A stretch of DNA of 64,000 nucleotides from Kappaphycus alvarezii. Taxonomy: Eukaryota; Rhodophyta; Florideophyceae; Gigartinales; Solieriaceae. This document shows, piece after piece, positions 1 through 64,000 of this stretch. The DNA lies in NCBI GenBank assembly GCA_002205965.3, contig NADL03000604.1, forward strand, positions 434,001 to 498,000, in the 5' to 3' direction. Numbering within the stretch: position 1 is the stretch's first letter; the number at the start of each line of letters is the position of its first letter. The notes under the pieces were generated by a model. That model did not search any database. It had not been told where the DNA came from and worked only from the letters and a program-made list of their open reading frames with translations. A program made the position numbers and the translations under genes.

Positions 1-600
1 AAAGGTGCAAAGCCGATGTGACCGATCGACGAGCAAAACCCTCGATGGTGTTCTTGAAACCTCACCTACATTTGGACTTAAAGTTACTTTGGGTACTAGA
101 GGGCCGCTGGAAGCCCTCACAGGCATCACTATTGACGATCTGGAATGCCTGCAGTGCAGACTACCGCCTCTATCTCGCAAGACTCAACCAAAATGCACCA
201 GAACGCATGCGAGAACGGGGGCAAGTGAAAGACCTCCACCCGGCACATCCTTTGACCTGTTGGTCTGCACTACCGTAGTACTTGAATTGTCCCCTGTAAA
301 AACTGTTTTAATGATTACTGATCCACGCAAACGCCATTGAGGCTTTCGCGACACTAACTTGATGCAGAGCGAAACGTGATATGACACGCACGATAAAGGA
401 TGACACTTTCCGTGTCGATGCGAACCAAAACAACGAATATCTCCGCCAACTTATGGCCGAGTCTACAAACGAATAACCGCCTCTGTTAAACCACCCATCG
501 CAGTCCACTAGCAGACCGATGCACCGGTACCACAAGCAACCCATGCCACAAAAACACATCCTGCCAACTCGCCCCACCACTCCCAGGCACCTCTGATGGA
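1..600. other. No recognised gene
   Basis: Short overlapping frames occur on both strands (plus 18-278, minus 308-580). None shows a domain I recognise. The plus frame at 18-278 has a fairly protein-like composition and could be a fragment of a gene cut by the window edge, but there is no positive evidence. Confidence 0.3.
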
Positions 601-621
601 TGAGCCGATTACAAAACTCAA

Positions 622-1072
622 TTATGCCTCCTCAATATCAGACCGAAGTCCATTGTTCCTCAACATATCACAATACCCCTCACTAATCTCAAAAATCCAC
701 ACACCGACCACAGCCTTCCCCTCCGTATGAGCCTTTGCATAATTGCGGTAGCCGACTGCGGCGTCAACCCGGGAATAACCTTCAGCAAAACACGAGTCAC
801 ATACTCCTTTTCATGGTGCTCGTCGTTGAAAATGAGAACCTTGTAGTGACGGCCTGGGTCGACTTTCTGAAGAACCCGACCGGGGTCTGTCTCCGGTGTC
901 ACGGTCGGAGTCAAGCTGATGAGGTTGTTTAGTGAGGTGCGGATATCTTCTTTTACAGGCGCATCTAGTGCGGACATGCGCGGTCGTCGGCGGTGCGAAA
1001 TTGAGGGACGGAGAGAGGTGAGGAGGGGGAGGGGCGTGAGGAGAAGGGGAGAACAGGGGGGACGAAGGCCAT
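622..1072 (-). CDS. clpS: ClpS adaptor, plastid-targeted (two apparent 1-nt losses)
   Basis: ClpS delivers N-degron substrates to the Clp protease; with a plastid leader it would act in the stroma. The core lies at 977 down to about 740: YKVLIFNDEHHEKEYV, then a V-L-L-K-V-I-P-G-L-T helix and A-T-A-I-M-Q. The N-D-E triad corresponds to the substrate-binding loop. The frame is then lost at the A run 734-736. One extra base restores AHTEGKAVVGV (with the conserved His) and the family ending NGLRSDIEEA, with stop at 622-624. Upstream, ATG at 1072 opens M-A-F-V-P-P, a red-algal type of plastid leader, but it is out of frame with the core until one base is added to the G run 1056-1061 (C run on the coding strand). 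Corrected length is about 150 aa. The ATG at 977 is a possible but leaderless start. Both breaks could be assembly errors or a decaying gene. Confidence 0.82.
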
Positions 1073-1750
1073 CGTGGATGTGTGTGCTGGTTGGAGTTGG
1101 GGCGGTAATTAGCGGAGGTGGGATAAGCTACAGGGGAGCAGTGAAGGGAAGTGGGTGAATCAGGCGGGGATGAGTAGGATGATTAAATAGAACGGAATGG
1201 TAAGGGTTCGACTCACGTGTGAGCAATGCACCGGTAGCAGAGGTTCTAGAAATGCAGGCCGCGGGAGAGGGTTCCAATAATGCAGCAGGAAGGGGGCGAC
1301 GGGGGGGGGGAGCAAAAGTCCGTCCGAGCGTGGAAATTGTTGTATGATCGAGGCTGACGAGGCGGCGGAAAGAAACGGAATGAGGTCATGAGGCAAAGGT
1401 TCAGTTGATACGTTGCCCAATCAGGGGCAGCGTAGAGCAGGACGTGCCAAAGTGACGGGCTGTCTTTTGGGATGATTTTGGATGGGCCTAGCGGGCATAG
1501 CGCCTCATGTATTGCCGTCGGCGGCCGTCGTCGGTTGGTATATGATAATTTGTTTGAGGGCGGAGGGCGGGTTTGGCTTGCGAGCGAATGAAAGGATGCC
1601 GTGCACTTGGCAGAATGTGGATGGCTTGAAGAGGCTTATTTTACGGTTTCATTGGATTGCTGTGGCTCTGGGTCCTTATTGATTTGAACGGGAATTACCG
1701 GCTTGCCATTTTGGTTATTCAGGCGAGGCCCTGAACCTGGAATTTTTTGG
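1073..1750. other. Intergenic, nothing recognised
   Basis: Upstream flank of ClpS. The plus strand is G-rich through about 1660, so the minus strand is C-rich as at the 5' ends of other genes here. No conserved domain was found in frames at 1160-1420 (minus) or 1482-1682 (plus). Confidence 0.3.
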
Positions 1751-1753
1751 TAA

Positions 1754-1923
1754 TGTACAGTACCGTCCTGTAAGTTAAAAACGTGCCACCAAGGCTATCA
1801 AAGGGGTACCAAGCGCAGGGTATCGTAGTGTGCTGTGCAGCATCAAAAATTTTACCGTGGCGATGTTAAGGTACGATATAAACAGTACTGTGCATTAGAC
1901 AATACTGTACCGTACTGTACAGT
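1754..1923. repeat. GTAC-palindrome cluster
   Basis: Two groups of self-complementary words (GTACAGTACC at 1754; ACTGTACCGTACTGTACAGT near 1903-1922). It belongs to the dispersed GTACAGTAC-type family seen at many other sites in the window. Confidence 0.6.
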
Positions 1924-2689
1924 AGGCACAGTGAGACTGTTGAGATGCCAACCGGCCATCGGCCAATTACATTGGTTGCTTGTTAATTGGGACTGTGCCC
2001 TCACAAAATCTCTGCCCTCATTCAAGCAGAGAGCTGCTGCTTAAATGAGGGCGGAGATTTTGAATCGCCAGTGTTTTGTACACTAGATTCGATCTGATGC
2101 CCATTCACGACGTTCTTAAGTGTATGCTACGAGAGGTTTGTCACTCGCTTCCTCCATGCAGTTGTTCTCATCCGTGGCCTTCAACAGGTCCTTCACACTG
2201 ATTCCCGTTGTTCTACGGACCACTTGACTGATGAGGTGCTGTAATTCACTTCGATCAGCCGTTTTTGAACGCTCATACCGTACCCTACAGCCTCAGGGGC
2301 ATCCGTAGCACCTAACAGCCTACTCTGCCTCTACCAATTCGCAATTACATTAGTCAGAAAAACTGTCTCCACTAATTCGCGATTACATTAGTCAGCAGAT
2401 CGTTACAAATGTGCTGGAAATCCTGCACGGCAGAAAGCAAGTCAACCCTGTAAATGTCGGTAATTTCCATCTATTCCGCTAAATATAATGCCCTATCTAG
2501 TTAAAAATCTGATGGCGCACCTTCATCGCAGAAATAATTCAAGCATTCCATGGCTGTACTTTTCCGGTTGTGTTTGGGGGTAGAAAAAGTACTAAAGTTG
2601 TTATCAGAGCCGGCGAAGTTTCATTTAAACCATATGCACTGCAGTTGTCGATTAAAAGCAAAATGTTTCCATTTTGTTTCCTAAAGTTA

Positions 2690-4214
2690 CAGTGCGCGTC
2701 ATAAATATACGTTCTTGTATATTGCAGCAAATATATGCCATACTTAAACGAACTCTTCACAGTGTCGTTCAGAATCATGACCGAAACACAATTAAAAAAG
2801 TATAAAAATCTTTACTTCTGAAGAAGTTATTTTAAAAAAATGTGTTTTGGTCGTTTCAAAAGTATACGGCCACGATTTGTTATAGAGCTATTTCTTAACA
2901 AGCCATCGTTTTAATAGGCAATTTTAGCTCCGTTGCCTCGTAAAACAGCTAAACAACGCCTAACCATCGACAACGACAGCTTTTAAAGTACTTCTTCGGG
3001 AATGCTACTCCAGCATTCTACAATTCGCTGTTTGAGGTCCGATGTAGACCGAAACTGCCTTGCATCCTTGTAAACAGCCCTAGAAGCAATTGCCCATAAA
3101 TTTTCTATTGGGTTTAAGTCGGGAGCGCGTGACGGCCATTCTAAAACATCGATATTTTCGCCTCAAACCAACCCCTCGTAGCACTTGACACATGGTATGG
3201 GCAGTTATCTTGCTGATACACCCAGTTCTCTCCATGCGTCATTGCAGCTCAAGGCAACAGATTGTCGGCCATTGTTTTCTTGTACTTCTCCGAGTTCCGT
3301 CTTCCTTCCTAAAGCACCAAATCACAAGAATCATGAAATGAAAAGCCACGCCATACCATTAGACTTTCTCCACCACCTTGCTGTTTGGGGAAAATGCGTT
3401 CTTCTGTCCCCAAATGATGCCAATAGCAAGCCCAACCGTCTGGGCCATCTAGATAAAACTCTTTTTCGTCCGAAAAGACGATTCTCTTGCACTTTTCTTC
3501 CAATGGCTGCCCCATCTTCTCTGCCCAGTTCATTGGGCACTCTTTATGAGCGACCGTGAGAAAAAAGAGTACTTTATCCTCTTGTAAACTATTCTACTGT
3601 TTTCATTGAGTATGCGCAGTGCAGTAGACTTTGAAACGGTGAGTTGAAGTTTTTTTTAAGCTGCTGTGGGCCTTGAACAGTTCTCGCAGCTTCTCGTGCA
3701 ATGCGCCGCTTAATTGTGGCGGAACACTTCGGTGGCCTACCCGGCCTTTTTGTGTTTTAACCGTTGGGACCCCTTAAGAACCTACTTACAACGTCCTGAG
3801 ATCGTCTAAGCTTCTTTTAAATCGCTTTGTTGGAGTTATTCTCCCCTCGAAGGGCTAGAATAGCCCCGCGCTCTTCTGCTGTCAGTGCGGTTCCTCTCGG
3901 CATGCTTGCGAGTGATTTGGGTGCATGGCCTTTGCTTCTGTAGCAACAGAAGGCCTTTATAACTCGCATTGAAAGAAAGTTGGCGGGAAAAGCGCAACTA
4001 TAACTCTCATTTTGCCTTGTTCTGCACTTGGCGATATATTTATGAAACAGCTGAAACAGTTATTTTTGCATAACTTTTTAAATATATTATTTTTTAATAC
4101 TCTGATTGCGCCATTATGCTAATTTTATCAATATCCAACATGCGGCAAAAATTTATTTAAATCTGATGTGAAGTTGCCAAGTACCGTAAGAACGTATATT
4201 GATGACGATCACTG
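2690..4214 (-). mobile_element. Tc1-like DNA transposon nested in the pogo element
   Basis: The ends are inverted repeats of about 28 bp: CAGTGCGCGTCATAAATATA at 2690 and its complement, with three mismatches, ending at 4214. TA dinucleotides flank both sides (2688-2689 and 4215-4216), the expected target duplication. The pogo reading frame stops and resumes exactly at these points, so this element inserted into the older one. Length is 1525 bp, usual for Tc1. Confidence 0.85.
2911..3903 (-). pseudogene. Tc1-like transposase (DD34E type), decayed
   Basis: Starts M-P-R-G-T-A-L-T-A-E-E-R-G-A-I at 3903, the usual HTH start. TKRPGRPPKCS follows at about 3720-3760. The catalytic part has IVFSDEKEFYLDGPDG (first Asp, near 3480), VMVW-like MVWRGFSFHD, QQDNCPYHV (second Asp, near 3200) and PDLNPIENLW (catalytic Glu, near 3120). 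The end is R-G-N-G-A-K-I-A-Y with stop at 2911. At least five in-frame stops and several frame changes show it is dead. All three catalytic residues are still readable. Confidence 0.85.
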
Positions 4215-4760
4215 TACAGTCAAACCTCATCAACCAGTCACTGAAGAGCAATCAAGCCATCGATGTCTTTCGATTGGCCTGTTCATCAAAGCAAAATATT
4301 TTCCGTACTTTTTATTGAATGGTCCAGGTCTGAACGTTGTTTTAATGAACACAAGGGGAATTTTTCAGATCCGACCGAGTTTGTACAGACGAGGACAGTT
4401 AGGCGGCGCTTCATTTTTTCATCCAGCCGGGCGATTCACTTGTACTGTAGCACCTGGCGAAAGATTGTACAGTAGAAAAGGCCAAACTCATCTGCATTAA
4501 ACACATCGCGTCGACCGAAAGCAGAAACTCAGCTCTTCAATTCCGGTAGAAGATCTTTTATCGCTGCTTCGTCCGAATATCCACTCTCTCCATGCGCTTC
4601 GAGAGTCTTGAATACCCACCTGCGTTTAAAATTAGTAAGCCATCCGTCACTGAATTGCATCCATCGCGATCTGTTTAACTTCAGGGAGAGACTCATTGCA
4701 CATTTATAAGAGGCGTGCTGGTTTCGTTTCAATAATTGAACGATTGATCATGCGGCGACG

Positions 4761-6500
4761 GTTTGCTCAATCAGATATCTAGGAGGACAGAGCGGCCTCA
4801 AGCTTTGGGTTGATTCATTCAATATCGCGGAATCCCTTACTGATTCGTGCAGTACTTAAAGGGGATCACTTAACCGAAGCTCGTATTATCAGCGCTAAGG
4901 TCTACTTCACCGGTATATTGGACATCTTTAACTGTTCTTGGCACCAATTAACGAGCTATTGGCATGAAATGGTTTTTGTTTAATGTTTGTAAGCTTGAAA
5001 ATAGTCACCTAACGCATATTTTTGCTCTTTGGAGAGCATGGCGTATGGAACAGTAGAATAAGATGTCCGAAGCTTCCTAAATGCGGAGTAATGAAGCCAC
5101 AAAGAGGAGAGATGGGAGTCTTGTAAATTACGGTGCGTACTCTCATTGCGATGAGTATTCAGTCTCTACCGTTACTTAAACCATTTAAATTCAAACTAGA
5201 GTTTTCAAGGACTGTTTAGAATCAATGAAAACCGATGACACTTTAGGGTGCCGAAGAAAATATCCATTCGGCTTTATATTATTTGTTTCGTCGACTGACA
5301 GGGCTCTTAGCTACATTTCTATTGTGAAGTAAGATCTTAACTTTCCACATTAACGATTTTTGGGACCATCTTACTTTTCAAATAAAATTTGACAGAAACG
5401 GCTGCCGCGGATCTAGTTTTCTCCCCATTATTGAGTTGTCCCAGAACTCGGGGTGCCAGTTATCGAGAGGCCACTGTACGTTTCCTGTTCGCTCTGGTTT
5501 GGTAACGTGCTTTTCGCATGCAACCCGTCGGCGGCTGACAAAGCTGTATTTAGTTTACAGTGTAGTCGTTGCCAGGCGCACTGTAACACAGAATAAAGTT
5601 TCACAGTCGGGCTGAATACATGCAAGGTTAAGTGTCGCTCACAACGCACTCCCGAAGAGATCATCCAGATATTTAGCAGCGTTTACATTACAGTACTTTG
5701 TTCCCTCGACTTCTGCAGCTCCGGCCCTTCTCAGTAATAACAATTCCATTATTTAACACTATCCTAAGTGCACCTCGATTTCTATCCCTATGCCACCGAT
5801 AAATAACCTTGATTTTAGAGATATACAATAGCGCCCGTAGCGACTGCAGTAAAGAAGAAAATACAGAATCGTTTGCTACTTGGCTGCGCTTACAGGTTTG
5901 TACTCTTACCTCTGCGTATCTTAGCATCTTTGTTACAGCTTCAAATCGAACCGCTGAGATTCTTGAAGATCCCGCGTTGCATTTTAACCCCCTAAATGGC
6001 CCCAATCTCCCTCTCTCGTTTCAAGATTACCTATGATAAGATTATCGAAGATAAATAGTCTTTCTTTCCCGACGGACCGGCAGTATCGATCTTAAATACA
6101 GCTGAATTGATTACGGAATTCTTATTCTTCGCCAACTTTGTCGAAAGGCTCGACTACTGACGCAGTTATCAAACTTCCAGACCCTTAATATGTTACAGAA
6201 TTTCTCATGGATTTGCTTCCGCCACCGAATCAAGTCTTCACGGAGACTTTCCTTTATATGCATATATTTCCAGTACACGTTATACATTACTTACGGAAAT
6301 TATTTGGGTTCGCAAATAAATCCATTCAGTTTATGTTTTTGATTTTAGTTGAATACTCGGACAAGAGAAAAGCGCTTACATACTTTAGTGTGGCTCTATT
6401 TATTCATTTACGTTGTTTACGCTATGAGTGCCTTGGAATATTTCAAGAAAAGATGTGGATTCGCCAATACTTTACTGAATTAGAATGACTGTGATCTTGC
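4761..6500. other. AT-rich intergenic, nothing recognised
   Basis: No domain found. The 5' flank of the pogo element should lie in the first few hundred bases. Minus frames at 5428-5664 and 5688-6005 are open but have no family signature. A relative of the 8652-8753 fold-back repeat lies at 5551-5589. Confidence 0.35.
5551..5589. repeat. Copy of the fold-back repeat arm
   Basis: TAGTTTACAGTGTAGTCGTT followed by GCCAGGCGCACTGTAACAC. It matches one arm of the 102-bp inverted repeat at 8652-8753 with few differences, so the repeat is dispersed. Confidence 0.55.
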
Positions 6501-6523
6501 ACAGAAGGGTTTGAAGGGAGCAC

Positions 6524-7290
6524 ATGAGCTATCGCCAAGACAGTATGACCATAATCCTCACCAAAGAAGAAGTCAAGTCCCCGTGTAAATGGAAGGCCCT
6601 AATCATCCTACTAGGGAATTACAGCAAGCACCTAGTTTATAAACTATTAAAAATGATCACAGACCATATTAAGATCGAAAATGCGGATAAAAAGAATGGG
6701 TCCCTGTTCTGGGAAGCTGGTCCCGGCAATTGCGATAAAAACGGCCAAGAAGACTCAAAGATGGCAAAATTTTTCCAGAAGATGTTGGAAGACTGCAACT
6801 TTCGCGGTGATATACGCCATTAAAAATCTGATATCCTGAAGTTGTATGGCAATTGCTCTCAACAGTAACAAATTTCGCAAAGTCAGAAGTTTGACTGCTT
6901 CGTTCACATCCTGAATGGATCTGCTCGTAAATTTTACTTTGAAAACTGCAGCGGTGATACAAACCACGCTATGATCATGAACTTTATGTAAACCGAGTAA
7001 ATTTCGAATGCCCGTAAACTAGAAGTTAGGGAACATTGGAAACACTTAACTTGAGTTCGGCATCCAAAAGAGGATCATGCTGGATATTTTGGAATGTCTG
7101 ACCAGGATGGTAGCTCAATCTAATGAACTTATACAGCAATTTCGGCCCTTTTCTGCACTGACGCCAATAAGGTAGATTATCTAACGAAAGGAGATACCAA
7201 ATCTCAAAATTGGTAGCGTATAAAGATTCAAGAACATTTCTTTGGGATACTAGTCTAATCACTTCGCGGCCTAGCTTCAAGGCTCGAGCC
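6524..7290 (+). pseudogene. Retrotransposon gag-like remnant
   Basis: Several plus-strand frames, broken by stops, read like an LTR-retrotransposon Gag. A 99-codon frame begins at 6524 and ends near 6823. A later frame contains FDCFVHILNGSARKFYFEN followed by A-M-I-M-N-F-M and N-A-R-K-L-E-V-R-E-H-W, which resembles the Gag pattern 'L-x-G-x-A-(R/x)-x-(F/Y)-Y ... F ... W/L'. No polymerase follows. The assignment rests on pattern only; an unrelated decayed gene is possible. Confidence 0.35.
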
Positions 7291-7809
7291 AAAACCCTAG
7301 ACGTTTCCCCATTGTTACTAGCTCGAGAAAAAGTACACATAGCCCTTATCCAGTCGGAGGAAGTGATATGACCGTGAAAAATATGACCCGCTATTTTGTC
7401 AACCCCAGAGTACAAAACGTGGACCACATAAGAGGAATAGATACCGAGAAAGAAACCTCTACTTTGAAGATTCCCGTACACATAACCAATGCCACAGAGT
7501 TGGTGCTCCAAATGGGAAACCGAGCTATTGCTGCGCTACTGGGGCTGTATATGCACAAACTCGCGGCAAGATCAAGAATGGATAGTTTTCTACCCATATC
7601 ACATCAGACGCCATCCAAGGGAAATATGTTTGATCTCAAAAACTCGGTGAGAAGGTTGAAAACTATATGTAATATTTGGGACAAAACTGAAAAACTACTA
7701 ATTTTATTTTCTACTCCCAATCTCCTGTCATGCCTTAAACAGCCAAACCCTCACCATTCACACGCCACCTTTCACATTTTGCTTCGAAAATTTGAGCAGA
7801 TGTAGGCAT

Positions 7810-8640
7810 AAGCCGGGAGGATGGTCCCCAGCAGTCGTTGTTCCTGTGATTAAGATGGGTAGGAGGGGTTATTGTTTAGGTTTTGTGGTTTTGATGGTTT
7901 CGCTGACGGTTATTTTGCTATTTTTTGGGAGCTATCTGTTTTTTAGTAGTTCCTTTGTTGTTTTGGTTGCAAACAATACACCTTTTTGCGTCATTTGAAT
8001 TTAGCGTCAGTCTGCATTTGATATTGACTTTTTTGCGTGATTTTTGCCACCTGGATGTTCGCAGCTGAGATTTTCTTTGGTGGACCTCAAATTCTGAACT
8101 CTGCTGCACTATCTGCGCTCATTTCACTTTATCAACTTTGCTCTGATTGAGTTGTTGGTTTAAATTGTATGTGTTTCCTTCCATTTGCGATTGGGATACA
8201 ATACTAGGTCATTCGTTTTGCGTGTGGCGCTGTTGACGTGGCGAGTCGCAACAAGAAGACCGATTTAGAATGCAAGCTGTCTCGTCGCATGTCTTCCGCC
8301 TCCGATAACCTCAAATCGGCTCCTAACTTCAATTTTCAACCCCTGACTTTCGATTCTCGAGAGAAGTCTTCCCCTGCCACTAAACTATTTCTTTAGGTCT
8401 CTTCCAGCTCATCTCCGAGAATCTGAACAAGTTGATCACAGTTTTTCGCACACTCGTATACCGTCGCATTTATTAAACGATATGGTATTTTGTAAGTAAC
8501 CCAAACATCGTCAGTACACCAGTGCACTTGGACGACGTGGTCCACCCAGTTAGCAGTAAGATAGCAGAACAGTTGTCTCGCACTGGAAACTCGATGATAA
8601 TGTCTTAAAGTTATTCACATGCGCACGGCGATCTGAAAAC
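7810..8640. other. Intergenic, nothing recognised
   Basis: The plus strand at 7790-8000 is T/G-rich and low in complexity. No conserved domain, tRNA or terminal repeat was seen. Confidence 0.35.
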
Positions 8641-8651
8641 AGGGGTTAGTT

Positions 8652-8753
8652 TCATTAGTATCCAGTACAGTCGTTGTCAGGCGCACTGTGGTACGGACTA
8701 CTTTCATACGGACTACAGTGCCGCCTGACACCGACTGTACTGTAAACTAATGA
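8652..8753. repeat. 102-bp fold-back (MITE-like) repeat
   Basis: The left arm TCATTAGTATCCAGTACAGT...CAGGCGCACTGTGGT pairs with the right arm ACTACAGTGCCGCCTGACACC...CTAATGA around a loop of about 15 nt. The arms are about 43 bp with a few mismatches. One arm recurs at 5551-5589. It could form a hairpin in RNA or ssDNA. Too short to encode anything. Confidence 0.65.
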
Positions 8754-9165
8754 TATTTCCGGTGCGCGTACTGTACACTTCACGCCTTCAGTCCCAGTCG
8801 AGACGCCTCACGACATTCCAACAATTTACGTCGATTTCGGACCATTCAACCAAGGCAGCCTGTCTCGACGACAGAACAGTAAAAAAACGTCGTCTTACTA
8901 AACAAGCTAGGCAATAAAGACGTATCGTACTACTCTTCGTCATTTTATGGGCAAAGAGCGCTAACCCTGCAGTCACACCCACCGATCCACGAAACGCCTC
9001 GCGTTACTTCAACAACACCACAACAAAGCACATCCCCACTGGATCCGTCCCCACACTCCCAAGATCCCACCCCCGTCAGGACGTCCAGAGAGAGCGGCCC
9101 GTCGAGCCGCACAAGCCCCATTTGCAGAGCTCACCATCGAGCTACTCATACTCACGAAACTCAAC

Positions 9166-10005
9166 GTGTCTGACCGCAACCTCCCATTCTATACCTCCAC
9201 AACCACCACTACCATGGACTCCACGTTAAATCTCCCGAAAATTTCCCCACTGGAACAAGACAATGTCGAGATATGGCATCTCTTCGTTAGGGCAGCAGCA
9301 GTATCCATCAATGCCAGGGCCCACATCAACGAAGACCCCACCCCACAGCAAGATCCGGCCCTCCTCGAACAGTACCAAGACAAGAAGGAAACTCTATCTG
9401 TGCATTGGTCGACTCCATACCTGGCGACATCGCCAGCTTGGTCCTTCAACCTGGAGACGACCAGACTCCGTATCACATCATCACTGCAGTCAAAAAAACA
9501 TCTCGATAAGACGCGCACAAGTGACCACTAATATCTGCAATGACTTGCTGGGAACACTAAGTTCACCGACAACAAGACAATCAACACGTACGCAACTGAA
9601 TATGAAAGCATCAGGGCACGCATGGTCGCCGCAAGGTACCCCCGAATAGGAGACCCCACCACAACCATCAAGTTCATTATCAGCGGCCTCAAAACCAACC
9701 CATTCACTAAATAAATCGACCTACAAAATCTTTACACACCACCGTCCGACATCAAGGAATTTGTTCAAAAATTCAACAACTCACACGACTTCTTGGATGA
9801 CGACCCAGCCCCGACTCACCCATCATTCACACCGTCCTCCTCCCAAACGGCGTCCGCCGCACTCCAGGAAGTCATGAAACAGATTCGAGCTCTCAAGGGT
9901 AACTACCTGCCCCCTCAGCGCCGGTTTAAACCATGTCAGCATCATATTGTACTGGGCTACCCCAATCCGCGCCACACAGACGCCCAGGGCAAGGACCCCT
10001 TGTAG
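9166..10005 (+). pseudogene. copia 1 Gag remnant
   Basis: The frame beginning near 9166, with ATG at 9213 (M-D-S-T-L-N-L-P), runs to 9531. It carries L-E-Q-D-N-V-E-I-W-H-L-F-V and L-L-E-Q-Y-Q-D-K-K, a copia Gag-like helical pattern. After a shift, material to 10005 continues with F-V-Q-K-F-N-N and a degenerate Cys/His stretch CQHHIVLGYPNPRHTD that may be the zinc-knuckle region. Position in front of the integrase supports the call. Confidence 0.5.
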
Positions 10006-10919
10006 AAAAAAAACGTCAACCACTAAGCCACATGCGCTGGCATGTCAAGTGGTGCACTGAGTGAACACACAGCCCATTTCAACACCCCCCCTCACTCATG
10101 GGACCACAGAGTGCTATAAGGGCTCAGACATCTTACACATCATTCCTATCACCTATAGGACAGTAATCAATGCCGAAAACACACAAATTAAATTTTCACC
10201 AGTGCGACCACTTGCGGGGCTCTAACCCGCGATGCTATCATATAGGAAAAACACATCGACCACTAAGGCACATGCGCTTGCATGTCAAGTAGTGCAATGA
10301 GTGAACACACAGCCCATTTCAACACCCTAACCATCCTAAAAACAACGGCGCCAAAGCTGGCGCCAAGGACACCACGCTCAACTATAACGACGTCGTCCAA
10401 GAACTCAGCGAACCCAACCAGCAGCAGCACACAACCGACGACGAAGAAATGGAAGCAAACCAGAGTAATTATTTCGTCGACTTCGCCACAAACCCAACGC
10501 CCCTCCAACACAGCACACCCGATATGCATCCCCTCCTCACACCTATTCCAACGTCGTCCGCCACTTACTCCCACTCACACATACTTTTTCACCCGCAGAA
10601 GCAAACCGCGCACCATAGCGACCGGAATGCTACCCAACCCTCCCCCTCCGCCCTCCCCCCCTACTCCCCACCCGCCAACCAACCCCCCAACCAACCATAC
10701 CCCACCCCACGCAGACCGTCCTCCTTACCAAAGGCCAGCCAACGACAAACCCCAGCAAGAAAACCACCCTCGCCGACACCAAATGACACCCTCACCTAAC
10801 TAGCCTACGACTGGTCTCAAACTCAATCGTGCTGTACCAAATATAATCCAACTCATAGCGCGCAGCCGAACCATACCCCTCATCACATTGGCACTCAGTA
10901 GGCCATTCCCCCCAATAAA

Positions 10920-11795
10920 ATGCCTACCATGCCGGCACGCCAAACTCACAAAAGCGCCCCACCACCCCAACACAGCCCACTACAAAATCGGCAGCTACAC
11001 CAGCTCCGACACGTGTGGCCTATCTCTCCTACATCCAACCATGGCAACCGCCACTTCCTCACCTTTGTCGATGCAAAATGCCGTTACCTCAAAATCTACC
11101 TCCTCAAATCCAAATACCAGGTAGCGTGGTACATGCCAATCCACATGGCCGTCATTAAACCGCTCCATGGAACCTCCCCCCACATCCTACGGGTAGACAA
11201 CGCCAAGGAGTTCACCTCTCACCACGTACGCACCCTACCAACACGGCACCACCTTGAAGCCCCACACACCCTAAACCGCAAGAACAATTCTAGGGATGAA
11301 CGCATAAACCTCACGTTCCTCAATGCAGCCCGTGCCGCACTCGTAACCGCCAGACTGCCGGACTCATTTTGGGAGGATGCCATCGCCGACGCTGCCTACA
11401 AATACAACATAATCAGACAATCCGCCACGCAAACTCCCCCAGCTAAGCTCCGGCACGGCACCACGCCCAACCCCACCAAACTCTTCACATTCGGGGAAAT
11501 CGATCCCGTCCCAATCCACAAGCTGAAAACAAAACCAGCCCCGAGAGCCAGACTGGTGCGCTACATGAACACCATCGAAGACAAGATCATCCAAGTCTGG
11601 GACCCCAACACCAAATCTTACTACAAAATACGCGCCCAAGACTTCAATCCATACAACGCATGGCGAGACGCTGCGCAGACCATATCCACAGCATTACAAA
11701 CCACACCACAGCACCTCCTTGACCCACCACAAACAATTACACAAGCCCGATCCTACCTAGACGCACAACTATGGGCTGCCGCCCACGACCAGTAA
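10920..11795 (+). pseudogene. copia 1 integrase
   Basis: A 291-codon frame covering the integrase core: HFLTFVDAKCRYLKIYLL (first Asp) near 11053-11106, ILRVDNAKEFTS (second Asp) near 11190-11220, and RDERINLTFLNAARAALVTA with the catalytic Glu near 11300. It then has P-D-S-F-W-E-D-A-I and A-A-Y-K-Y-N, usual in copia. No ATG fits a true start, as expected for an internal polyprotein segment. The next domain needs a frame change near 11800. Confidence 0.75.
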
Positions 11796-12180
11796 CTAGA
11801 AACTTTACATCGGGAAGGTACCTTCAAATAGATCCACAAAAACCGAGTCCCCGTCTTAAAGGAGTTCATCCCTCTCAAAATTTCCTATCGTTACAAACAC
11901 GGGGACTCCCTCCAGATAGAGCTAAAAGCTCGCTGTTCGGTCCGCGGCGACCGCATGCAACCATACCTACACTATGACCCAAACCACACAACGTCCTACA
12001 TTGCAGAAAAACTAAGATCCGCCTCCTCCTTGCACTCGCCACATGCTATGGCTGGCATTTTGGCCACTTCGACATATCAGCAGCCTAATTACACGAACCC
12101 TAAAACATGAAAAAACGGTTTAAGTCAAGGAACAACTAAGATTCAAAGGGTAGCTCCACCACCCCCACTATACCGCTATC

Positions 12181-12489
12181 CTACTCCGGAACCTGTATGG
12201 AACCCCACCCGCCGCGCACATCTACTACCAGGGCCTCTTGCAGTACCTCACCACCCACGGATACCTCCAGAGCCACGCTGACCCGTGTCTATTCACCAAA
12301 AATGACCACGGATACCCAATGTACATCACGGTGAGCATAAACGACTTCCTATTTGTCTCACCTCGGCCCGAGGTCTCAGTGAACTATTCAACGTTCTTAG
12401 ACGAAACACGAGATCAAAAACCTAGTACACCCCACCACATACCTCAAATAGCATTGTTGAGACAACCCTGGAAGGTCATATTCACATAA
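12181..12489 (+). pseudogene. copia 1 reverse transcriptase fragment
   Basis: Residues TVSINDFLFVSPRPEV sit where copia has Y-V-D-D-(I/L)-L; here the Asp pair is replaced by N-D, so the catalytic site is damaged. Upstream, H-G-Y-L-Q-S-H-A-D-P-C-L-F-T-K matches the segment that usually precedes the motif. Stops and frame changes lie on both sides. Confidence 0.6.
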
Positions 12490-12714
12490 GCCAGCCCAAT
12501 GCCATCAAATCACTGCTCCACAAAACGGGCATGTCGCAATGCAAGCCGAGATCCACACAGCTACTGGAAAACAAAAACTTGAAAGAAGCCCTCAACTCCC
12601 CCAACTCCCACCGGAACTCAAGAAGCAGTACCAGGTCATAATCGGTGACCTTACATACCTGACGGGCTGCACCTGTCCTGACATACAGTTCGCAGTCAAA
12701 AACTCGTAGCAACT

Positions 12715-13325
12715 ATGCAGTCGCCCACAAACCAACACCAGAGCCTCCTAAACTGGCTAATGAAGTACCTGAAGGCTACCGAATCCCAAGGAATCCTCTA
12801 TTGCTACCGCAAAATCCCTGCAAGACCAGCGTCCCACCTTCCCACCAGCTACAGCGACGCCGACTTCGCCAATTCGACGGACCGTAAGTCCAGAACTGGC
12901 AGGGTGCACACGATATACGGAGCACCTGTCCATCGGACAAGAAGCAAGCAGCATGTAGTTGTCAAATACACATGCGAGGCTGAGTACCCCGCTGGCTCCA
13001 AGGCAGCCCAGCAACTACTCTGGATCGGGCGCCTTATCCAGTACTGCAGCCAGCACGCACCGGATCCCACCAAGCTCCTTAATAACAACAAAGCTGCGAT
13101 CCAAGTCTCCAATAGCCGTTCTACAACAAAACGGCGAAAAATCATCGATATTCCCCACAACCACATCGTCGACAACGTCAACAAGAAATTGGTAACCGTC
13201 CACTACGTTCCAAAAGAGCACAACGTTGGTGACATCCTCACCAAACCCCTCGGCAATAGTAACCGTCCACTACGTTCCAAAAGAGCACAAAGTCGGTGAC
13301 ATCCTCACAAAACCCCTCGGCAAGC
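12715..13325 (+). pseudogene. copia 1 RNase H with a duplicated C-terminus
   Basis: SYSDADFANSTDRKSRTG (first catalytic Asp region) near 12850-12900 and CEAEYPAGSKAAQQLLWI (Glu) near 12975-13025 identify RNase H. The terminal motif VTVHYVPKEHNVGDILTKPL is followed directly by a second near-copy reading YVPKEHKVGDILTKPLGKLK in another frame, from a tandem duplication of about 65 bp. Confidence 0.75.
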
Positions 13326-13639
13326 TGAAGACCGCCCGTCACAACGCCACCCTTGGCATCGCTGACCTCTCATCACCCATTCGAGTTGACATACACAGCC
13401 AGCATAACCTCATCAACAGACCCTCCACCCCACCTGCACGGAACCAAACCGCGACCATGTGTCATCTTTTCCGCCCGGGACTGACGAATCAACCAAGACA
13501 ACAACAAGGAAACATGACACAAGCCCGCTCAAACGAATCAACCAAGACAGCCTGTAGCGACAACAGAACAGTGTAAAAGACCGTCTTCGTACCAAACAAG
13601 CTAGGAGATAAAAGAGTATCTTACTACTATTCGTCAATT

Positions 13640-14800
13640 TCGACATCATAAACGCAAAGAAAACAGTTCTACTCGGAATATAAATCCTAGGTAGAAAGCA
13701 CCCAATCACTTTAACTCTGTCAAACAGACTGGTAAAACGAATAACTTACGCTAATCCAAATTAGAAAATGGTCTAGCTCGATGATTGGTACATACAAATG
13801 TTTAGATCTCCGAGTAATAACTTCTACGGTCCTGTGCGACTCTTTTCAACTATTCAGCTTACAAGGGCGCAACCTTGAAGTTACACAGTAAGTTCTTCAA
13901 CATATCTGCAATGAAGTTGTTCAAAATGATCAAATGATCACGCCCGGAGCAAACTAACCCAGAAAAGTTGAAGATTCTTACGGGCATCTCGCGGAAATAT
14001 GATACGCACCAAAAAAGTCAACACACAATAACAAGATCTAGAGTAATTTTTGGAGCCTAAAATTTCCGCTTTGAAGAAAGTGTACTTCTGCACATCATGT
14101 GCATATATGGAGCGACGGTTCTGTATATTGACGATAGAAGTGCAAAATTTAGCGCGATACGATTCCTTGAATGTTTTCTGACGGAAGCATATAGAAAGCA
14201 GTACAAAGGAACGCAAAAATCAGGTATGATACAACTTTTGGCAGTTTTTTTGCCACCAAATTGCTGCCTGATGGAATGCAGCCCAAATCGTTGCCCTGTG
14301 CGGTGATTATGGGCACCAAAAATTTCGGCAATTTTTTTATCGGGGCAATGTTTTTATCTGGCCCTGATCATGGCCGACAGTCCGGATTTCTGCCGCTGTT
14401 TCGGTCCCAGGGCAGTAATTTCGTTACGATGTTGCTGCTCGGGGTGGTCCCATCCCTGCAGCTCGATGCTCTGCTTGGAGCCCCGCAAATTAGCAGTAAA
14501 ATAATCCCAAAATTTGTGCCGTGTGCGATCATTCCGTTACAGTCTATCACTGCTCATGGTCCCTTAACAGTATTGATGTACCGCATATCTGTCTCTGCTC
14601 CCAGGACACCCACGTCAGAACCCTAGGCCCTGCTTGTACATTCCAAAAATCTTTACCTAATTTACCTTCTCCAGCGCTCCTTTGCTGTCAATCACAACTC
14701 CTACTTTACACATATTTCTCAACTCCTTCTCCCACCAGTACAATTCTACATGATGTCTACTGAACACTGGTACACTAGCGAGCGGAAAAAATCGCAAGAC
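13640..14800. other. Intergenic, nothing recognised
   Basis: 3' flank of copia 1. The part at 14220-14540 alternates similar phrases (CCAAAAATTTCGGCAATTTT, CCCAAAATTTGTGCC) that may be old internal repeats. No gene signature. Confidence 0.3.
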
Positions 14801-14802
14801 AA

Positions 14803-15802
14803 TTGAATCTCGTAGCGCTGAGATTCTTGCCGCCATGCGAACTAAACCTGAAGCGTCAGGTTCCTAGGCTGGTGCGTCATCGCCTGCCGATGGAAAACGT
14901 CAGCTACAATGTAAGCCTTCCCGCGGTTTTTACAAGCCAACGAAGAAGAGGAAGATCCAGGGGTCCTCTCATGGTAGTAAGCCCGCTTCTGCAGCTAAAA
15001 AGACTGGCGAGTGTGGTATTTCCATCCCGGTCAAAACGAGGGATAACAACTGTTCTAGTCTCGTCAACATGGCCATCACTCGCCCTGAGACACCATATGC
15101 GGGCATGCGGATGGCCAGAGAGGACTCTTTCGGAGAAAAAGGAGAAGATTTTTCTATTTTTTCTCCATATTTAACGATAGAAACCTTCGTAGAAGATTCC
15201 GATGAAGACATTGCCCCTGCCCTGTCTGCGAAGGAGACCCCGTCACAAGATCGATACGGCCGAAGGAACCGTCAACTACCGCAAGCGTATCGGTTGCACG
15301 GCAGCGTACTGCAAGCAAAACAAGTCCGGTTGGTGTCACCCGTAATATTTAAGATCTTGTTGGAAACACTGCTGCCGCTATCCGTCGTTCTGTTCAAGAA
15401 TCTGAAATGTTGATGATTGATGTGTTGACGGAATCGTTCCGTATAGTTGAGAAAAGGATCGGCTCGATTGAGAAGAAGATTAATGGGATAATTCGTGCTA
15501 TTGAGGAGCTTATCGTCGAGGTTCTTCGTATGATGGCGACTAGCTCGGTCTCAAAGGAAATGGAACAGAGGAATCGTCTAATCATCACGCAAAAAGAGTT
15601 CTCTCACGTCTATAGCTCCAAATTCTTCAACCGCATTTTCGGGATGACGTTAATAGTAACCGTTAATACGGCTGTTCAGCTCTCCATGCAGAAAATTGAG
15701 GAGGAAGATTGGTATTATTTAAAGGAAAGGGCGATTGCGCATGCTACAGAGTCGTTACTCCTTGCCATTGTGCTGAGGAGAGCTCCAAGAGAGTCCGGCT
15801 AG
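14803..15802 (+). pseudogene. Decayed unknown gene, copy A (Cys-rich motif then coiled coil)
   Basis: Not a family I recognise. Open segments in shifting plus frames follow each other: a Lys/Ser-rich part (K-P-T-K-K-R-K-I), EDSFGEKGEDFSIFSPY, VEDSDEDIAPAL, then in another frame a Cys-rich stretch from about 15249 (IGCTAAYCKQNKSGWC), and finally 15407-15802, which starts MLMIDVLTESFRIVEKRIG and reads as an amphipathic coiled coil to a stop. Composition is far less GC-rich than the host genes. A Cys-rich segment of similar pattern recurs at 25141-25270 (copy B) and an acidic segment of similar pattern on the minus strand near 22420. It may come from a mobile element. Confidence 0.4.
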
Positions 15803-16221
15803 TCCGACGCCGATAAGCGATCCGCGCAGTTTCGCTGTGACCTCAGCTTGAACATGATATTCACCGCGCAGAAAACCAAGAGCGTCAGGACGCTCACCTG
15901 GATAGTCATCGAGCGCTGTAAAAGATATACCTCGACCGACCTGGCTTGCCAAAACGTTTCCCCGAAAGGGGACTATTGTGGACTTACATAAACTCCTCGA
16001 AGCGAGGGTCACCATGGTGAAGAGTTCCCCAGATCGTGGGTAAATAGAGGAAGTGTCCGGTAGAATGTTGGCTGAAGGCTTCATCGAGAAGATCTGGATG
16101 AGGAGTTTGTCAAGCGTGCAAACATCAGGCACAAACAACATCTCAACAAGATCGAGAATCTGTCAGGGCTGTTTCAATGCAGCATGCAGGCTTTTAATGG
16201 GAAGAAGGAGTTAGACTGACT

Positions 16222-16702
16222 TATTGCAGCAGAAGAAGTGGGGGCTTCAAGTTCAGTATCGATGACATCCCCGATATAGATATTTGGGCCTCAGACAAGT
16301 CTTTTGATGTCATTGTAAAGCCTTATATGAACAGATGGGCCAAACTTCTACTCGACTACTGGTCCAAACTGTGTTTCGCGGTAAAAAATGAAGTCAATGT
16401 GATGGATTGGGATGTGATGGAGAAGAAAATGTTGAAGAAAGAGGTAAATTTTCTCCTGACCTCTTTAAATATGTGAGTGGCAAGTTTTCCTTGTAAGCAG
16501 GTGGATGAAGTTTTTGAATTGCATCCTTCAACTTCGCGGATCCTTTTCTCGATCGCTTGCGTGCTTCGGGATATTTTTAGTCTGCAGATGGATACGAAAG
16601 AGCCAGATGTATGTTTGGAAGGCAGTGGTGATAAGGTACCAGAGTATGCTGGGGATACGCGTTCTATCACGACTCTTTTGTTTGGTCTCGTCCCACCCTG
16701 AG
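16222..16702 (+). pseudogene. Unknown coding block with a likely 57-nt intron
   Basis: One plus frame reads GGFKFSIDDIPDIDIWASDK, then MNRWAKLLLDYWSKLCFAV and VMDWDVMEKKMLKKE. A GT-AG intron at 16444-16500 would remove the only stop and join in frame to VDEVFELHPSTSRILFSIAC, running on to a stop near 16700. The composition is protein-like, but no family is recognised and no start is clear. It probably belongs with the preceding block. Confidence 0.4.
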
Positions 16703-19490
16703 TGGAATAATAGAATATAAATTGTCACGAGCCAAGTTCTCAACATGGGTAGGTTCGTACACGACACGCTGCATGTTTCAGGTGAAGAGGACGAAGAGGA
16801 CTAAGGTAGTGAGTAATTGTTCACGCAGACGTAATAATACTCCGATGAAGAGGAACGGGACGATGATATGGATCAAGCTTGAGGGTAATGCGGAAAGCAG
16901 ACTACAGAGCGTATATTAACATTGATTGTTATTTTGGCTTTTCATCTTGCCATGGGTGTAAATATTTGTTTGTTGAATGACTAAGAATCGAAGCGATTCC
17001 CTATTACTCTATCTGTAATGTATTTCTTCAAAGTGATATGAACTGATCGTTTGTAGTTACATTAGGATATTATTCTAATCAGTACCATTCGGAGATGTAC
17101 AGTTAATACGTGATAGAAGGATTTACTGAAGACATGGGGGCGATGAGAGAGTATTAGACACTTCCTCGCAAATATTCAAGCCTCTAGTGAGAACCAATGG
17201 GAGTTTGACTTTAAGAATCCCAGATCCTCTGTTATATCTGGTTATTTTCCTGAAAAGTCCTTCAAAAGAAGGGTGGGAATCGTTCCTCCAGGTAAGAGAA
17301 AACGTAAGTTTCCCATTTCACATAGATCACTCCTCCGCACCGAAAACCTGTTCAATCAGAGTTATGAAATCTACGTTGTTCATACTCACCGCCACAAGCT
17401 CGGCATTGAAACACTGTTCGATGTGATTACAGGCAGTATTCGGGCTTTACAACTGGCTTATGTGTGAGTCGGAACATACTGCCTGTATATCCCCAACACT
17501 CTCGCCACCAGTCAGGTACATTGGCTTGCTTTCATCTTCAAAAATCCTGACAACTTATCTTACGCGGTGAGCCGCAGAAACAAGATTTGATCTACTATCC
17601 ATCTTCTCTTTGAATATAGTGCTGAGAGCAAAGGTATGGGGTAGTTTGCCAAATTCTTGCGCAAATTCCATAGAAGTTGCGAAAGATAGTCGATCTTAGG
17701 ATACGGAAGAGATCTTTATGATCTTATACGTTGCTTAAAACATCAAATATTGTCCACAAACACTTATCAAATGATCATATATTGCATCCCATTGAAGCAA
17801 GTTGCAGTCAGCTTCCTTTTAGATTTACTCTTTTGAGAAGAAAGATAACTCTTCTCGCAACTGCTGCTGTGCTGAAAAACTGATATGGACAAAAGGGGCC
17901 TTTTCCAGTGCAGCCCGTATGCAAATATGGAGAAAATACAAAAGAAACAGCCGTTTAGCATCTGAGATTGACCCCCATATGTACCCCATTTGTTGTAGGG
18001 AGTCCATAGTGTTGCTCTGTTGAAACTGCTGCTTTCTAGACCGACTATAGCAGTTCGGAGGCGCTCTATCCCTCGAAAAACCTGCATAGAAGCTTTATTT
18101 TACGGCAAAAGCCCAGGTTTTTCATCCTCGGATTCGGGCTTCTCCTTCTTTCTTCTCGGCAGAGGAATGCAGAATAAACGATTCTTCCTTGCTACTGTCG
18201 TTGTCTTTTGAACATAAATGTTCTATTTTTTCATAGATCGATCTATTCTCTGTACTAAGATGTCCCTAACTGTACAAAGTTCCTTCCTGATGACGAGTCT
18301 CGTTGTCATTCGAAAGTGTGAAGTGTTGCACGGAGGATCGCAAACGGTGGCTCGCGTCGAACTCTATACTCGCAGACAGAATTGCTCCGCGACTCTCTTC
18401 AACGTATGAGATCCTAGTCATATTTGCAGGCCACCAAAATTTCTGAATGGGTATATCGGCTTCCTGCAGAGTGTATAATATTTCTACCTTCGTGCAGAAA
18501 GACAGGGAATTCCGGTAGCACTCCATTGCAAGTTATTTAGTATTAAAAGTAACGTGAAACATAGTGATGCAGAGGTAGAATAGAATGGAAAGTCGCGTCG
18601 GAAGGTTGAGAATAAATTAAATGTTAATATTCTTAAACCATTGAAAACGAACGTTCGGTTCTTTCCTGAGTCGATATTACCGATCTATAACACTTTCTGA
18701 TGAATATAAAACTATAAGGTTAAGCATTTAAAACTTTACAAAGGTGGATATATTTATGATACTACTACTACTCTTCCTCTATTCCTCATGTTCGTCCTCA
18801 CAGGCAGAGCTCTCTTCTACAAAAGATGACCCCTATGACTTCTTCTTTTCAAAGTCACACTCTTCGCTTTCGGAGGATAAGTAGCAGTACGTCGGTGCCT
18901 CCGCAAAGCGATTGTTGAACTTGTGAATGTGTTGCTCCCCATTTGCGAGCTCGGTGAAGTAGAGTACAAAGTAGAGATGGTAACTCACGCAGCCTGAGTC
19001 CTCGGTACCATCATCCAAGCGCCGGTGATCTAGACAGGATGAGCCCACAGGCGTGAGTTCCGTGCTTCCAATAAACACAGAACACGGGGAACAGACAGAT
19101 TCTTCGCCTTGAGTCCCCACGAAAAGTGGTTGAGGACACCGCCGGTAGACCGCAGCAAGAAGTGTGAGTGTTTAATAACTCAAAAGAAACTTCCATCTTT
19201 CCAAGTACATAAAAAGAAGAGTCCATGGTGTTCCTTTGGATCCTTCGTGTTATTTATCTCGTAATCAGTGGGGAGCTTTTGTAGCGGACAATCCTAGCCT
19301 GCATAAATTGAGCGCCCACCCATCGCAGGCTCAGACAATGTGCTATTACCCAGCCTCTGCCTCCTTGGGTCAGCCTCATTTTGGTCCGCTCTCATGACTG
19401 GGAATATCTGACCCATCCGGCCATCATGGAGATCCCTCTTTCGAACGAAGGAATTCCACTCCCTTTGCTGCTCCAGCTACCACAAAATCT
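16703..19490. other. AT-rich region with short broken frames
   Basis: Short frames on both strands (for example minus 17767-18087) may be more pieces of the decayed family around them. No motif is recognisable. Confidence 0.3.
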
Positions 19491-19497
19491 TGATGGG

Positions 19498-20160
19498 TAC
19501 TGATGGAGCGCCTGACCCCCTTCCCTCTATCCGTGGGATTCTTCGTATCCCTCTCCACATTGAGGATAGGATTCCAAGGAGCCCGAGAACTCTCTCTCTG
19601 AAAAGCGCTTTCGTAGGGGTGTGGTTATTCTCCATCATATCCGCGAGCATGGGGAAGACATTGGTCATCTTATCCTTCTTCCCCAACCCGGAAGAAGAGG
19701 AACTCGTACTCTGGGGTAGAGTGATATCTTCATCGTTCAAGAAGCCCTCAAAGATGACATACGCCCGAGTTTCCAGCTCTATTCTTTGCCCATAGAAGTA
19801 CTCGGTAGCAGGTTGCTGCCTTTACTTCGCCCCTTTCCCCAAATTTCCCTTGTAGGTATACCTTAGGGCAGAGTTCGGGGACTTCGGTCGCAAATGCATC
19901 GCGACTCCTAGAACCGGGCCCAATACAGGGCCCTTCATCTCGTGCTGCTGATAAACAGCTTGCATGAACAACCTATAATGAATATGCACCATGTCCTCGA
20001 CAGTACAATGGAAATGTGCTTTCCGTTGATCATGAATGGAGAGAGAACGGATCAATGGGGAAATATGCTCTATTGCCATGTTCCTCTGCCACTGCCCCGG
20101 AGAAATTGCGTTTAAGTGCAACCACTCCGAGTATTCCTACCCCTCTCGAGCCACTAATTC
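19498..20160 (-). pseudogene. Unknown minus-strand coding block, one stop
   Basis: About 220 codons stay in one frame with a single TAA at 19819-19821. They include AISPGQWQRNMAIEHISPLI, FHCTVEDMVHIHYRLF, ATEYFYGQRIELETRAYVIF and NDEDITLPQSTSSSSSGLGK. Length and residue use argue for a real, recently broken coding region. I do not recognise the family. It follows two other minus-strand blocks (20318-20760 and 21952-23280) in the same order of reading, so all three may be one decayed unit. Confidence 0.4.
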
Positions 20161-20317
20161 GTTTCACCTAGATTATTTAAGGCACGCACGGTATCCGCGA
20201 AGTAATTTAGGGCTTTTGTCTTCACCTGCACCCTTTTTCTACTCGTACCGCTCACAAATGGGGGATATAAAGCCATGATTCTCAAGCCAGTCACCCTTCT
20301 TTGCATTTTTTGCCTTC

Positions 20318-20760
20318 CTATTGGTTTTTAGAGGCCGCAATAGTTCCCACTTGAATTTTGTCGGATATTTTCCTGGCCTTTTTCGCCCTATCTGAGTCTA
20401 AACAGTCCCCATTGTGCCCTTTCTTCTTCTCCGGACCGAAGTCAAGCTTTTCGGTGGATTCCAGGTTCTCAGGAGCCTCTTGCTGAGGTTTGTCGGAAAT
20501 AACCTTGAAGACAGTCTTCAAGATCCGAGCCCGGCTCTTCGGTTGCTTCTCGCCGTCCCTGCTCATAACGCTAGTCATCTGGTTCCAGATGATCTTGCGA
20601 ACAGGGAATACTCGGTCCTTCGATATGGAGACCGAGGTTTCCAACAGGTCTTTGGCAGGAACATTTCCGTCTCTTCTGTGTTCGCGGACCTCAGATAAGA
20701 GAACCTTCAGCGTATTGTAGACATGATCCCGGTTCTTCTGAAAAGGACCCCGCTGAACAC
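20318..20760 (-). pseudogene. Unknown minus-strand coding block, Lys-rich
   Basis: An open minus frame of about 145 codons contains DHVYNTLKVLLSEVREHRRD, VFPVRKIIWNQMTSVMSRD and a Lys-rich tail (EKKKGHNGDCLDSDRAKKAR). No ATG clearly starts it. Unrecognised family. Confidence 0.38.
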
Positions 20761-21951
20761 ACCTCTGGGGTAGGAGCCTGGAAGTATATCTATACCGATT
20801 CCATACCCATTATAGTGCCCAGGATCACGTATATCAGCATTTCGAGGATCAATGCAGGTTTTTATTTCATTTTATTTCTTGGTACCCCTACTATAGTGCT
20901 ATCTGGGCCCAGCTATCATTTTTACTCCCCCTTACACGTGACCTAGTAAGCCATTGAGGCGGGCATCAAACTGACCAAAATGGTTCATCGGGCCCAACCG
21001 CCGGCATGGGATCCACGTGTCCGTTCTAGCCGTGGCTTACAAGGGCGATCTGCCCGTACGGCCTAGTTTGTAGATTATACTTTTAATTTTTCTTATTTTT
21101 TTCATTTTACCGCCATTAGGGCTTTCGTATAACATTAGCTGGGGTCAGAGACCATAGTTCTGAAGTCATCGAACCCCTTGGCCAAGTAAAGGCATCAATC
21201 CAGCACCTGAGTCTAAGCCCCCTAGCTTTCGGTTTTAGAACGTCGAGTGCGGGTAAGTCAGCTCTAACTCCTTGATCGCTCCCGTCACGCAGCTCCCTTA
21301 CTGCAAACACGGTGCCTCGTCTTCGAATATCCATTAGCGTATTCATACGTTTCATAATAAGCGCCCAGTATCCGCTTTACACTCAAGGGATTACCCTGGT
21401 TCGCACCCGCTCTACCACTCCAATATCCAGCAGCTCATTTCAACCACTTCTCTTTGACCTCAGGGAACCAACAAGCCCGGCTGGTATCAGACGCTTCCCC
21501 TTATTTGTCCACACTGTCTACATACCCGTGTTGTGGCATGACAGCCAGCTCCATTCCCATCTTGTCCAAATGGAGAAATTCTGCACTATAGAGATGGACG
21601 AGACCGAGTTTAGTATATTTCTTTAGCCCTGTGGTAGGAACTTCGTTCCGTGAAATTGCACGAAATTGCACGAGCTATAGAAATATACTTACTGGGTGTT
21701 TTACTATACACATTACGAAGAGTCTTCCTCAGCTCCACATGGGCAACCGGTACGCCAAGACCGGCGGTTTTTCAGTAGATGCCTTTATCCTCTTTCATTG
21801 TATTGAAAAGAGAATGGGTGGACTATACGTTGTCGGAATACTCCTGCTTACAATGGATGCCTGCTTTACTGCTGAGTAAAATACCGGATGAGTAAGCATT
21901 TCTCCTCAGCATGCGAGACCCATCCTTGCGGAGATACAGGATCCCGGGGAC
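20761..21951. other. No recognised gene
   Basis: Frames on both strands are short. Nothing with a family signature. Confidence 0.3.
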
Positions 21952-23280
21952 TCAGGTCACAACTTCCAGCCGCCTTGTGGCATCGGCCTCTTCTATGTTT
22001 CCGGCAGCGAGCTCATCAGCTATCGCTAGGCGAGACTCGAGATAACATCGCGTGTGATGGGGTCTATCAATACCTTCAGATGGGATGAATAGTCGCATGT
22101 AACCATTCGGTCCGGGCTTGAGAAAATGGCGACAGTTCTGCCGTTTCTCATTCTCAAACAGTGTGAAGGCGATAGAACCCATTGACTGAATGTATCCATG
22201 CTGGGGTATCTTGGAGCACACTGACTCTTGGGGAATCATGGAGCAAACTGACTCCAAATGGGCTCTATTGACGCCAAACAATGCGTACGCTGCGGCAGGA
22301 CGTGATGGTGGTGAAATCAACCCGGCACATGATCTGGTCGTACTGGGAAATTTCAAAAGCTGATTTCAACTCCTCTTTTTCCTAGGAGGGAGATATGACT
22401 CGCAAAATTTTTCCGCAGCCGGTAGCTCTTCGTCGTCATCGGAATAATCCTCGTCCACAAAAATGACTCCCGGAGGCGAGAGAGGAGTGATTTCGTCAAG
22501 CTTTTCTCCCTTTGCCGGTCCCTAAAGCGGCTTTGTCTCAAGATCTGCCACTGCCTGCCTTGATCTTGAGCAGTTTTTTCCCTTCCAAGAAGGTTGTTCC
22601 GGTGCAGAGAACAACAGATTCTCCTGAGAAAAAGCCCCCCACTTCAACTGAGCTAAGCGGACATCGCTTCTTCGTCGGTGTGATTTCGTCACCACGACCT
22701 ATAGAAGGTTCAGGTGTTATGCTTCTAAAGTACCAACAGGAGGTAAGGGACGAGGCTGAACCGGGGAACTACCCTTTCCCCTAAGCCACGATAAGCATCT
22801 CGGCGAGCACACAACTTCTAGTGTGCCCTCAGTGGTAGCGAAGACATCGACCGCACCAGATGTCTGTTAAGTCTTGGACGATAGAGATGTCCGACTCTGC
22901 TCCATCAGCAGAATGAACGAATCCGAAGCAGGTGTAAGTAGCTACGTTGCAGTGCTTCTCGGCTCGCCCGTACCCTCAGTTAGCGCCTCACTTTGGCCAG
23001 GCACATTGACCAGGGTGAGATCCCAAGGATAGCGTTGAGAATACACCATATCCTTGATATTGCTCACTGACGGAACCTATGGGTTCGGCTTCGGTGGTTG
23101 GACATAATAAGACTGCAGTGAATGATGATTCTTGTCAATTAAGACGTTTTGAATCATTACTACCTCCATCCCGAAGCCTGGACAGGGCGAATCTCATGCC
23201 CATGCAGGTTGAACACCGTACGTTCCGTCGACGCGTTCGCTCATAAGAACAACTCGGCATTCCCCACTAGTATCTTACCC
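21952..23280 (-). pseudogene. Decayed gag-like or unknown protein with a possible CCHC knuckle
   Basis: Reading the minus strand from about 23260: MEVVMIQNVLIDKNHHSLQS, VSNIKDMVYSQRYPWDLTLV and NVPGQSEALTEGTGEPRSTA in one frame with three stops; then, after a shift, IWCGRCLRYH-stop-GHTRSC near 22800-22870, which resembles a zinc knuckle with one replaced residue; then an acidic part GVIFVDEDYSDDDEELPAAE and finally a 134-codon frame ending at 21952 (KPGPNGYMRLFIPSEGIDRP). The acidic part recalls copy A on the plus strand. A Gag or LINE ORF1 is possible, but there is no polymerase nearby. Confidence 0.4.
22202..22256. repeat. Tandem duplication, about 27 bp x 2
   Basis: TGGGGTATCTTGGAGCACAC... 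is followed by GGGGAATCATGGAGCAAACT.... It duplicates a short peptide (E-S-V-C-S-x-I-P-Q) in the minus-strand frame. Confidence 0.55.
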
Positions 23281-23559
23281 TTTTTCATTTTACAGTGGAG
23301 ATCCACCGGATTGTGATCGATCAGATTCACACCGAACTAGTCATAGTTGAGTTTTTGGTTAGGAAAACGAACACAACGGACAGCGCGCTTGCGGATCGAC
23401 GTTGGAATTCCAGGCATTACGTTGTATACACAAAAAATAAAAACCGAGCAACGGACTTTGCTTCAAAAACAAGTTCCCTAGTAGACGTATTCAGTACCCT
23501 ACCGAGGCCTCCGATAAGAACCTATGCACGAAAGGTCCTTCCTTACTAACAACTACTCA

Positions 23560-24590
23560 CAAAGAACATAAAGCAAACGGCCAAACTCCAAATCTAGATT
23601 CCAATGAAGCTGAAGCAGCTTAGTAGCCACAGGAGAAGGTGGTCTGTTGGCGCGCGAGCGAGCAACCAGGTAGAATAATCGATGAGTAGAAAGGCTTCCC
23701 GCGCGAGCGAGAAAGTAATGAAAACAAAAAAGAAGAGGAGGGGGGAAAAGGAGCGCAGGCAATAAGAGGGAAGGAAAAATGGATATGGAGATGCAAGGAA
23801 GGAAGGTGGGTGGTAATAAAAAGAAAGAAAAGTAGAATCTGTAGCGAAAGAGAAGGAGCGTGAGAGCAGAGAAACGTAAAATTCGTTGCGAGAGTGCTGA
23901 CGATGATGTCGGGTCAAGGATGATCAGTGTCTGTGACGTCAAACGGTACAGTTCCTAAGTACACTCACGTGGCATTGGAATCCAGCTAGGGCATGCGGCA
24001 GAACGGCTCAGCACTTTAATATGCGCAACTTTATGCTTATATAGGCAGTCGGCCGTCCGGCCAAGTCCGTATTTTGCTAACTGTCAGAATACGTGTAGCC
24101 TAACATGTAGCAAAATTCACACCCGCCCGGGCGGCCCCAAGCATCAGGTTGACCAATCAGTCTTGTTGAATGAGGCGATGAGCGAGGTGGCACCTTAAAT
24201 TTTATTCTAAACTTAATATTATGGTGTCTATGGCCGTTACTTCGGAACAAATTGTGGTACATGTTGGGTTAAATGCACCCTAACACCTCAAAGTTATACA
24301 GAATTTTGGATCATACGATCATATTGCACTAGGTATATATGCGGGTCATCTCTGGGCCAATTTCAAGCCTAAGTCTTTGACCCTCCGGGCCTCTAACTCT
24401 TCTTTCTTCTTTAGTATCACTCTGCCTTGAGTACTGGAACTGCAACCGCTCTCCCTCGAGATTTCCCGAAGTCTGCCGTTTCTGTCGCTTTGGTTTGTAC
24501 TTTTTCTAGTCTTAGCAAGGAAGGACCCGTCGTGCATAGGTTTCTACCGGGACCTCGGGGGGATACAAAACCGATGTCAACGGTCAATTA
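23560..24590. other. Purine-rich tract, possible LTR remnant
   Basis: The plus strand at 23620-23900 is strongly purine-rich with GCGCGAGCGAG repeated near 23655 and 23702. The minus frame across it (129 codons) is a composition artefact. An LTR or 5' UTR origin is possible, but no paired copy was found in the window. Confidence 0.3.
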
Positions 24591-24592
24591 AA

Positions 24593-25850
24593 ATGTCCAA
24601 TCTCGGATCATTCGTAAGAAACACAATAGTGACTTATTGGGAGCTTATCTTCAATGTTATCGGTCATTTTTCCACCTTGATGCCGGAGAGGGAAAGCCCA
24701 CCGGAATCTCCCATTGGTTTTAGTTATGGGATGATGGTAAGATGGATTTTTGGGAAAGAGTGCGCCGCTCCTCTGATATTGATACCGTTTAGTGGGGATT
24801 ATATTACTGCAGCTGGAGCTCCTGGGTACTTGCTGTCATAATGAAGTCAAAGTGCTACGATCAAGGGTTTAGTACCTTATGCGCATTTCGATTTTCCTTT
24901 CCTCAGGACTGACGGGTATGGAAGTATGTGGATACGCTATCAAATCTGTATATCAAGTCAAACATTTGGTCCTGTACGTTCTTCATATCCACTCTACAAG
25001 AGAGGAAGAAGCAAAGAGGCGTAAATAATCGTCTAGCTACAACATATGAGTGGTCTCTCTTCTTCATGGCAGTCAAGAATATCACTAACTGTCACAGGGG
25101 TCCTATTAAAACCTCAGGTTCTCCTTCAGCGAAGCGCAGAAAAAGTATTGATAGAAGTTCCAAGACTATTTCTTGCACCAAAGAAGGATGCAAACAGCTT
25201 GGTTTCTCTGTTCAAACTGTTGTAAGGGTTGCTATTATTTTGTGAAGAGGGCCTCATTCTGCAAAGTAGATGAAATACTGAACTTATATCTCAAATTCTC
25301 TCCGGAAGTCCTCCAGTTTACAATTTTAAAAAATGGCTGATGGGTTTTCCTCTTCCAACTCTCGGTACATATTCAATGTTCAGGAAGGCCTGGATGAGTA
25401 AGCATACGAAGCTGTTAAGTAATGCGATGCAGTAACGGAAAATACATTCACGGTCCTGGCTGGAACTTTTCATAGCGAGTAAAAGTCAGTGATCACTCGC
25501 AAGGACCTTCTCACTTTCAATCCGAATGATGAAGTTGACTTTATTACAATGTTTCAGGTTACTGGGAATGAACTTTTCCCATCTCGTTTCAACGAGGTTA
25601 ATCATTTATCTCTACTTGAAAACTGTTTCCAAGGGTCAAGACATCGAAGCTAGTTCCCTGGTCAAGTTAGTTTCCGTCCTTCGAGCAAAAACGATATCTT
25701 TTCCGATCGCGACAGGTGGTAAAGGGAGAACAATCGTTAGTAATTTACCAGTGTCACCAATTTCACATACATTATTTCATGTACCAGCTTCACCTAAAGC
25801 TGGTACCAGAACACCCCCTACATCCTTCTGGTGTCTATACATTTAATTCA
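24593..25850 (+). pseudogene. Decayed unknown gene, copy B (Cys-rich motif)
   Basis: An 82-codon frame starts at 24593 (MSNLGSFVRNTIVTYWELIF) and may splice at 24824. Further on, KSIDRSSKTISCTKEGCKQ at 25141-25200 shifts frame to AWFLCSNCCKGCYYFVKRAS and CKVDEILNLYLKFSPEVLQF. The K-x-I-D...K-x-I-x-C-T-x3-C-K-Q pattern matches the Cys-rich part of copy A near 15249. Later pieces include VITRKDLLTFNPNDEVDF. Stops and shifts throughout. Family not recognised; the Cys spacing suggests a small zinc-binding module. Confidence 0.4.
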
Positions 25851-26262
25851 GAATAGACTTGTGTCTGTGAAGCAGCCAAGGACAGGCTCTTTAATGAGAT
25901 GAACTCGTTTTCAAGAATTTATGCCTGTCCTTTCTAAACATTGGAGGATCCAAATATGTTGGCTTGTTTTATTGCGCTACAGAAGAGAGGTCAGCTTCTT
26001 CTATCGGCTCCAGCTTCAATTACCAAAGAGAATTGCGGAGAAAAACTTCTAGGCATGATAATGCAATGACATCATGAACGGATTTTGAGCCTGCGGTGTG
26101 TGGCATAACTTTTCTAGGTCGGTTCTGCCTGAGATTATCAAGTTATAAGACATAACGAATACCACTGGATAAGAATCGCGCGAGGAGGCGTTGGCTGACT
26201 TCAAGCTGATCTATACACAATATAAAATCAACATAAACTTGTTGCAAGCTGATGGGTCGGTG

Positions 26263-26595
26263 ATGGAGTCAGGAACTGTTAACACAAGATCTGAGGCCTT
26301 GTTGACTGGCGATAGCGTTTTCACTGCATTGCAACAGCGCCAACAACGCCATGTAGATGAAGCGCTACAGAGGGCGTTAAGGGCGGGGGAGCAGGCGGAG
26401 AGAAGGCTTGGGGGGCGGGAGGCGAATGAACGTCAGGCTAGGAGGGATGCCGAAAGGCAAAAGAAGCTCCGCGAGGAAGCGGAGTGTTCAACTCTGCGTA
26501 ATGCACGTTGCAGCCGTTTGAGTTCCTGGAAGGAGACTAGCATACGGAGGGCCCTTGCCCGAGCCAGGGCTGGCGGGCTACTTCAGACGCAATAA
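26263..26595 (+). CDS. Hypothetical basic coiled-coil protein or terminal exon
   Basis: The frame is open from 26173; the first ATG is at 26263. The product is about 110 aa, rich in Arg, Glu, Gln and Ala, with a charged helix (REANERQARRDAERQKKLRE) and a basic tail. The local sequence is more GC-rich than its surroundings. It may be the last exon of the decayed gene in front of it or an independent small gene. No family recognised. Confidence 0.3.
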   Translation: MESGTVNTRSEALLTGDSVFTALQQRQQRHVDEALQRALRAGEQAERRLGGREANERQARRDAERQKKLREEAECSTLRNARCSRLSSWKETSIRRALARARAGGLLQTQ

Positions 26596-27960
26596 AAATT
26601 TTCTTTTTATGATTTTTTCCTTACTGTGACGCAGAATTGGCCTAATATGCGGCTAGTTGGAAGGACAGTGGGGTTCCTTACAAAACCATTTGTTGATCCT
26701 GTTCTCACTTGCTATTGGTTCTGAAACTTAGTATACGTTCTCATTGGTACAGTACAGTAGTAGGTTGATGCTTGTGCCAAGTTTCAGGAACCCACTGTGA
26801 GCAGAAGTGATGTAATTTTTTTCAAAAAAATGAAAATTTTGACCCACTTTACCAAACCTATGATATGTCGTGGTCCCCCGCAACCGGCATTACAGTAGCC
26901 AGAACTACATAGTTTACATCAAATGGTTTCTACGCTCTCCACTGCAGGATCCAACAATGATGCAGGGTTACGGTAGGAACTAACAGGACGAGAATTAAAA
27001 TTTCGAGTCCCGGAATGGGAGGAGGCGAGTGGTTAACGAACATGATGTCGAAACAGTGATTACTGTACGATCTCTGGCTCGTGTTGCTCTGCTATCAGGT
27101 CTTGTGCTGTGGAATGTTGCAGGTCGAGGCAGCAGTCTTCTTACAGAGAAGCATGCAAATATTTGCTCCATTCTGGCTCTCCGCTAATGCCGCAAATGTT
27201 GATTCTTGTATCCCTTTGATGTTTGTGCTAGCGTGTTCCCTCGCGTGCGACATCTCTACCAACCCATTACTCGCACGTTGCCCGCTCAATTCGCTGAGGT
27301 TGCAGCCGCGATCGCTCACCGCGATATTGTCGTGACTTCGAGCGCAAATTGTTCCGCTGCCCATTCGACCTCCGCCGACTGCACAATACCCGCTTCGAAC
27401 TTCGAAATTAAGTCCATTGCAGTTGATTGTCTACCCTTTCGTTGCCCTTTCGATGCCACCACTCGTCCCGTTGACGAGTTTCCCCCTTCTTGCTCTCCGC
27501 TTCTTACAGATATCGGAACCATGCGCCGCGGCATCTTTCACAGCGCAAGGTGCATTATCTGGTGACAGATGGCAATTTATGTTCTACTGCGTCAAGGGCT
27601 ACCACGTTCGCCGTTGACCTAATTTTTCTGGAGATCTTAGCTTTGATAGAGTTTAGTCATCGCACTTACAGTTACACCCAAGCTACGCGAAATCAAACAA
27701 AAAATCCCTGCCAAAGGTACGGTAATCAATGAACAATTTGGCCGTCTTCCCCTAATGAATGGCGAAGACGTCCAGATTTCTGCAGTATTGCCATGTTGAT
27801 GGATTAAGGTTCTAATATTCAATACCGTCGAAGTTCAGATACCTTTAATGTTCGAGTGTATCACATAAAACCCTGCAGCAGGATACGGCCTTCAGTCCCA
27901 GTTCACATAGTTAAGCAGATTATATTGATGTCCGCAAAAAATCCTACAAAGCTCTCGATG
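26596..27960. other. Intergenic, nothing recognised
   Basis: A small GTACAGTACAG word lies at 26748-26758. Frames at 27081-27565 on both strands overlap and have no family signature. Confidence 0.3.
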
Positions 27961-28045
27961 TGCAATTCTCCAACCTCATATTAAAATCTCCAACCGGATC
28001 TTAAAATCTCCAACCGGATATTGAAATTCCAAACTGGATTAAAAT
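27961..28045. repeat. Short tandem repeat, about 21 bp
   Basis: Three to four imperfect copies of the unit AAAATCTCCAACCGGAT(C/A)TT. Confidence 0.7.
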
Positions 28046-28077
28046 TGAACTAGAGCTTGACTTGAGTGACACTGCTA

Positions 28078-28118
28078 AAGTGACGCTTTTCCCAGCAAGT
28101 GACGCTTTTCCCAGCAGT
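28078..28118. repeat. Short tandem repeat, 19 bp x 2
   Basis: AAGTGACGCTTTTCCCAGC occurs twice head to tail. Confidence 0.75.
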
Positions 28119-29590
28119 CTTAACGCATGCAAGAAAGAGGCCTCTCTAAAATCACCGCGGGCTCTTGACCTCAGCACAACTCTTAAATGACGACACCAAG
28201 TTTTGACTAAGACTCGCCATTGTTCCAAACTGCAATTAAAGTTTTCGCTGATGAGTCGGAAGTTGCCTCAGGATTCTCTCGCGGACATAGGTAGGGCTTT
28301 GCGAATCATATGATAGCACGACAGCTACCTATCAGATCGTTACACAATGGGGCTCATACAACGGCTACACTTTCCTCTATCGATATAGTGACATTTTCCG
28401 TCTGCGGTACAGTATTTGTAGACGAAACCAGTTGTACTGACGGCTTCTGTACGGTTCAAGGCTGCTTCCTGTGCCTCGAATGCACAGCTATTGGGGCATT
28501 TGAATTAGATGAACTCCACATGCGACAAGGTACTACTATTTTTCTTGAAACTTATGCTGCAGTGATAACATGTCGAAAAACCATTCCTAGCTAGTCCTAT
28601 GTAGGCAAATCAATGCCAAACTTGAAACTTCAATTTTGGAATTGCCAGCAAATGCGTACCTCTCCGCGGACAGTCCAATGATCGTTCGAAAGTATTAGAC
28701 TGCTGTTCTGGATAGCCGTACTTCATTTCACTGCAGTAATCAGAGACCTCCAGGATGTTACTGCTTTCCAGCCTTACTGAAAATCTAACCGTCCAACCAA
28801 CGCGAAAACTTTCAACCTAATTAGAACAACATTGAACACGCTCGAACATGACGGGTCCATGCGCGTGATATGTACAAATCGAACCAACCCATTCATTACT
28901 TGCCGTTGTGGTCAACTCTCAGTACGAAACAGTGTAATAGCTTTGCAACCAATAATTACGGATCACTTTCGCCATGATACTACCGTATACTACGTGTACA
29001 TATGTCCTTTCCGCATAGCTGCGTTCAGTACTTGTTTAGCTAAGTGAGGCTCAATCACAATTAAAGCTGCGGTTTTGAACAAAAAAATTAACTGGACCAG
29101 AGTTGTAGCCTCTCAGCATTAACAGCCCTCAGCACAGCCGCTTGAACACACCAAAAAAAATCTGGCAAGCTTGAAGCTACATTGCGCACTGGCCCAATTG
29201 TCCACGCAACCTGGGAGGTCTGAAGTTCAGAAGGTTACACTGCCCAGAGTTCCTATTGGCAGTGTCACCATTTTACAGAACGGTCCTGTCGTACCGTGTT
29301 GACGGTTATGAACATTCTCAATGACTACTCCGAATACTCGCCAACCACTACCCGGAAGTGGTCACACATGGTACTGTGCATCAGTAAAGTACAATACTAG
29401 TGTACAGTACATACCAACGAGGCCCCGTACAATGAACCTCCGCACACCAGTCTGAAACAGAAACAAGCAACAGGAGTTAGCCTGCTTCCAACCACCGCCG
29501 TGTGCATCACGGGACGACGGGACTGCACGGCACGAGTCGACCGGGGAGGTAGACGACTGTCTGAGTCAGGTCCATGACTCCCAAGAGGTT
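28119..29590. other. Intergenic, nothing recognised
   Basis: No domain was found in the short frames (28310-28594 and 28832-29047 plus). Confidence 0.3.
29371..29410. repeat. GTAC-palindrome cluster
   Basis: GTACTGTGCATCAGTAAAGT followed by ACAATACTAGTGTACAGTAC. Confidence 0.55.
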
Positions 29591-29591
29591 G

Positions 29592-29645
29592 CGTTTTGCC
29601 CTTGACTCTTCAAGTTATACTCGTCGAAGAATCAAGGGCAAAACG
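29592..29645. repeat. Long hairpin, 20-bp arms
   Basis: CGTTTTGCCCTTGACTCTTC pairs with GAAGAATCAAGGGCAAAACG with one mismatch, around a loop of about 14 nt. No coding role is seen. It could be a small RNA precursor, a terminator-like structure or a transposon footprint. Confidence 0.7.
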
Positions 29646-30109
29646 ATTCTTCATTCCCACACTGGAAATGCCGCTAACATTGTAGTTTAAACTCAGATGG
29701 ACTCCACTGTAGGTCAGGTAAATTTCGATCCGAAAAATCGTGATCGCCATCTTCTCCAAGAATCATGCCTTGGTTCCAGCTCGGCGATATCCACACGACT
29801 ATTTCCAGAGGTTGTCCCCTGTGTCGAGGAATGCACCATTCCTTGGCCATTCCTACGATTCCTCCAACTGATCAAGATATCTCCGCTCTGCAGCGAGTCT
29901 GAGCTTGAATATCACAAATACCAGCACAGCGAGTTCCAGTTTTTCAGAATCAGCCGCGACAAGCCGGGTAACAGTTGAATTCACAAAAAGTGAGTCACTG
30001 TCAAATATTAAAAGGCAAACTTATTCCAAGGTACGAGTCCTTCTCATCTTTTGGGATGTCCTTCATGTCGCAAGTGGGTGTTGATTTTATCCTGAAAACG
30101 TTCCTACTG

Positions 30110-30420
30110 ATTCATTCAGGCATCGTAACCGTGCAAGCTACACTAGAACTGGTCACCGCGCAGTCCTGTGAGTACCAGCAACGGTTCTATCCTTCCAGAA
30201 GCTCCGCCTGTACACCGACCGACCCGTTGCACACCCGCAACCCCCGCAATTCCTGAGCCGACGACGAACCGTGAAGCGCAACTTCTGCTAACACCACATT
30301 CGGGTGCTACATGTCATCCACAGCTCTTTTGACTGCGTCGGCGTAGTTTGTATTCCCACGGGCCAGTCCTATTCGAACTACATCCGCAGTTGAGCGTCCA
30401 GAAGTGAAAATTGAGTGAGA
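30110..30420 (-). pseudogene. Unknown coding-like segment
   Basis: One minus frame reads TSGRSTADVVRIGLARGNTN, YADAVKRAVDDM, a TAG stop, then HPNVVLAEVALHGSSSAQEL. Composition is protein-like but the family is not recognised. It lies just behind the 3' end of the zinc-knuckle gene and could be a further exon or a neighbouring broken gene. Confidence 0.25.
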
Positions 30421-30448
30421 AACCTACCCTGCCTAGACAACGAACACG

Positions 30449-31270
30449 CTACTCAAGTTGCTCTTCCTTTCCATCGGCGTCCACGTCGCCAGTATCCACA
30501 ACCTCCTGGGAAGCTTCTGCCGTAGTCTCATTCAACGCAATAGCAGTCGCCGTAAGATTATTCGGGGTGGACGGGGATTCAATACGCATCCTCTTCGTCT
30601 CTCTCTCCGGGGTATCCAAGTACCACCGCCCAAAGTATGCGCGACAATAGCGCAACGCTGAGCGCAACTAGCAACCTTCTCCAAAAGACGAACCGCAGTA
30701 TCCAAAGACACGGTAGCCTCCTCAAACTCCTGCTCGGTAGCAGCATTTGCGACCTGTTTGTCGGCGGCCATGACGCGTCGATTGGCAGCCTCAAGAGCGG
30801 CATCCAACCTACACTGTTGGAGACGTGCGACGGTGATGGAGGCATGACCGTTTGTCAAGGCGGCGGGCAAGGCCGGCGCGACATTGCTTGCAAAGATCTC
30901 AGCGGCATCGACGCCGATTGCGGGTTGGATGTGTGCGGCCTCTGCGCTTGCAGCGGACCGACGCGGGCATGTTTTCCTGGGATGTGGACGTTTAGCATGG
31001 GGATGAGGTGCGAGGGTAAGCGGGGTTGGGGTTAGTTTCGGGGGATTTGCGGGGATATGTGATGGCGAGTGGGGATGAGATTGGATCAACGTACTGATTG
31101 TGGCCCAATTCATGACAATTGCCACACTTGTACTGCTTTCCACGACGTGAGCTGGACTTTAGTTTCGGGGTGTCACGAGGTGGGGGAGTAACGGTTGTGG
31201 GGGAGTTGTGATGAGGGTCCACCTCCTGCGCCATAAGCGAAAGAGGGGCCGTGGCAGGATCAGCAGTCAT
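30449..31270 (-). CDS. CCHC zinc-knuckle protein, one intron, one apparent 1-nt loss
   Basis: Exon 1 is 31095-31270, from ATG at 31270 (M-T-A-D-P-A). It ends inside a zinc knuckle: YKCGNCHELGHN. Intron 30977-31094 (118 nt) has GTACGT at the donor, GCTAAAC as a likely branch site and CCCAG at the acceptor. Exon 2 completes the knuckle in frame as QKTCPRR,giving C-x2-C-x4-H-x4-C. An Ala-rich helical part follows (AALEAANRRVMAADKQVANA). Near 30621-30640 the frame changes; one extra base gives RWYLDTPERETKRMRIESPS and an acidic tail ending at 30449. Corrected length is about 234 aa. Single CCHC knuckles bind RNA or ssDNA; the role here is unknown. A Gag-derived host gene is possible. It is divergent from the Kunitz gene across a GTAC-rich tract. 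Confidence 0.6.
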
Positions 31271-32537
31271 GAATGAACGGGCGATAGCCCGTGGGGGGTG
31301 TCCACGTGGTGACTCTGATGGAGCGGAGTTGTGTGGTGAGCAGGGGTGGGGCGAGGGGAGGCGGATGTGTGCCCAAGCAGGAATGGTGACGGGCGTGAAT
31401 TGAGAAATGTTTTGGGCGAAAAGCTGGATCGATGTCGAAAGTAGGGTGGGGGAAAAGTGGTTAAACACAGAAAGTTTGAGTAAAGTGGGCAAAGTTGGCG
31501 ACTTATGTTGGAGATGGCATCGAAAAGTTTCCCTTGCTTTTGGGCCGCGTGTCAGCCTCGCCGGCTATTTGAATGGTTTTTGGGAAACGAAAATGTGGTA
31601 TTTTTAGTCCAAATGGCCAGATTTTGTTTCAAGTCGCCCGATTTGGCCGAAAAACGCAGTTTTCCAGACCAAAAAAAAAAAAGCGGGCAAGAAAAAAAGG
31701 TCGCGAGTGCACGAGATGTACAGTACACCATGATGTGTTGAGGGTTCTTCAAGAAACATTACAGTTAGGGATGAGTTGAGCATTGCAGATCCAGTACAAG
31801 TGTATAATACTGTGCTGTAAGCAAGAGTGTAGAATACGTGTGTGTGTGGCCATGCTGTACAATGCTATACCGGCGGTAACATTTTCACTGAAAGCCTGAA
31901 AAGCACGAGCAGTGCTCAGTGATGCACTTGATGTGTCCTCCCTTGGCGCCGGATGTACAGTACTGTACAGTAAAGTACAGCAAGTACAGAAAAGTACAGT
32001 AGTCTGCGGTATTGTAAGGCAGTAGTGTACTTCCAGATAACCGAGTAAATTCTTTGTTTAATAAGAACGTGTCTGGAGTACTGTACTGCAATTGTACATG
32101 GTACAGTACAGTACTGTACCGCAGTAACCAACGGAATGGGTTACTGTACTGTACAGCACAGTGCGCAGTGTACATACTGTACGTATATAGGGAGGACAGT
32201 AACGGGCTGTACAGTACTGTAGCGGACTGTACGAGGACAGCATTGTACAGAATCAAACGGAATTTACACGCCAACAGGGTCAATGCAGATCACTTGCTCA
32301 TTTGTCTGCATCACCAACAGCCAACGAATGAGCTGCCGCGCAGTACTGATCATTTTACTGTACAATACATTCAAAAACCGTTGTGCTAATACTGCACTGT
32401 ACCATGTTTGCACATTACTGTACTGCACCAACCGAGAATCCGAAACCGTTACCCATTTTCACTCATCTTCCAATTCTCGACCCCCTTCTTCGTCCTCACT
32501 TTCGCAACCCAACCCAAATCACACCATCCTCCTCAAC
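31271..32537. promoter_or_regulatory. Shared divergent upstream region
   Basis: It separates the zinc-knuckle gene (minus) from the Kunitz-inhibitor gene (plus) and must hold both promoters. It includes an A12 run at 31671-31682 and the densest GTAC-palindrome cluster in the window. No TATA-type element was identified with confidence. Confidence 0.4.
31954..32428. repeat. GTAC-palindrome cluster, the largest here
   Basis: About 475 bp packed with GTACAGTACTGTACAGTA-type words. Open frames across it on either strand encode repeated Y-C-T-V-Q-Y peptides and are composition artefacts. Confidence 0.8.
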
Positions 32538-33056
32538 ATGCCTCACCACAACCACATCCTCTCTCACCCACCTCCAATCTCTCCTCCCTCTCCTCCCTCC
32601 TCCTCTTCCTCCTCCTCATCGCCACCCCAACAATCGCCCCCAAACCATCCCCACCCCAGCCCCAGAATGCACATGGAAGCCCGACCCTGGCCAATGCAGA
32701 GGCTTTTTCCGTCGCTACTACTACAACCCCGCCACTCAGGTACGTCATCATCCATCAAATCCACTCGCTCACCACAAACAGCCCACCCATCTTTATTTTC
32801 CGTCCCATCCAAAACTTAACCAACCATCCCATCCCCTCCCCTCCCTCCCTACCCGCGTCTTGACTCACCTTAGTCATGCGAGGTATTTGTTCATGGCGGC
32901 TGTGATGGTCGAGTCCCCTTTCGTACCAACCAACAATGCGTGGCCGCTCATTGTGAACTTGTTTCCACTTTACATCTGCCTTCTCTTTGGCTAAAGGTTC
33001 AACAAGATCCCAATCTACGCATTGTTTCGTTTCGAGCCTCCACAACCATCAAATAA
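32538..33056 (+). CDS. Secreted Kunitz/BPTI-type protease inhibitor, one intron
   Basis: Exon 1 (to 32739) ends ECTWKPDPGQC-RGFFRRYYY-NPATQ. The intron 32740-32873 (134 nt, GTACGT...TTAG) joins in phase 0 to SCEVFVHGGCDGRVPFRTNQ and QCVAAHC. The six Cys have spacings of 8, 15, 7, 11 and 4 residues, against 8, 15, 7, 12 and 3 in BPTI, so two gaps near the end differ by one. Y-Y-Y-N and H-G-G-C match the Kunitz core. The P1 position after the second Cys is Arg, so a trypsin-like target is expected. Stop at 33054. In front, SLLLFLLLIATPTIA is a good signal-peptide core, but ATG 32538, this core and the Kunitz domain lie in three frames. One extra base at two places in the C-rich stretch would join them (about 128 aa). 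Confidence 0.72.
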
Positions 33057-34535
33057 TTGACAAATCATGTGTAGATGGAACCACTCGTTTTTTGTGGTCC
33101 AACCACGGGATATGTCGCGCTCGCAAACCTACGCTCTGATTCGTTTCCTAGTGTTTTGGAGATTGTGTTGCTTTTTTTTTCGGACCGTTTCGGATAAGCT
33201 GGGGTTGTCCTATTTTCGGCAAAAGGGGATTCGTGGTTTAGTGGAACAACTTTTTTTGTGGGGATTACAATTAGCTGTAATATAGGTGAGGGAGGGGATC
33301 GTGGTGTGGAATAGATGTGCATGCACTGACTAGAGGGAGCGAGGTATTTTGCAGGGAAAGGAATGATACATTGTTTCTTCCTCGTACAGTACCAAATGTG
33401 TCATATTCTTAGAATAGTCGCATGTCATTGCTACGAGTCTGGCTGAAAATCCTTGTTGAGCGGCAAGTAAATGAAATGTTGAGGACTTGTAGCAGCCCTC
33501 TTGGGTCTTCCACTGAGAGGGCGGCTTTCACCATAATCGCGCTTGATCTATGCATTATTTTGCGTATCAGTAAAGTCGACATATCCTTTTAGTGTTGGAG
33601 GTACTATGTGCTATGCTGGGGAAGGGAATTTGGTATCTGCCGCCATCACTGCTCAAAGAGAAGACGCCCGGGCAGTGTTATTTTGATGTGAGCATCGTAG
33701 TACCGCATTTTGGTATCAGAGTTGCCGGTGTATCCCCATTGATCCCGCTGCCATCAGGTCAGCCACAATCTTGTTGTAATTTTATCGATGTATGTGGCAA
33801 ACACCTCGTGAGGATGTGAATTACAGTAATTGTATCAAGTATGCCACATTACAATATTCGACTGCGGTTCTACCATTACGAAAAAATGGGATTTACAGTG
33901 TATGTTCTAAAGCCGATAAGAGGAAAACATTAAAATATCCTCGAGCAAATTCCCGAGTGCCGCTGACGTGAACATCAACAGCTTCACTTTTCTTTTGCGG
34001 TGTCAAGTTGTTGCCACACGTTGTATTCCTCGAGAGGTTTTGGACAAATATTCGGCCGGAACTTTTCTCGGATGGTTTTTGCCGTTCCTCAAATGCTGTA
34101 TCATGATTTATTCGATTCAGTCGCGAAAGCATCATTGTCCTACTGAACTGTCCCTTTCCCTTTTCTTATTCTAACGTATGGGTGGGTTGACATCTCAGCA
34201 TACAGTTAAAGGCCAAATCAACGGTCGACTGCAGTAGGTGGATACCGTAGGAGTTACTGTTGCTGTTTATGGCTGATACGTACCAATCCAGTATCCAAAC
34301 TTGCAGTATGTAGGATATTCTACGGACTACAGTACAGTACTTTCCCGGGAGGGCCACTCCGGAGGTTCGGTCAGTTAACAGCCCAATTTGGAACAGTACA
34401 GTACAGTACAGTAACTGTTCAATACGTACAGTACGATAGAGACAATTTGTACAGTCCGATACAGGGTTATAACGGTACAGTACAGTACTGTGCAGTGATA
34501 AACAACTGTACAACAGATCGAGCAATGGAATAAAC
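33057..34535. other. Intergenic, GTAC words, nothing else recognised
   Basis: Frames such as 33592-33819 (plus) have no family signature. The right part contains a GTAC-palindrome cluster. Confidence 0.3.
34328..34498. repeat. GTAC-palindrome cluster
   Basis: It includes ACAGTACAGTACAGTACAGT near 34392-34411 and GGTACAGTACAGTACTGTGC near 34474. Confidence 0.7.
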
Positions 34536-34537
34536 TA

Positions 34538-35932
34538 CAGTGCGCCTAATAAATATACAAACATCCCCGATTTCTGAGTTCTGCACACTTCCTACAGCCC
34601 CGGCCTTGAAAGAATACTCTAGAAAAGCGTCTCAGTCAGATAGAGAAAGAACAGCAAGAAATATTTACAACGGTATGGTATCGGAGCGACGTTACCGCAA
34701 TATTCCACTTTATAAACGGATAAAAAATACAGAAACTATAGCAGCGACATTAGAAAGTAGAATCTAAGACCTCGTAAAACTAATAAAGTACTCTGCTATT
34801 CACTTTAAATAAACAATACCGACTTCGACTGGTATCTTCACGGCAGTGAGCAACGAATACCCATCAACAAAATGACACGCGGAAAGTCACTCACGGATGA
34901 AGAAAATGGGGAAAATATGAGGATGAAATGTACCGGTTAGAGCATTAATTCTATCGTATCGAAATTTAATCGCTCTAGAAAGGTGATGTGAAAATTTTTC
35001 CAAGCCCCAAAGAAGTATGGCAAAGGGTAGCGCAGCGGACGCCTGTAAAAATTATCTCCCGCTGAAAGAAACCAACTACTAAGATAGGCACACAAGGGTA
35101 AGAAATCCGCGAGACAACTCTGCACCGCATTTTATTTACCAATGAGCAAGAACAGAGTGCATTATATATTACATGCACCAAGGACTACTACGTAGAGGGA
35201 GATCAGAAGGTTCCGCCCCTTACCGCAGCCCACGAAAAAGCAAGACTTGATTGGGCTACGGAGATAGTGGTCAAAGGACTGAATGTTTGGAAGAAAATAA
35301 TTTTTTCAGGTGGAAAAAAATAATTTTGGATAAACCAAACAGTTTTAAGTATTAATGGCATGATATTCATTAGGAGGAGAGGCTTTTGGATAAGCGCCAA
35401 AACGGTGCCGGTTCAGTTGTGATTTCGGCTTACTTTTCCAACCTTGAAAAGTGTCTAATCGTTAGTTTGAATGAAAGGCCGGTGTCTGCAAGTTGCTGTA
35501 CGACATTTGAGAATACTGGACAGATTTTGCGGCCATTAACGATGTGTCCCAGCATACAAAGGCATAGTTTTCAGAGATGGACGTTACAGTAGTGGATTGG
35601 TTTGCTCGGTACTCAGATTTTCACCCAAACAAAAACGTTTGGGGTATCTTAACCCGAACGGAAACTTACGGGGTATCCTGACGCGGGCTTTACAATAATT
35701 GAAGGCAGTTTGTCTCTTTTTCTGCATTAAAGTGATAATTGACCAAGAGTGGGCCGAAATCGAGGAAACTGCGCTTGAAAAAATAACAGAGTCGATCAAC
35801 AAAAGATGTATTGAGGATTTTAATGCTACATGGAGGAGAAATAAACTAATACAGTAGGCTATGTTCTAGTTTTCATTTATGTTACTTTTTATGTATTTCT
35901 GTTTAAACTGTCTATATTTATTATCCACTATT
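34538..35932 (+). mobile_element. Tc1-like element, decayed
   Basis: The left end CAGTGCGCCTAATAAATATA follows TA and closely matches the terminal repeat of the element at 2690. The right end is weaker: CTATATTTATTATCCACTAT near 35912-35932 looks like its complement with a small gap. It contains a plus-strand Tc1-like transposase pseudogene. Confidence 0.65.
34872..35865 (+). pseudogene. Tc1-like transposase, decayed
   Basis: ATG at 34872 gives MTRGKSLTDEENGENMRMK, the usual HTH start. Later frames give LTAAHEKARLDWATEIV-type residues, FKYYWHDI-like F-K-Y-stop-W-H-D-I, D-K-R-Q-N-G-A-G-S-V-V, and WFARYSDFHPNKNVWGIL in place of SPDLNPIENVWG, with the catalytic Glu changed to Lys. It ends E-T-A-L-E-K-I-T-E-S-I-N-K-R-C. 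Many stops; inactive. Confidence 0.7.
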
Positions 35933-36112
35933 CTAGTAAAATTTTTCCTATCCTTTGGAAATAGGACAGTAGTCACCGTGCTATACTGTAGTTCTCATGC
36001 CTCTGTAATTTTATCTCATTTTCTATATTTAATGATATACCGTACTCATAATGTCTCTACACCGAAGGGTTGATGACTTTCCACTATCTTTCCGTTCCTT
36101 ATCTTACAATTA

Positions 36113-37823
36113 CAGTGAGCGTTAAAAATTTAGGGCCAAGCCAGACAGGTAGACGACGTTAGGGCACAGTTCGAGCAGCACCTTGTATGAAAGTTCTTTA
36201 AAAGTTCATAGTAGCTGCGAAAATGTTTTTTGATTAGCTTTATAGAGCGACCAAAAGTGTAAAAGAATGAAATTTTCCAATCAAAAATATAAGATCGCTT
36301 TACTGTAAACGTTCTAATTTCTCACCCTGAGACTTACTACTTAGTTTTAGCACCTTGCCTTGAGAGAACAGCAATGCAGCGGCGATTTATACTGTCAACA
36401 TGGGCACGCAGGACATTTTGGTCCAATTTAGCCCACTTTTCAAATGCCACCTTTTTAAGGTCGTCCATGGAGAAAACTGGCGCGCATTGTGAGAAACGCG
36501 CCTAACAAGCACAGTCCGTAGGTTCTCGGTTGGGCACATATCAGGGAATCGGCTTGACCAGTCCATCAGAGTAACATTGTAAGCATTGAACCACCTTTTA
36601 GAGTATTTCGGCACATTATTTGGACAATAATCCTGTTGAAAATTCCATTATTTTTCATACTTTATAGCAGCCCAATCCAGTAAATGGTCCTCCAATAGCG
36701 TAGTATACTTCTTAAAATCCTGATTATCATTCATAACCACTAGCGGACCTTTTCCAAAACAAGAAAAGCAGCCCCAAAATATCACACTCTAGCCATTATT
36801 CTGATGCTTAGAAAAATCGTTCTTCACTACCAACTGAATGTCCATAGGAAGCATATCCATCGGAGTCGTCTATGTTGAACTTTTCTCATCAGAGAAAATT
36901 TCATTTCGCCATTGCGTTGTGCTCCAGGCTGCGTATTCTGTAGCCCACTTGAAACGATTTATTTTGTGTTGGGGAGTCATAAAAAAGAATGCTTCATTTC
37001 TTGTACATAAAATGCCTCTTGTCTTTGAGTGCTCTTCAGATGGTTGAAGATGAGAATAATAATTGTAGGTGTTTTTTGAGAGCAATAGAACTTTCACTTG
37101 CGGTTCTTGCTTCGCGGAACAGCCGGCGCTTTTCACTCCTCGTGAGTTTTTGTGGTCTGTCGTTTCTTTTATTTTGAATTAAAGGCCTGAGGGGCCTTAA
37201 GAAAGTTTGTGAAAGCTGCCTTAGAGCGACAGATGCTTTGAACAATTTGGCCGTGGATTTTTTTCTCGCGATGGAGCACGACAACTGCTCCCTTTTCTTG
37301 CTTAGCGAGCGCGTTTCTGTATGGCATGTCGATGGTGCAATGCGGGCTTTGGTGGAAAAATGGGTGCAGGTGGTACTGGTTGCACTGATGTTGCGCTTGC
37401 ATGTGTTCCAATTTGGCGCTAAAGAAAGAAGCAAGCTGCGGTCTTATATTTTTGAGTTATGCTGCAAGTTGTTTCATTGATATTGTTGTCGAAAGTTCGG
37501 AGTGTGTGTAATATAAGTTTGTACTGTTATTGCTTCGCCTTTAAAGAGCTTTCGGAAGGAGGAAAAAGCTTTGGGTGTTTTAATGATTGAAAACTAGGGT
37601 CGGCTGTAATCCGGGATAAACATTGGTATGCGAAGGTACGGTCTTGCGATGTCACAGCCTGCGCGTAAGTCCAACACTTACTGATCCTCGTCCTCAATCG
37701 AATCTGGCTCTAATGGGTCGGCAACATCGCTATTAACGTCGTCGCCTTCCACAGATGCATTTCACTTTGTGGTGTGAGCGGATGTGTTGATCATCTCTGG
37801 ACTTATATTTTTGACGCTCACTG
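36113..37823 (-). mobile_element. Tc1-like element
   Basis: The left end CAGTGAGCGTTAAAAATTTA (after TA at 36111-36112) pairs with a right end whose last 25 bp, TATTTTTGACGCTCACTG at its core, match in inverted orientation with four differences. Length is 1711 bp. The right flank has CA where TA is expected. The ends share the CAGTG(A/C)GCG start with the two other Tc1-like elements. Confidence 0.75.
36337..37327 (-). pseudogene. Tc1-like transposase, few breaks
   Basis: Starts at 37327 (M-P-Y-R-N-A-L-A-K-Q-E-K-G). The HTH part ends CRSKAAFTNFLKAPQAFNSK. After a shift comes RPQKLTRSEKRRLFREAR. The catalytic region reads IFSDEKSS (first Asp, near 36885), VIFWGCFSCFGKGPLVV, FQQDYCP (second Asp, near 36630) and SSRFPDMCPTENLRTVLVRR with the catalytic Glu, and ends N-R-R-C-I-A-V-L. 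The three acidic residues survive. A few stops and shifts remain, so it is probably inactive but younger than the element at 2690. Confidence 0.78.
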
Positions 37824-38105
37824 CATGCCTTAAATTCTAAGGTTTCTATATTTATTGAGCGCACTGTAGATCTGCAAACTCCGCTCAAATGGCCCCCAAT
37901 CATGTCCCCACCAAAATCACAGCATCCCCACTCCACCCCCCGCTCCAAAACAGCCCATCTTTTGCCACCCCCACAATAATCCACAATCCTTCACCCAACC
38001 CCCCCTTCCCCACCTCCATCGCCAACCCCAAACCCCCTCACTTCCACCGAACAACCCAACCCAATCGCCCCACCACTACCATACACACTTCCCACAACCC
38101 CCATC

Positions 38106-38516
38106 ATGCTCTCTTCACCCTATCTCCGCATGGCCTCTTTATACACCGCATCCCTCGCCAGCATGCTCGCAGGCGCCCATCTCGTCCACATGACCGTAAA
38201 ACCAAACATGGTAAGTCACATTTCCATTCCACATTCCTTCCTCAAACCCATCACCCAAACTCCACACCACACCCGCTGACTATCCTTGTCATCGATCATG
38301 ACCCCGCTCACCAAGAAACTCCCGGATGTGCAAAATTCAAACCAAGATCAACAGCTCACAAATGACAACGGGTCCAGTCGCTCTGTACCGGCAGATGGTT
38401 CAGCCTCCAACACAGACCCTGGCCCAACATTGCGCAAACAGGACGGATCGAAGCGAGAAATCACCGCATCCCGCCCTCCAATATCCCTCGCTATTCCAAC
38501 AAAAGGATCCCAGTAG
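38106..38516 (+). CDS. Brawnin/UQCC6-like mitochondrial micro-protein, one intron
   Basis: Exon 1 (38106-38210) encodes SPYLRMASLYTASLASMLAG then A-H-L-V-H-M-T-V-K-P-N-M. GTAAGT follows. The intron 38211-38315 (105 nt) ends ACCAAG and exon 2 continues in phase 0 with K-L-P-D-V and a hydrophilic Ser/Asn-rich tail to a TAG at 38514-38516; total 101 aa. The pattern Y-L-x-M-x3-(Y/A)-x-A-S-x2-(S/A)-M-x-A-G-A-x2-V-H-x5-P-x2-x-(I/L)-P matches Brawnin, a small inner-membrane protein needed for complex III assembly in animals. The single membrane helix is at residues 10-28. Function in algae is inferred from the motif only. It converges tail to tail with UFL1. Confidence 0.6.
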
Positions 38517-38618
38517 CTTCTCTCACCCTCTCAACTCCTCATCTGCTACGGGTCAATCTGTTATTTTACGTCTCATTCCGTTTCCTACATGCTCGCCGTC
38601 TGTTCCCAACAAATATCC

Positions 38619-41029
38619 CTAACCTATCCACTTTCGAAGCGCTGCCAGTTTCACCGCAGATCCCTCATTCAGCTGTTGAATGTCCGACCCCTCGTGGAAC
38701 TCCTCATCCCGCCCATTGATACTTTCCCGCAGTTCCTTGAGTGCAACTCCCGCTTCTGCAGGTTTGGCCCGTTCCTCAATCACCTTGCAGAATCCGATCG
38801 TCGATTCCGGCGCGAAATTAATCATTATTCCGTTGCAAGTCTTTGCATGAACCAACATCGCTGCAATCCTCAAACAGCTCTTCTCCGATAAACTCTCAGA
38901 CTCCAGGCACCGGCTCAATTCTGTGCGAGTATTTGCAAATACTGCTTTCTCAACTTTCTTGTCCGCAGGTCTCCTCTCGGGCAAGTCCAACAGATTAACG
39001 TTTTCATCATAAAGAACTAGGAAATCCGGCACGTTCCCGCCACTCTTTTCACTTACAACTCCTAGAAAAGTTCGCAACTTCGATTGCAAGGTCGGCGTGA
39101 ACTTTTCAACAGTTGCTCTCAGAACCTCCAGCTTGTCCCTCTTTGATTTCAGCTCATGCGCATGAGCCGCGGCTGCATCCATAACACCCGTGCTTTGCGA
39201 AACTGAGTCTACAATTCGGCATAGCGCGTTCACACAGGTATTTTCCATCACATACGCCCTGCTAGCGTCCATGAGCTGTTCATCTGCTACAGTCCCAGCA
39301 GATTTGTAATACAATTCTGCTTTTTCTAAATCTGCAAGAAGAGCCTTGTCTGCGTTTTTCTTCGCAACAGCTCGATCCCGCAAAAGGTTGGCCACTGCTT
39401 CGTCTGCCTTGCTCTGATACAGAACAGATACCCCATCTTCTCCTAGTGATTCTTCAATGAGACACGATACCATCTCAAACCCGGCAGAGGAAGAGCCAAG
39501 GTAATCAGTATCTACAGCTGATGAGCATCCTTGATCAGAGAGGGTGATCTCGACCGCATCCTCTACGGACGGCTTGAATACTGGATGCGCCGATTCATCC
39601 GTGTTCCCTGTAACCGAGGTGTCGCGACTTGAATCACCCTTCGAAGCCTTGTCTTTTCCAGCAGCTCTCCTTCTACTTTTTCCTTTTCCCTTCCTTCCCG
39701 CCTCTGCAGATACAGTTTCTTCTCCTTGTCCAGGGGCTGAGACCCTAGATTGCGACGCTATGATTGACATTTTCTCAGTCATATCCCTTGCTCGCTGTTC
39801 TGCCCTCTGCACTGCGTCTTCAGTCAATTTGCTCATTAACGTTGATATCAAACCGGGAGAGACGAGAAATTGCCTGCCAAATTCCAGGCTCGTATTGGTT
39901 TTTTGCTCTTCCACTGCTGCAGAAGCCCTACCCTTACTCTTCCGCTTTGACTTTCCTGCCTTCCCGGATATTTGTGGGTCCTTCTTCTCTCCACCACCTT
40001 GCAGCGACTCTGCCAACTTCGTCACTACAAGGGACACGTCATTGGTGGGAAAACCAGGTGGTAAAGCAACTTCGACATCTAACCATGAATTGTCGGCCAG
40101 GGCTTCGCTAGCGGAAGTTTCCAAAGTCTCAAGAAGCGATGGACCAACCACACATTCACCCATGATGACTCCACCTGACAAGTTTCCCTCGACAAAAGCC
40201 GCGGTGTCCGCAACATGCACTCTTGACAAACGATCAAGAGTTACGAAACCATTGGACGTAAATTCGGAAGAGATGACCTGCTGTGCGGCATCAGAAAACA
40301 CCTTAGGGGCAAACACAGCTCTGGATTGCCTTCCGATGACCGAGCCTTGCAGTTGACCAGCTTTCAACATATCAGCCACGTGCTCGGTAATAATATTGGG
40401 CGAAAGCCCCCGAATTTTCGCAAGCTCTGCCAGAACAATAGGTACTGTGGTTGCGCGCAATAATCCCCTTGCAGCAGAGCGGTAACGGGCCACAGAAGCG
40501 GCAGATAGCAGTACGTCATTATTACGGGGATCTAGCTTTGCGTGGATGGTAGCGCCGAGGTGCGTGGTAATCGTTTCGCGGATGATAGACACAGGGAGAG
40601 AGTAACGTGATGCGATTGAGCCTACGTCGTCAATGCCATTTTCGGATGAAGTGATATGGTCATTGATTTCCTCTGCAATTGAAGCGAGGTAGTAATCGGT
40701 GAGGAGCTCTCCACGGATAAGGCGTATAGACGGGGGATTGACTAGTTCATCGATGGCTTTTTCGATGTGTGAGAGTTCGACGTTGAGGGCATCGGGGAGT
40801 TCAATGACATTGACGCGGCCACCGCGTGTCAAGAGCTCGTCGGAAACTTCGTGCGTCAGTTGGGCAGGGGTGAGGTATTCCTTCCCAGAGCGAGTGAAAA
40901 TTAGATCGATTAATTGGAGTGATTGGAGTTTCATTACCAGGTCTACGCAGTTGCGGTCGAGAGCCTCTGACCAGTGGATGACTGCTGAATTGTGGCCAGC
41001 TGCTGTTGCAGCTGAAGAATCTCCTCCAT
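38619..41029 (-). CDS. UFL1: E3 UFM1-protein ligase 1 (UFL1), one apparent 1-nt loss
   Basis: UFL1 transfers UFM1 to targets, mainly ribosomes at the ER. About 803 aa after correction, close to the family's usual 790-800. ATG at 41029 starts MEEILQLQQQLATIQQ, the expected N-terminal helix. This frame must change near 40985-40995 (one base added) to enter WSEALDRNCVDLVMKL, GKEYLTPAQLTHEVSDELLT and RGGRVNVIELPDALNVELSH, which are diagnostic of UFL1 winged-helix repeats. The frame is then open to the stop at 38619. Two basic stretches (KSKRKSKGRASAA near 39930; KGKGKSRRRAAGKDKASKGD near 39660) match the family's Lys-rich linker. The frame can be extended upstream past 41029 without an ATG, so that extension was not used. 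Divergent from the ATP synthase d gene. Confidence 0.88.
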
Positions 41030-41520
41030 GGTTGGTTGCTTTCCGATATTCGATTGAGGCTGGGCAAGTAACGAATTGCGACGCTGACTGATTCTTCGAG
41101 GAACAATTGCTGATTTCAAGAACGCAAGACTCACTATTATGCCACAGAGGCTCCTTGCCTGGAACAGTGAGGTTCGGATTTCTCAAGAAGGATGTTCAAG
41201 AAGGATGTAGCCAGAACGAACCCTACGCATTGCGTCGCGGGGACTTGCCGGTTTGCTGGTCTTGAGCCTGCTAAGCTGTTTCGAAGGAAAGACCACGTGG
41301 CTCGGAAATGGCTTGATTGAACTGTCAGCTTTCTGTAAATGAGAAAGTAAGCCGAAAATAGTGTGGTCTGAAAGAACACTCCAAATTCTATCTGCAGCCA
41401 CTAGTACTGGTTTCAACAACGCAAACGGATTGTTCTCCTAGTCGCCCCCTTTCTCATTCGTGGCATTGCCTCTCTTCCTCACCACACGCAACTTCAAGAC
41501 TTTTTTTCAGTTGATCAAAG
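41030..41520. promoter_or_regulatory. Divergent promoter region, UFL1 and ATP synthase d
   Basis: 491 bp between two divergent starts. It holds ACCACGTGGC near 41292-41301, a G-box-like word, and a pyrimidine-rich stretch just before the ATG at 41521. No TATA box was identified. There is no GTAC cluster here, unlike several other divergent gaps. Confidence 0.4.
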
Positions 41521-42111
41521 ATGCTCGCGACCACAGCGCGCCTCGTCTCGCGCGCCACGCGCTCCAATGTCGCCCGCACGATGCCCCGCGCCATGTCATC
41601 CCTAACCATCAACACGAACCCCGAGCAAGTTGCCCTCGAGGATATGCCGCGCTTCGAACCCGCTGAATGGTTCAAATCGTTTGATGAAGCGGCGATCCGC
41701 GGTCACCTAGCCAAGCTTCGTGACATTGAAAATGATATCGTTTCGTCCATGATGGCGGAGGGTGAGCCGCTGGATTGGGATCAATGGAGATCTACCATCA
41801 AATATCCGGGGCTGGTTGATGAGCTGAAGCAGATTCATGACAGCCTGCCGGTACCAGATGTGGAGGAGGAAAAGAAGAGGCTGGTCGCGGAAACAGAGGC
41901 TACGTTTGCTCCCATTATCGCAAAATTCGAACAGATGGCTGCCGATGGCGAGGCAGCGACGGTAGAATTGGAGAAGAGGGCGGCGGAGGTTACTTACATG
42001 AGGGATAATGTCGCAGATTTGACTGTCGAAGAGTTTTTGGACAAGTATCCTGGCGTCAAGGCGTCCATTGAGGACGATATCGCCAATAATAGATGGTTTG
42101 CAGAGGAGTAG
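41521..42111 (+). CDS. ATP5H/ATPQ-like: Mitochondrial ATP synthase subunit d
   Basis: Subunit d is part of the peripheral stalk of mitochondrial F1Fo ATP synthase. The 196-aa frame is uninterrupted. Residues 1-25 (MLATTARLVSRATRSNVART) form an Arg-rich, acid-free mitochondrial presequence. Residues 76-105 carry PLDWDQWRSTIKYPGLVDEL, matching the family pattern I-D-W-x2-Y-K-x3-(A/x)-x-x-G-L-V-D-x-F. A helical segment rich in Glu follows (EMTEK-like VELEKRAAEVTYMRD) and the C-terminus has LTVEEFLDKYPGVKASIEDD, matching the family's 'M-T-x-E-D-L-N-x-x-F-P' end. ATG 41521 is the first in frame and gives the leader. Intronless. Confidence 0.88.
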   Translation: MLATTARLVSRATRSNVARTMPRAMSSLTINTNPEQVALEDMPRFEPAEWFKSFDEAAIRGHLAKLRDIENDIVSSMMAEGEPLDWDQWRSTIKYPGLVDELKQIHDSLPVPDVEEEKKRLVAETEATFAPIIAKFEQMAADGEAATVELEKRAAEVTYMRDNVADLTVEEFLDKYPGVKASIEDDIANNRWFAEE

Positions 42112-43200
42112 GCACCGTTTCAGGAATTGTCTGCGATGTGTTGTTTACGCGCGTCTAATCTGTGCGCTCAGCATGGAACTTGTTACCTGTTGGATTCGAA
42201 TGTGCTGGAAGAAAGAATTACCTGCCAAGTGGTATGCGTCATTCGTTACGTCACTTGGTGTTATGGTAAGCTGGGAACGGGCAAGTTGTCACGACAAGCG
42301 CTGTGAGGAAAATTGGGAGCAACTTAACAGAAGAGCTAGAGCACACGTCAGTGGATACAATGTAAACGAGATTTGTTACGATTTCCATACTATTCTACTC
42401 CACGCGCATGAAAGAGAGCGATCTTTGCGGAACGAGTAAAGATCCATTATTGTTCCACACGCAGTCTCCGGGCCATACCGTCTGCTGTAGGCCTGACATA
42501 CAATAAGGAGGGCATGCAAGAACAAAGTGAGAGATTCAATGATGTTACAGATGCTAGGCTCTGTCGCTGGCAAGTGAAGGCCGGCAGCGAAAACCTGGGG
42601 CGCTGGTACTGTTAAAGGAGGCGACTAGGTTCAGTAATGTCGGCAACAGACCATCTCCAGTCTGTGTTGCATGAAGAAACTGGTGAAAACATTCGAGGCA
42701 GGGGAGCAGGCTCATGTGGAAACTGACATTCATTGGCCAAGGTTCATAGTTAAAAGATAACAGTCGCAGATTGTCGGCGGGGGAGTGCGACCCATGTGGC
42801 CGTAAGCGATCCGCAGCGTAACCACATGAAAGCGGGCCATGCGCAACAGAGTACTGCAGACGTTGGCCAACTGCGGAACCTCGTAGAAAGAGAGAAATGT
42901 CGTTGCAATGTTTACATCATGGGCACTGCGGCAAGGGCTAGCAGAGTGCATCGCCATACAGGTCAACTTGCGAATGCCGCCTGGCACGAGAATAGTTCTT
43001 GTCGATGGAATGAGATCGGCGTAAAATATCCACAGCGATCTGAAAACATGTGGCACATGCCTATTTGCCACTTGCAAATGGATCCGTGCCAGTGGGGCCA
43101 TTCTAACCTCTTGCGTCTCCCACCCGCACGACTTTCCCCGCAACCTCTCATCCACCTTCTCTCCACCCTTGCACCTTCCTCAAACACCCAAGCCCCACTC
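42112..43200. other. Intergenic, nothing recognised
   Basis: 3' flank of the ATP synthase gene and 5' flank of the YqgE gene. The frame opening at 42796 continues into the YqgE leader, but its upstream part shows no family signature and is treated as untranslated. Confidence 0.35.
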
Positions 43201-43985
43201 ATGCCGTTCTTCATCCCCTCCATCTGCCCTCTCCCCCGCGCCCCACCCACATCTCACATCTGTTCTCCACGTGCGCAACACTGCCCCCCGTCCCCGACCC
43301 AACACCCGCGGACTGGCGGTCTTTCCGAGCGCGGCTAGTACAATCCGAGCGAGAAGCATCCACCACAGCTCCCTCGCTCTCACATTGGGCACACGAGGTC
43401 TCCTTTATCGAAGCTGGTTGCCTGCTTATTGCAAGTCCTGAACATTTTGTAGGCGAGCATGCATGCTCGTTTTTTGCGAATTCGGTTGTGCTGATCCTGT
43501 CGCATGGTTTGCAGACGGGGACTATTGGTGTGATTCTGAATCGTCCAGTTGGTCAGGCCGTTTCTGAACCTAGATTGCGTGCGGCGTTGGACGGGACGCC
43601 AGCGCCGTTGTACTTGGGTGGGCCGGTGGCGTTGGATAGTTTGTTAGCGGTTCATGATGATGAGAGTGTGCCAGGCGCTGTGAAGGTGGTGGAGGGTGTG
43701 GCGACGTCTGGAGTGGCCGAGGTGTTGAGAAGGGTAGATAGTGGGGGATTGGGGAGGGAGAGATGTCGGCTTTTTTGCGGATACTCGGGTTGGGCTGGGG
43801 GACAGTTGCAGGAAGAGGTCGAGCAAGGAGTTTGGTATACGGCTGCTTGTTGTACAGAAGTGTTTATGAAGGGGGGCGGGGAACGTGATTTGCTGAAACG
43901 CGTTTTGGGGTTGATGGGGGGGCGGTTTAGGGAGATTGGCGGGCGGTTGGATGACAAGGAGGGGGGAAGGAAGTCTGGGATATGA
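43201..43985 (+). CDS. YqgE/AlgH (UPF0301) family protein with organelle leader, one apparent 1-nt loss
   Basis: Family of unknown biochemical function, found in bacteria and in plastid-bearing eukaryotes. ATG 43201 opens MPFFIPSICPLPRAPPTSHI, Pro/Ser-rich with Arg and no acids at first, like a plastid leader. One base added to the C run 43284-43289 joins it to DWRSFRARLVQSEREA, then EAGCLLIASPEHFVGEHA, ILSHGLQTGTIGVILNRPVG, YLGGPVALDSLL, FCGYSGWAGGQLQEEVEQG and W-Y-T-A, all at family positions. Stop at 43983-43985; about 261 aa corrected. Without the extra base the leader frame stops near 43338. A 16-bp perfect palindrome, CGAGCATGCATGCTCG, lies in the coding region at 43454-43469. Confidence 0.82.
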
Positions 43986-46640
43986 GATGGTGGCAAGTAG
44001 TTGGGAAGGAGCGGATTTGTATGTTTATGTGAATGGGAGGAGGTGGGTGGGGAGGGCATCATCGAGTGTCGGGGCTTGTTGATTTTGTTGCTGATGGTGG
44101 CAGCGGGGGCAAAGTGGTGGTGCGGGTGGCGCGGATGGGAGAGGTGGGAGGGAGGGTTGCTTGAACTGGTTTTTGAACGCGGCCGTTTTGTCGTAGCCCT
44201 GTGTGGATTGTAAACTTATGTTTTTATGATATTTCAAGCTGTAACAAGAGTTGGTGGTGAAGACGTGAAGGAATCAAACAGGAAATGACGAGACGAAGAC
44301 TGCTCAGTAGAATGGGAGCGATGAAGACGTTGGCTATATGGAGCTGTTTTTGAAATGTCTCTACGGCCTCCTTACTACACTCAACGATATGCGACTGACG
44401 CCTGGACGAAGAAACCCGACAGCCCCAGTCAAAGCATTAGCGTTACGCTCAACCACAACCTCCAAGGAATTGCTGATGCTAGTTGAATAAAATTTTTTGC
44501 ATGTTCAACCAACTGCAGACAAGAAGCGACTGAGAGAGGCTGACTTTGGCGACGATAAGGGCAATAACATAGCTCATAGGGGAGCGTCGCGAAGAGGAGA
44601 AACGGGGTGAGACGGTAACTCACCGCCCAAGCGGAGGGTAGTTTATTAGCATATTCTGTCGGAGAGGAGGCAAGAGAAAAAATGCAAACGCGCAGTCATT
44701 CTGCTCGCATCAATACTCAGTTAAGAAATATAGTGCTAGATGTGGATAGCATGAACAAAGGCACTATTTCGTGCGCTATGTTTCACTATAATTCCTACAT
44801 CAGGTGCTAATCAGCTATTGCCTGCAAGCCGGCGTTGCGAGTTTGCTTCAAGTGCCTCAACATTGGCCATGGCTCCCCCAATACCGCCACATCTCGTTGT
44901 AGAAAGTACGACGACATATTAGGATCCATGAACGGGAGAGTGCCAGGGCGAAGACATTACAACCGAACAGGTCGGGAGAAGCATGGCTGATTAGCGCGCA
45001 TTTACGGTCACTGCTACTGAACAAGAGAGGAACGTGGTCTGTAGTCTATCCGAAATTCGATGCCTGTACAGCTTTGTCTATGCTTACTGCGTAAGTCGTA
45101 CACTTTTTGAAAGGTGCAATAACTTATCACCTCACTCTCACTACCTTTGGGCCGGTCAAATTCTGTTAGCTACAGCGTCAGTCTCATCAGGGGTACCCCA
45201 CATCAATCTGCGTGGAGCTAAATCACGAGAATCCTTTGGTGAAACAAGTGAGGCATGGTGAAAAGGTCAAATTATGGAGGGAGGTCAGAATTGATGCGGA
45301 CATTAAAAGATGTGAGATGCCAAAAAAGAAACAAGCCTAGTAATCATGTGACTCTGTGTCCAAGGCAGACATCAAACATCTTGAAGCACCTGTGTTGAGA
45401 CTTCTCTTATTGTGAATATTCTTTGGCTGGTCGTCCTTGACCGGCTGAGGGGCCGTAAGATGATAAGCGAGTGAATCCTTAAAAGAGTTGACCGCCAAAG
45501 CAGGTAGCATGGACTAAAGTCGTAGGGGCATCGGTTTTAAGATAGACTACAGGGCACATTCTCCTGTTGTTACGCTGATAGCTTCGCAATAAGTCTTGGG
45601 GATGAAAAGTAGTAAGAAACCTAGAGGACCGGTCCATTCCGCGTGTTATGGGAAGCACACCAAGCAAAAGAAAGACGGTCTGCCGAGAGTGGACCGCCGG
45701 TGTGTATTGTATTTCAGCGTCTGTGAAGGCATTTGCATTGAACCGCTTTCCCTGGCTACTCGGAGCTCGAAATACATTAGGAGGCTGAATCCAAAAGCCT
45801 AACGCAAAGCGGGGGGCTCAAGTTTGCAGAAACGCTGTAGATTGATGAAAATTTGCCTGTGAGCAAGAGGCTGCGGGCAAGAAGCTCGGCGAACGTTGTA
45901 GCTACGGTTAAACGCTGTGTGTGTTTTGTCAGTACAAGACAGACACATGAGCCAGCAAAAGATGAGTTGCCGATTAGCAGCGACTAAGGTGCTGAAAGGA
46001 ATAAAGTTTCTGCATGCTATGTGAAATCATGTAGGAATGAGCTCACACGGTACCCGCTAGGAATACTGTGCGTCTCCGATAGACTCGAAGTTCCTCTGTG
46101 ATCATTTCGACCGACCAACGGTAAATGGGAAGAAAACAGCGACATGACCAACAGGGGGAAAGTTTAACCAGCGTTGTATAAATCGCATACGCATTCGCAT
46201 GAAGGACTGATCATTGACTATTTGAAGCGTTTCTTCTCCTTTGAATAGGAAGAATGATTCCATATTCAATGCAAGGGGCTCCAGACTGAGACGGCGACAA
46301 TCGTGAGGTTCGGGGCAATGCAGACCGCATTCCTCCATTCTTGCTCTCCTTTTGTCCGCTTGTTCGCGGTTCATGAGAGCATCCGTTCGGGCGCCTCTAT
46401 GTGCATCCCCTTGTTTCAACCTCTACGGCATAGAGAAATCGACACTACCGCCATTGTCCACTAGGCACGCGAGCCATAAAAGTGTCATGCGGCAGACCGC
46501 CCTATACGAGACCAGATGAGCAGCTGCATGCAAGTCTACCAATTTTCCCAAGTTCCATCTTGACGGTTGCTCGCACGTTTTTCAGCACTAGAATATTGAT
46601 GATTATGCGTGTTTAAGACGGGGGCAGAAGCTGGATCCCC
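43986..46640. other. Mostly unrecognised; one zinc-knuckle remnant
   Basis: The G-rich 3' flank of the YqgE gene runs to about 44210. At 44844-44880 the plus strand reads VCFKCLNIGHGSPNT, a Gag or LINE zinc knuckle with the last Cys lost. Other short frames (45034-45261 plus; 46102-46419 minus) are unrecognised. Confidence 0.35.
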
Positions 46641-46699
46641 TTGTGTGAGAGCTTGTGGACCTGCATACTAAACAACAGGGATCATCGGACACGGGACAA

Positions 46700-47500
46700 G
46701 ACCCGGATCGTGTGGAGCATCTTGGCTACGTGCTGCATGGTGGTCAGGCACTGTAGGTTGAGTCTATCGAAGGCACGTCAGCCACCATTACAAGATAAGA
46801 AAGTCGAGGCTGTGTTTATCACGCACTGGATGCTATGCGAGATCGCCTTTGGGCTGCCGTTACTGGCCAACCAGGGATTGGAAAAACGCGAGGTCCATGA
46901 TGTATACGAGCGAGTGTCTGTTCTCTATCAACCAGCCGCTACACTGTGCGTGGACTCCCAATCGCGGGAGACGTTGTTACTCTTGCGTCAGACAGAGGGT
47001 AAACAGGGGAATGGAGAACTAGTTTGTTTAATTTTGACCAGACGGTTTCAAGATTTCAAGATGATGCGCCGGTTGCAGCGGGCCTACTCTTCAATGGATG
47101 AGTGCTGGATACTTTGTTTGTTTCAAACAATCCACAGAGCCTTTTTCGGGGTTGACAAAAGATGGCGTTTTGTTGACAATGTCGAAGCCCACCGAAAAGG
47201 AGGTGCTTGCCAGGACGAAAGTTCTGTGAGACAAAGGTAAACCTCCGCAGGCATGGCTCGTGGAGACCCGTAGTGAAATTGAAGACAGAGTGCAACTCGT
47301 TGGTCCGAATCCGCGTTTGGTACCTAAATCATACCGGTTTAAAGATGCCGTCACAGAGTGCCTGCAGGCAGCGGGGGAGGCTGGTGCGAGAGGTTTCCGT
47401 TTTCGACTTGTATGCAGCAATCGTTGCAACACACAAACCATTTCTCTCAACGTATCGCGAGTATGCGTCATCATGCTGTTTCTTTACATGCGGTAATGCA
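46700..47500 (+). pseudogene. RHS/Crinkler-like P-loop ATPase, degenerate
   Basis: One plus frame reads CVYHALDAMRDRLWAAVTGQ followed by P-G-I-G-K-T-R-G at about 46800-46890. That is a Walker A motif in the setting typical of RHS and Crinkler-type NTPases ('...W-x-V-T-G-x-P-G-I-G-K-T'). After shifts, ERVSVLYQPAATLCVDSQSR and SMDECWILC follow where such proteins have strand, hydrophobic and D-x-x-W segments, and SEIEDRVQLVGPNPRLV near 47275-47325 resembles the family's 'E-x-R-F-x-x-V-G-G-x-P-R'. Several frame changes and no clear start. It may be a remnant of a protein often tied to mobile elements or effectors. Confidence 0.45.
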
Positions 47501-48640
47501 AATGTGCGCAAGATAAGACGGGTGAAAATCAGGCCATTGCGACGTGTCTACTGCGAGATTCGTGTACAAAGGACAGCCTCGTGTCGTTGAGGAGGGCAAA
47601 CCTCGAGGATTTTGGCATCGGCGGGCTCGTTGCAACAGAAATGGAGGACAGTAAGAGCAGAAATGGAGGACAGTAAGAGATTCAGTACGGCACACAGGGT
47701 GAGCACGAACTAGCATACCGCAGAGACATCTTCACTTTGCAGAAAGGAACGACAGAATCACCGTCACACTGGCATAAACAACCCTCTCTACATTGGCGCG
47801 GCATCAAGTCTGTTTCAAAAGATGCAAACGCAGGCACGATAGACGTCACTGAAGCGACAATCTCTCTGCGGAATGTAGAGAGTGTCGCTTGTCAACACCC
47901 AACGTGGCGAAGGCAGCACCAGCATCCTAAGCGACAGTAGACCTGTGTTTAGGCTCTGTGGCAAAGGCAAATGACGCGACATGTCGCAGCCCGACAGCGT
48001 TGCCCATGTTTGGGAATCGGCACGTCGGTGGTGAACAAGTGTGAGATGGACACAGTGGAAGCAGTGCTGGATTGGATTTATTCAAGGCGGGTACTCTGGG
48101 GTGAGTTTGAGAAACAGGCGGCAGGGTGTAGGTGATTGCGGTACGGTTGTGTAGGATGAGACGAGAGTGGGTGAACGATGGCTTGGAGGTGTAGGGTGGG
48201 GAGGAGGTATTTACAGATGGTGTCGGCATGGGGAAATGTAGAGGGGTTGGATTTTGAGATGGAGTGTACTGGAAGTTGGGTTATGGTCCGGGGGAGAATG
48301 TTGAATGTGGTATGGTGTTTGCGTTAGGGTTGCGGGGAAGGGTGTTGGGTGAGGGAGGGTGGTTGTGGGGCAGAGGGAGTGAGGTGTTTTGGGGGTTTAG
48401 TGGTGATGCGAGGTGGGGTTGGAGGTGTTTTGTGCAAAGCGTGGGCTGGAAGCGGTGTGGTGGTGCGTGGCATGGATGATGGATGTGGAAGACTCTTGAT
48501 GAGCATCGGGGATTGGGGGGGAAGAGTGGTACGGGTCGGTGAACTGGCTATTTTGGAAAGCTGGGTTGGTCGGGATGGCGATGGTGTGTCAATTGGAGAG
48601 GTTCGCACCATAGCATCTGCAATAGGCCATGCTGTACATG
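47501..48640. other. Unassigned; possible minus-strand gene 5' part at 48000-48640
   Basis: The minus strand from 48640 to 48100 is strongly C-rich, like the 5' ends of real genes here. Its frames encode Pro/Thr/Ser-rich peptides (for example from ATG at about 48612 to 48324) without a recognised domain. It starts right beside a GTAC cluster, as several genes here do. Not called as a gene. Confidence 0.3.
47636..47679. repeat. Tandem duplication, 22 bp x 2
   Basis: CAGAAATGGAGGACAGTAAG plus two bases, twice head to tail. Confidence 0.75.
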
Positions 48641-48650
48641 TAGATTTGCC

Positions 48651-48714
48651 GTACTGTACGGTACAGTACAGTACAGCACAATACTGTACTGTACAGCATA
48701 ATACAGTACTGTAC
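48651..48714. repeat. GTAC-palindrome cluster
   Basis: GTACTGTACGGTACAGTACA, then GTACAGCACAATACTGTACT and further copies. Confidence 0.8.
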
Positions 48715-48984
48715 ATTGCCATGGAGGGGGCCGGGAGAATCCTTTAAAGGGTTCACGTAGCTGTATTTTATTCAGGCATGAGGACTGATCATGTGGCGAG
48801 TAAGACAATTAGTAAAAAGAATGAGGCCACAGAGTCCAGCCTTCAGCAAAAAACACTCAGGTTACATAAAAATAATAGTCAAACACATGGAATGGTGCGT
48901 GTAATGTCATTGCACAACCACACTGACAATAAACCAGAGTCCGTCAACACGCGAGCCAAAAAGGCTTACATGTAAGTTTGAGTT

Positions 48985-49014
48985 TGCCCCCCTCCCCGCG
49001 GGGAAGGGGGGGCA
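48985..49014. repeat. GC-rich hairpin
   Basis: TGCCCCCCTCCCCG pairs with CGGGGAAGGGGGGGCA apart from one-base differences in the homopolymer runs. There is almost no loop. Confidence 0.65.
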
Positions 49015-49386
49015 CTTGTGATACCGAATCATACGGCGCAAACACAGCGGGAGATGATGTTGGGCGGGAATGCTTGGCTGGGTTTGCTGCAACTCCACTC
49101 GCGGTGAGATACTTTTCCATGTGCTGCATATGGCGGCATTGCAGAGGGTTGCAACCGTTCGGTCGTCTGTATGGCCAAGGCGGCGTTGAGCCTTGACGTC
49201 GCTTGCCTACAGTAGCTGGCTATTGGAGGGGTTGTGAAAATTCGAGTCTTGCTTCGCCCTTTTGCAAGTGCGCCATGTCGTCAGGGTTTCTGCAACAGTG
49301 GCTCATGTGAGAAAGGGACAGGTGTCCCTGTGAAATGCGGGAGTGGCTGATACAGTGGAAAAGAGGCTTTGTGGGATCACTGCCAA

Positions 49387-49419
49387 TACAGTACAGTACT
49401 GAGTACTGTACTGTACAAT
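49387..49419. repeat. GTAC-palindrome cluster
   Basis: ACAGTACAGTACTGAGTACT followed by GTACTGTAC; the whole cluster is nearly self-complementary. Confidence 0.75.
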
Positions 49420-49650
49420 ATGGTAGAGTAGAAATGGCGTCATGATGAAACATGTTGATTTATTTTTGAACCAAGTGTGAAAGTGTGAACGGTTATGATA
49501 TTGTGTACTGCAAAGGACGCCCTTTATTGACGTTGATGTGATGTTGACATCGATATCACGTTTGATGATTCTGTTCAAGTTGAACCGGCCTGCAGGCTGC
49601 AGCTGCTTCAAATCAACTCTAATCCATCCCCGTCGCTGTCCGCCTTATGT

Positions 49651-49713
49651 ATTGTACAGTATGTACAGTACAGTACAGTACAGTACAGTATAGTATACGG
49701 TAGTACAGTACAG
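49651..49713. repeat. GTAC-palindrome cluster upstream of the 5-phosphatase
   Basis: GTACAGTACAGTACAGTACA in a near-perfect run, ending about 115 bp before the ATG at 49828. It could affect transcription of that gene. Confidence 0.8.
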
Positions 49714-49827
49714 CGTGTGTGCAAGTTTTGTTTCGATTCACTTTGCGTTTCCCTTCTCGTACTCTCCCCCCGCCTGCCTTAGCTTACCATCATCACAAGT
49801 CGCCATTCTCCTCATCTCCCATCCAAA

Positions 49828-52182
49828 ATGCCCTTGCCCTCCCTTTTCAACTTGTTCACCCTAACCTGCACCTTTCTCACAGACCCACATGTCCTCTCCG
49901 CCGCCTTATGTATTGCCCTCGCCGTCGCCCTCTCCTACCTGCTCTCCTCAACCCCGAAACCCCGCGACGCAAAACTTCGTACCGTCGCAAACGACGTCCA
50001 ACTCATCTCCCCCACTACCTTTCTCTTCCGCTCCTCCAATCCATCCCACCCTAACATCCTCGTAGACACCACCTCCGCCCACATCATCGCCCTTCACCCA
50101 AAACCAAACTCCGCCCCAACAAACCCCACCCCCCCTCCCGCCGAACCACAACCCACATCCACAACCCTCGAATCCCGTGCACCGCGCCTTTCCATCTCCC
50201 TCCCACTACGCCCTGCACACTTGAATCCAAACCATTACCGCAAACAACACATTGCAAACATCCACGACATCCGTCTCCTGGATCGCGGCCTACACTTTCA
50301 CCACGGTCGTGCCGTCTCCCTTGCCCCCGCTCTCGCTCCCTCAGCTCAACACACCGACCTCTTTTTCAATTCCCGCTTCGCCACACAAGCATTTCTCGAC
50401 GTCTTGTACAATGTCCGTGCACAGCGCGAGTCACGCCCCGACAACCTCGCCCTCTTTCTCACCACTTTCAACGTCGGCAACTCGCAACCCCCGCACGATT
50501 TGTCCGCCTGGCTCTCACATGCCAATCATGCTCATATCGTCGCCGTTGGCGCTCAGGAGTGCTCCTACACCGCCACTTCACCCGTGTCTGTCTCCCCGCC
50601 CCACAATGCTACGCCGTCCCATCGCACAGTGTCACAGTTGACATCGCTGGCATCCAACCCGTCAGCCTCGGATTACTCGTCTGAGACTTCCCCGCTCTTG
50701 CAAAATGCTGACACACACGACGATATCCTCGCAAGATTGCCGAGTGCGCTCCCGATTCCTACCCAAAACTCGGCCAGTACGTCGGGGAAAGAGCATTGGC
50801 ATGCCTTGCTTACCGCTCATTTTCCAGAGCCTCAGTATACTTGCATTGCCAAATTGGCCGCATGGGACCGCTGTTTGTCTGTATTTGTGAAAACTTCGTT
50901 GCTCCATGCCGTATCTCGTGTCCGCTCCGATACTGCAAACGTCGGACTGGGTGGCATGGGCGGGAACAAGGGCGCTATCGGTGTTCGCTTTTCCGTTTTT
51001 GATACTGACTTTGTTATCATAAATTCGCATCTTGCCGCACATATGAAGGAGGTCAATCGACGAAATGAGGACTTTGCGTCCATTGCTAGCGGACTTCGTA
51101 ACTTGAGGGATAATTCAGAGGTGGATATTTTGTCCAGTGCTGTGCATCACTTGTTTTGGATGGGAGACCTTAATTACAGAGTTTCCATGGATAGGGATAA
51201 GGTTTTGCAACTCATTGAGGAGCGGCAGTGGGCAAAACTTCGCGAATCTGATCAACTGGTACAGGAAATGGCCGCGGGTAGGGCGTTTCATGGATTTCAG
51301 GAAGGCATGACCGACTTTCCGCCCACGTACCGGTACGAGTACGGGTCGCGAAAGTATTCCACCTTTAAACTTCGCGTGCCGTCCTACTGCGATAGAGTTC
51401 TTTACCGATCGCTACCGGGGTCCAAGTTGCAACTCGAGGAATACAAACCCGCAGATGAGATCATGACGTCGGACCATTCTCCAGTGTACGCGAAATTCAC
51501 CGCGTCGCTCTCGCACACGACAGGAATGCGAAGCTTGGAGGCGATAGCCAGTGAGATCGGGGTTCAAGAGGCGCGTGAAATGGGGATTATTTCGCCGATG
51601 ATATCGCCAATTGTATCACCTCGATCCTTGTCGATGCGAGCCTTGATTCCAAGCGGGCTCGGAGGATCTGGTGGGACTGGCCTGCAGCTGGAATTCAAAA
51701 GCTTGCGTGCTAGGAGTATCCCGGAGATGGATCATGGAGGTCGCCGAATTGCTGTGGCCAAGGCTTTGCATATTCACAACCACGTTGGGTGGAAAAAGCA
51801 TGAGGAATTGGGAGAAGGGCAGCACGCGGACCCGTATTGTACGTTTCATGGGGATGCGGTGGCTGAGTTGGATGAGGGGGAGTATCGCACACGAACAGTG
51901 ACTGCTTCGCAAAACCCAGTGTGGGAGAAGGATATGATCCCGGTGATTGATTTGATCAATAGCGGAGCGGAAAGTTTGAAAAGGAGGTATGTTGTTATAA
52001 CGGTTAAAGATGAAATCCCGACACGGCGAGACGGTGTGATTGGATCTGCCGTGCTGTGGATGGGCGGGGAGGAGGAGGAGAACGAGAATGGAGAAAAGGA
52101 GGTGAAGTTTCAATTGCAGATCTCGTCAGGGGGAAGACAACAGGGAGAGGTGAGCGGCTCATATGTTGTGAAGAGTGGGTGA
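49828..52182 (+). CDS. Inositol-polyphosphate 5-phosphatase, membrane-anchored, with C2-like domain
   Basis: Removes the 5-phosphate from phosphoinositides or soluble inositol phosphates. The 784-aa frame is intact and intronless. Residues 22-39 (VLSAALCIALAVALSYLL) are a likely membrane anchor. Catalytic motifs in order: TFNVGN (213-218), VAVGAQEC (238-245, Mg-binding Glu), GGMGGNKGAIGVRF (375-388), INSHLAAH (398-405), WMGDLNYR (444-451), PPTYRY (498-503), PSYCDRVLY (518-526) and TSDHSPVYA (547-555). These are the diagnostic WXGDXNXR and PXWCDRXL motifs, with Tyr for Trp in the second. Residues about 640-780 (DPYCTFHGD, NPVWEKDMIPVI, VVITVKDE) look like a C2 domain. Residues 246-320 are a low-complexity insert. 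The first 600 nt are very C-rich and the last 600 G-rich. Confidence 0.92.
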   Translation: MPLPSLFNLFTLTCTFLTDPHVLSAALCIALAVALSYLLSSTPKPRDAKLRTVANDVQLISPTTFLFRSSNPSHPNILVDTTSAHIIALHPKPNSAPTNPTPPPAEPQPTSTTLESRAPRLSISLPLRPAHLNPNHYRKQHIANIHDIRLLDRGLHFHHGRAVSLAPALAPSAQHTDLFFNSRFATQAFLDVLYNVRAQRESRPDNLALFLTTFNVGNSQPPHDLSAWLSHANHAHIVAVGAQECSYTATSPVSVSPPHNATPSHRTVSQLTSLASNPSASDYSSETSPLLQNADTHDDILARLPSALPIPTQNSASTSGKEHWHALLTAHFPEPQYTCIAKLAAWDRCLSVFVKTSLLHAVSRVRSDTANVGLGGMGGNKGAIGVRFSVFDTDFVIINSHLAAHMKEVNRRNEDFASIASGLRNLRDNSEVDILSSAVHHLFWMGDLNYRVSMDRDKVLQLIEERQWAKLRESDQLVQEMAAGRAFHGFQEGMTDFPPTYRYEYGSRKYSTFKLRVPSYCDRVLYRSLPGSKLQLEEYKPADEIMTSDHSPVYAKFTASLSHTTGMRSLEAIASEIGVQEAREMGIISPMISPIVSPRSLSMRALIPSGLGGSGGTGLQLEFKSLRARSIPEMDHGGRRIAVAKALHIHNHVGWKKHEELGEGQHADPYCTFHGDAVAELDEGEYRTRTVTASQNPVWEKDMIPVIDLINSGAESLKRRYVVITVKDEIPTRRDGVIGSAVLWMGGEEEENENGEKEVKFQLQISSGGRQQGEVSGSYVVKSG

Positions 52183-52990
52183 GGCAATGGGGCAAGCATC
52201 TAATCAGGGAGGATGGAACGGGATGGCTTGATAGAGAGTGATGCTGGAAGGGCAGACTTGATTAAAGCAGATTACGTTTGGTAAGGGTTGGTGTGAATGG
52301 AGTTCAAGGATGCAAAGGAAGGTCATGGTCGGAGTGATAGTATGGCTCGGTGGAGGATGGGTGAAGAGTGACGTAGTGAAGGACTACAAGCGCTACAAGC
52401 GCGTTACCAAGTGAGGTTGGCGGGTAGTGATGGATTAATATTTGCACGAGTCGATAATGCACTGGTAGGGGCTTTGTAGACTGGAAGGCGTCACTCGACA
52501 CTGTTACCAACGAGTGATCTGCGGGGCTATCAGAAAGTGTGCAAGGATTCGTGGTTTGTACACATGTTTTAAGAGAGAAGATTGCAGTTGTTCTGGAGGT
52601 AACGTCATCAGGTGGGAGGCAGACCTGTCACGAAATATACGAGGGCATTGAGTCGTACAGGACGAGGCTGGTGGGGGTGGAGGAATCATGGCGGTTTGTT
52701 TTGCTGTTCACGGTAACACTGAAGGATGTGTTTTTGAGGGAGCTGTGAATGACGGTCTTTGGGGGTTAGTGTGCGAAGCACCGGTTGATGTGGATTGGAT
52801 TGAGGAAGTGTTCTTTTTTTGTCACCATATTGAGCAAATCGCGTGACCTTTGCATGTATGATTTGTTTTTATGTTAACATCAACAAAACATTGTTTTGTA
52901 CAGAGTGTCAGACCACACATCATTCCACCACGTCTCCTTCACGAGGTTCATAGTTTATCCGGAATTTGAGCTGTCTAGCACTAATTTTGA

Positions 52991-53033
52991 TACAGTACTG
53001 CGCAGTACAGTACAGCGCAGTACAATACAGTAC
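52991..53033. repeat. GTAC-palindrome cluster
   Basis: TACAGTACTGCGCAGTACAG followed by TACAGCGCAGTACAATACAG. Confidence 0.75.
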
Positions 53034-53092
53034 ATGCTGCACAAAATTTGTGCAGCATGTACACAAACACAAAAACATTTAATGTTTTTGTG
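53032..53092. repeat. Two adjacent long palindromes
   Basis: 53032-53060: ACATGCTGCACAAA joined to TTTGTGCAGCATGT through one central base. 53068-53092: CACAAAAACATT joined to AATGTTTTTGTG through one central base. Both would form perfect or near-perfect hairpins back to back. Confidence 0.8.
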
Positions 53093-53198
53093 GCTGGCAA
53101 TGGTGCATTACAGTAGTGTACCTTCGTAATACAGAATGGAGCATAGCCGCACTATTCGGTAATACAATGTACACACTGCACTGTACTTCTAATTATTG

Positions 53199-53668
53199 GC
53201 TAGTGTCTATCCGACCACGCACTGTCCTCATATGAGGCACACTTTGTCCTCATATGAGGACAATTTCCGTTACATTTTGGAAAGGAAAATGTTTTGGAAG
53301 CCCGAAATTTTTACTGGAAAAAAGGTTTTTTATGTTTAGTTACAGTACAGTAATTTTTACTGTACATGCGCCCTCGTTTCTGAAACCCCCCACGATAATA
53401 CGAACTATTTTACCTTCCAAAATGAAGTCGTTTTCACAACTTCTTGCGAAGAGCGGAAGCTGGTGAGGGAAAATTGGTCTAGCCTTCACCGAGGTCAACA
53501 ATCTTGAAAAGTTTGTTTTGATCGGCCATCTACACTCATGAACTAATGCGGAGGGAGAAGAAATGCGCTGAGGTAAAAAAACTTTGTATTGAAAAAGAAG
53601 TGCTAAAAGTAGTCCTCATATGAGGACAAATGTCCTCATATGAGGACAATGGTCCAATAGACACTAGC
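53199..53668. mobile_element. Non-autonomous inverted-repeat element (MITE-like)
   Basis: 470 bp with inverted ends of roughly 65 bp: GCTAGTGTCTAT at the left and ATAGACACTAGC at the right. Each end carries two copies of the 16-bp palindrome GTCCTCATATGAGGAC (53224-53239 with the last two bases changed, 53246-53261, 53612-53627, 53632-53647). The middle has no coding frame of note. If the repeats start at TGTC, the flanking CTAG on both sides would be a 4-bp target duplication. The right end touches the LTR of copia 2 directly. Confidence 0.75.
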
Positions 53669-54170
53669 TGTTGCTTTTAGGCGTAATGGAGTTGGAGAGG
53701 GCTCGGAACGCGTCAAGGGAAAAGATGTGGTTATGGGGCATATTCGACTTGCACAAAAGTCACCGGCGGTCCTTTCCCTTTTTTCTTCTTTCAGGTTCGT
53801 TTCGCTTTCTATCCTTTATATGTTCTCTACTGCGTCTTGCATTTTGCGAGCCGTGACGCTTATTGTCAGCTTTTCTCTTTGCCCACACCTTTTAATGCAA
53901 AGGTGTGCCACAGTCGTGTCGGTTATTGAAGCTGTTATGCGTTTGTTTTCGGAGCTGCATTTTGCGATTCCGTGTGGCAATCCTGCACATGTCTGTCAGT
54001 CCTTGCTTTACATCTTGACATTAAGATGAATCGAGAGTGTGCTTCACACTCGATAGGCCATGTGCAGCCGATGCTGTTCGTCATCGCTCATCTTCCCGTT
54101 TCATCGCATATAACGTTTGCGTCGTGCCATTGATACCTGTCCAGCTGGAACACGTGCATTCTGAATACCA
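53669..54170 (-). repeat. copia 2 3' LTR
   Basis: 502 bp, starts TG and ends CA. Nearly identical to 58971-59474. Confidence 0.92.
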
Positions 54171-54558
54171 ATACCCCCCCAGTCGTCTGAAATGGTATGG
54201 GAGACGGCTCGTGAAGGTAGTCTACTCTTGATCATCAGTTATCGTAATCAACAACTTTCCCGATGTTGATGTCTATAATCATAAACCATTAGCTGCAGAT
54301 AGCATCAAGCTTCTTAAATATCGGAATGCTGAATTTAGTGAGTGCTTCTACTACGTTATCTGATCCGGGTATCCAAAGCATCACATTTGTCTTGCCGGCC
54401 TCAAAGCTATTTCGGAGACGCTGGCCTGTTTGCCGAAATCTGTATTCTTTGATCTCATGTAATGTGGTGATCGTATCTCAGAGTCCCTTGGAGTCGATAT
54501 TTAGTTCATGTTTCAGTAGGATCTCTGGGAACAACATATTGAGTGAAGTTTTGAGGTA

Positions 54559-55260
54559 TTATCCACGATCGTCTCCAGCTGCAGTTGCCTGTATCTCAGC
54601 CCCGTAGGAACAATGGCTAACTCTGTGTTGCTTCTGTGATGTCCAATAGATTACGTGATAGACGTCTTTCTCATCAACGCTTTCTCTCGATAAAACTACG
54701 GTAATGATTCCACTCTGACCGTAATCAAGATCTTGTGGATGAGATGAGTCTGGGAATGTGAATGGGCATACGTCGGTTGTATTGTTGACTGCTTTGTATG
54801 TGATTATTGAGCTCAGATTCCGCAACTCCTCCAACATCTTATTGGCGTCGACGAGATGTTCAACTTTGAGTCTACCTAGATTCTGTTGCATGATGGAAAC
54901 AACATACGATGCTTGCGGCAATGATCCGTTTCCCAAGTACAGCAGTGTACCAGCCAGAGTTCGATAGCTTCTTGTTTCTGATGCCGTTGCAAGATCTTCC
55001 CTGTATTTGCGCCTTGTGCGTGACAGAGGTATCGGTTGGACGCGCCTCCAATATTCAGACATCGAAATTCTGATATCTCGGTTGCTGCATACCTCAAATT
55101 CACATCCGCTAAAGTTGAATGTTTGTCCCGAATGTATTTTGCCGATCTCAAACCGTTTCTTCATACTGTAGAGGAACATGTCGAGCTAGTGGTTCGTTCC
55201 TGCTGCCAGGAAGTCATCAGTCAACTTTGTGAGCAGTAGAATTATCTTTCCTTGCTTTTT
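54559..55260 (-). pseudogene. copia 2 reverse transcriptase end and RNase H
   Basis: Just upstream of 55179 the frame reads LLLTKLTDDFLAAGTNH, holding the D-D of the polymerase active site with the usual Tyr-Val changed. The 206-codon frame then has FNFSGCEFEV, RSYRTLAGTLLYLGNGSLPQ and, for RNase H, PDSSHPQDLDYGQSGIITVV, VIYWTSQKQHRVSHCSYGAE. The order and motifs fit copia. A stop near 55180 separates the active site from the rest. Confidence 0.75.
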
Positions 55261-55320
55261 GCGTTTGACAAAAAGCTGACTGACTGCGAATACTCGTTGT
55301 AGTCCTCCTTCCGTTAGCAT

Positions 55321-55677
55321 CTATTCGTCTACGACCAGCATCCATTGACATCCTGCCTCGAAAATGCCGTGGGGTAACTTAAGTAATTTCCATATGACCC
55401 CCTTGCGGTAACTGAAAGTCCGGTACCATTCGAGTGGTGGTCTTGCGTAGATATCACGTTTTATGGGGCCGTTCTGTAAATAAGCGCCTTTGATGTCTGT
55501 CACGCGTATTTGGAACTGCAAAAAAGTTACCAATGACAACACAAGTCTGACGATATTGAGTTGGTCGTTTGAGGAGTCTTTGCGTATTGCATCTTTCTCG
55601 TCATCCTCATTGCCATGAGGGCATATCCTAGCCTTCATCTTCCTTGTAACGCTCTCCTCAGTTTTCAGTTTGTACAA
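55321..55677 (-). pseudogene. copia 2 reverse transcriptase, N-terminal part
   Basis: MKARICPHGNEDDEKDAIRK, VRLVLSLVTFLQFQIRVTDI and DIKGAYLQNGPIKRDIY, then PPLEWYR and VIWKLLKLPHGIFEAGCQW. These match the copia 'D-I-K-G-A-Y-L-Q ... Y-G-(L/I)-x-E-A-G-R-x-W' segment, with the first catalytic Asp present. The frame is closed by a stop at 55321. Confidence 0.82.
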
Positions 55678-55788
55678 AACATGGGACCGGATAACATTTG
55701 CGTCTTTATGTGTGTCTCGTTCTTCGACCTCTTGAAATGCAGTGGCCCAGTTTTCGTCAAATTCTTTATTGTATACCTCTGTTAATAT

Positions 55789-56990
55789 TCATGATGGTGC
55801 GAAATGTAATTCGCGTATCATTAACTGCTTTGAACCAACAAGTTCGTAGATTTCGTCTAGCACTCGTGCCCGATCCGATTGAAGTACTTGCAACGGCTGT
55901 AGTGGCCCACTGATGTGATCAAGTGGCTTGCCTATCTCCTTTACCGTGTTCTTTTTGAGTGTCTTATATGGTCGGTCTGGTCCTGTTATTGTGTCTTTGC
56001 CGACATCTATCATTGTCGTAGGCATGTCCGTTGAAATTTGCGCAGACATAAGTGCATTGATGTTAGTTGGACACTGTTGCCGTCTTGCATAGATATCATC
56101 TCCCCCTTTGTCCAACGAATATCCGAGTTCCTCTTCGAGGGAACACGCCATAAGTTCTTGCGTTAATGGAGATTGCGGGGCTAGCCTAATGTACTTATAG
56201 GCGGGTATCATTGTTGGATTTCGCATCGGTACGCCACCCTTTAGTCGCCTGACTTCGGTAAAGTGTTCGCATGTGTTAACCACCGATGCTTTAACCCACT
56301 CGTTCCGCTCATTCCCCTTTGTCGACGCATTCCATACCCAGACAATGTCTCCTCGCTTGTATGAATCTTGTTTAGGGGCATTGTTGGCTTTATTGCGCAT
56401 AGCTCGTTGAAGTGCTCTTGTCGCAGTCTGCTCCACATGTGTATCTACCAATGATTGTGGGACTTTTGTTACAGGCATGCCTAGTACCGATGGTTGGTAA
56501 CCTCGCACAATTTGAAAGGAGCCGAGGAGTCTCGATCCAGATAAAAAATTAGAGAAGAAGATTGAACGGGTAACCACCTCCTCAGGGCTGCATTCCGATA
56601 TTTCCCGGTCGATACGCCTGACAATGCTCTTCACTGTTTGTATCTTTCGTTCTACAATGCCTGTCTTATTGTGTCTGCGCGTCGGACGTATTTTGAACGC
56701 GATGCCATATGCTTCCATGAACAAACATATCGGCCGTCTGTTGTACTCGTCATCCGCTGATATGGCAAGCGGCGCGCTGTGCTTCATTATCCACACGAAC
56801 TCTATAAGGTTACTCATGGTCTTAGCGTCTCTGGAATTGGATATAGCTCCCTCTTTAAAGCCCGTACCCGTGTCTGTGGCGATAAATATCGTGTGTTTCT
56901 GCTGTCGAATTATTTCGAAGCAAAAATCTACCTGTATTTCATTTTTGAATGCAGAATTAACATGTGTGATTGATAACTTGTTCGAGTTGT
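55789..56990 (-). pseudogene. copia 2 integrase
   Basis: A 342-codon frame runs from 56817; integrase sequence begins a little upstream in another frame with TIFIATDTGTGFKEG (first Asp). In the main frame: AISADDEYNRRPICLFMEAY (second Asp) and NKTGIVERKIQTVKSIVRRI (catalytic Glu), then a chromatin- or DNA-binding C-terminal part with D-S-Y-K-R-G-D-I-V-W-V-W. All three catalytic residues survive. A frame change near 56820 breaks the domain. Confidence 0.83.
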
Positions 56991-57029
56991 GCGGTCTTCC
57001 AGAGCTTTTTCAAATTTCACATGCTACAT

Positions 57030-57647
57030 CTATTGTGCTGATTGCCGGGCTGATTGCCCCTTTAGCTGAGGTGTCATTATGCCCGCTTGCTTGCAAACGT
57101 CGAATATTTGATCGGCATGTTCGTGCTTTATGCGGTGGATACGTTTTGCGAATACCTTAGGCTGACATGTGGCCATCTTAGATAACGTAGATGTCATCAT
57201 GGTGGTGATGCATGTACGCGGGCGGGGTATAATCTCAACTCGAATCCGTTCTACCATGTGGTTATCTTCATCTTGTGATATATACGTTGACAATACTCGT
57301 TTTGACGAGTCTAATGGAGGCTTGATTACTATGTGTGACTCGGAGTCGATGTTGTTCTGCAAGACAAATTTACCAACGTCGAGACCTATTACTAAGGGTG
57401 AGTCCCCATCAAAAAGATCAAGACAAAGTTTGCAAGGGTTCATGTTTTTCTCTAGGACTGTTAATTCCCATAGGCCGATGATAATCTTCGGGTTGAGGCA
57501 TTCTTCACCCCATCCATGCCAGTATTCCTCCTTTGGTGGCTGTATCTTCAGTCGAATCTCCGGGATATCACATACTCTTGCAGCATCATTAACACCGCCG
57601 ACAGAGCGTGGTGGTCCGGGTTCATATACCGGATTGGGGTCTTCCAT
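57030..57647 (-). CDS. copia 2 protease region and integrase N-terminus, restart at TAATG
   Basis: ATG at 57647 overlaps the stop of the upstream Gag frame by one base (TAATG, 57645-57649). The 205-codon product has SVGGVNDAARVCDIPEI and SPLVIGLDVGKF, which fit the flaps of a retropepsin fold in this copia lineage, then HRIKHEHADQIFDVCKQAGI, resembling the His-rich start of the integrase zinc domain. No D-(T/S)-G-A active site is visible after the ATG, so the protease is either cut or begins in Gag. Stop near 57030. Confidence 0.55.
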   Translation of the reverse strand: MEDPNPVYEPGPPRSVGGVNDAARVCDIPEIRLKIQPPKEEYWHGWGEECLNPKIIIGLWELTVLEKNMNPCKLCLDLFDGDSPLVIGLDVGKFVLQNNIDSESHIVIKPPLDSSKRVLSTYISQDEDNHMVERIRVEIIPRPRTCITTMMTSTLSKMATCQPKVFAKRIHRIKHEHADQIFDVCKQAGIMTPQLKGQSARQSAQ

Positions 57648-58852
57648 TAGCCACTGAAATAACGGTGAGGCGGTGGGGACTTGTGGCTATGTGCGCGGTT
57701 GTCGTTGTTTGTGCTATCGTCGTTCTCATGGAATCGAACGTTCTTATCAGTCCTGTTTTCGTTGTCGTGCCTATGATTGGTAATTCGATGCCGTAGGTCC
57801 GTACTATCGTCAGTATGCGCGCTGCGCAGCGTTTTTGTAATTCTAGTGTCCTTTCGTCCCTTTCCATAGTGTGGACACTCCGGGTCACCAGCCCAGTGTC
57901 CATATAATTTACAGGATTTGCATTTCGAATTCATTTTAGCTCCCGTTACTGGTGAAATGTATCCTCCTGCTTTTCGCGTGTGTGATGTCTCGGGTTGGCG
58001 ACCACTTGACATCATTGCACCGACCGTGTTTCGAGTGTGGTCATTATGTTCATTGCTTGGACACTTAGAATCATTTACATCTGCTTTTACATTCTTTAGT
58101 GCGGCTATTGCGTCTTCAAACCCAAAGTTTAGTTGAATGAAATCAGCTTGGTTGCGTTTCTCTGCCTTTAGCCCTGCCTGCGTGATTATACTAACTTTGC
58201 AGTCTAATGATTTGAAGGCTGAATTGGCGCTGTTGCCGTCATCCTCACGTTCTTGATTACCTTCAAGCAAGCTAGGTACTTGGTTGACAGATGACGTAAT
58301 GATCCCAGTTTGTTCCATGTATATCATGAGAGACGAAGCGGTCTTGTTTGTTCCGGTGGTGTCAGTTCCCTGTTTTGAGACGAGTAGGCTCAGTGGGTTG
58401 TTGTAAACCGTGTCTGGTAGTTGAGAGTTTTCTAACATGATGAGGGCTGTTTGCTGCTTCTCCTGGTCGCTTGGTGCATGGCGAAAGCAGTTGAGATGAG
58501 CTTACGCTACACCTCTGAACAAATCCGCGAATGTACCATAGTCCTCACTCTTGTACTGGCGACAATTAAAGACATTGCGGCCGAAGGATATCATACGTTT
58601 GGCGGTATCCGTGGGTGAGTCCTTTGCTACGGCCTCTAAGATCTTTCCAACGACTGCTGTTTGCTGTCCGAATGTCATAACTGATTTGTTATCGTCTGTA
58701 TCCAGTGCCGATCTGCCTTCCTGCATTTCAGCCTCCACCACCCGACGGTAGCTATGGTTTATAGACGCGTATTGTGCATGTCCTAAACCATTCACAAAAC
58801 CTTTGCCTTGGTATCTACTCCTTGCGCAAACACGCGGACTCTTCTCATCCAC
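57647..58852 (-). pseudogene. copia 2 Gag with CCHC zinc knuckle, one stop
   Basis: One frame covers 58852 to 57647 with a single TAA at 58502-58504. The C-terminal third has KCKSCKLYGHWAGDPECPHY, a zinc knuckle (C-x2-C-x4-H-x5-C), followed by an Asp/Asn/His-rich tail. Helical Gag parts include SVMTFGQQTAVVGKILEAVA and DYGTFADLFRGVA. The stop may be a real mutation in this copy. Confidence 0.78.
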
Positions 58853-58970
58853 ATGCGTACGTCTGAGCGGTAATGAAACTTATCTCTATGCGGGGTTAGA
58901 CGCGGAGCTTGCAGCATTTTATCCCCCGGAGAATCAGGTCCCCTGGGTCCATAACTAATGATTGGATTGC

Positions 58971-59474
58971 TGTTGCTTTTAGGCGTAATGGAGTTGGAGA
59001 GGGCTCGGAACGCGTCAAGGGAAAAGATGTGGTTATGGGGCATATTCGACTTGCACAAAAGTCACCGGCGGTCCTTTCCCTTTTTTCTTCTTTCAGGTTC
59101 GTTTCGCTTTCTATCCTTTATATGTTCTCTACTGCGTCTTGCATTTTGCGAGCCGTGACGCTTATTGTCAGCTTTTCTCTTTGCCCACACCTTTTAATGC
59201 AAAGGTGTGCCACAGTCGTGTCGGTTATTGAAGCTGTTATGCGTTTGTTTTCGGAGCTGCATTTTGCGATTCCGTGTGTGGCAATCCTGTACATGTCTGT
59301 CAGTCCTTGCTTTACATCTTGACATTAAGATGAATCGAGAGTGTGCTTCACACTCGATCGGTCATGTGTAGCTGATGCTGTTCGTCATCGCTCATCTTCC
59401 CGTTTCATCGCATATAACGTTTGCGTCGTGCCATTGATACCTGTCCAGCTGGAACACGTGCATGCTGAATACCA
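58971..59474 (-). repeat. copia 2 5' LTR
   Basis: 504 bp, TG...CA. Nearly identical to 53669-54170. Confidence 0.92.
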
Positions 59475-59899
59475 ACAACTGCACTATATGATCTGTACTC
59501 CTTGTACTGTCCCGTACAGTTGAAGGTTGTCCGTATGTGTCGTTGCCTTGTCTTGCTTCAAGTCCAGGGCCTTTGATCGACCCTGTTCTCTTGTGATTCG
59601 AACAACTCCGTCGGCGGAGAGTTCGAGCAAGAGAGGTGAAAAGAAACAAAACAAACGGCGACCGGGAGGGAACGGCGACGGCCTCTCCCGGTTCCAGAAA
59701 CACTTCAGAATCGCAACGTGCACACGAAAAAAATCTATAAAATTCAATAATAACACGGTACTCAAATAAAGCTACCCCAACCCGCAGTCTCATCCGTCCA
59801 CGGCATTCACACTCCCGCATTTTTTATTTGGGAGCTTGATACTTTTGCACTATCCATTACTGAAAACCACAGGTGTCTACCTCAGACTCCAATAATGCT

Positions 59900-60400
59900 G
59901 TCAGTGTCCCATTGTCCTATACCTTGGAAAAACCTTCCGCAGGATTATCATCCGAGCTGGCCAACCCTACTTGCATTATCTCATGACCTTTGCTCGCCTT
60001 CAGAGCTGCCAAAATATCGTTCATCATTCGCTTTTTGGTCGTTGGCTGGCCTTTTGTGATGGAATGGAACAATGCTTCGAGGCTGTAAAGCAATGCAGAG
60101 GAATCTTCTGTCCGAGCATTAATTCCATATCTCTCCGTAATATGAATGAGCGATCAAAACCATCAGCAAACGCATACAATCTTCCTCCCATGATTGATCT
60201 AAAACCATTTTAGACTTCCTACTAGAGAAGTCAAGTACGTGTGTAGTTACAGTTTTGTCCGCTAAGATAATGATTTATCCCAGTTTAGATGAAAAGGTAT
60301 CGTTTGTCGCAAACGCGGAATCCGCGTACATCTTAAGACACAAAGAATCACTGTCCAGCCGCTTGTACTTCAGTGCTAAAACGAAGCTACCCTCGAATAA
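59900..60400 (-). pseudogene. copia 3 RNase H
   Basis: KMYADSAFATNDTFSSKLGY near 60330 gives the first Asp, and further on THVLDFSSRKSKMVL and, in another frame, RLYAFADGFDRSFILRRDME with L-H-C-F-T-A-S-K and SSDDNPAEGFSK at the end. Broken by shifts. Confidence 0.65.
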
Positions 60401-60474
60401 CTTGAATGACTTGTTGAACTCGTGATTCTTGATTTTGGAGAAAGTGTTTCATGTCACATTCGCTGCCCTGTTGA

Positions 60475-61080
60475 TTAAGTAACGCAACTCGGGATGCAAG
60501 TTTGCCCACCATGCCAATATGGCCCCAAACTTCCGAAATTATTCGAAAGTAAAGTTCTATGGTGCCATCGAAAGCCGTTAAATGTGAAGATTTTGCTCGA
60601 CTTTGAATTCAGATGGTCCCGTTGTACTAAAGAAAGTTCCAAAGAAATCAAAGTTGGCATGGATGCGAGGGTTTGAATAGAACTTCTTGAGGCTCTCGAT
60701 AGTGAGCTTCTCGAACTCAGGTGACCCCGCGTGTAGGTTATCATCAACATATATTCCAATTAGTCCTTCAAGATCCCCATCAGTCATCGTCACGTAAAGA
60801 GCAGGATCACCAATAGTGGGATACATCCCCAAATCATTTTCAACATGGAAGCGGACTGCGACTACCAATAATCGCTCGCATCGTATGTCCCATTTAAAGG
60901 GCGAAGGAGTTCTAAAAGCTCATCCTCAGCAATAAAAAATGTTTTCAGATCCTCGCGCTTCGGCAAAATGAATACACCCCTACTCATCTTGGCATTGCTC
61001 TGGACGTACGCTTGGTTGACAGCATGAGAGAAAATCGGAATGCCTTGATTGCAACAGTAGAAAGTATCAGACGGATCCAC
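60475..61080 (-). pseudogene. copia 3 reverse transcriptase
   Basis: AYVQSNAKMSRGVFILPKRE and LLRPLNGTYDASDYW at 61080-60862; then in another frame MYPTIGDPALYVTMTDGDLE and GLIGIYVDDNLHAGSPEF with an intact Y-V-D-D active site near 60740. Confidence 0.8.
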
Positions 61081-61517
61081 GACTGACGTAATGTGGCGAT
61101 GTCATGCACCATTTACGGCTTATGTTTTCCATTGTATCCTTGTACAATGTAACGCGCCTTTTCCGATTCATCAATAGTCCCGAAGTTCTTCAGCGCTAGA
61201 ACGAAACGTCCTCCAAGTATGTTGAAATCCTTTGGTACCTCCGTTTATGGGATGACTTTGCACACTCTGCGTTCTTTCTGAACGGTGATTTCCTTCAGCT
61301 TCGCTGCTTGAAATTTCGCGTTGTTTCGGCGTTGACCCATGTTTGTCAAGACCTCAGTGGTGTGCATGCCGATATATGCAATGTTAAACGGTGTGGCATA
61401 CAGAGCCTCTTGAACCTTTTGTCGATCACCTTCTGCATGTTAAATGTATGCCAACAAATCAAGAATTTCATTGCTGAGCATGACTTCAACGACTGTTGAG
61501 TCTTTTGGGGCCTGCGC

Positions 61518-62613
61518 CTAGTCAGCGTCTGCGTTATTTTCCGGAACGATCAGTGGCGGCAGGTCCTCAACTACGCAAGGATCGCTCCTTTCCCGGAAAC
61601 ATTTCACCTTTTCGACAGAAGCGCGAATCTGGCGGTTATCTATGTCCAACGTTAACATCTTCCCTTGTACATCGCGTACTACATAAGGAGCTATCCATTT
61701 GCCCAAAGGTTTCTCCCTGTATATCAGGACCTCATCACCGTATGAATACGTCGTATCCGCTACGGCAGGAAAGTTTGCACGCAAAGCCGACTTTAAAATG
61801 ACTTCGTGAGATGTTCTTGTCATTTCCTTGCACGCTTCCGTTAATGCCTTCATTCTGCTGTTGTGATCAGTGAGATCAATTGTCATGAGTGGTATACGCG
61901 GTAGAGCACTGAATACCAGTTGAGTGAGGACGAGGCCAGAGGGCCCAGTAGTATCATTCGTTTCCTTTACCGCCAACTGGAGAGCGAGTCTTCGTTCGAT
62001 GCACGAGTTGTCCGCAATGATTTTGTTGTATACCCTGTGGAGGTACGAATGATAGCGTTCTCCGACGCCTAGGGCTTTGTGACTCTCAATTTATGAAGAT
62101 TTTTCCTTGACGCAGTATGCCTGCAATAGGTTTTACATTCGAGGGATTCGAACTGAGGTCTCTGGTCCATGCCGACGTTGTCGGGAAAACCGACGTAGGT
62201 TGAAACCAATATGCGCATAAACGCAGCCCGCGTCTTTGCCGTTGATTCTCCATCAAGAAAAACGTTGCGTTACACTTCGTATCTTTGTCGACCACATGCA
62301 GAACCGTACGCTTCTCCAGCTTCATAAGATCCAGGCACACTGTGCGGTTGAACACGCATTCCCCGTGGGGCAAGGATACCTTGAACCTGTGCGGCCCGTC
62401 AGCTTCGCGTTGGCAGACTTCACAAGTTGAAGATATTTTCTCAAGATCAGCTAACAAGTCCGGAGATGCGGAATTGGGGTCAGCCCTGTTTATGACTGAA
62501 TAAAACTTTCCAGGATGTGGGTAGTAGAAGTGAAGGTGTAACTTCCTTACTTCAGCGGAAGTGAAGAACATTTTAACAACCCATCCAATGTTAACGTGTC
62601 CGCCCTCTCGCAC
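61518..62613 (-). pseudogene. copia 3 integrase
   Basis: The zinc domain reads VRKLHLHFYYPHPGKFYSVI ... STCEVCQREADGPHRFKV (H-H-C-C). VCLDLMKLEKRTVLHVVDKD gives the first Asp region. After a shift, VGFPDNVGMDQRPQFES gives the second. SHKALGVGERYHSYLHRVY near 62060-62090 gives the catalytic Glu, leading into the 152-codon frame that ends at 61518 (SYGDEVLIYREKPLGKWIAP). All key residues are readable across several frames. Confidence 0.75.
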
Positions 62614-62623
62614 CAGTGGTAGA

Positions 62624-63574
62624 TGTAGTGCAATGAACAGACCCAGCCCTGAAAGGGAAACAAGGAAAATGCCTACAGCAATAAGAGGTGGATGAGCTGA
62701 TGGTTGTGCAACTACCGGGCGTCCGTCGGACCCGCTTTCTCTTTAAGCCCCGTAAAGGGCAGTAACTCATTGCCTGACAGGCGCAGTTGGTAGAGACTTG
62801 GCAAGTCAGAGGAGGATAGGACACAAGAGTGTCTAGACTAATGTCACAATGACGGTATAATGGAAAAAACGGGGGAGTCCACAGGAATAGGATAGATGGC
62901 GACGCCAGGTAAAAAAAGGTAGTCCGGAGGACTAAACGGGCGAAGGGAACAAGAAGAATGGACAGCGAGGAGCGGCAGAGGCCAGCGAAGGTGTCGCGTG
63001 TAGCGCTACGAAGGGCGAGCGGGGCTCTAAAGGGTATTTCTATCCTCCCCAGGGGACGACGCGAGGCGTCACGGGTTTCGGCTACAGTCCGCCGAGGAGG
63101 ATAAACGCGCGCGCACGCACACGGAACAACAGAGGGATGAAGAATAAAAGGGGCGAAGCTACACGGGTGATCGGACCGCCGGTTACAAAGGGGGACCAAA
63201 GGGATAGAGATATATATAGTCGCAAACGCGTGGGTTCCGCGCAAAAGTAGGCGGGACGCGAAGGTGGGAGGTACTTCCAGAGCCAATCCTTTGGTAGCTG
63301 TTTACTTGGGGCGCTACAAGATGCTCCGTAATAAATAATAAGTTAGAGTTAGTGGCGGTGCTAGCTGCCGCCTTAGTTAGGACACCTGTTAGACTAATAG
63401 CGACTGTAAGCTAAAATAAAAATCAGGACCCATACCGGTCCATGGAAAGCCCCGACTGGGGGTCGTTGCCATCTCATCTTGACAGGATGATCTACTGTAA
63501 ACAAAGTGTCGAAATTCGATAAATAAAATGGATCATTATTACCATCTAAAGAACGGACCGGTCATTGCACTACA
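62624..63574. repeat. Solo LTR inserted in copia 3
   Basis: 951 bp bounded by the 13-bp inverted ends TGTAGTGCAATGA and TCATTGCACTACA, so it has the TG...CA form of an LTR. Flanks GTAGA (62619-62623) and GGAGA (63575-63579) differ by one base, as expected for an old 5-bp target duplication. It separates the protease from the integrase of copia 3. Long open frames inside (minus 62591-63286) are not genes. No second copy lies in the window. Confidence 0.72.
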
Positions 63575-64000
63575 GGAGATTCCAGCCATCGCTCTTTGAA
63601 AGTAACTCATCATCCGCAAAGCCCAGAATGAGGCTCGCCCGAGTTAACAGATCTAAGCCCAGCGGCAACGGAACATCTACATCAACGACGTCGGCATTGA
63701 AAGAGAGCAAGAAGTTATTTGAGACAGGGATTCCTACTGGAATATTACCAAAACCCTTATGCCTGGATGATACAAATGTGAATGTAAACTTTTTGCCCTT
63801 CACAACATCCATGAGGTCGATGTTGAGTAGGGTGCAGTATGCATCTGCCTGAGGTTTCCAAATTACCTTTTTCTGTGCACCTTAGTCCACGCAAGCACAC
63901 TCGAAATCTTCGGAAGTGGAATCATCCCAGGAGGTGTTTATCACAAAGATCTCATTGGTGCCTAGCTCCACATCTGGGTCAATCTCAGGAAGAAGCATAC
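63575..64000 (-). pseudogene. copia 3 protease region (partial)
   Basis: Minus frame: VELGTNEIFVINTSWDDSTS, E-C-A-C-V-D-stop-G-A-Q-K-K-V-I near 63880, where a retropepsin has V-D-(T/S)-G-A, then KPQADAYC and FVSSRHKGFGNIPVGIPVSN, VDVPLPLGLDLLTRASLIL. The TAA falls exactly on the Thr/Ser of the active site. Continues past the window edge. Confidence 0.7.

Follow-up and report, generated by a model that had tools for sequence, protein, structure and literature searches.

The question raised by this locus is whether a Kunitz (BPTI-type) domain that becomes readable only upon the removal of an intron belongs to a genuine gene of a red alga and, should that be so, whether the gene is intact, what its product might do, and from which Kunitz domains it might have arisen. 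In the available text of the sources in question, the Kunitz_BPTI domain was classed as animal-specific (PMC2394772, 2007) and Kunitz inhibitors were termed metazoan (PMC5325619, 2017); the accessible part of PMC7344585, for its part, likens inhibitors of the green alga Ulva to the Kunitz type by heat lability and specificity, without sequence. Among the matches listed from the open-licence literature (titles and abstract starts), none was a paper on a red-algal Kunitz protein, and the available portion of PMC12115072, on the red alga Asparagopsis, does not mention Kunitz. A red-algal Kunitz gene is already public, a protein of Gracilariopsis chorda having been named and carrying PF00014.

The spliced domain and its second copy

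Within the window—that is, the whole stretch of 64,000 nucleotides that was analysed—the gene is composed of the following parts:

32538..32667, plus strand: leader region, with ATG 32538 (frame 0), the signal-peptide-like LSSLSSLLLFLLLIA (frame 2) and then a Pro-rich linker
32668..32739, plus strand: Kunitz part of exon 1, CTWKPDPGQCRGFFRRYYYNPATQ, with Cys 1 and 2, the P1 Arg and YYYN
32740..32873, plus strand: GT-AG intron of 134 nt, phase 0, interrupting the Kunitz domain directly before Cys 3
32874..33056, plus strand: exon 2, SCEVFVHGGCDGRVPFRTNQQCVAAHC, with Cys 3 to 6, the C-terminal tail and the stop at 33054-33056

Upon splicing between the donor CAG/GTACGT (intron from 32740) and the acceptor CCTTAG/TC (intron to 32873), the cysteines fall into the spacing C-8-C-15-C-7-C-11-C-4-C, with YYYN contributed by exon 1 and HGGC by exon 2, just as the preliminary description of this DNA had stated. 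That description had further maintained that no single open frame contains the domain, which statement agrees with a six-frame scan of the unspliced window, where the pattern C8C15C7C(10-13)C(2-4)C occurred 0 times. The profile search that had been proposed as a check gave 45.3 bits (E 1e-11) for the spliced core against PF00014 (Kunitz_BPTI; Pfam profile search) and 41.6 bits for the longer spliced product, the curated cut-off being 21 bits; the exon-1 frame alone, unspliced, reached 21.2 bits over half of the profile, a score barely above that cut-off. Among solved structures, 103 distinct sequences matched the window product at E <= 1e-3, with the Kunitz proteins SmCI, TFPI, and HAI-1 at the top. 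When the seven relatives described below were compared with the window by tblastn, a clear score was obtained at the Kunitz locus only (E 1e-8 or better per exon match); the next-best match (E 0.002) involved the non-conserved tail of one exon-1 open reading frame and crossed a stop. Rfam at the gathering score gave no match anywhere in the window.

At the level of sequence, these results confirm that the locus encodes a genuine spliced Kunitz_BPTI domain; and we judge the gene not to be a product of chance because the G. chorda homologue covers both exons and because the identity to a second copy in the same genome falls in the intron. That genome, whose assembly comprises 336,021,096 bases in 884 contigs, contains at least two Kunitz loci (protein search, whose counts are lower bounds), the second being on the minus strand of another contig, C586. 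A search of the genome with PF00014 gave no match and missed even the known gene, since each exon by itself scores low. Between the two copies, 70 of the 72 columns of the Kunitz part of exon 1 and 181 of the 183 columns of exon 2 including the stop are identical, as against 115 of 135 in the intron; the four exon differences comprise three silent changes and one Leu/Ser replacement in the tail, which replacement is the only amino-acid difference over the 84 residues compared.

The similarity extends beyond the gene: window positions 20546-47517 are collinear with C586:2037000-2086500 in four blocks of 79.7-94.8% identity, between which C586 contains extra stretches of about 5 kb. The two contigs may thus represent either two haplotypes or an old duplication. 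The neighbouring genes in the window are:

38619-41186, minus strand: E3 UFM1-protein ligase 1 (UFL1)
41521..42111, plus strand: mitochondrial ATP synthase subunit d, the syntenic neighbour
43488-43985, plus strand: AlgH-like DUF179 protein
49828-52182, plus strand: phosphatase-family protein (Exo_endo_phos2) with a C2 domain

The gene for ATP synthase subunit d accompanies the Kunitz gene on both contigs, at a distance of about 8.5 kb (downstream) in the window and of about 18.6 kb on C586; and in G. chorda the two proteins are each listed on a contig with a size of 553227, which we took to be the same contig. The window subunit d has 12 protein matches, the best being 99% identical; the identity is 47% with G. 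chorda, 44% with Gracilaria domingensis, and 79% with a transcriptome entry. Both of the species named here are red algae, and the DNA of the window is accordingly red-algal; identities as low as these place its source probably outside the Gracilariales. The intron, the long contig, and the shared neighbourhood rule out bacterial contamination.

Elsewhere in the window, the open reading frames at 10282-13299, 54559-58438, and 61518-62613 resemble the remains of retroelements, on the basis of motifs that we take to be typical of such elements; an integrase-core match at 10920-11795 was weak and under its cut-off. Dense palindromic repeats resembling TACTGTACAGTA occupy positions 31960-32240, immediately upstream of the Kunitz gene.

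Start codon and leader

The coordinates of the preliminary description implied a start at ATG 32538, and its text envisaged a small secreted product, both of which proposals required modification. In the window the three elements fall into three frames, namely frame 0 for that ATG, frame 2 for the hydrophobic LSSLLLFLLLI (Kyte-Doolittle mean, 2.94), and frame 1 for the Kunitz exon, and a reading from ATG 32538 accordingly yields another frame and not that of the Kunitz domain. In the domain's own frame the best hydropathy stretch attains merely 1.18, and the sole ATG inside that open frame in the window is at 32404. The C586 copy, by contrast, proceeds from the matching ATG through the leader and the Pro-rich linker into the domain as one open preprotein of 128 aa, from which the window differs in the leader region by two single-base gaps. 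The leaders of the relatives are hydrophobic in all seven instances, with Kyte-Doolittle peaks of 2.25-3.13. A separate upstream leader exon could be ruled out, leader and domain being in one open frame in all five of the relatives that represent exon 1 as well as in the second copy.

Because the C586 copy is open throughout and the leaders of the relatives are hydrophobic, ATG 32538 is probably the right start, with the window copy being mis-sequenced or broken; the three-frame split would then reflect, through two one-base differences, either an assembly error or a real lesion. The start so implied stands in the C586 copy, where ATG, leader, and domain share one frame, and fails in the window; secretion, likewise, is favored by the hydropathy of the second copy and of all the relatives, the window leader being out of frame. 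If the lesion is real, the window copy would be a pseudogene in which two one-base losses have wrecked the leader, and the C586 copy alone would work, which circumstance we regard as rather unlikely. The number of gaps—exactly two, for a leader region distributed over three frames—speaks in its favor, as do the two neighbouring open reading frames of 855 and 784 aa, whose intactness gives no sign of frequent errors in this part of the sequence. The leader stretch, however, is 58% C and thus of a kind prone to sequencing errors, while the domain is undamaged, as are both splice sites, and the protein is, as stated, nearly identical to that of the second copy.

Red-algal relatives and the predicted inhibitor

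An initial search of about 5.8 billion proteins returned a single match, the G. chorda 'Isoinhibitor K' (P0001), which protein is 57% identical to the 87-residue window query at 99% coverage, with both exons and the tail included; over the full preproteins, the C586 product of 128 aa and the G. chorda protein of 126 aa are 51% identical across 122 columns. A profile search added six further proteins (P0002 to P0007) among 238 candidates. Only one of these seven relatives, P0001, bears a species name, and that species is a red alga, in keeping with the earlier assignment of a Kunitz gene to an algal genome. The domain is entire in P0002, with the same 8-15-7-11-4 spacing as in the window, whereas in P0003 to P0007 a leader precedes only the front half of the domain, which gives way, exactly 14 residues past Cys 2, to Val and then Arg or Ser. 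A Val at that point fits an intron donor starting with GT, as in the window, and the donor position, as read from the proteins, is common to all five. P0002 also contains a seventh Cys within the domain (GCDGCVPF) and has a longer tail.

In the eight family members the P1 residue—found to be Arg in the spliced product, as had been claimed—is Arg in six and His in two (P0002 and P0007); the P1' residue is Gly or Ala in all eight, and a Gly is located two residues ahead of Cys 2 in all eight. NCBIfam contained no match for three algal-type proteins, no relative was found among the IMG/VR viral contigs, and phages gave no match either to the window gene (near mode) or to the bacterial protein described below, which latter query also found no match among plasmids. 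To judge from these alignments, we are dealing with a conserved red-algal Kunitz family having a domain-splitting intron and, in the present genome, a second intact copy. A conserved and spliced family of this kind, with the bacterial-like loop considered below, shows the Kunitz domain to have a stable existence outside animals, and offers a candidate seaweed protease inhibitor for testing.

In inhibitors of the BPTI type, an Arg at P1 predicts a trypsin-like target. The binding loop of the window product reads PDPGQ-C-R-G, in which neither the Arg at P1 nor the Gly at P1' would conflict with protease inhibition; and we are fairly confident that the gene, with its two exons and the intron inside the domain, encodes a single-domain, secreted serine-protease inhibitor of the Kunitz type, most likely directed at trypsin-like proteases. 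The leader would export the protein from the cell, three disulphides (1-6, 2-4, and 3-5, as in BPTI) would hold the loop exposed, and the P1 Arg would occupy the S1 pocket of its trypsin-like target, blocking that enzyme in the manner of a substrate—Kunitz inhibitors being described, in the available text of PMC5325619, as acting substrate-like at 1:1. The likely targets would be proteases of grazers, epibionts, or pathogens, those of the alga itself being less likely. The predicted structure of P0001 was of poor quality (mean pLDDT, 49), and a Foldseek search with that model gave Kunitz/BPTI entries by title at ranks 1-40 (rank 18 being titled a snake-toxin complex), none of them significant, with a best E of 0.073 and low TM-scores.

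The fold might alternatively have been kept without inhibition, in a secreted signalling, structural, or channel-binding protein. Animal Kunitz proteins, according to the part of PMC5325619 at hand, are not all directed at proteases, potassium-current blockers in one cestode family being an example, and the His at P1 in two of the eight family members would be consistent with such a role; the binding loop of the family, with the P1 Arg of the other six and the invariably small P1' residue, argues against that role, which we consider unlikely.

The fourth-gap loop and the comparison with known Kunitz domains

The last gap of BPTI is 3, and the last two gaps of the red-algal domain each differ from those of BPTI by one residue. 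The preliminary description had presented this spacing as a departure from BPTI, and the spacing itself stands; its meaning is modified, in that it is common to all three of the full-length red-algal domains and has exact bacterial counterparts. The fourth gap of 11 residues contains an xPF loop (DGRVPF in the window) in all three full-length rows of the red-algal type, in contrast to the gap of 12, with GNxNxF/Y, in all seven animal domains compared; the window gene has no such 12-residue loop. Among the best 60 of 118 PDB rows, Cys 5 is included in 56, of which 53 exceed the red-algal profile by one residue at this point, many of the rows being BPTI variants. BPTI has a Tyr35 and an Asn43 region; in the red-algal product, by that numbering, a His replaces Tyr35 and the Asn43 region is lost, two departures that count against the reading as a BPTI-like inhibitor.

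When GTDB contigs were scanned with the three full-length cores, a single relative (L001) emerged, a lipoprotein-like protein of 83 aa from a Bacteroidia metagenome-assembled genome. PF00014 was matched in 6 of 395 genomes from its phylum, in 3 of 22 from its own order, and in 20 of 296 from another order, which three sets of genomes overlap. The spacing scan of the bacterial loci gave 29 pattern matches; two were chance patterns in long proteins, leaving 27. Twenty of these have the spacing 8-15-7-11 with the xPF loop, the last gap being 3 in 14 of them, 2 in three, and 4 in three, the last group (L012, L015, and L022) thus having exactly 11-4. The other seven (L005, L006, and L023-L027) form a second bacterial type, in which the first gap is 9 and GGC is replaced by SGC or TGC; and at L007:1408-1658 a domain broken over two frames in its assembly was missed by the spacing scan.

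We compared the two affinities by means of profiles and trees. With the loop included, the three red-algal-type rows scored higher, in all 30 draws and by a mean of 12-16 bits, against profiles built from seven random bacterial rows than against a seven-row animal profile; upon removal of the loop columns, the mean bacterial-minus-animal difference was -2.3 to -0.1 bits. In the corresponding controls, left-out rows were sorted correctly in 7/7 animals and 19/19 bacteria with the loop and in 6/7 and 17/19 without it, one of the two missorted bacteria being L002, the bacterial row nearest the red algae. The tree from all 47 columns placed the seven animals on one side (98/92), and weakly joined L002 to the red algae (76/82). 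That pairing recurred upon removal of the loop (93/74), the remaining branches then having no clear order. Not entered in these trees were L001, which is identical with L002; L005-L007 and L022-L027, which deviated in spacing, had a split frame, or contained unread positions; and, on the animal side, domain 1 of HAI-1 and domain 2 of boophilin, whose printed alignments were incomplete. In the AU test without the loop, neither the red-algal grouping with bacteria (p 0.57) nor that with animals (p 0.43) was rejected, and with the loop the grouping with animals was likewise not rejected (p 0.33).

The red-algal family is thus bacterial-like in its xPF loop, which feature suggests a common origin with bacterial rather than with animal Kunitz domains; without the loop, the profiles and trees do not decide. 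Because this affinity rests mainly on one loop, of five columns, we take it as a lead and not as proof. As a tentative scenario, whose probability we put somewhat short of even, the family would have come from a bacterial, Bacteroidota-like Kunitz gene that was acquired before the split between Gracilariopsis and the alga of the window and would then have gained the intron within the domain, the P1 Arg, and the role of a standing secreted inhibitor. If true, that scenario would give eukaryotes a further line of Kunitz inhibitors besides that of animals, directed at grazers or epibionts, and would raise the significance of the gene, which otherwise is good and not startling. An animal-type gene acquired by transfer, or animal contamination, is improbable: although the near-equal scores without the loop and the AU values above would accommodate an animal source, the loop is of the bacterial kind, and contamination is opposed by the long contigs, on which the gene shares its neighbourhood with one that is red-algal.

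With respect to known systems, the animal Kunitz/BPTI domains (TFPI, SmCI, HAI-1, and boophilin) share with the red-algal domain the six cysteines, the gaps 8-15-7, the aromatic core, and the binding loop, and differ from it in the fourth gap; most of the printed animal alignments end near Cys 5. The bacterial domains share that fourth gap and its xPF loop in 20 of 27 instances, and L001 contains WIPDPGPC, as does the relative P0002; in contrast to the red-algal gene, they are encoded in one open frame each, have a basic P1 in only one of the 19 domains compared, have mostly a last gap of 3 and in 7/27 a first gap of 9, and are in some instances located within long open frames (671-1044 aa). 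The G. chorda protein, known from the protein alone and 57-60% identical, resembles the product predicted here in its hydrophobic leader, single PF00014 domain, 8-15-7-11-4 spacing, Arg at P1, overall length, and alignable C-terminal tail.
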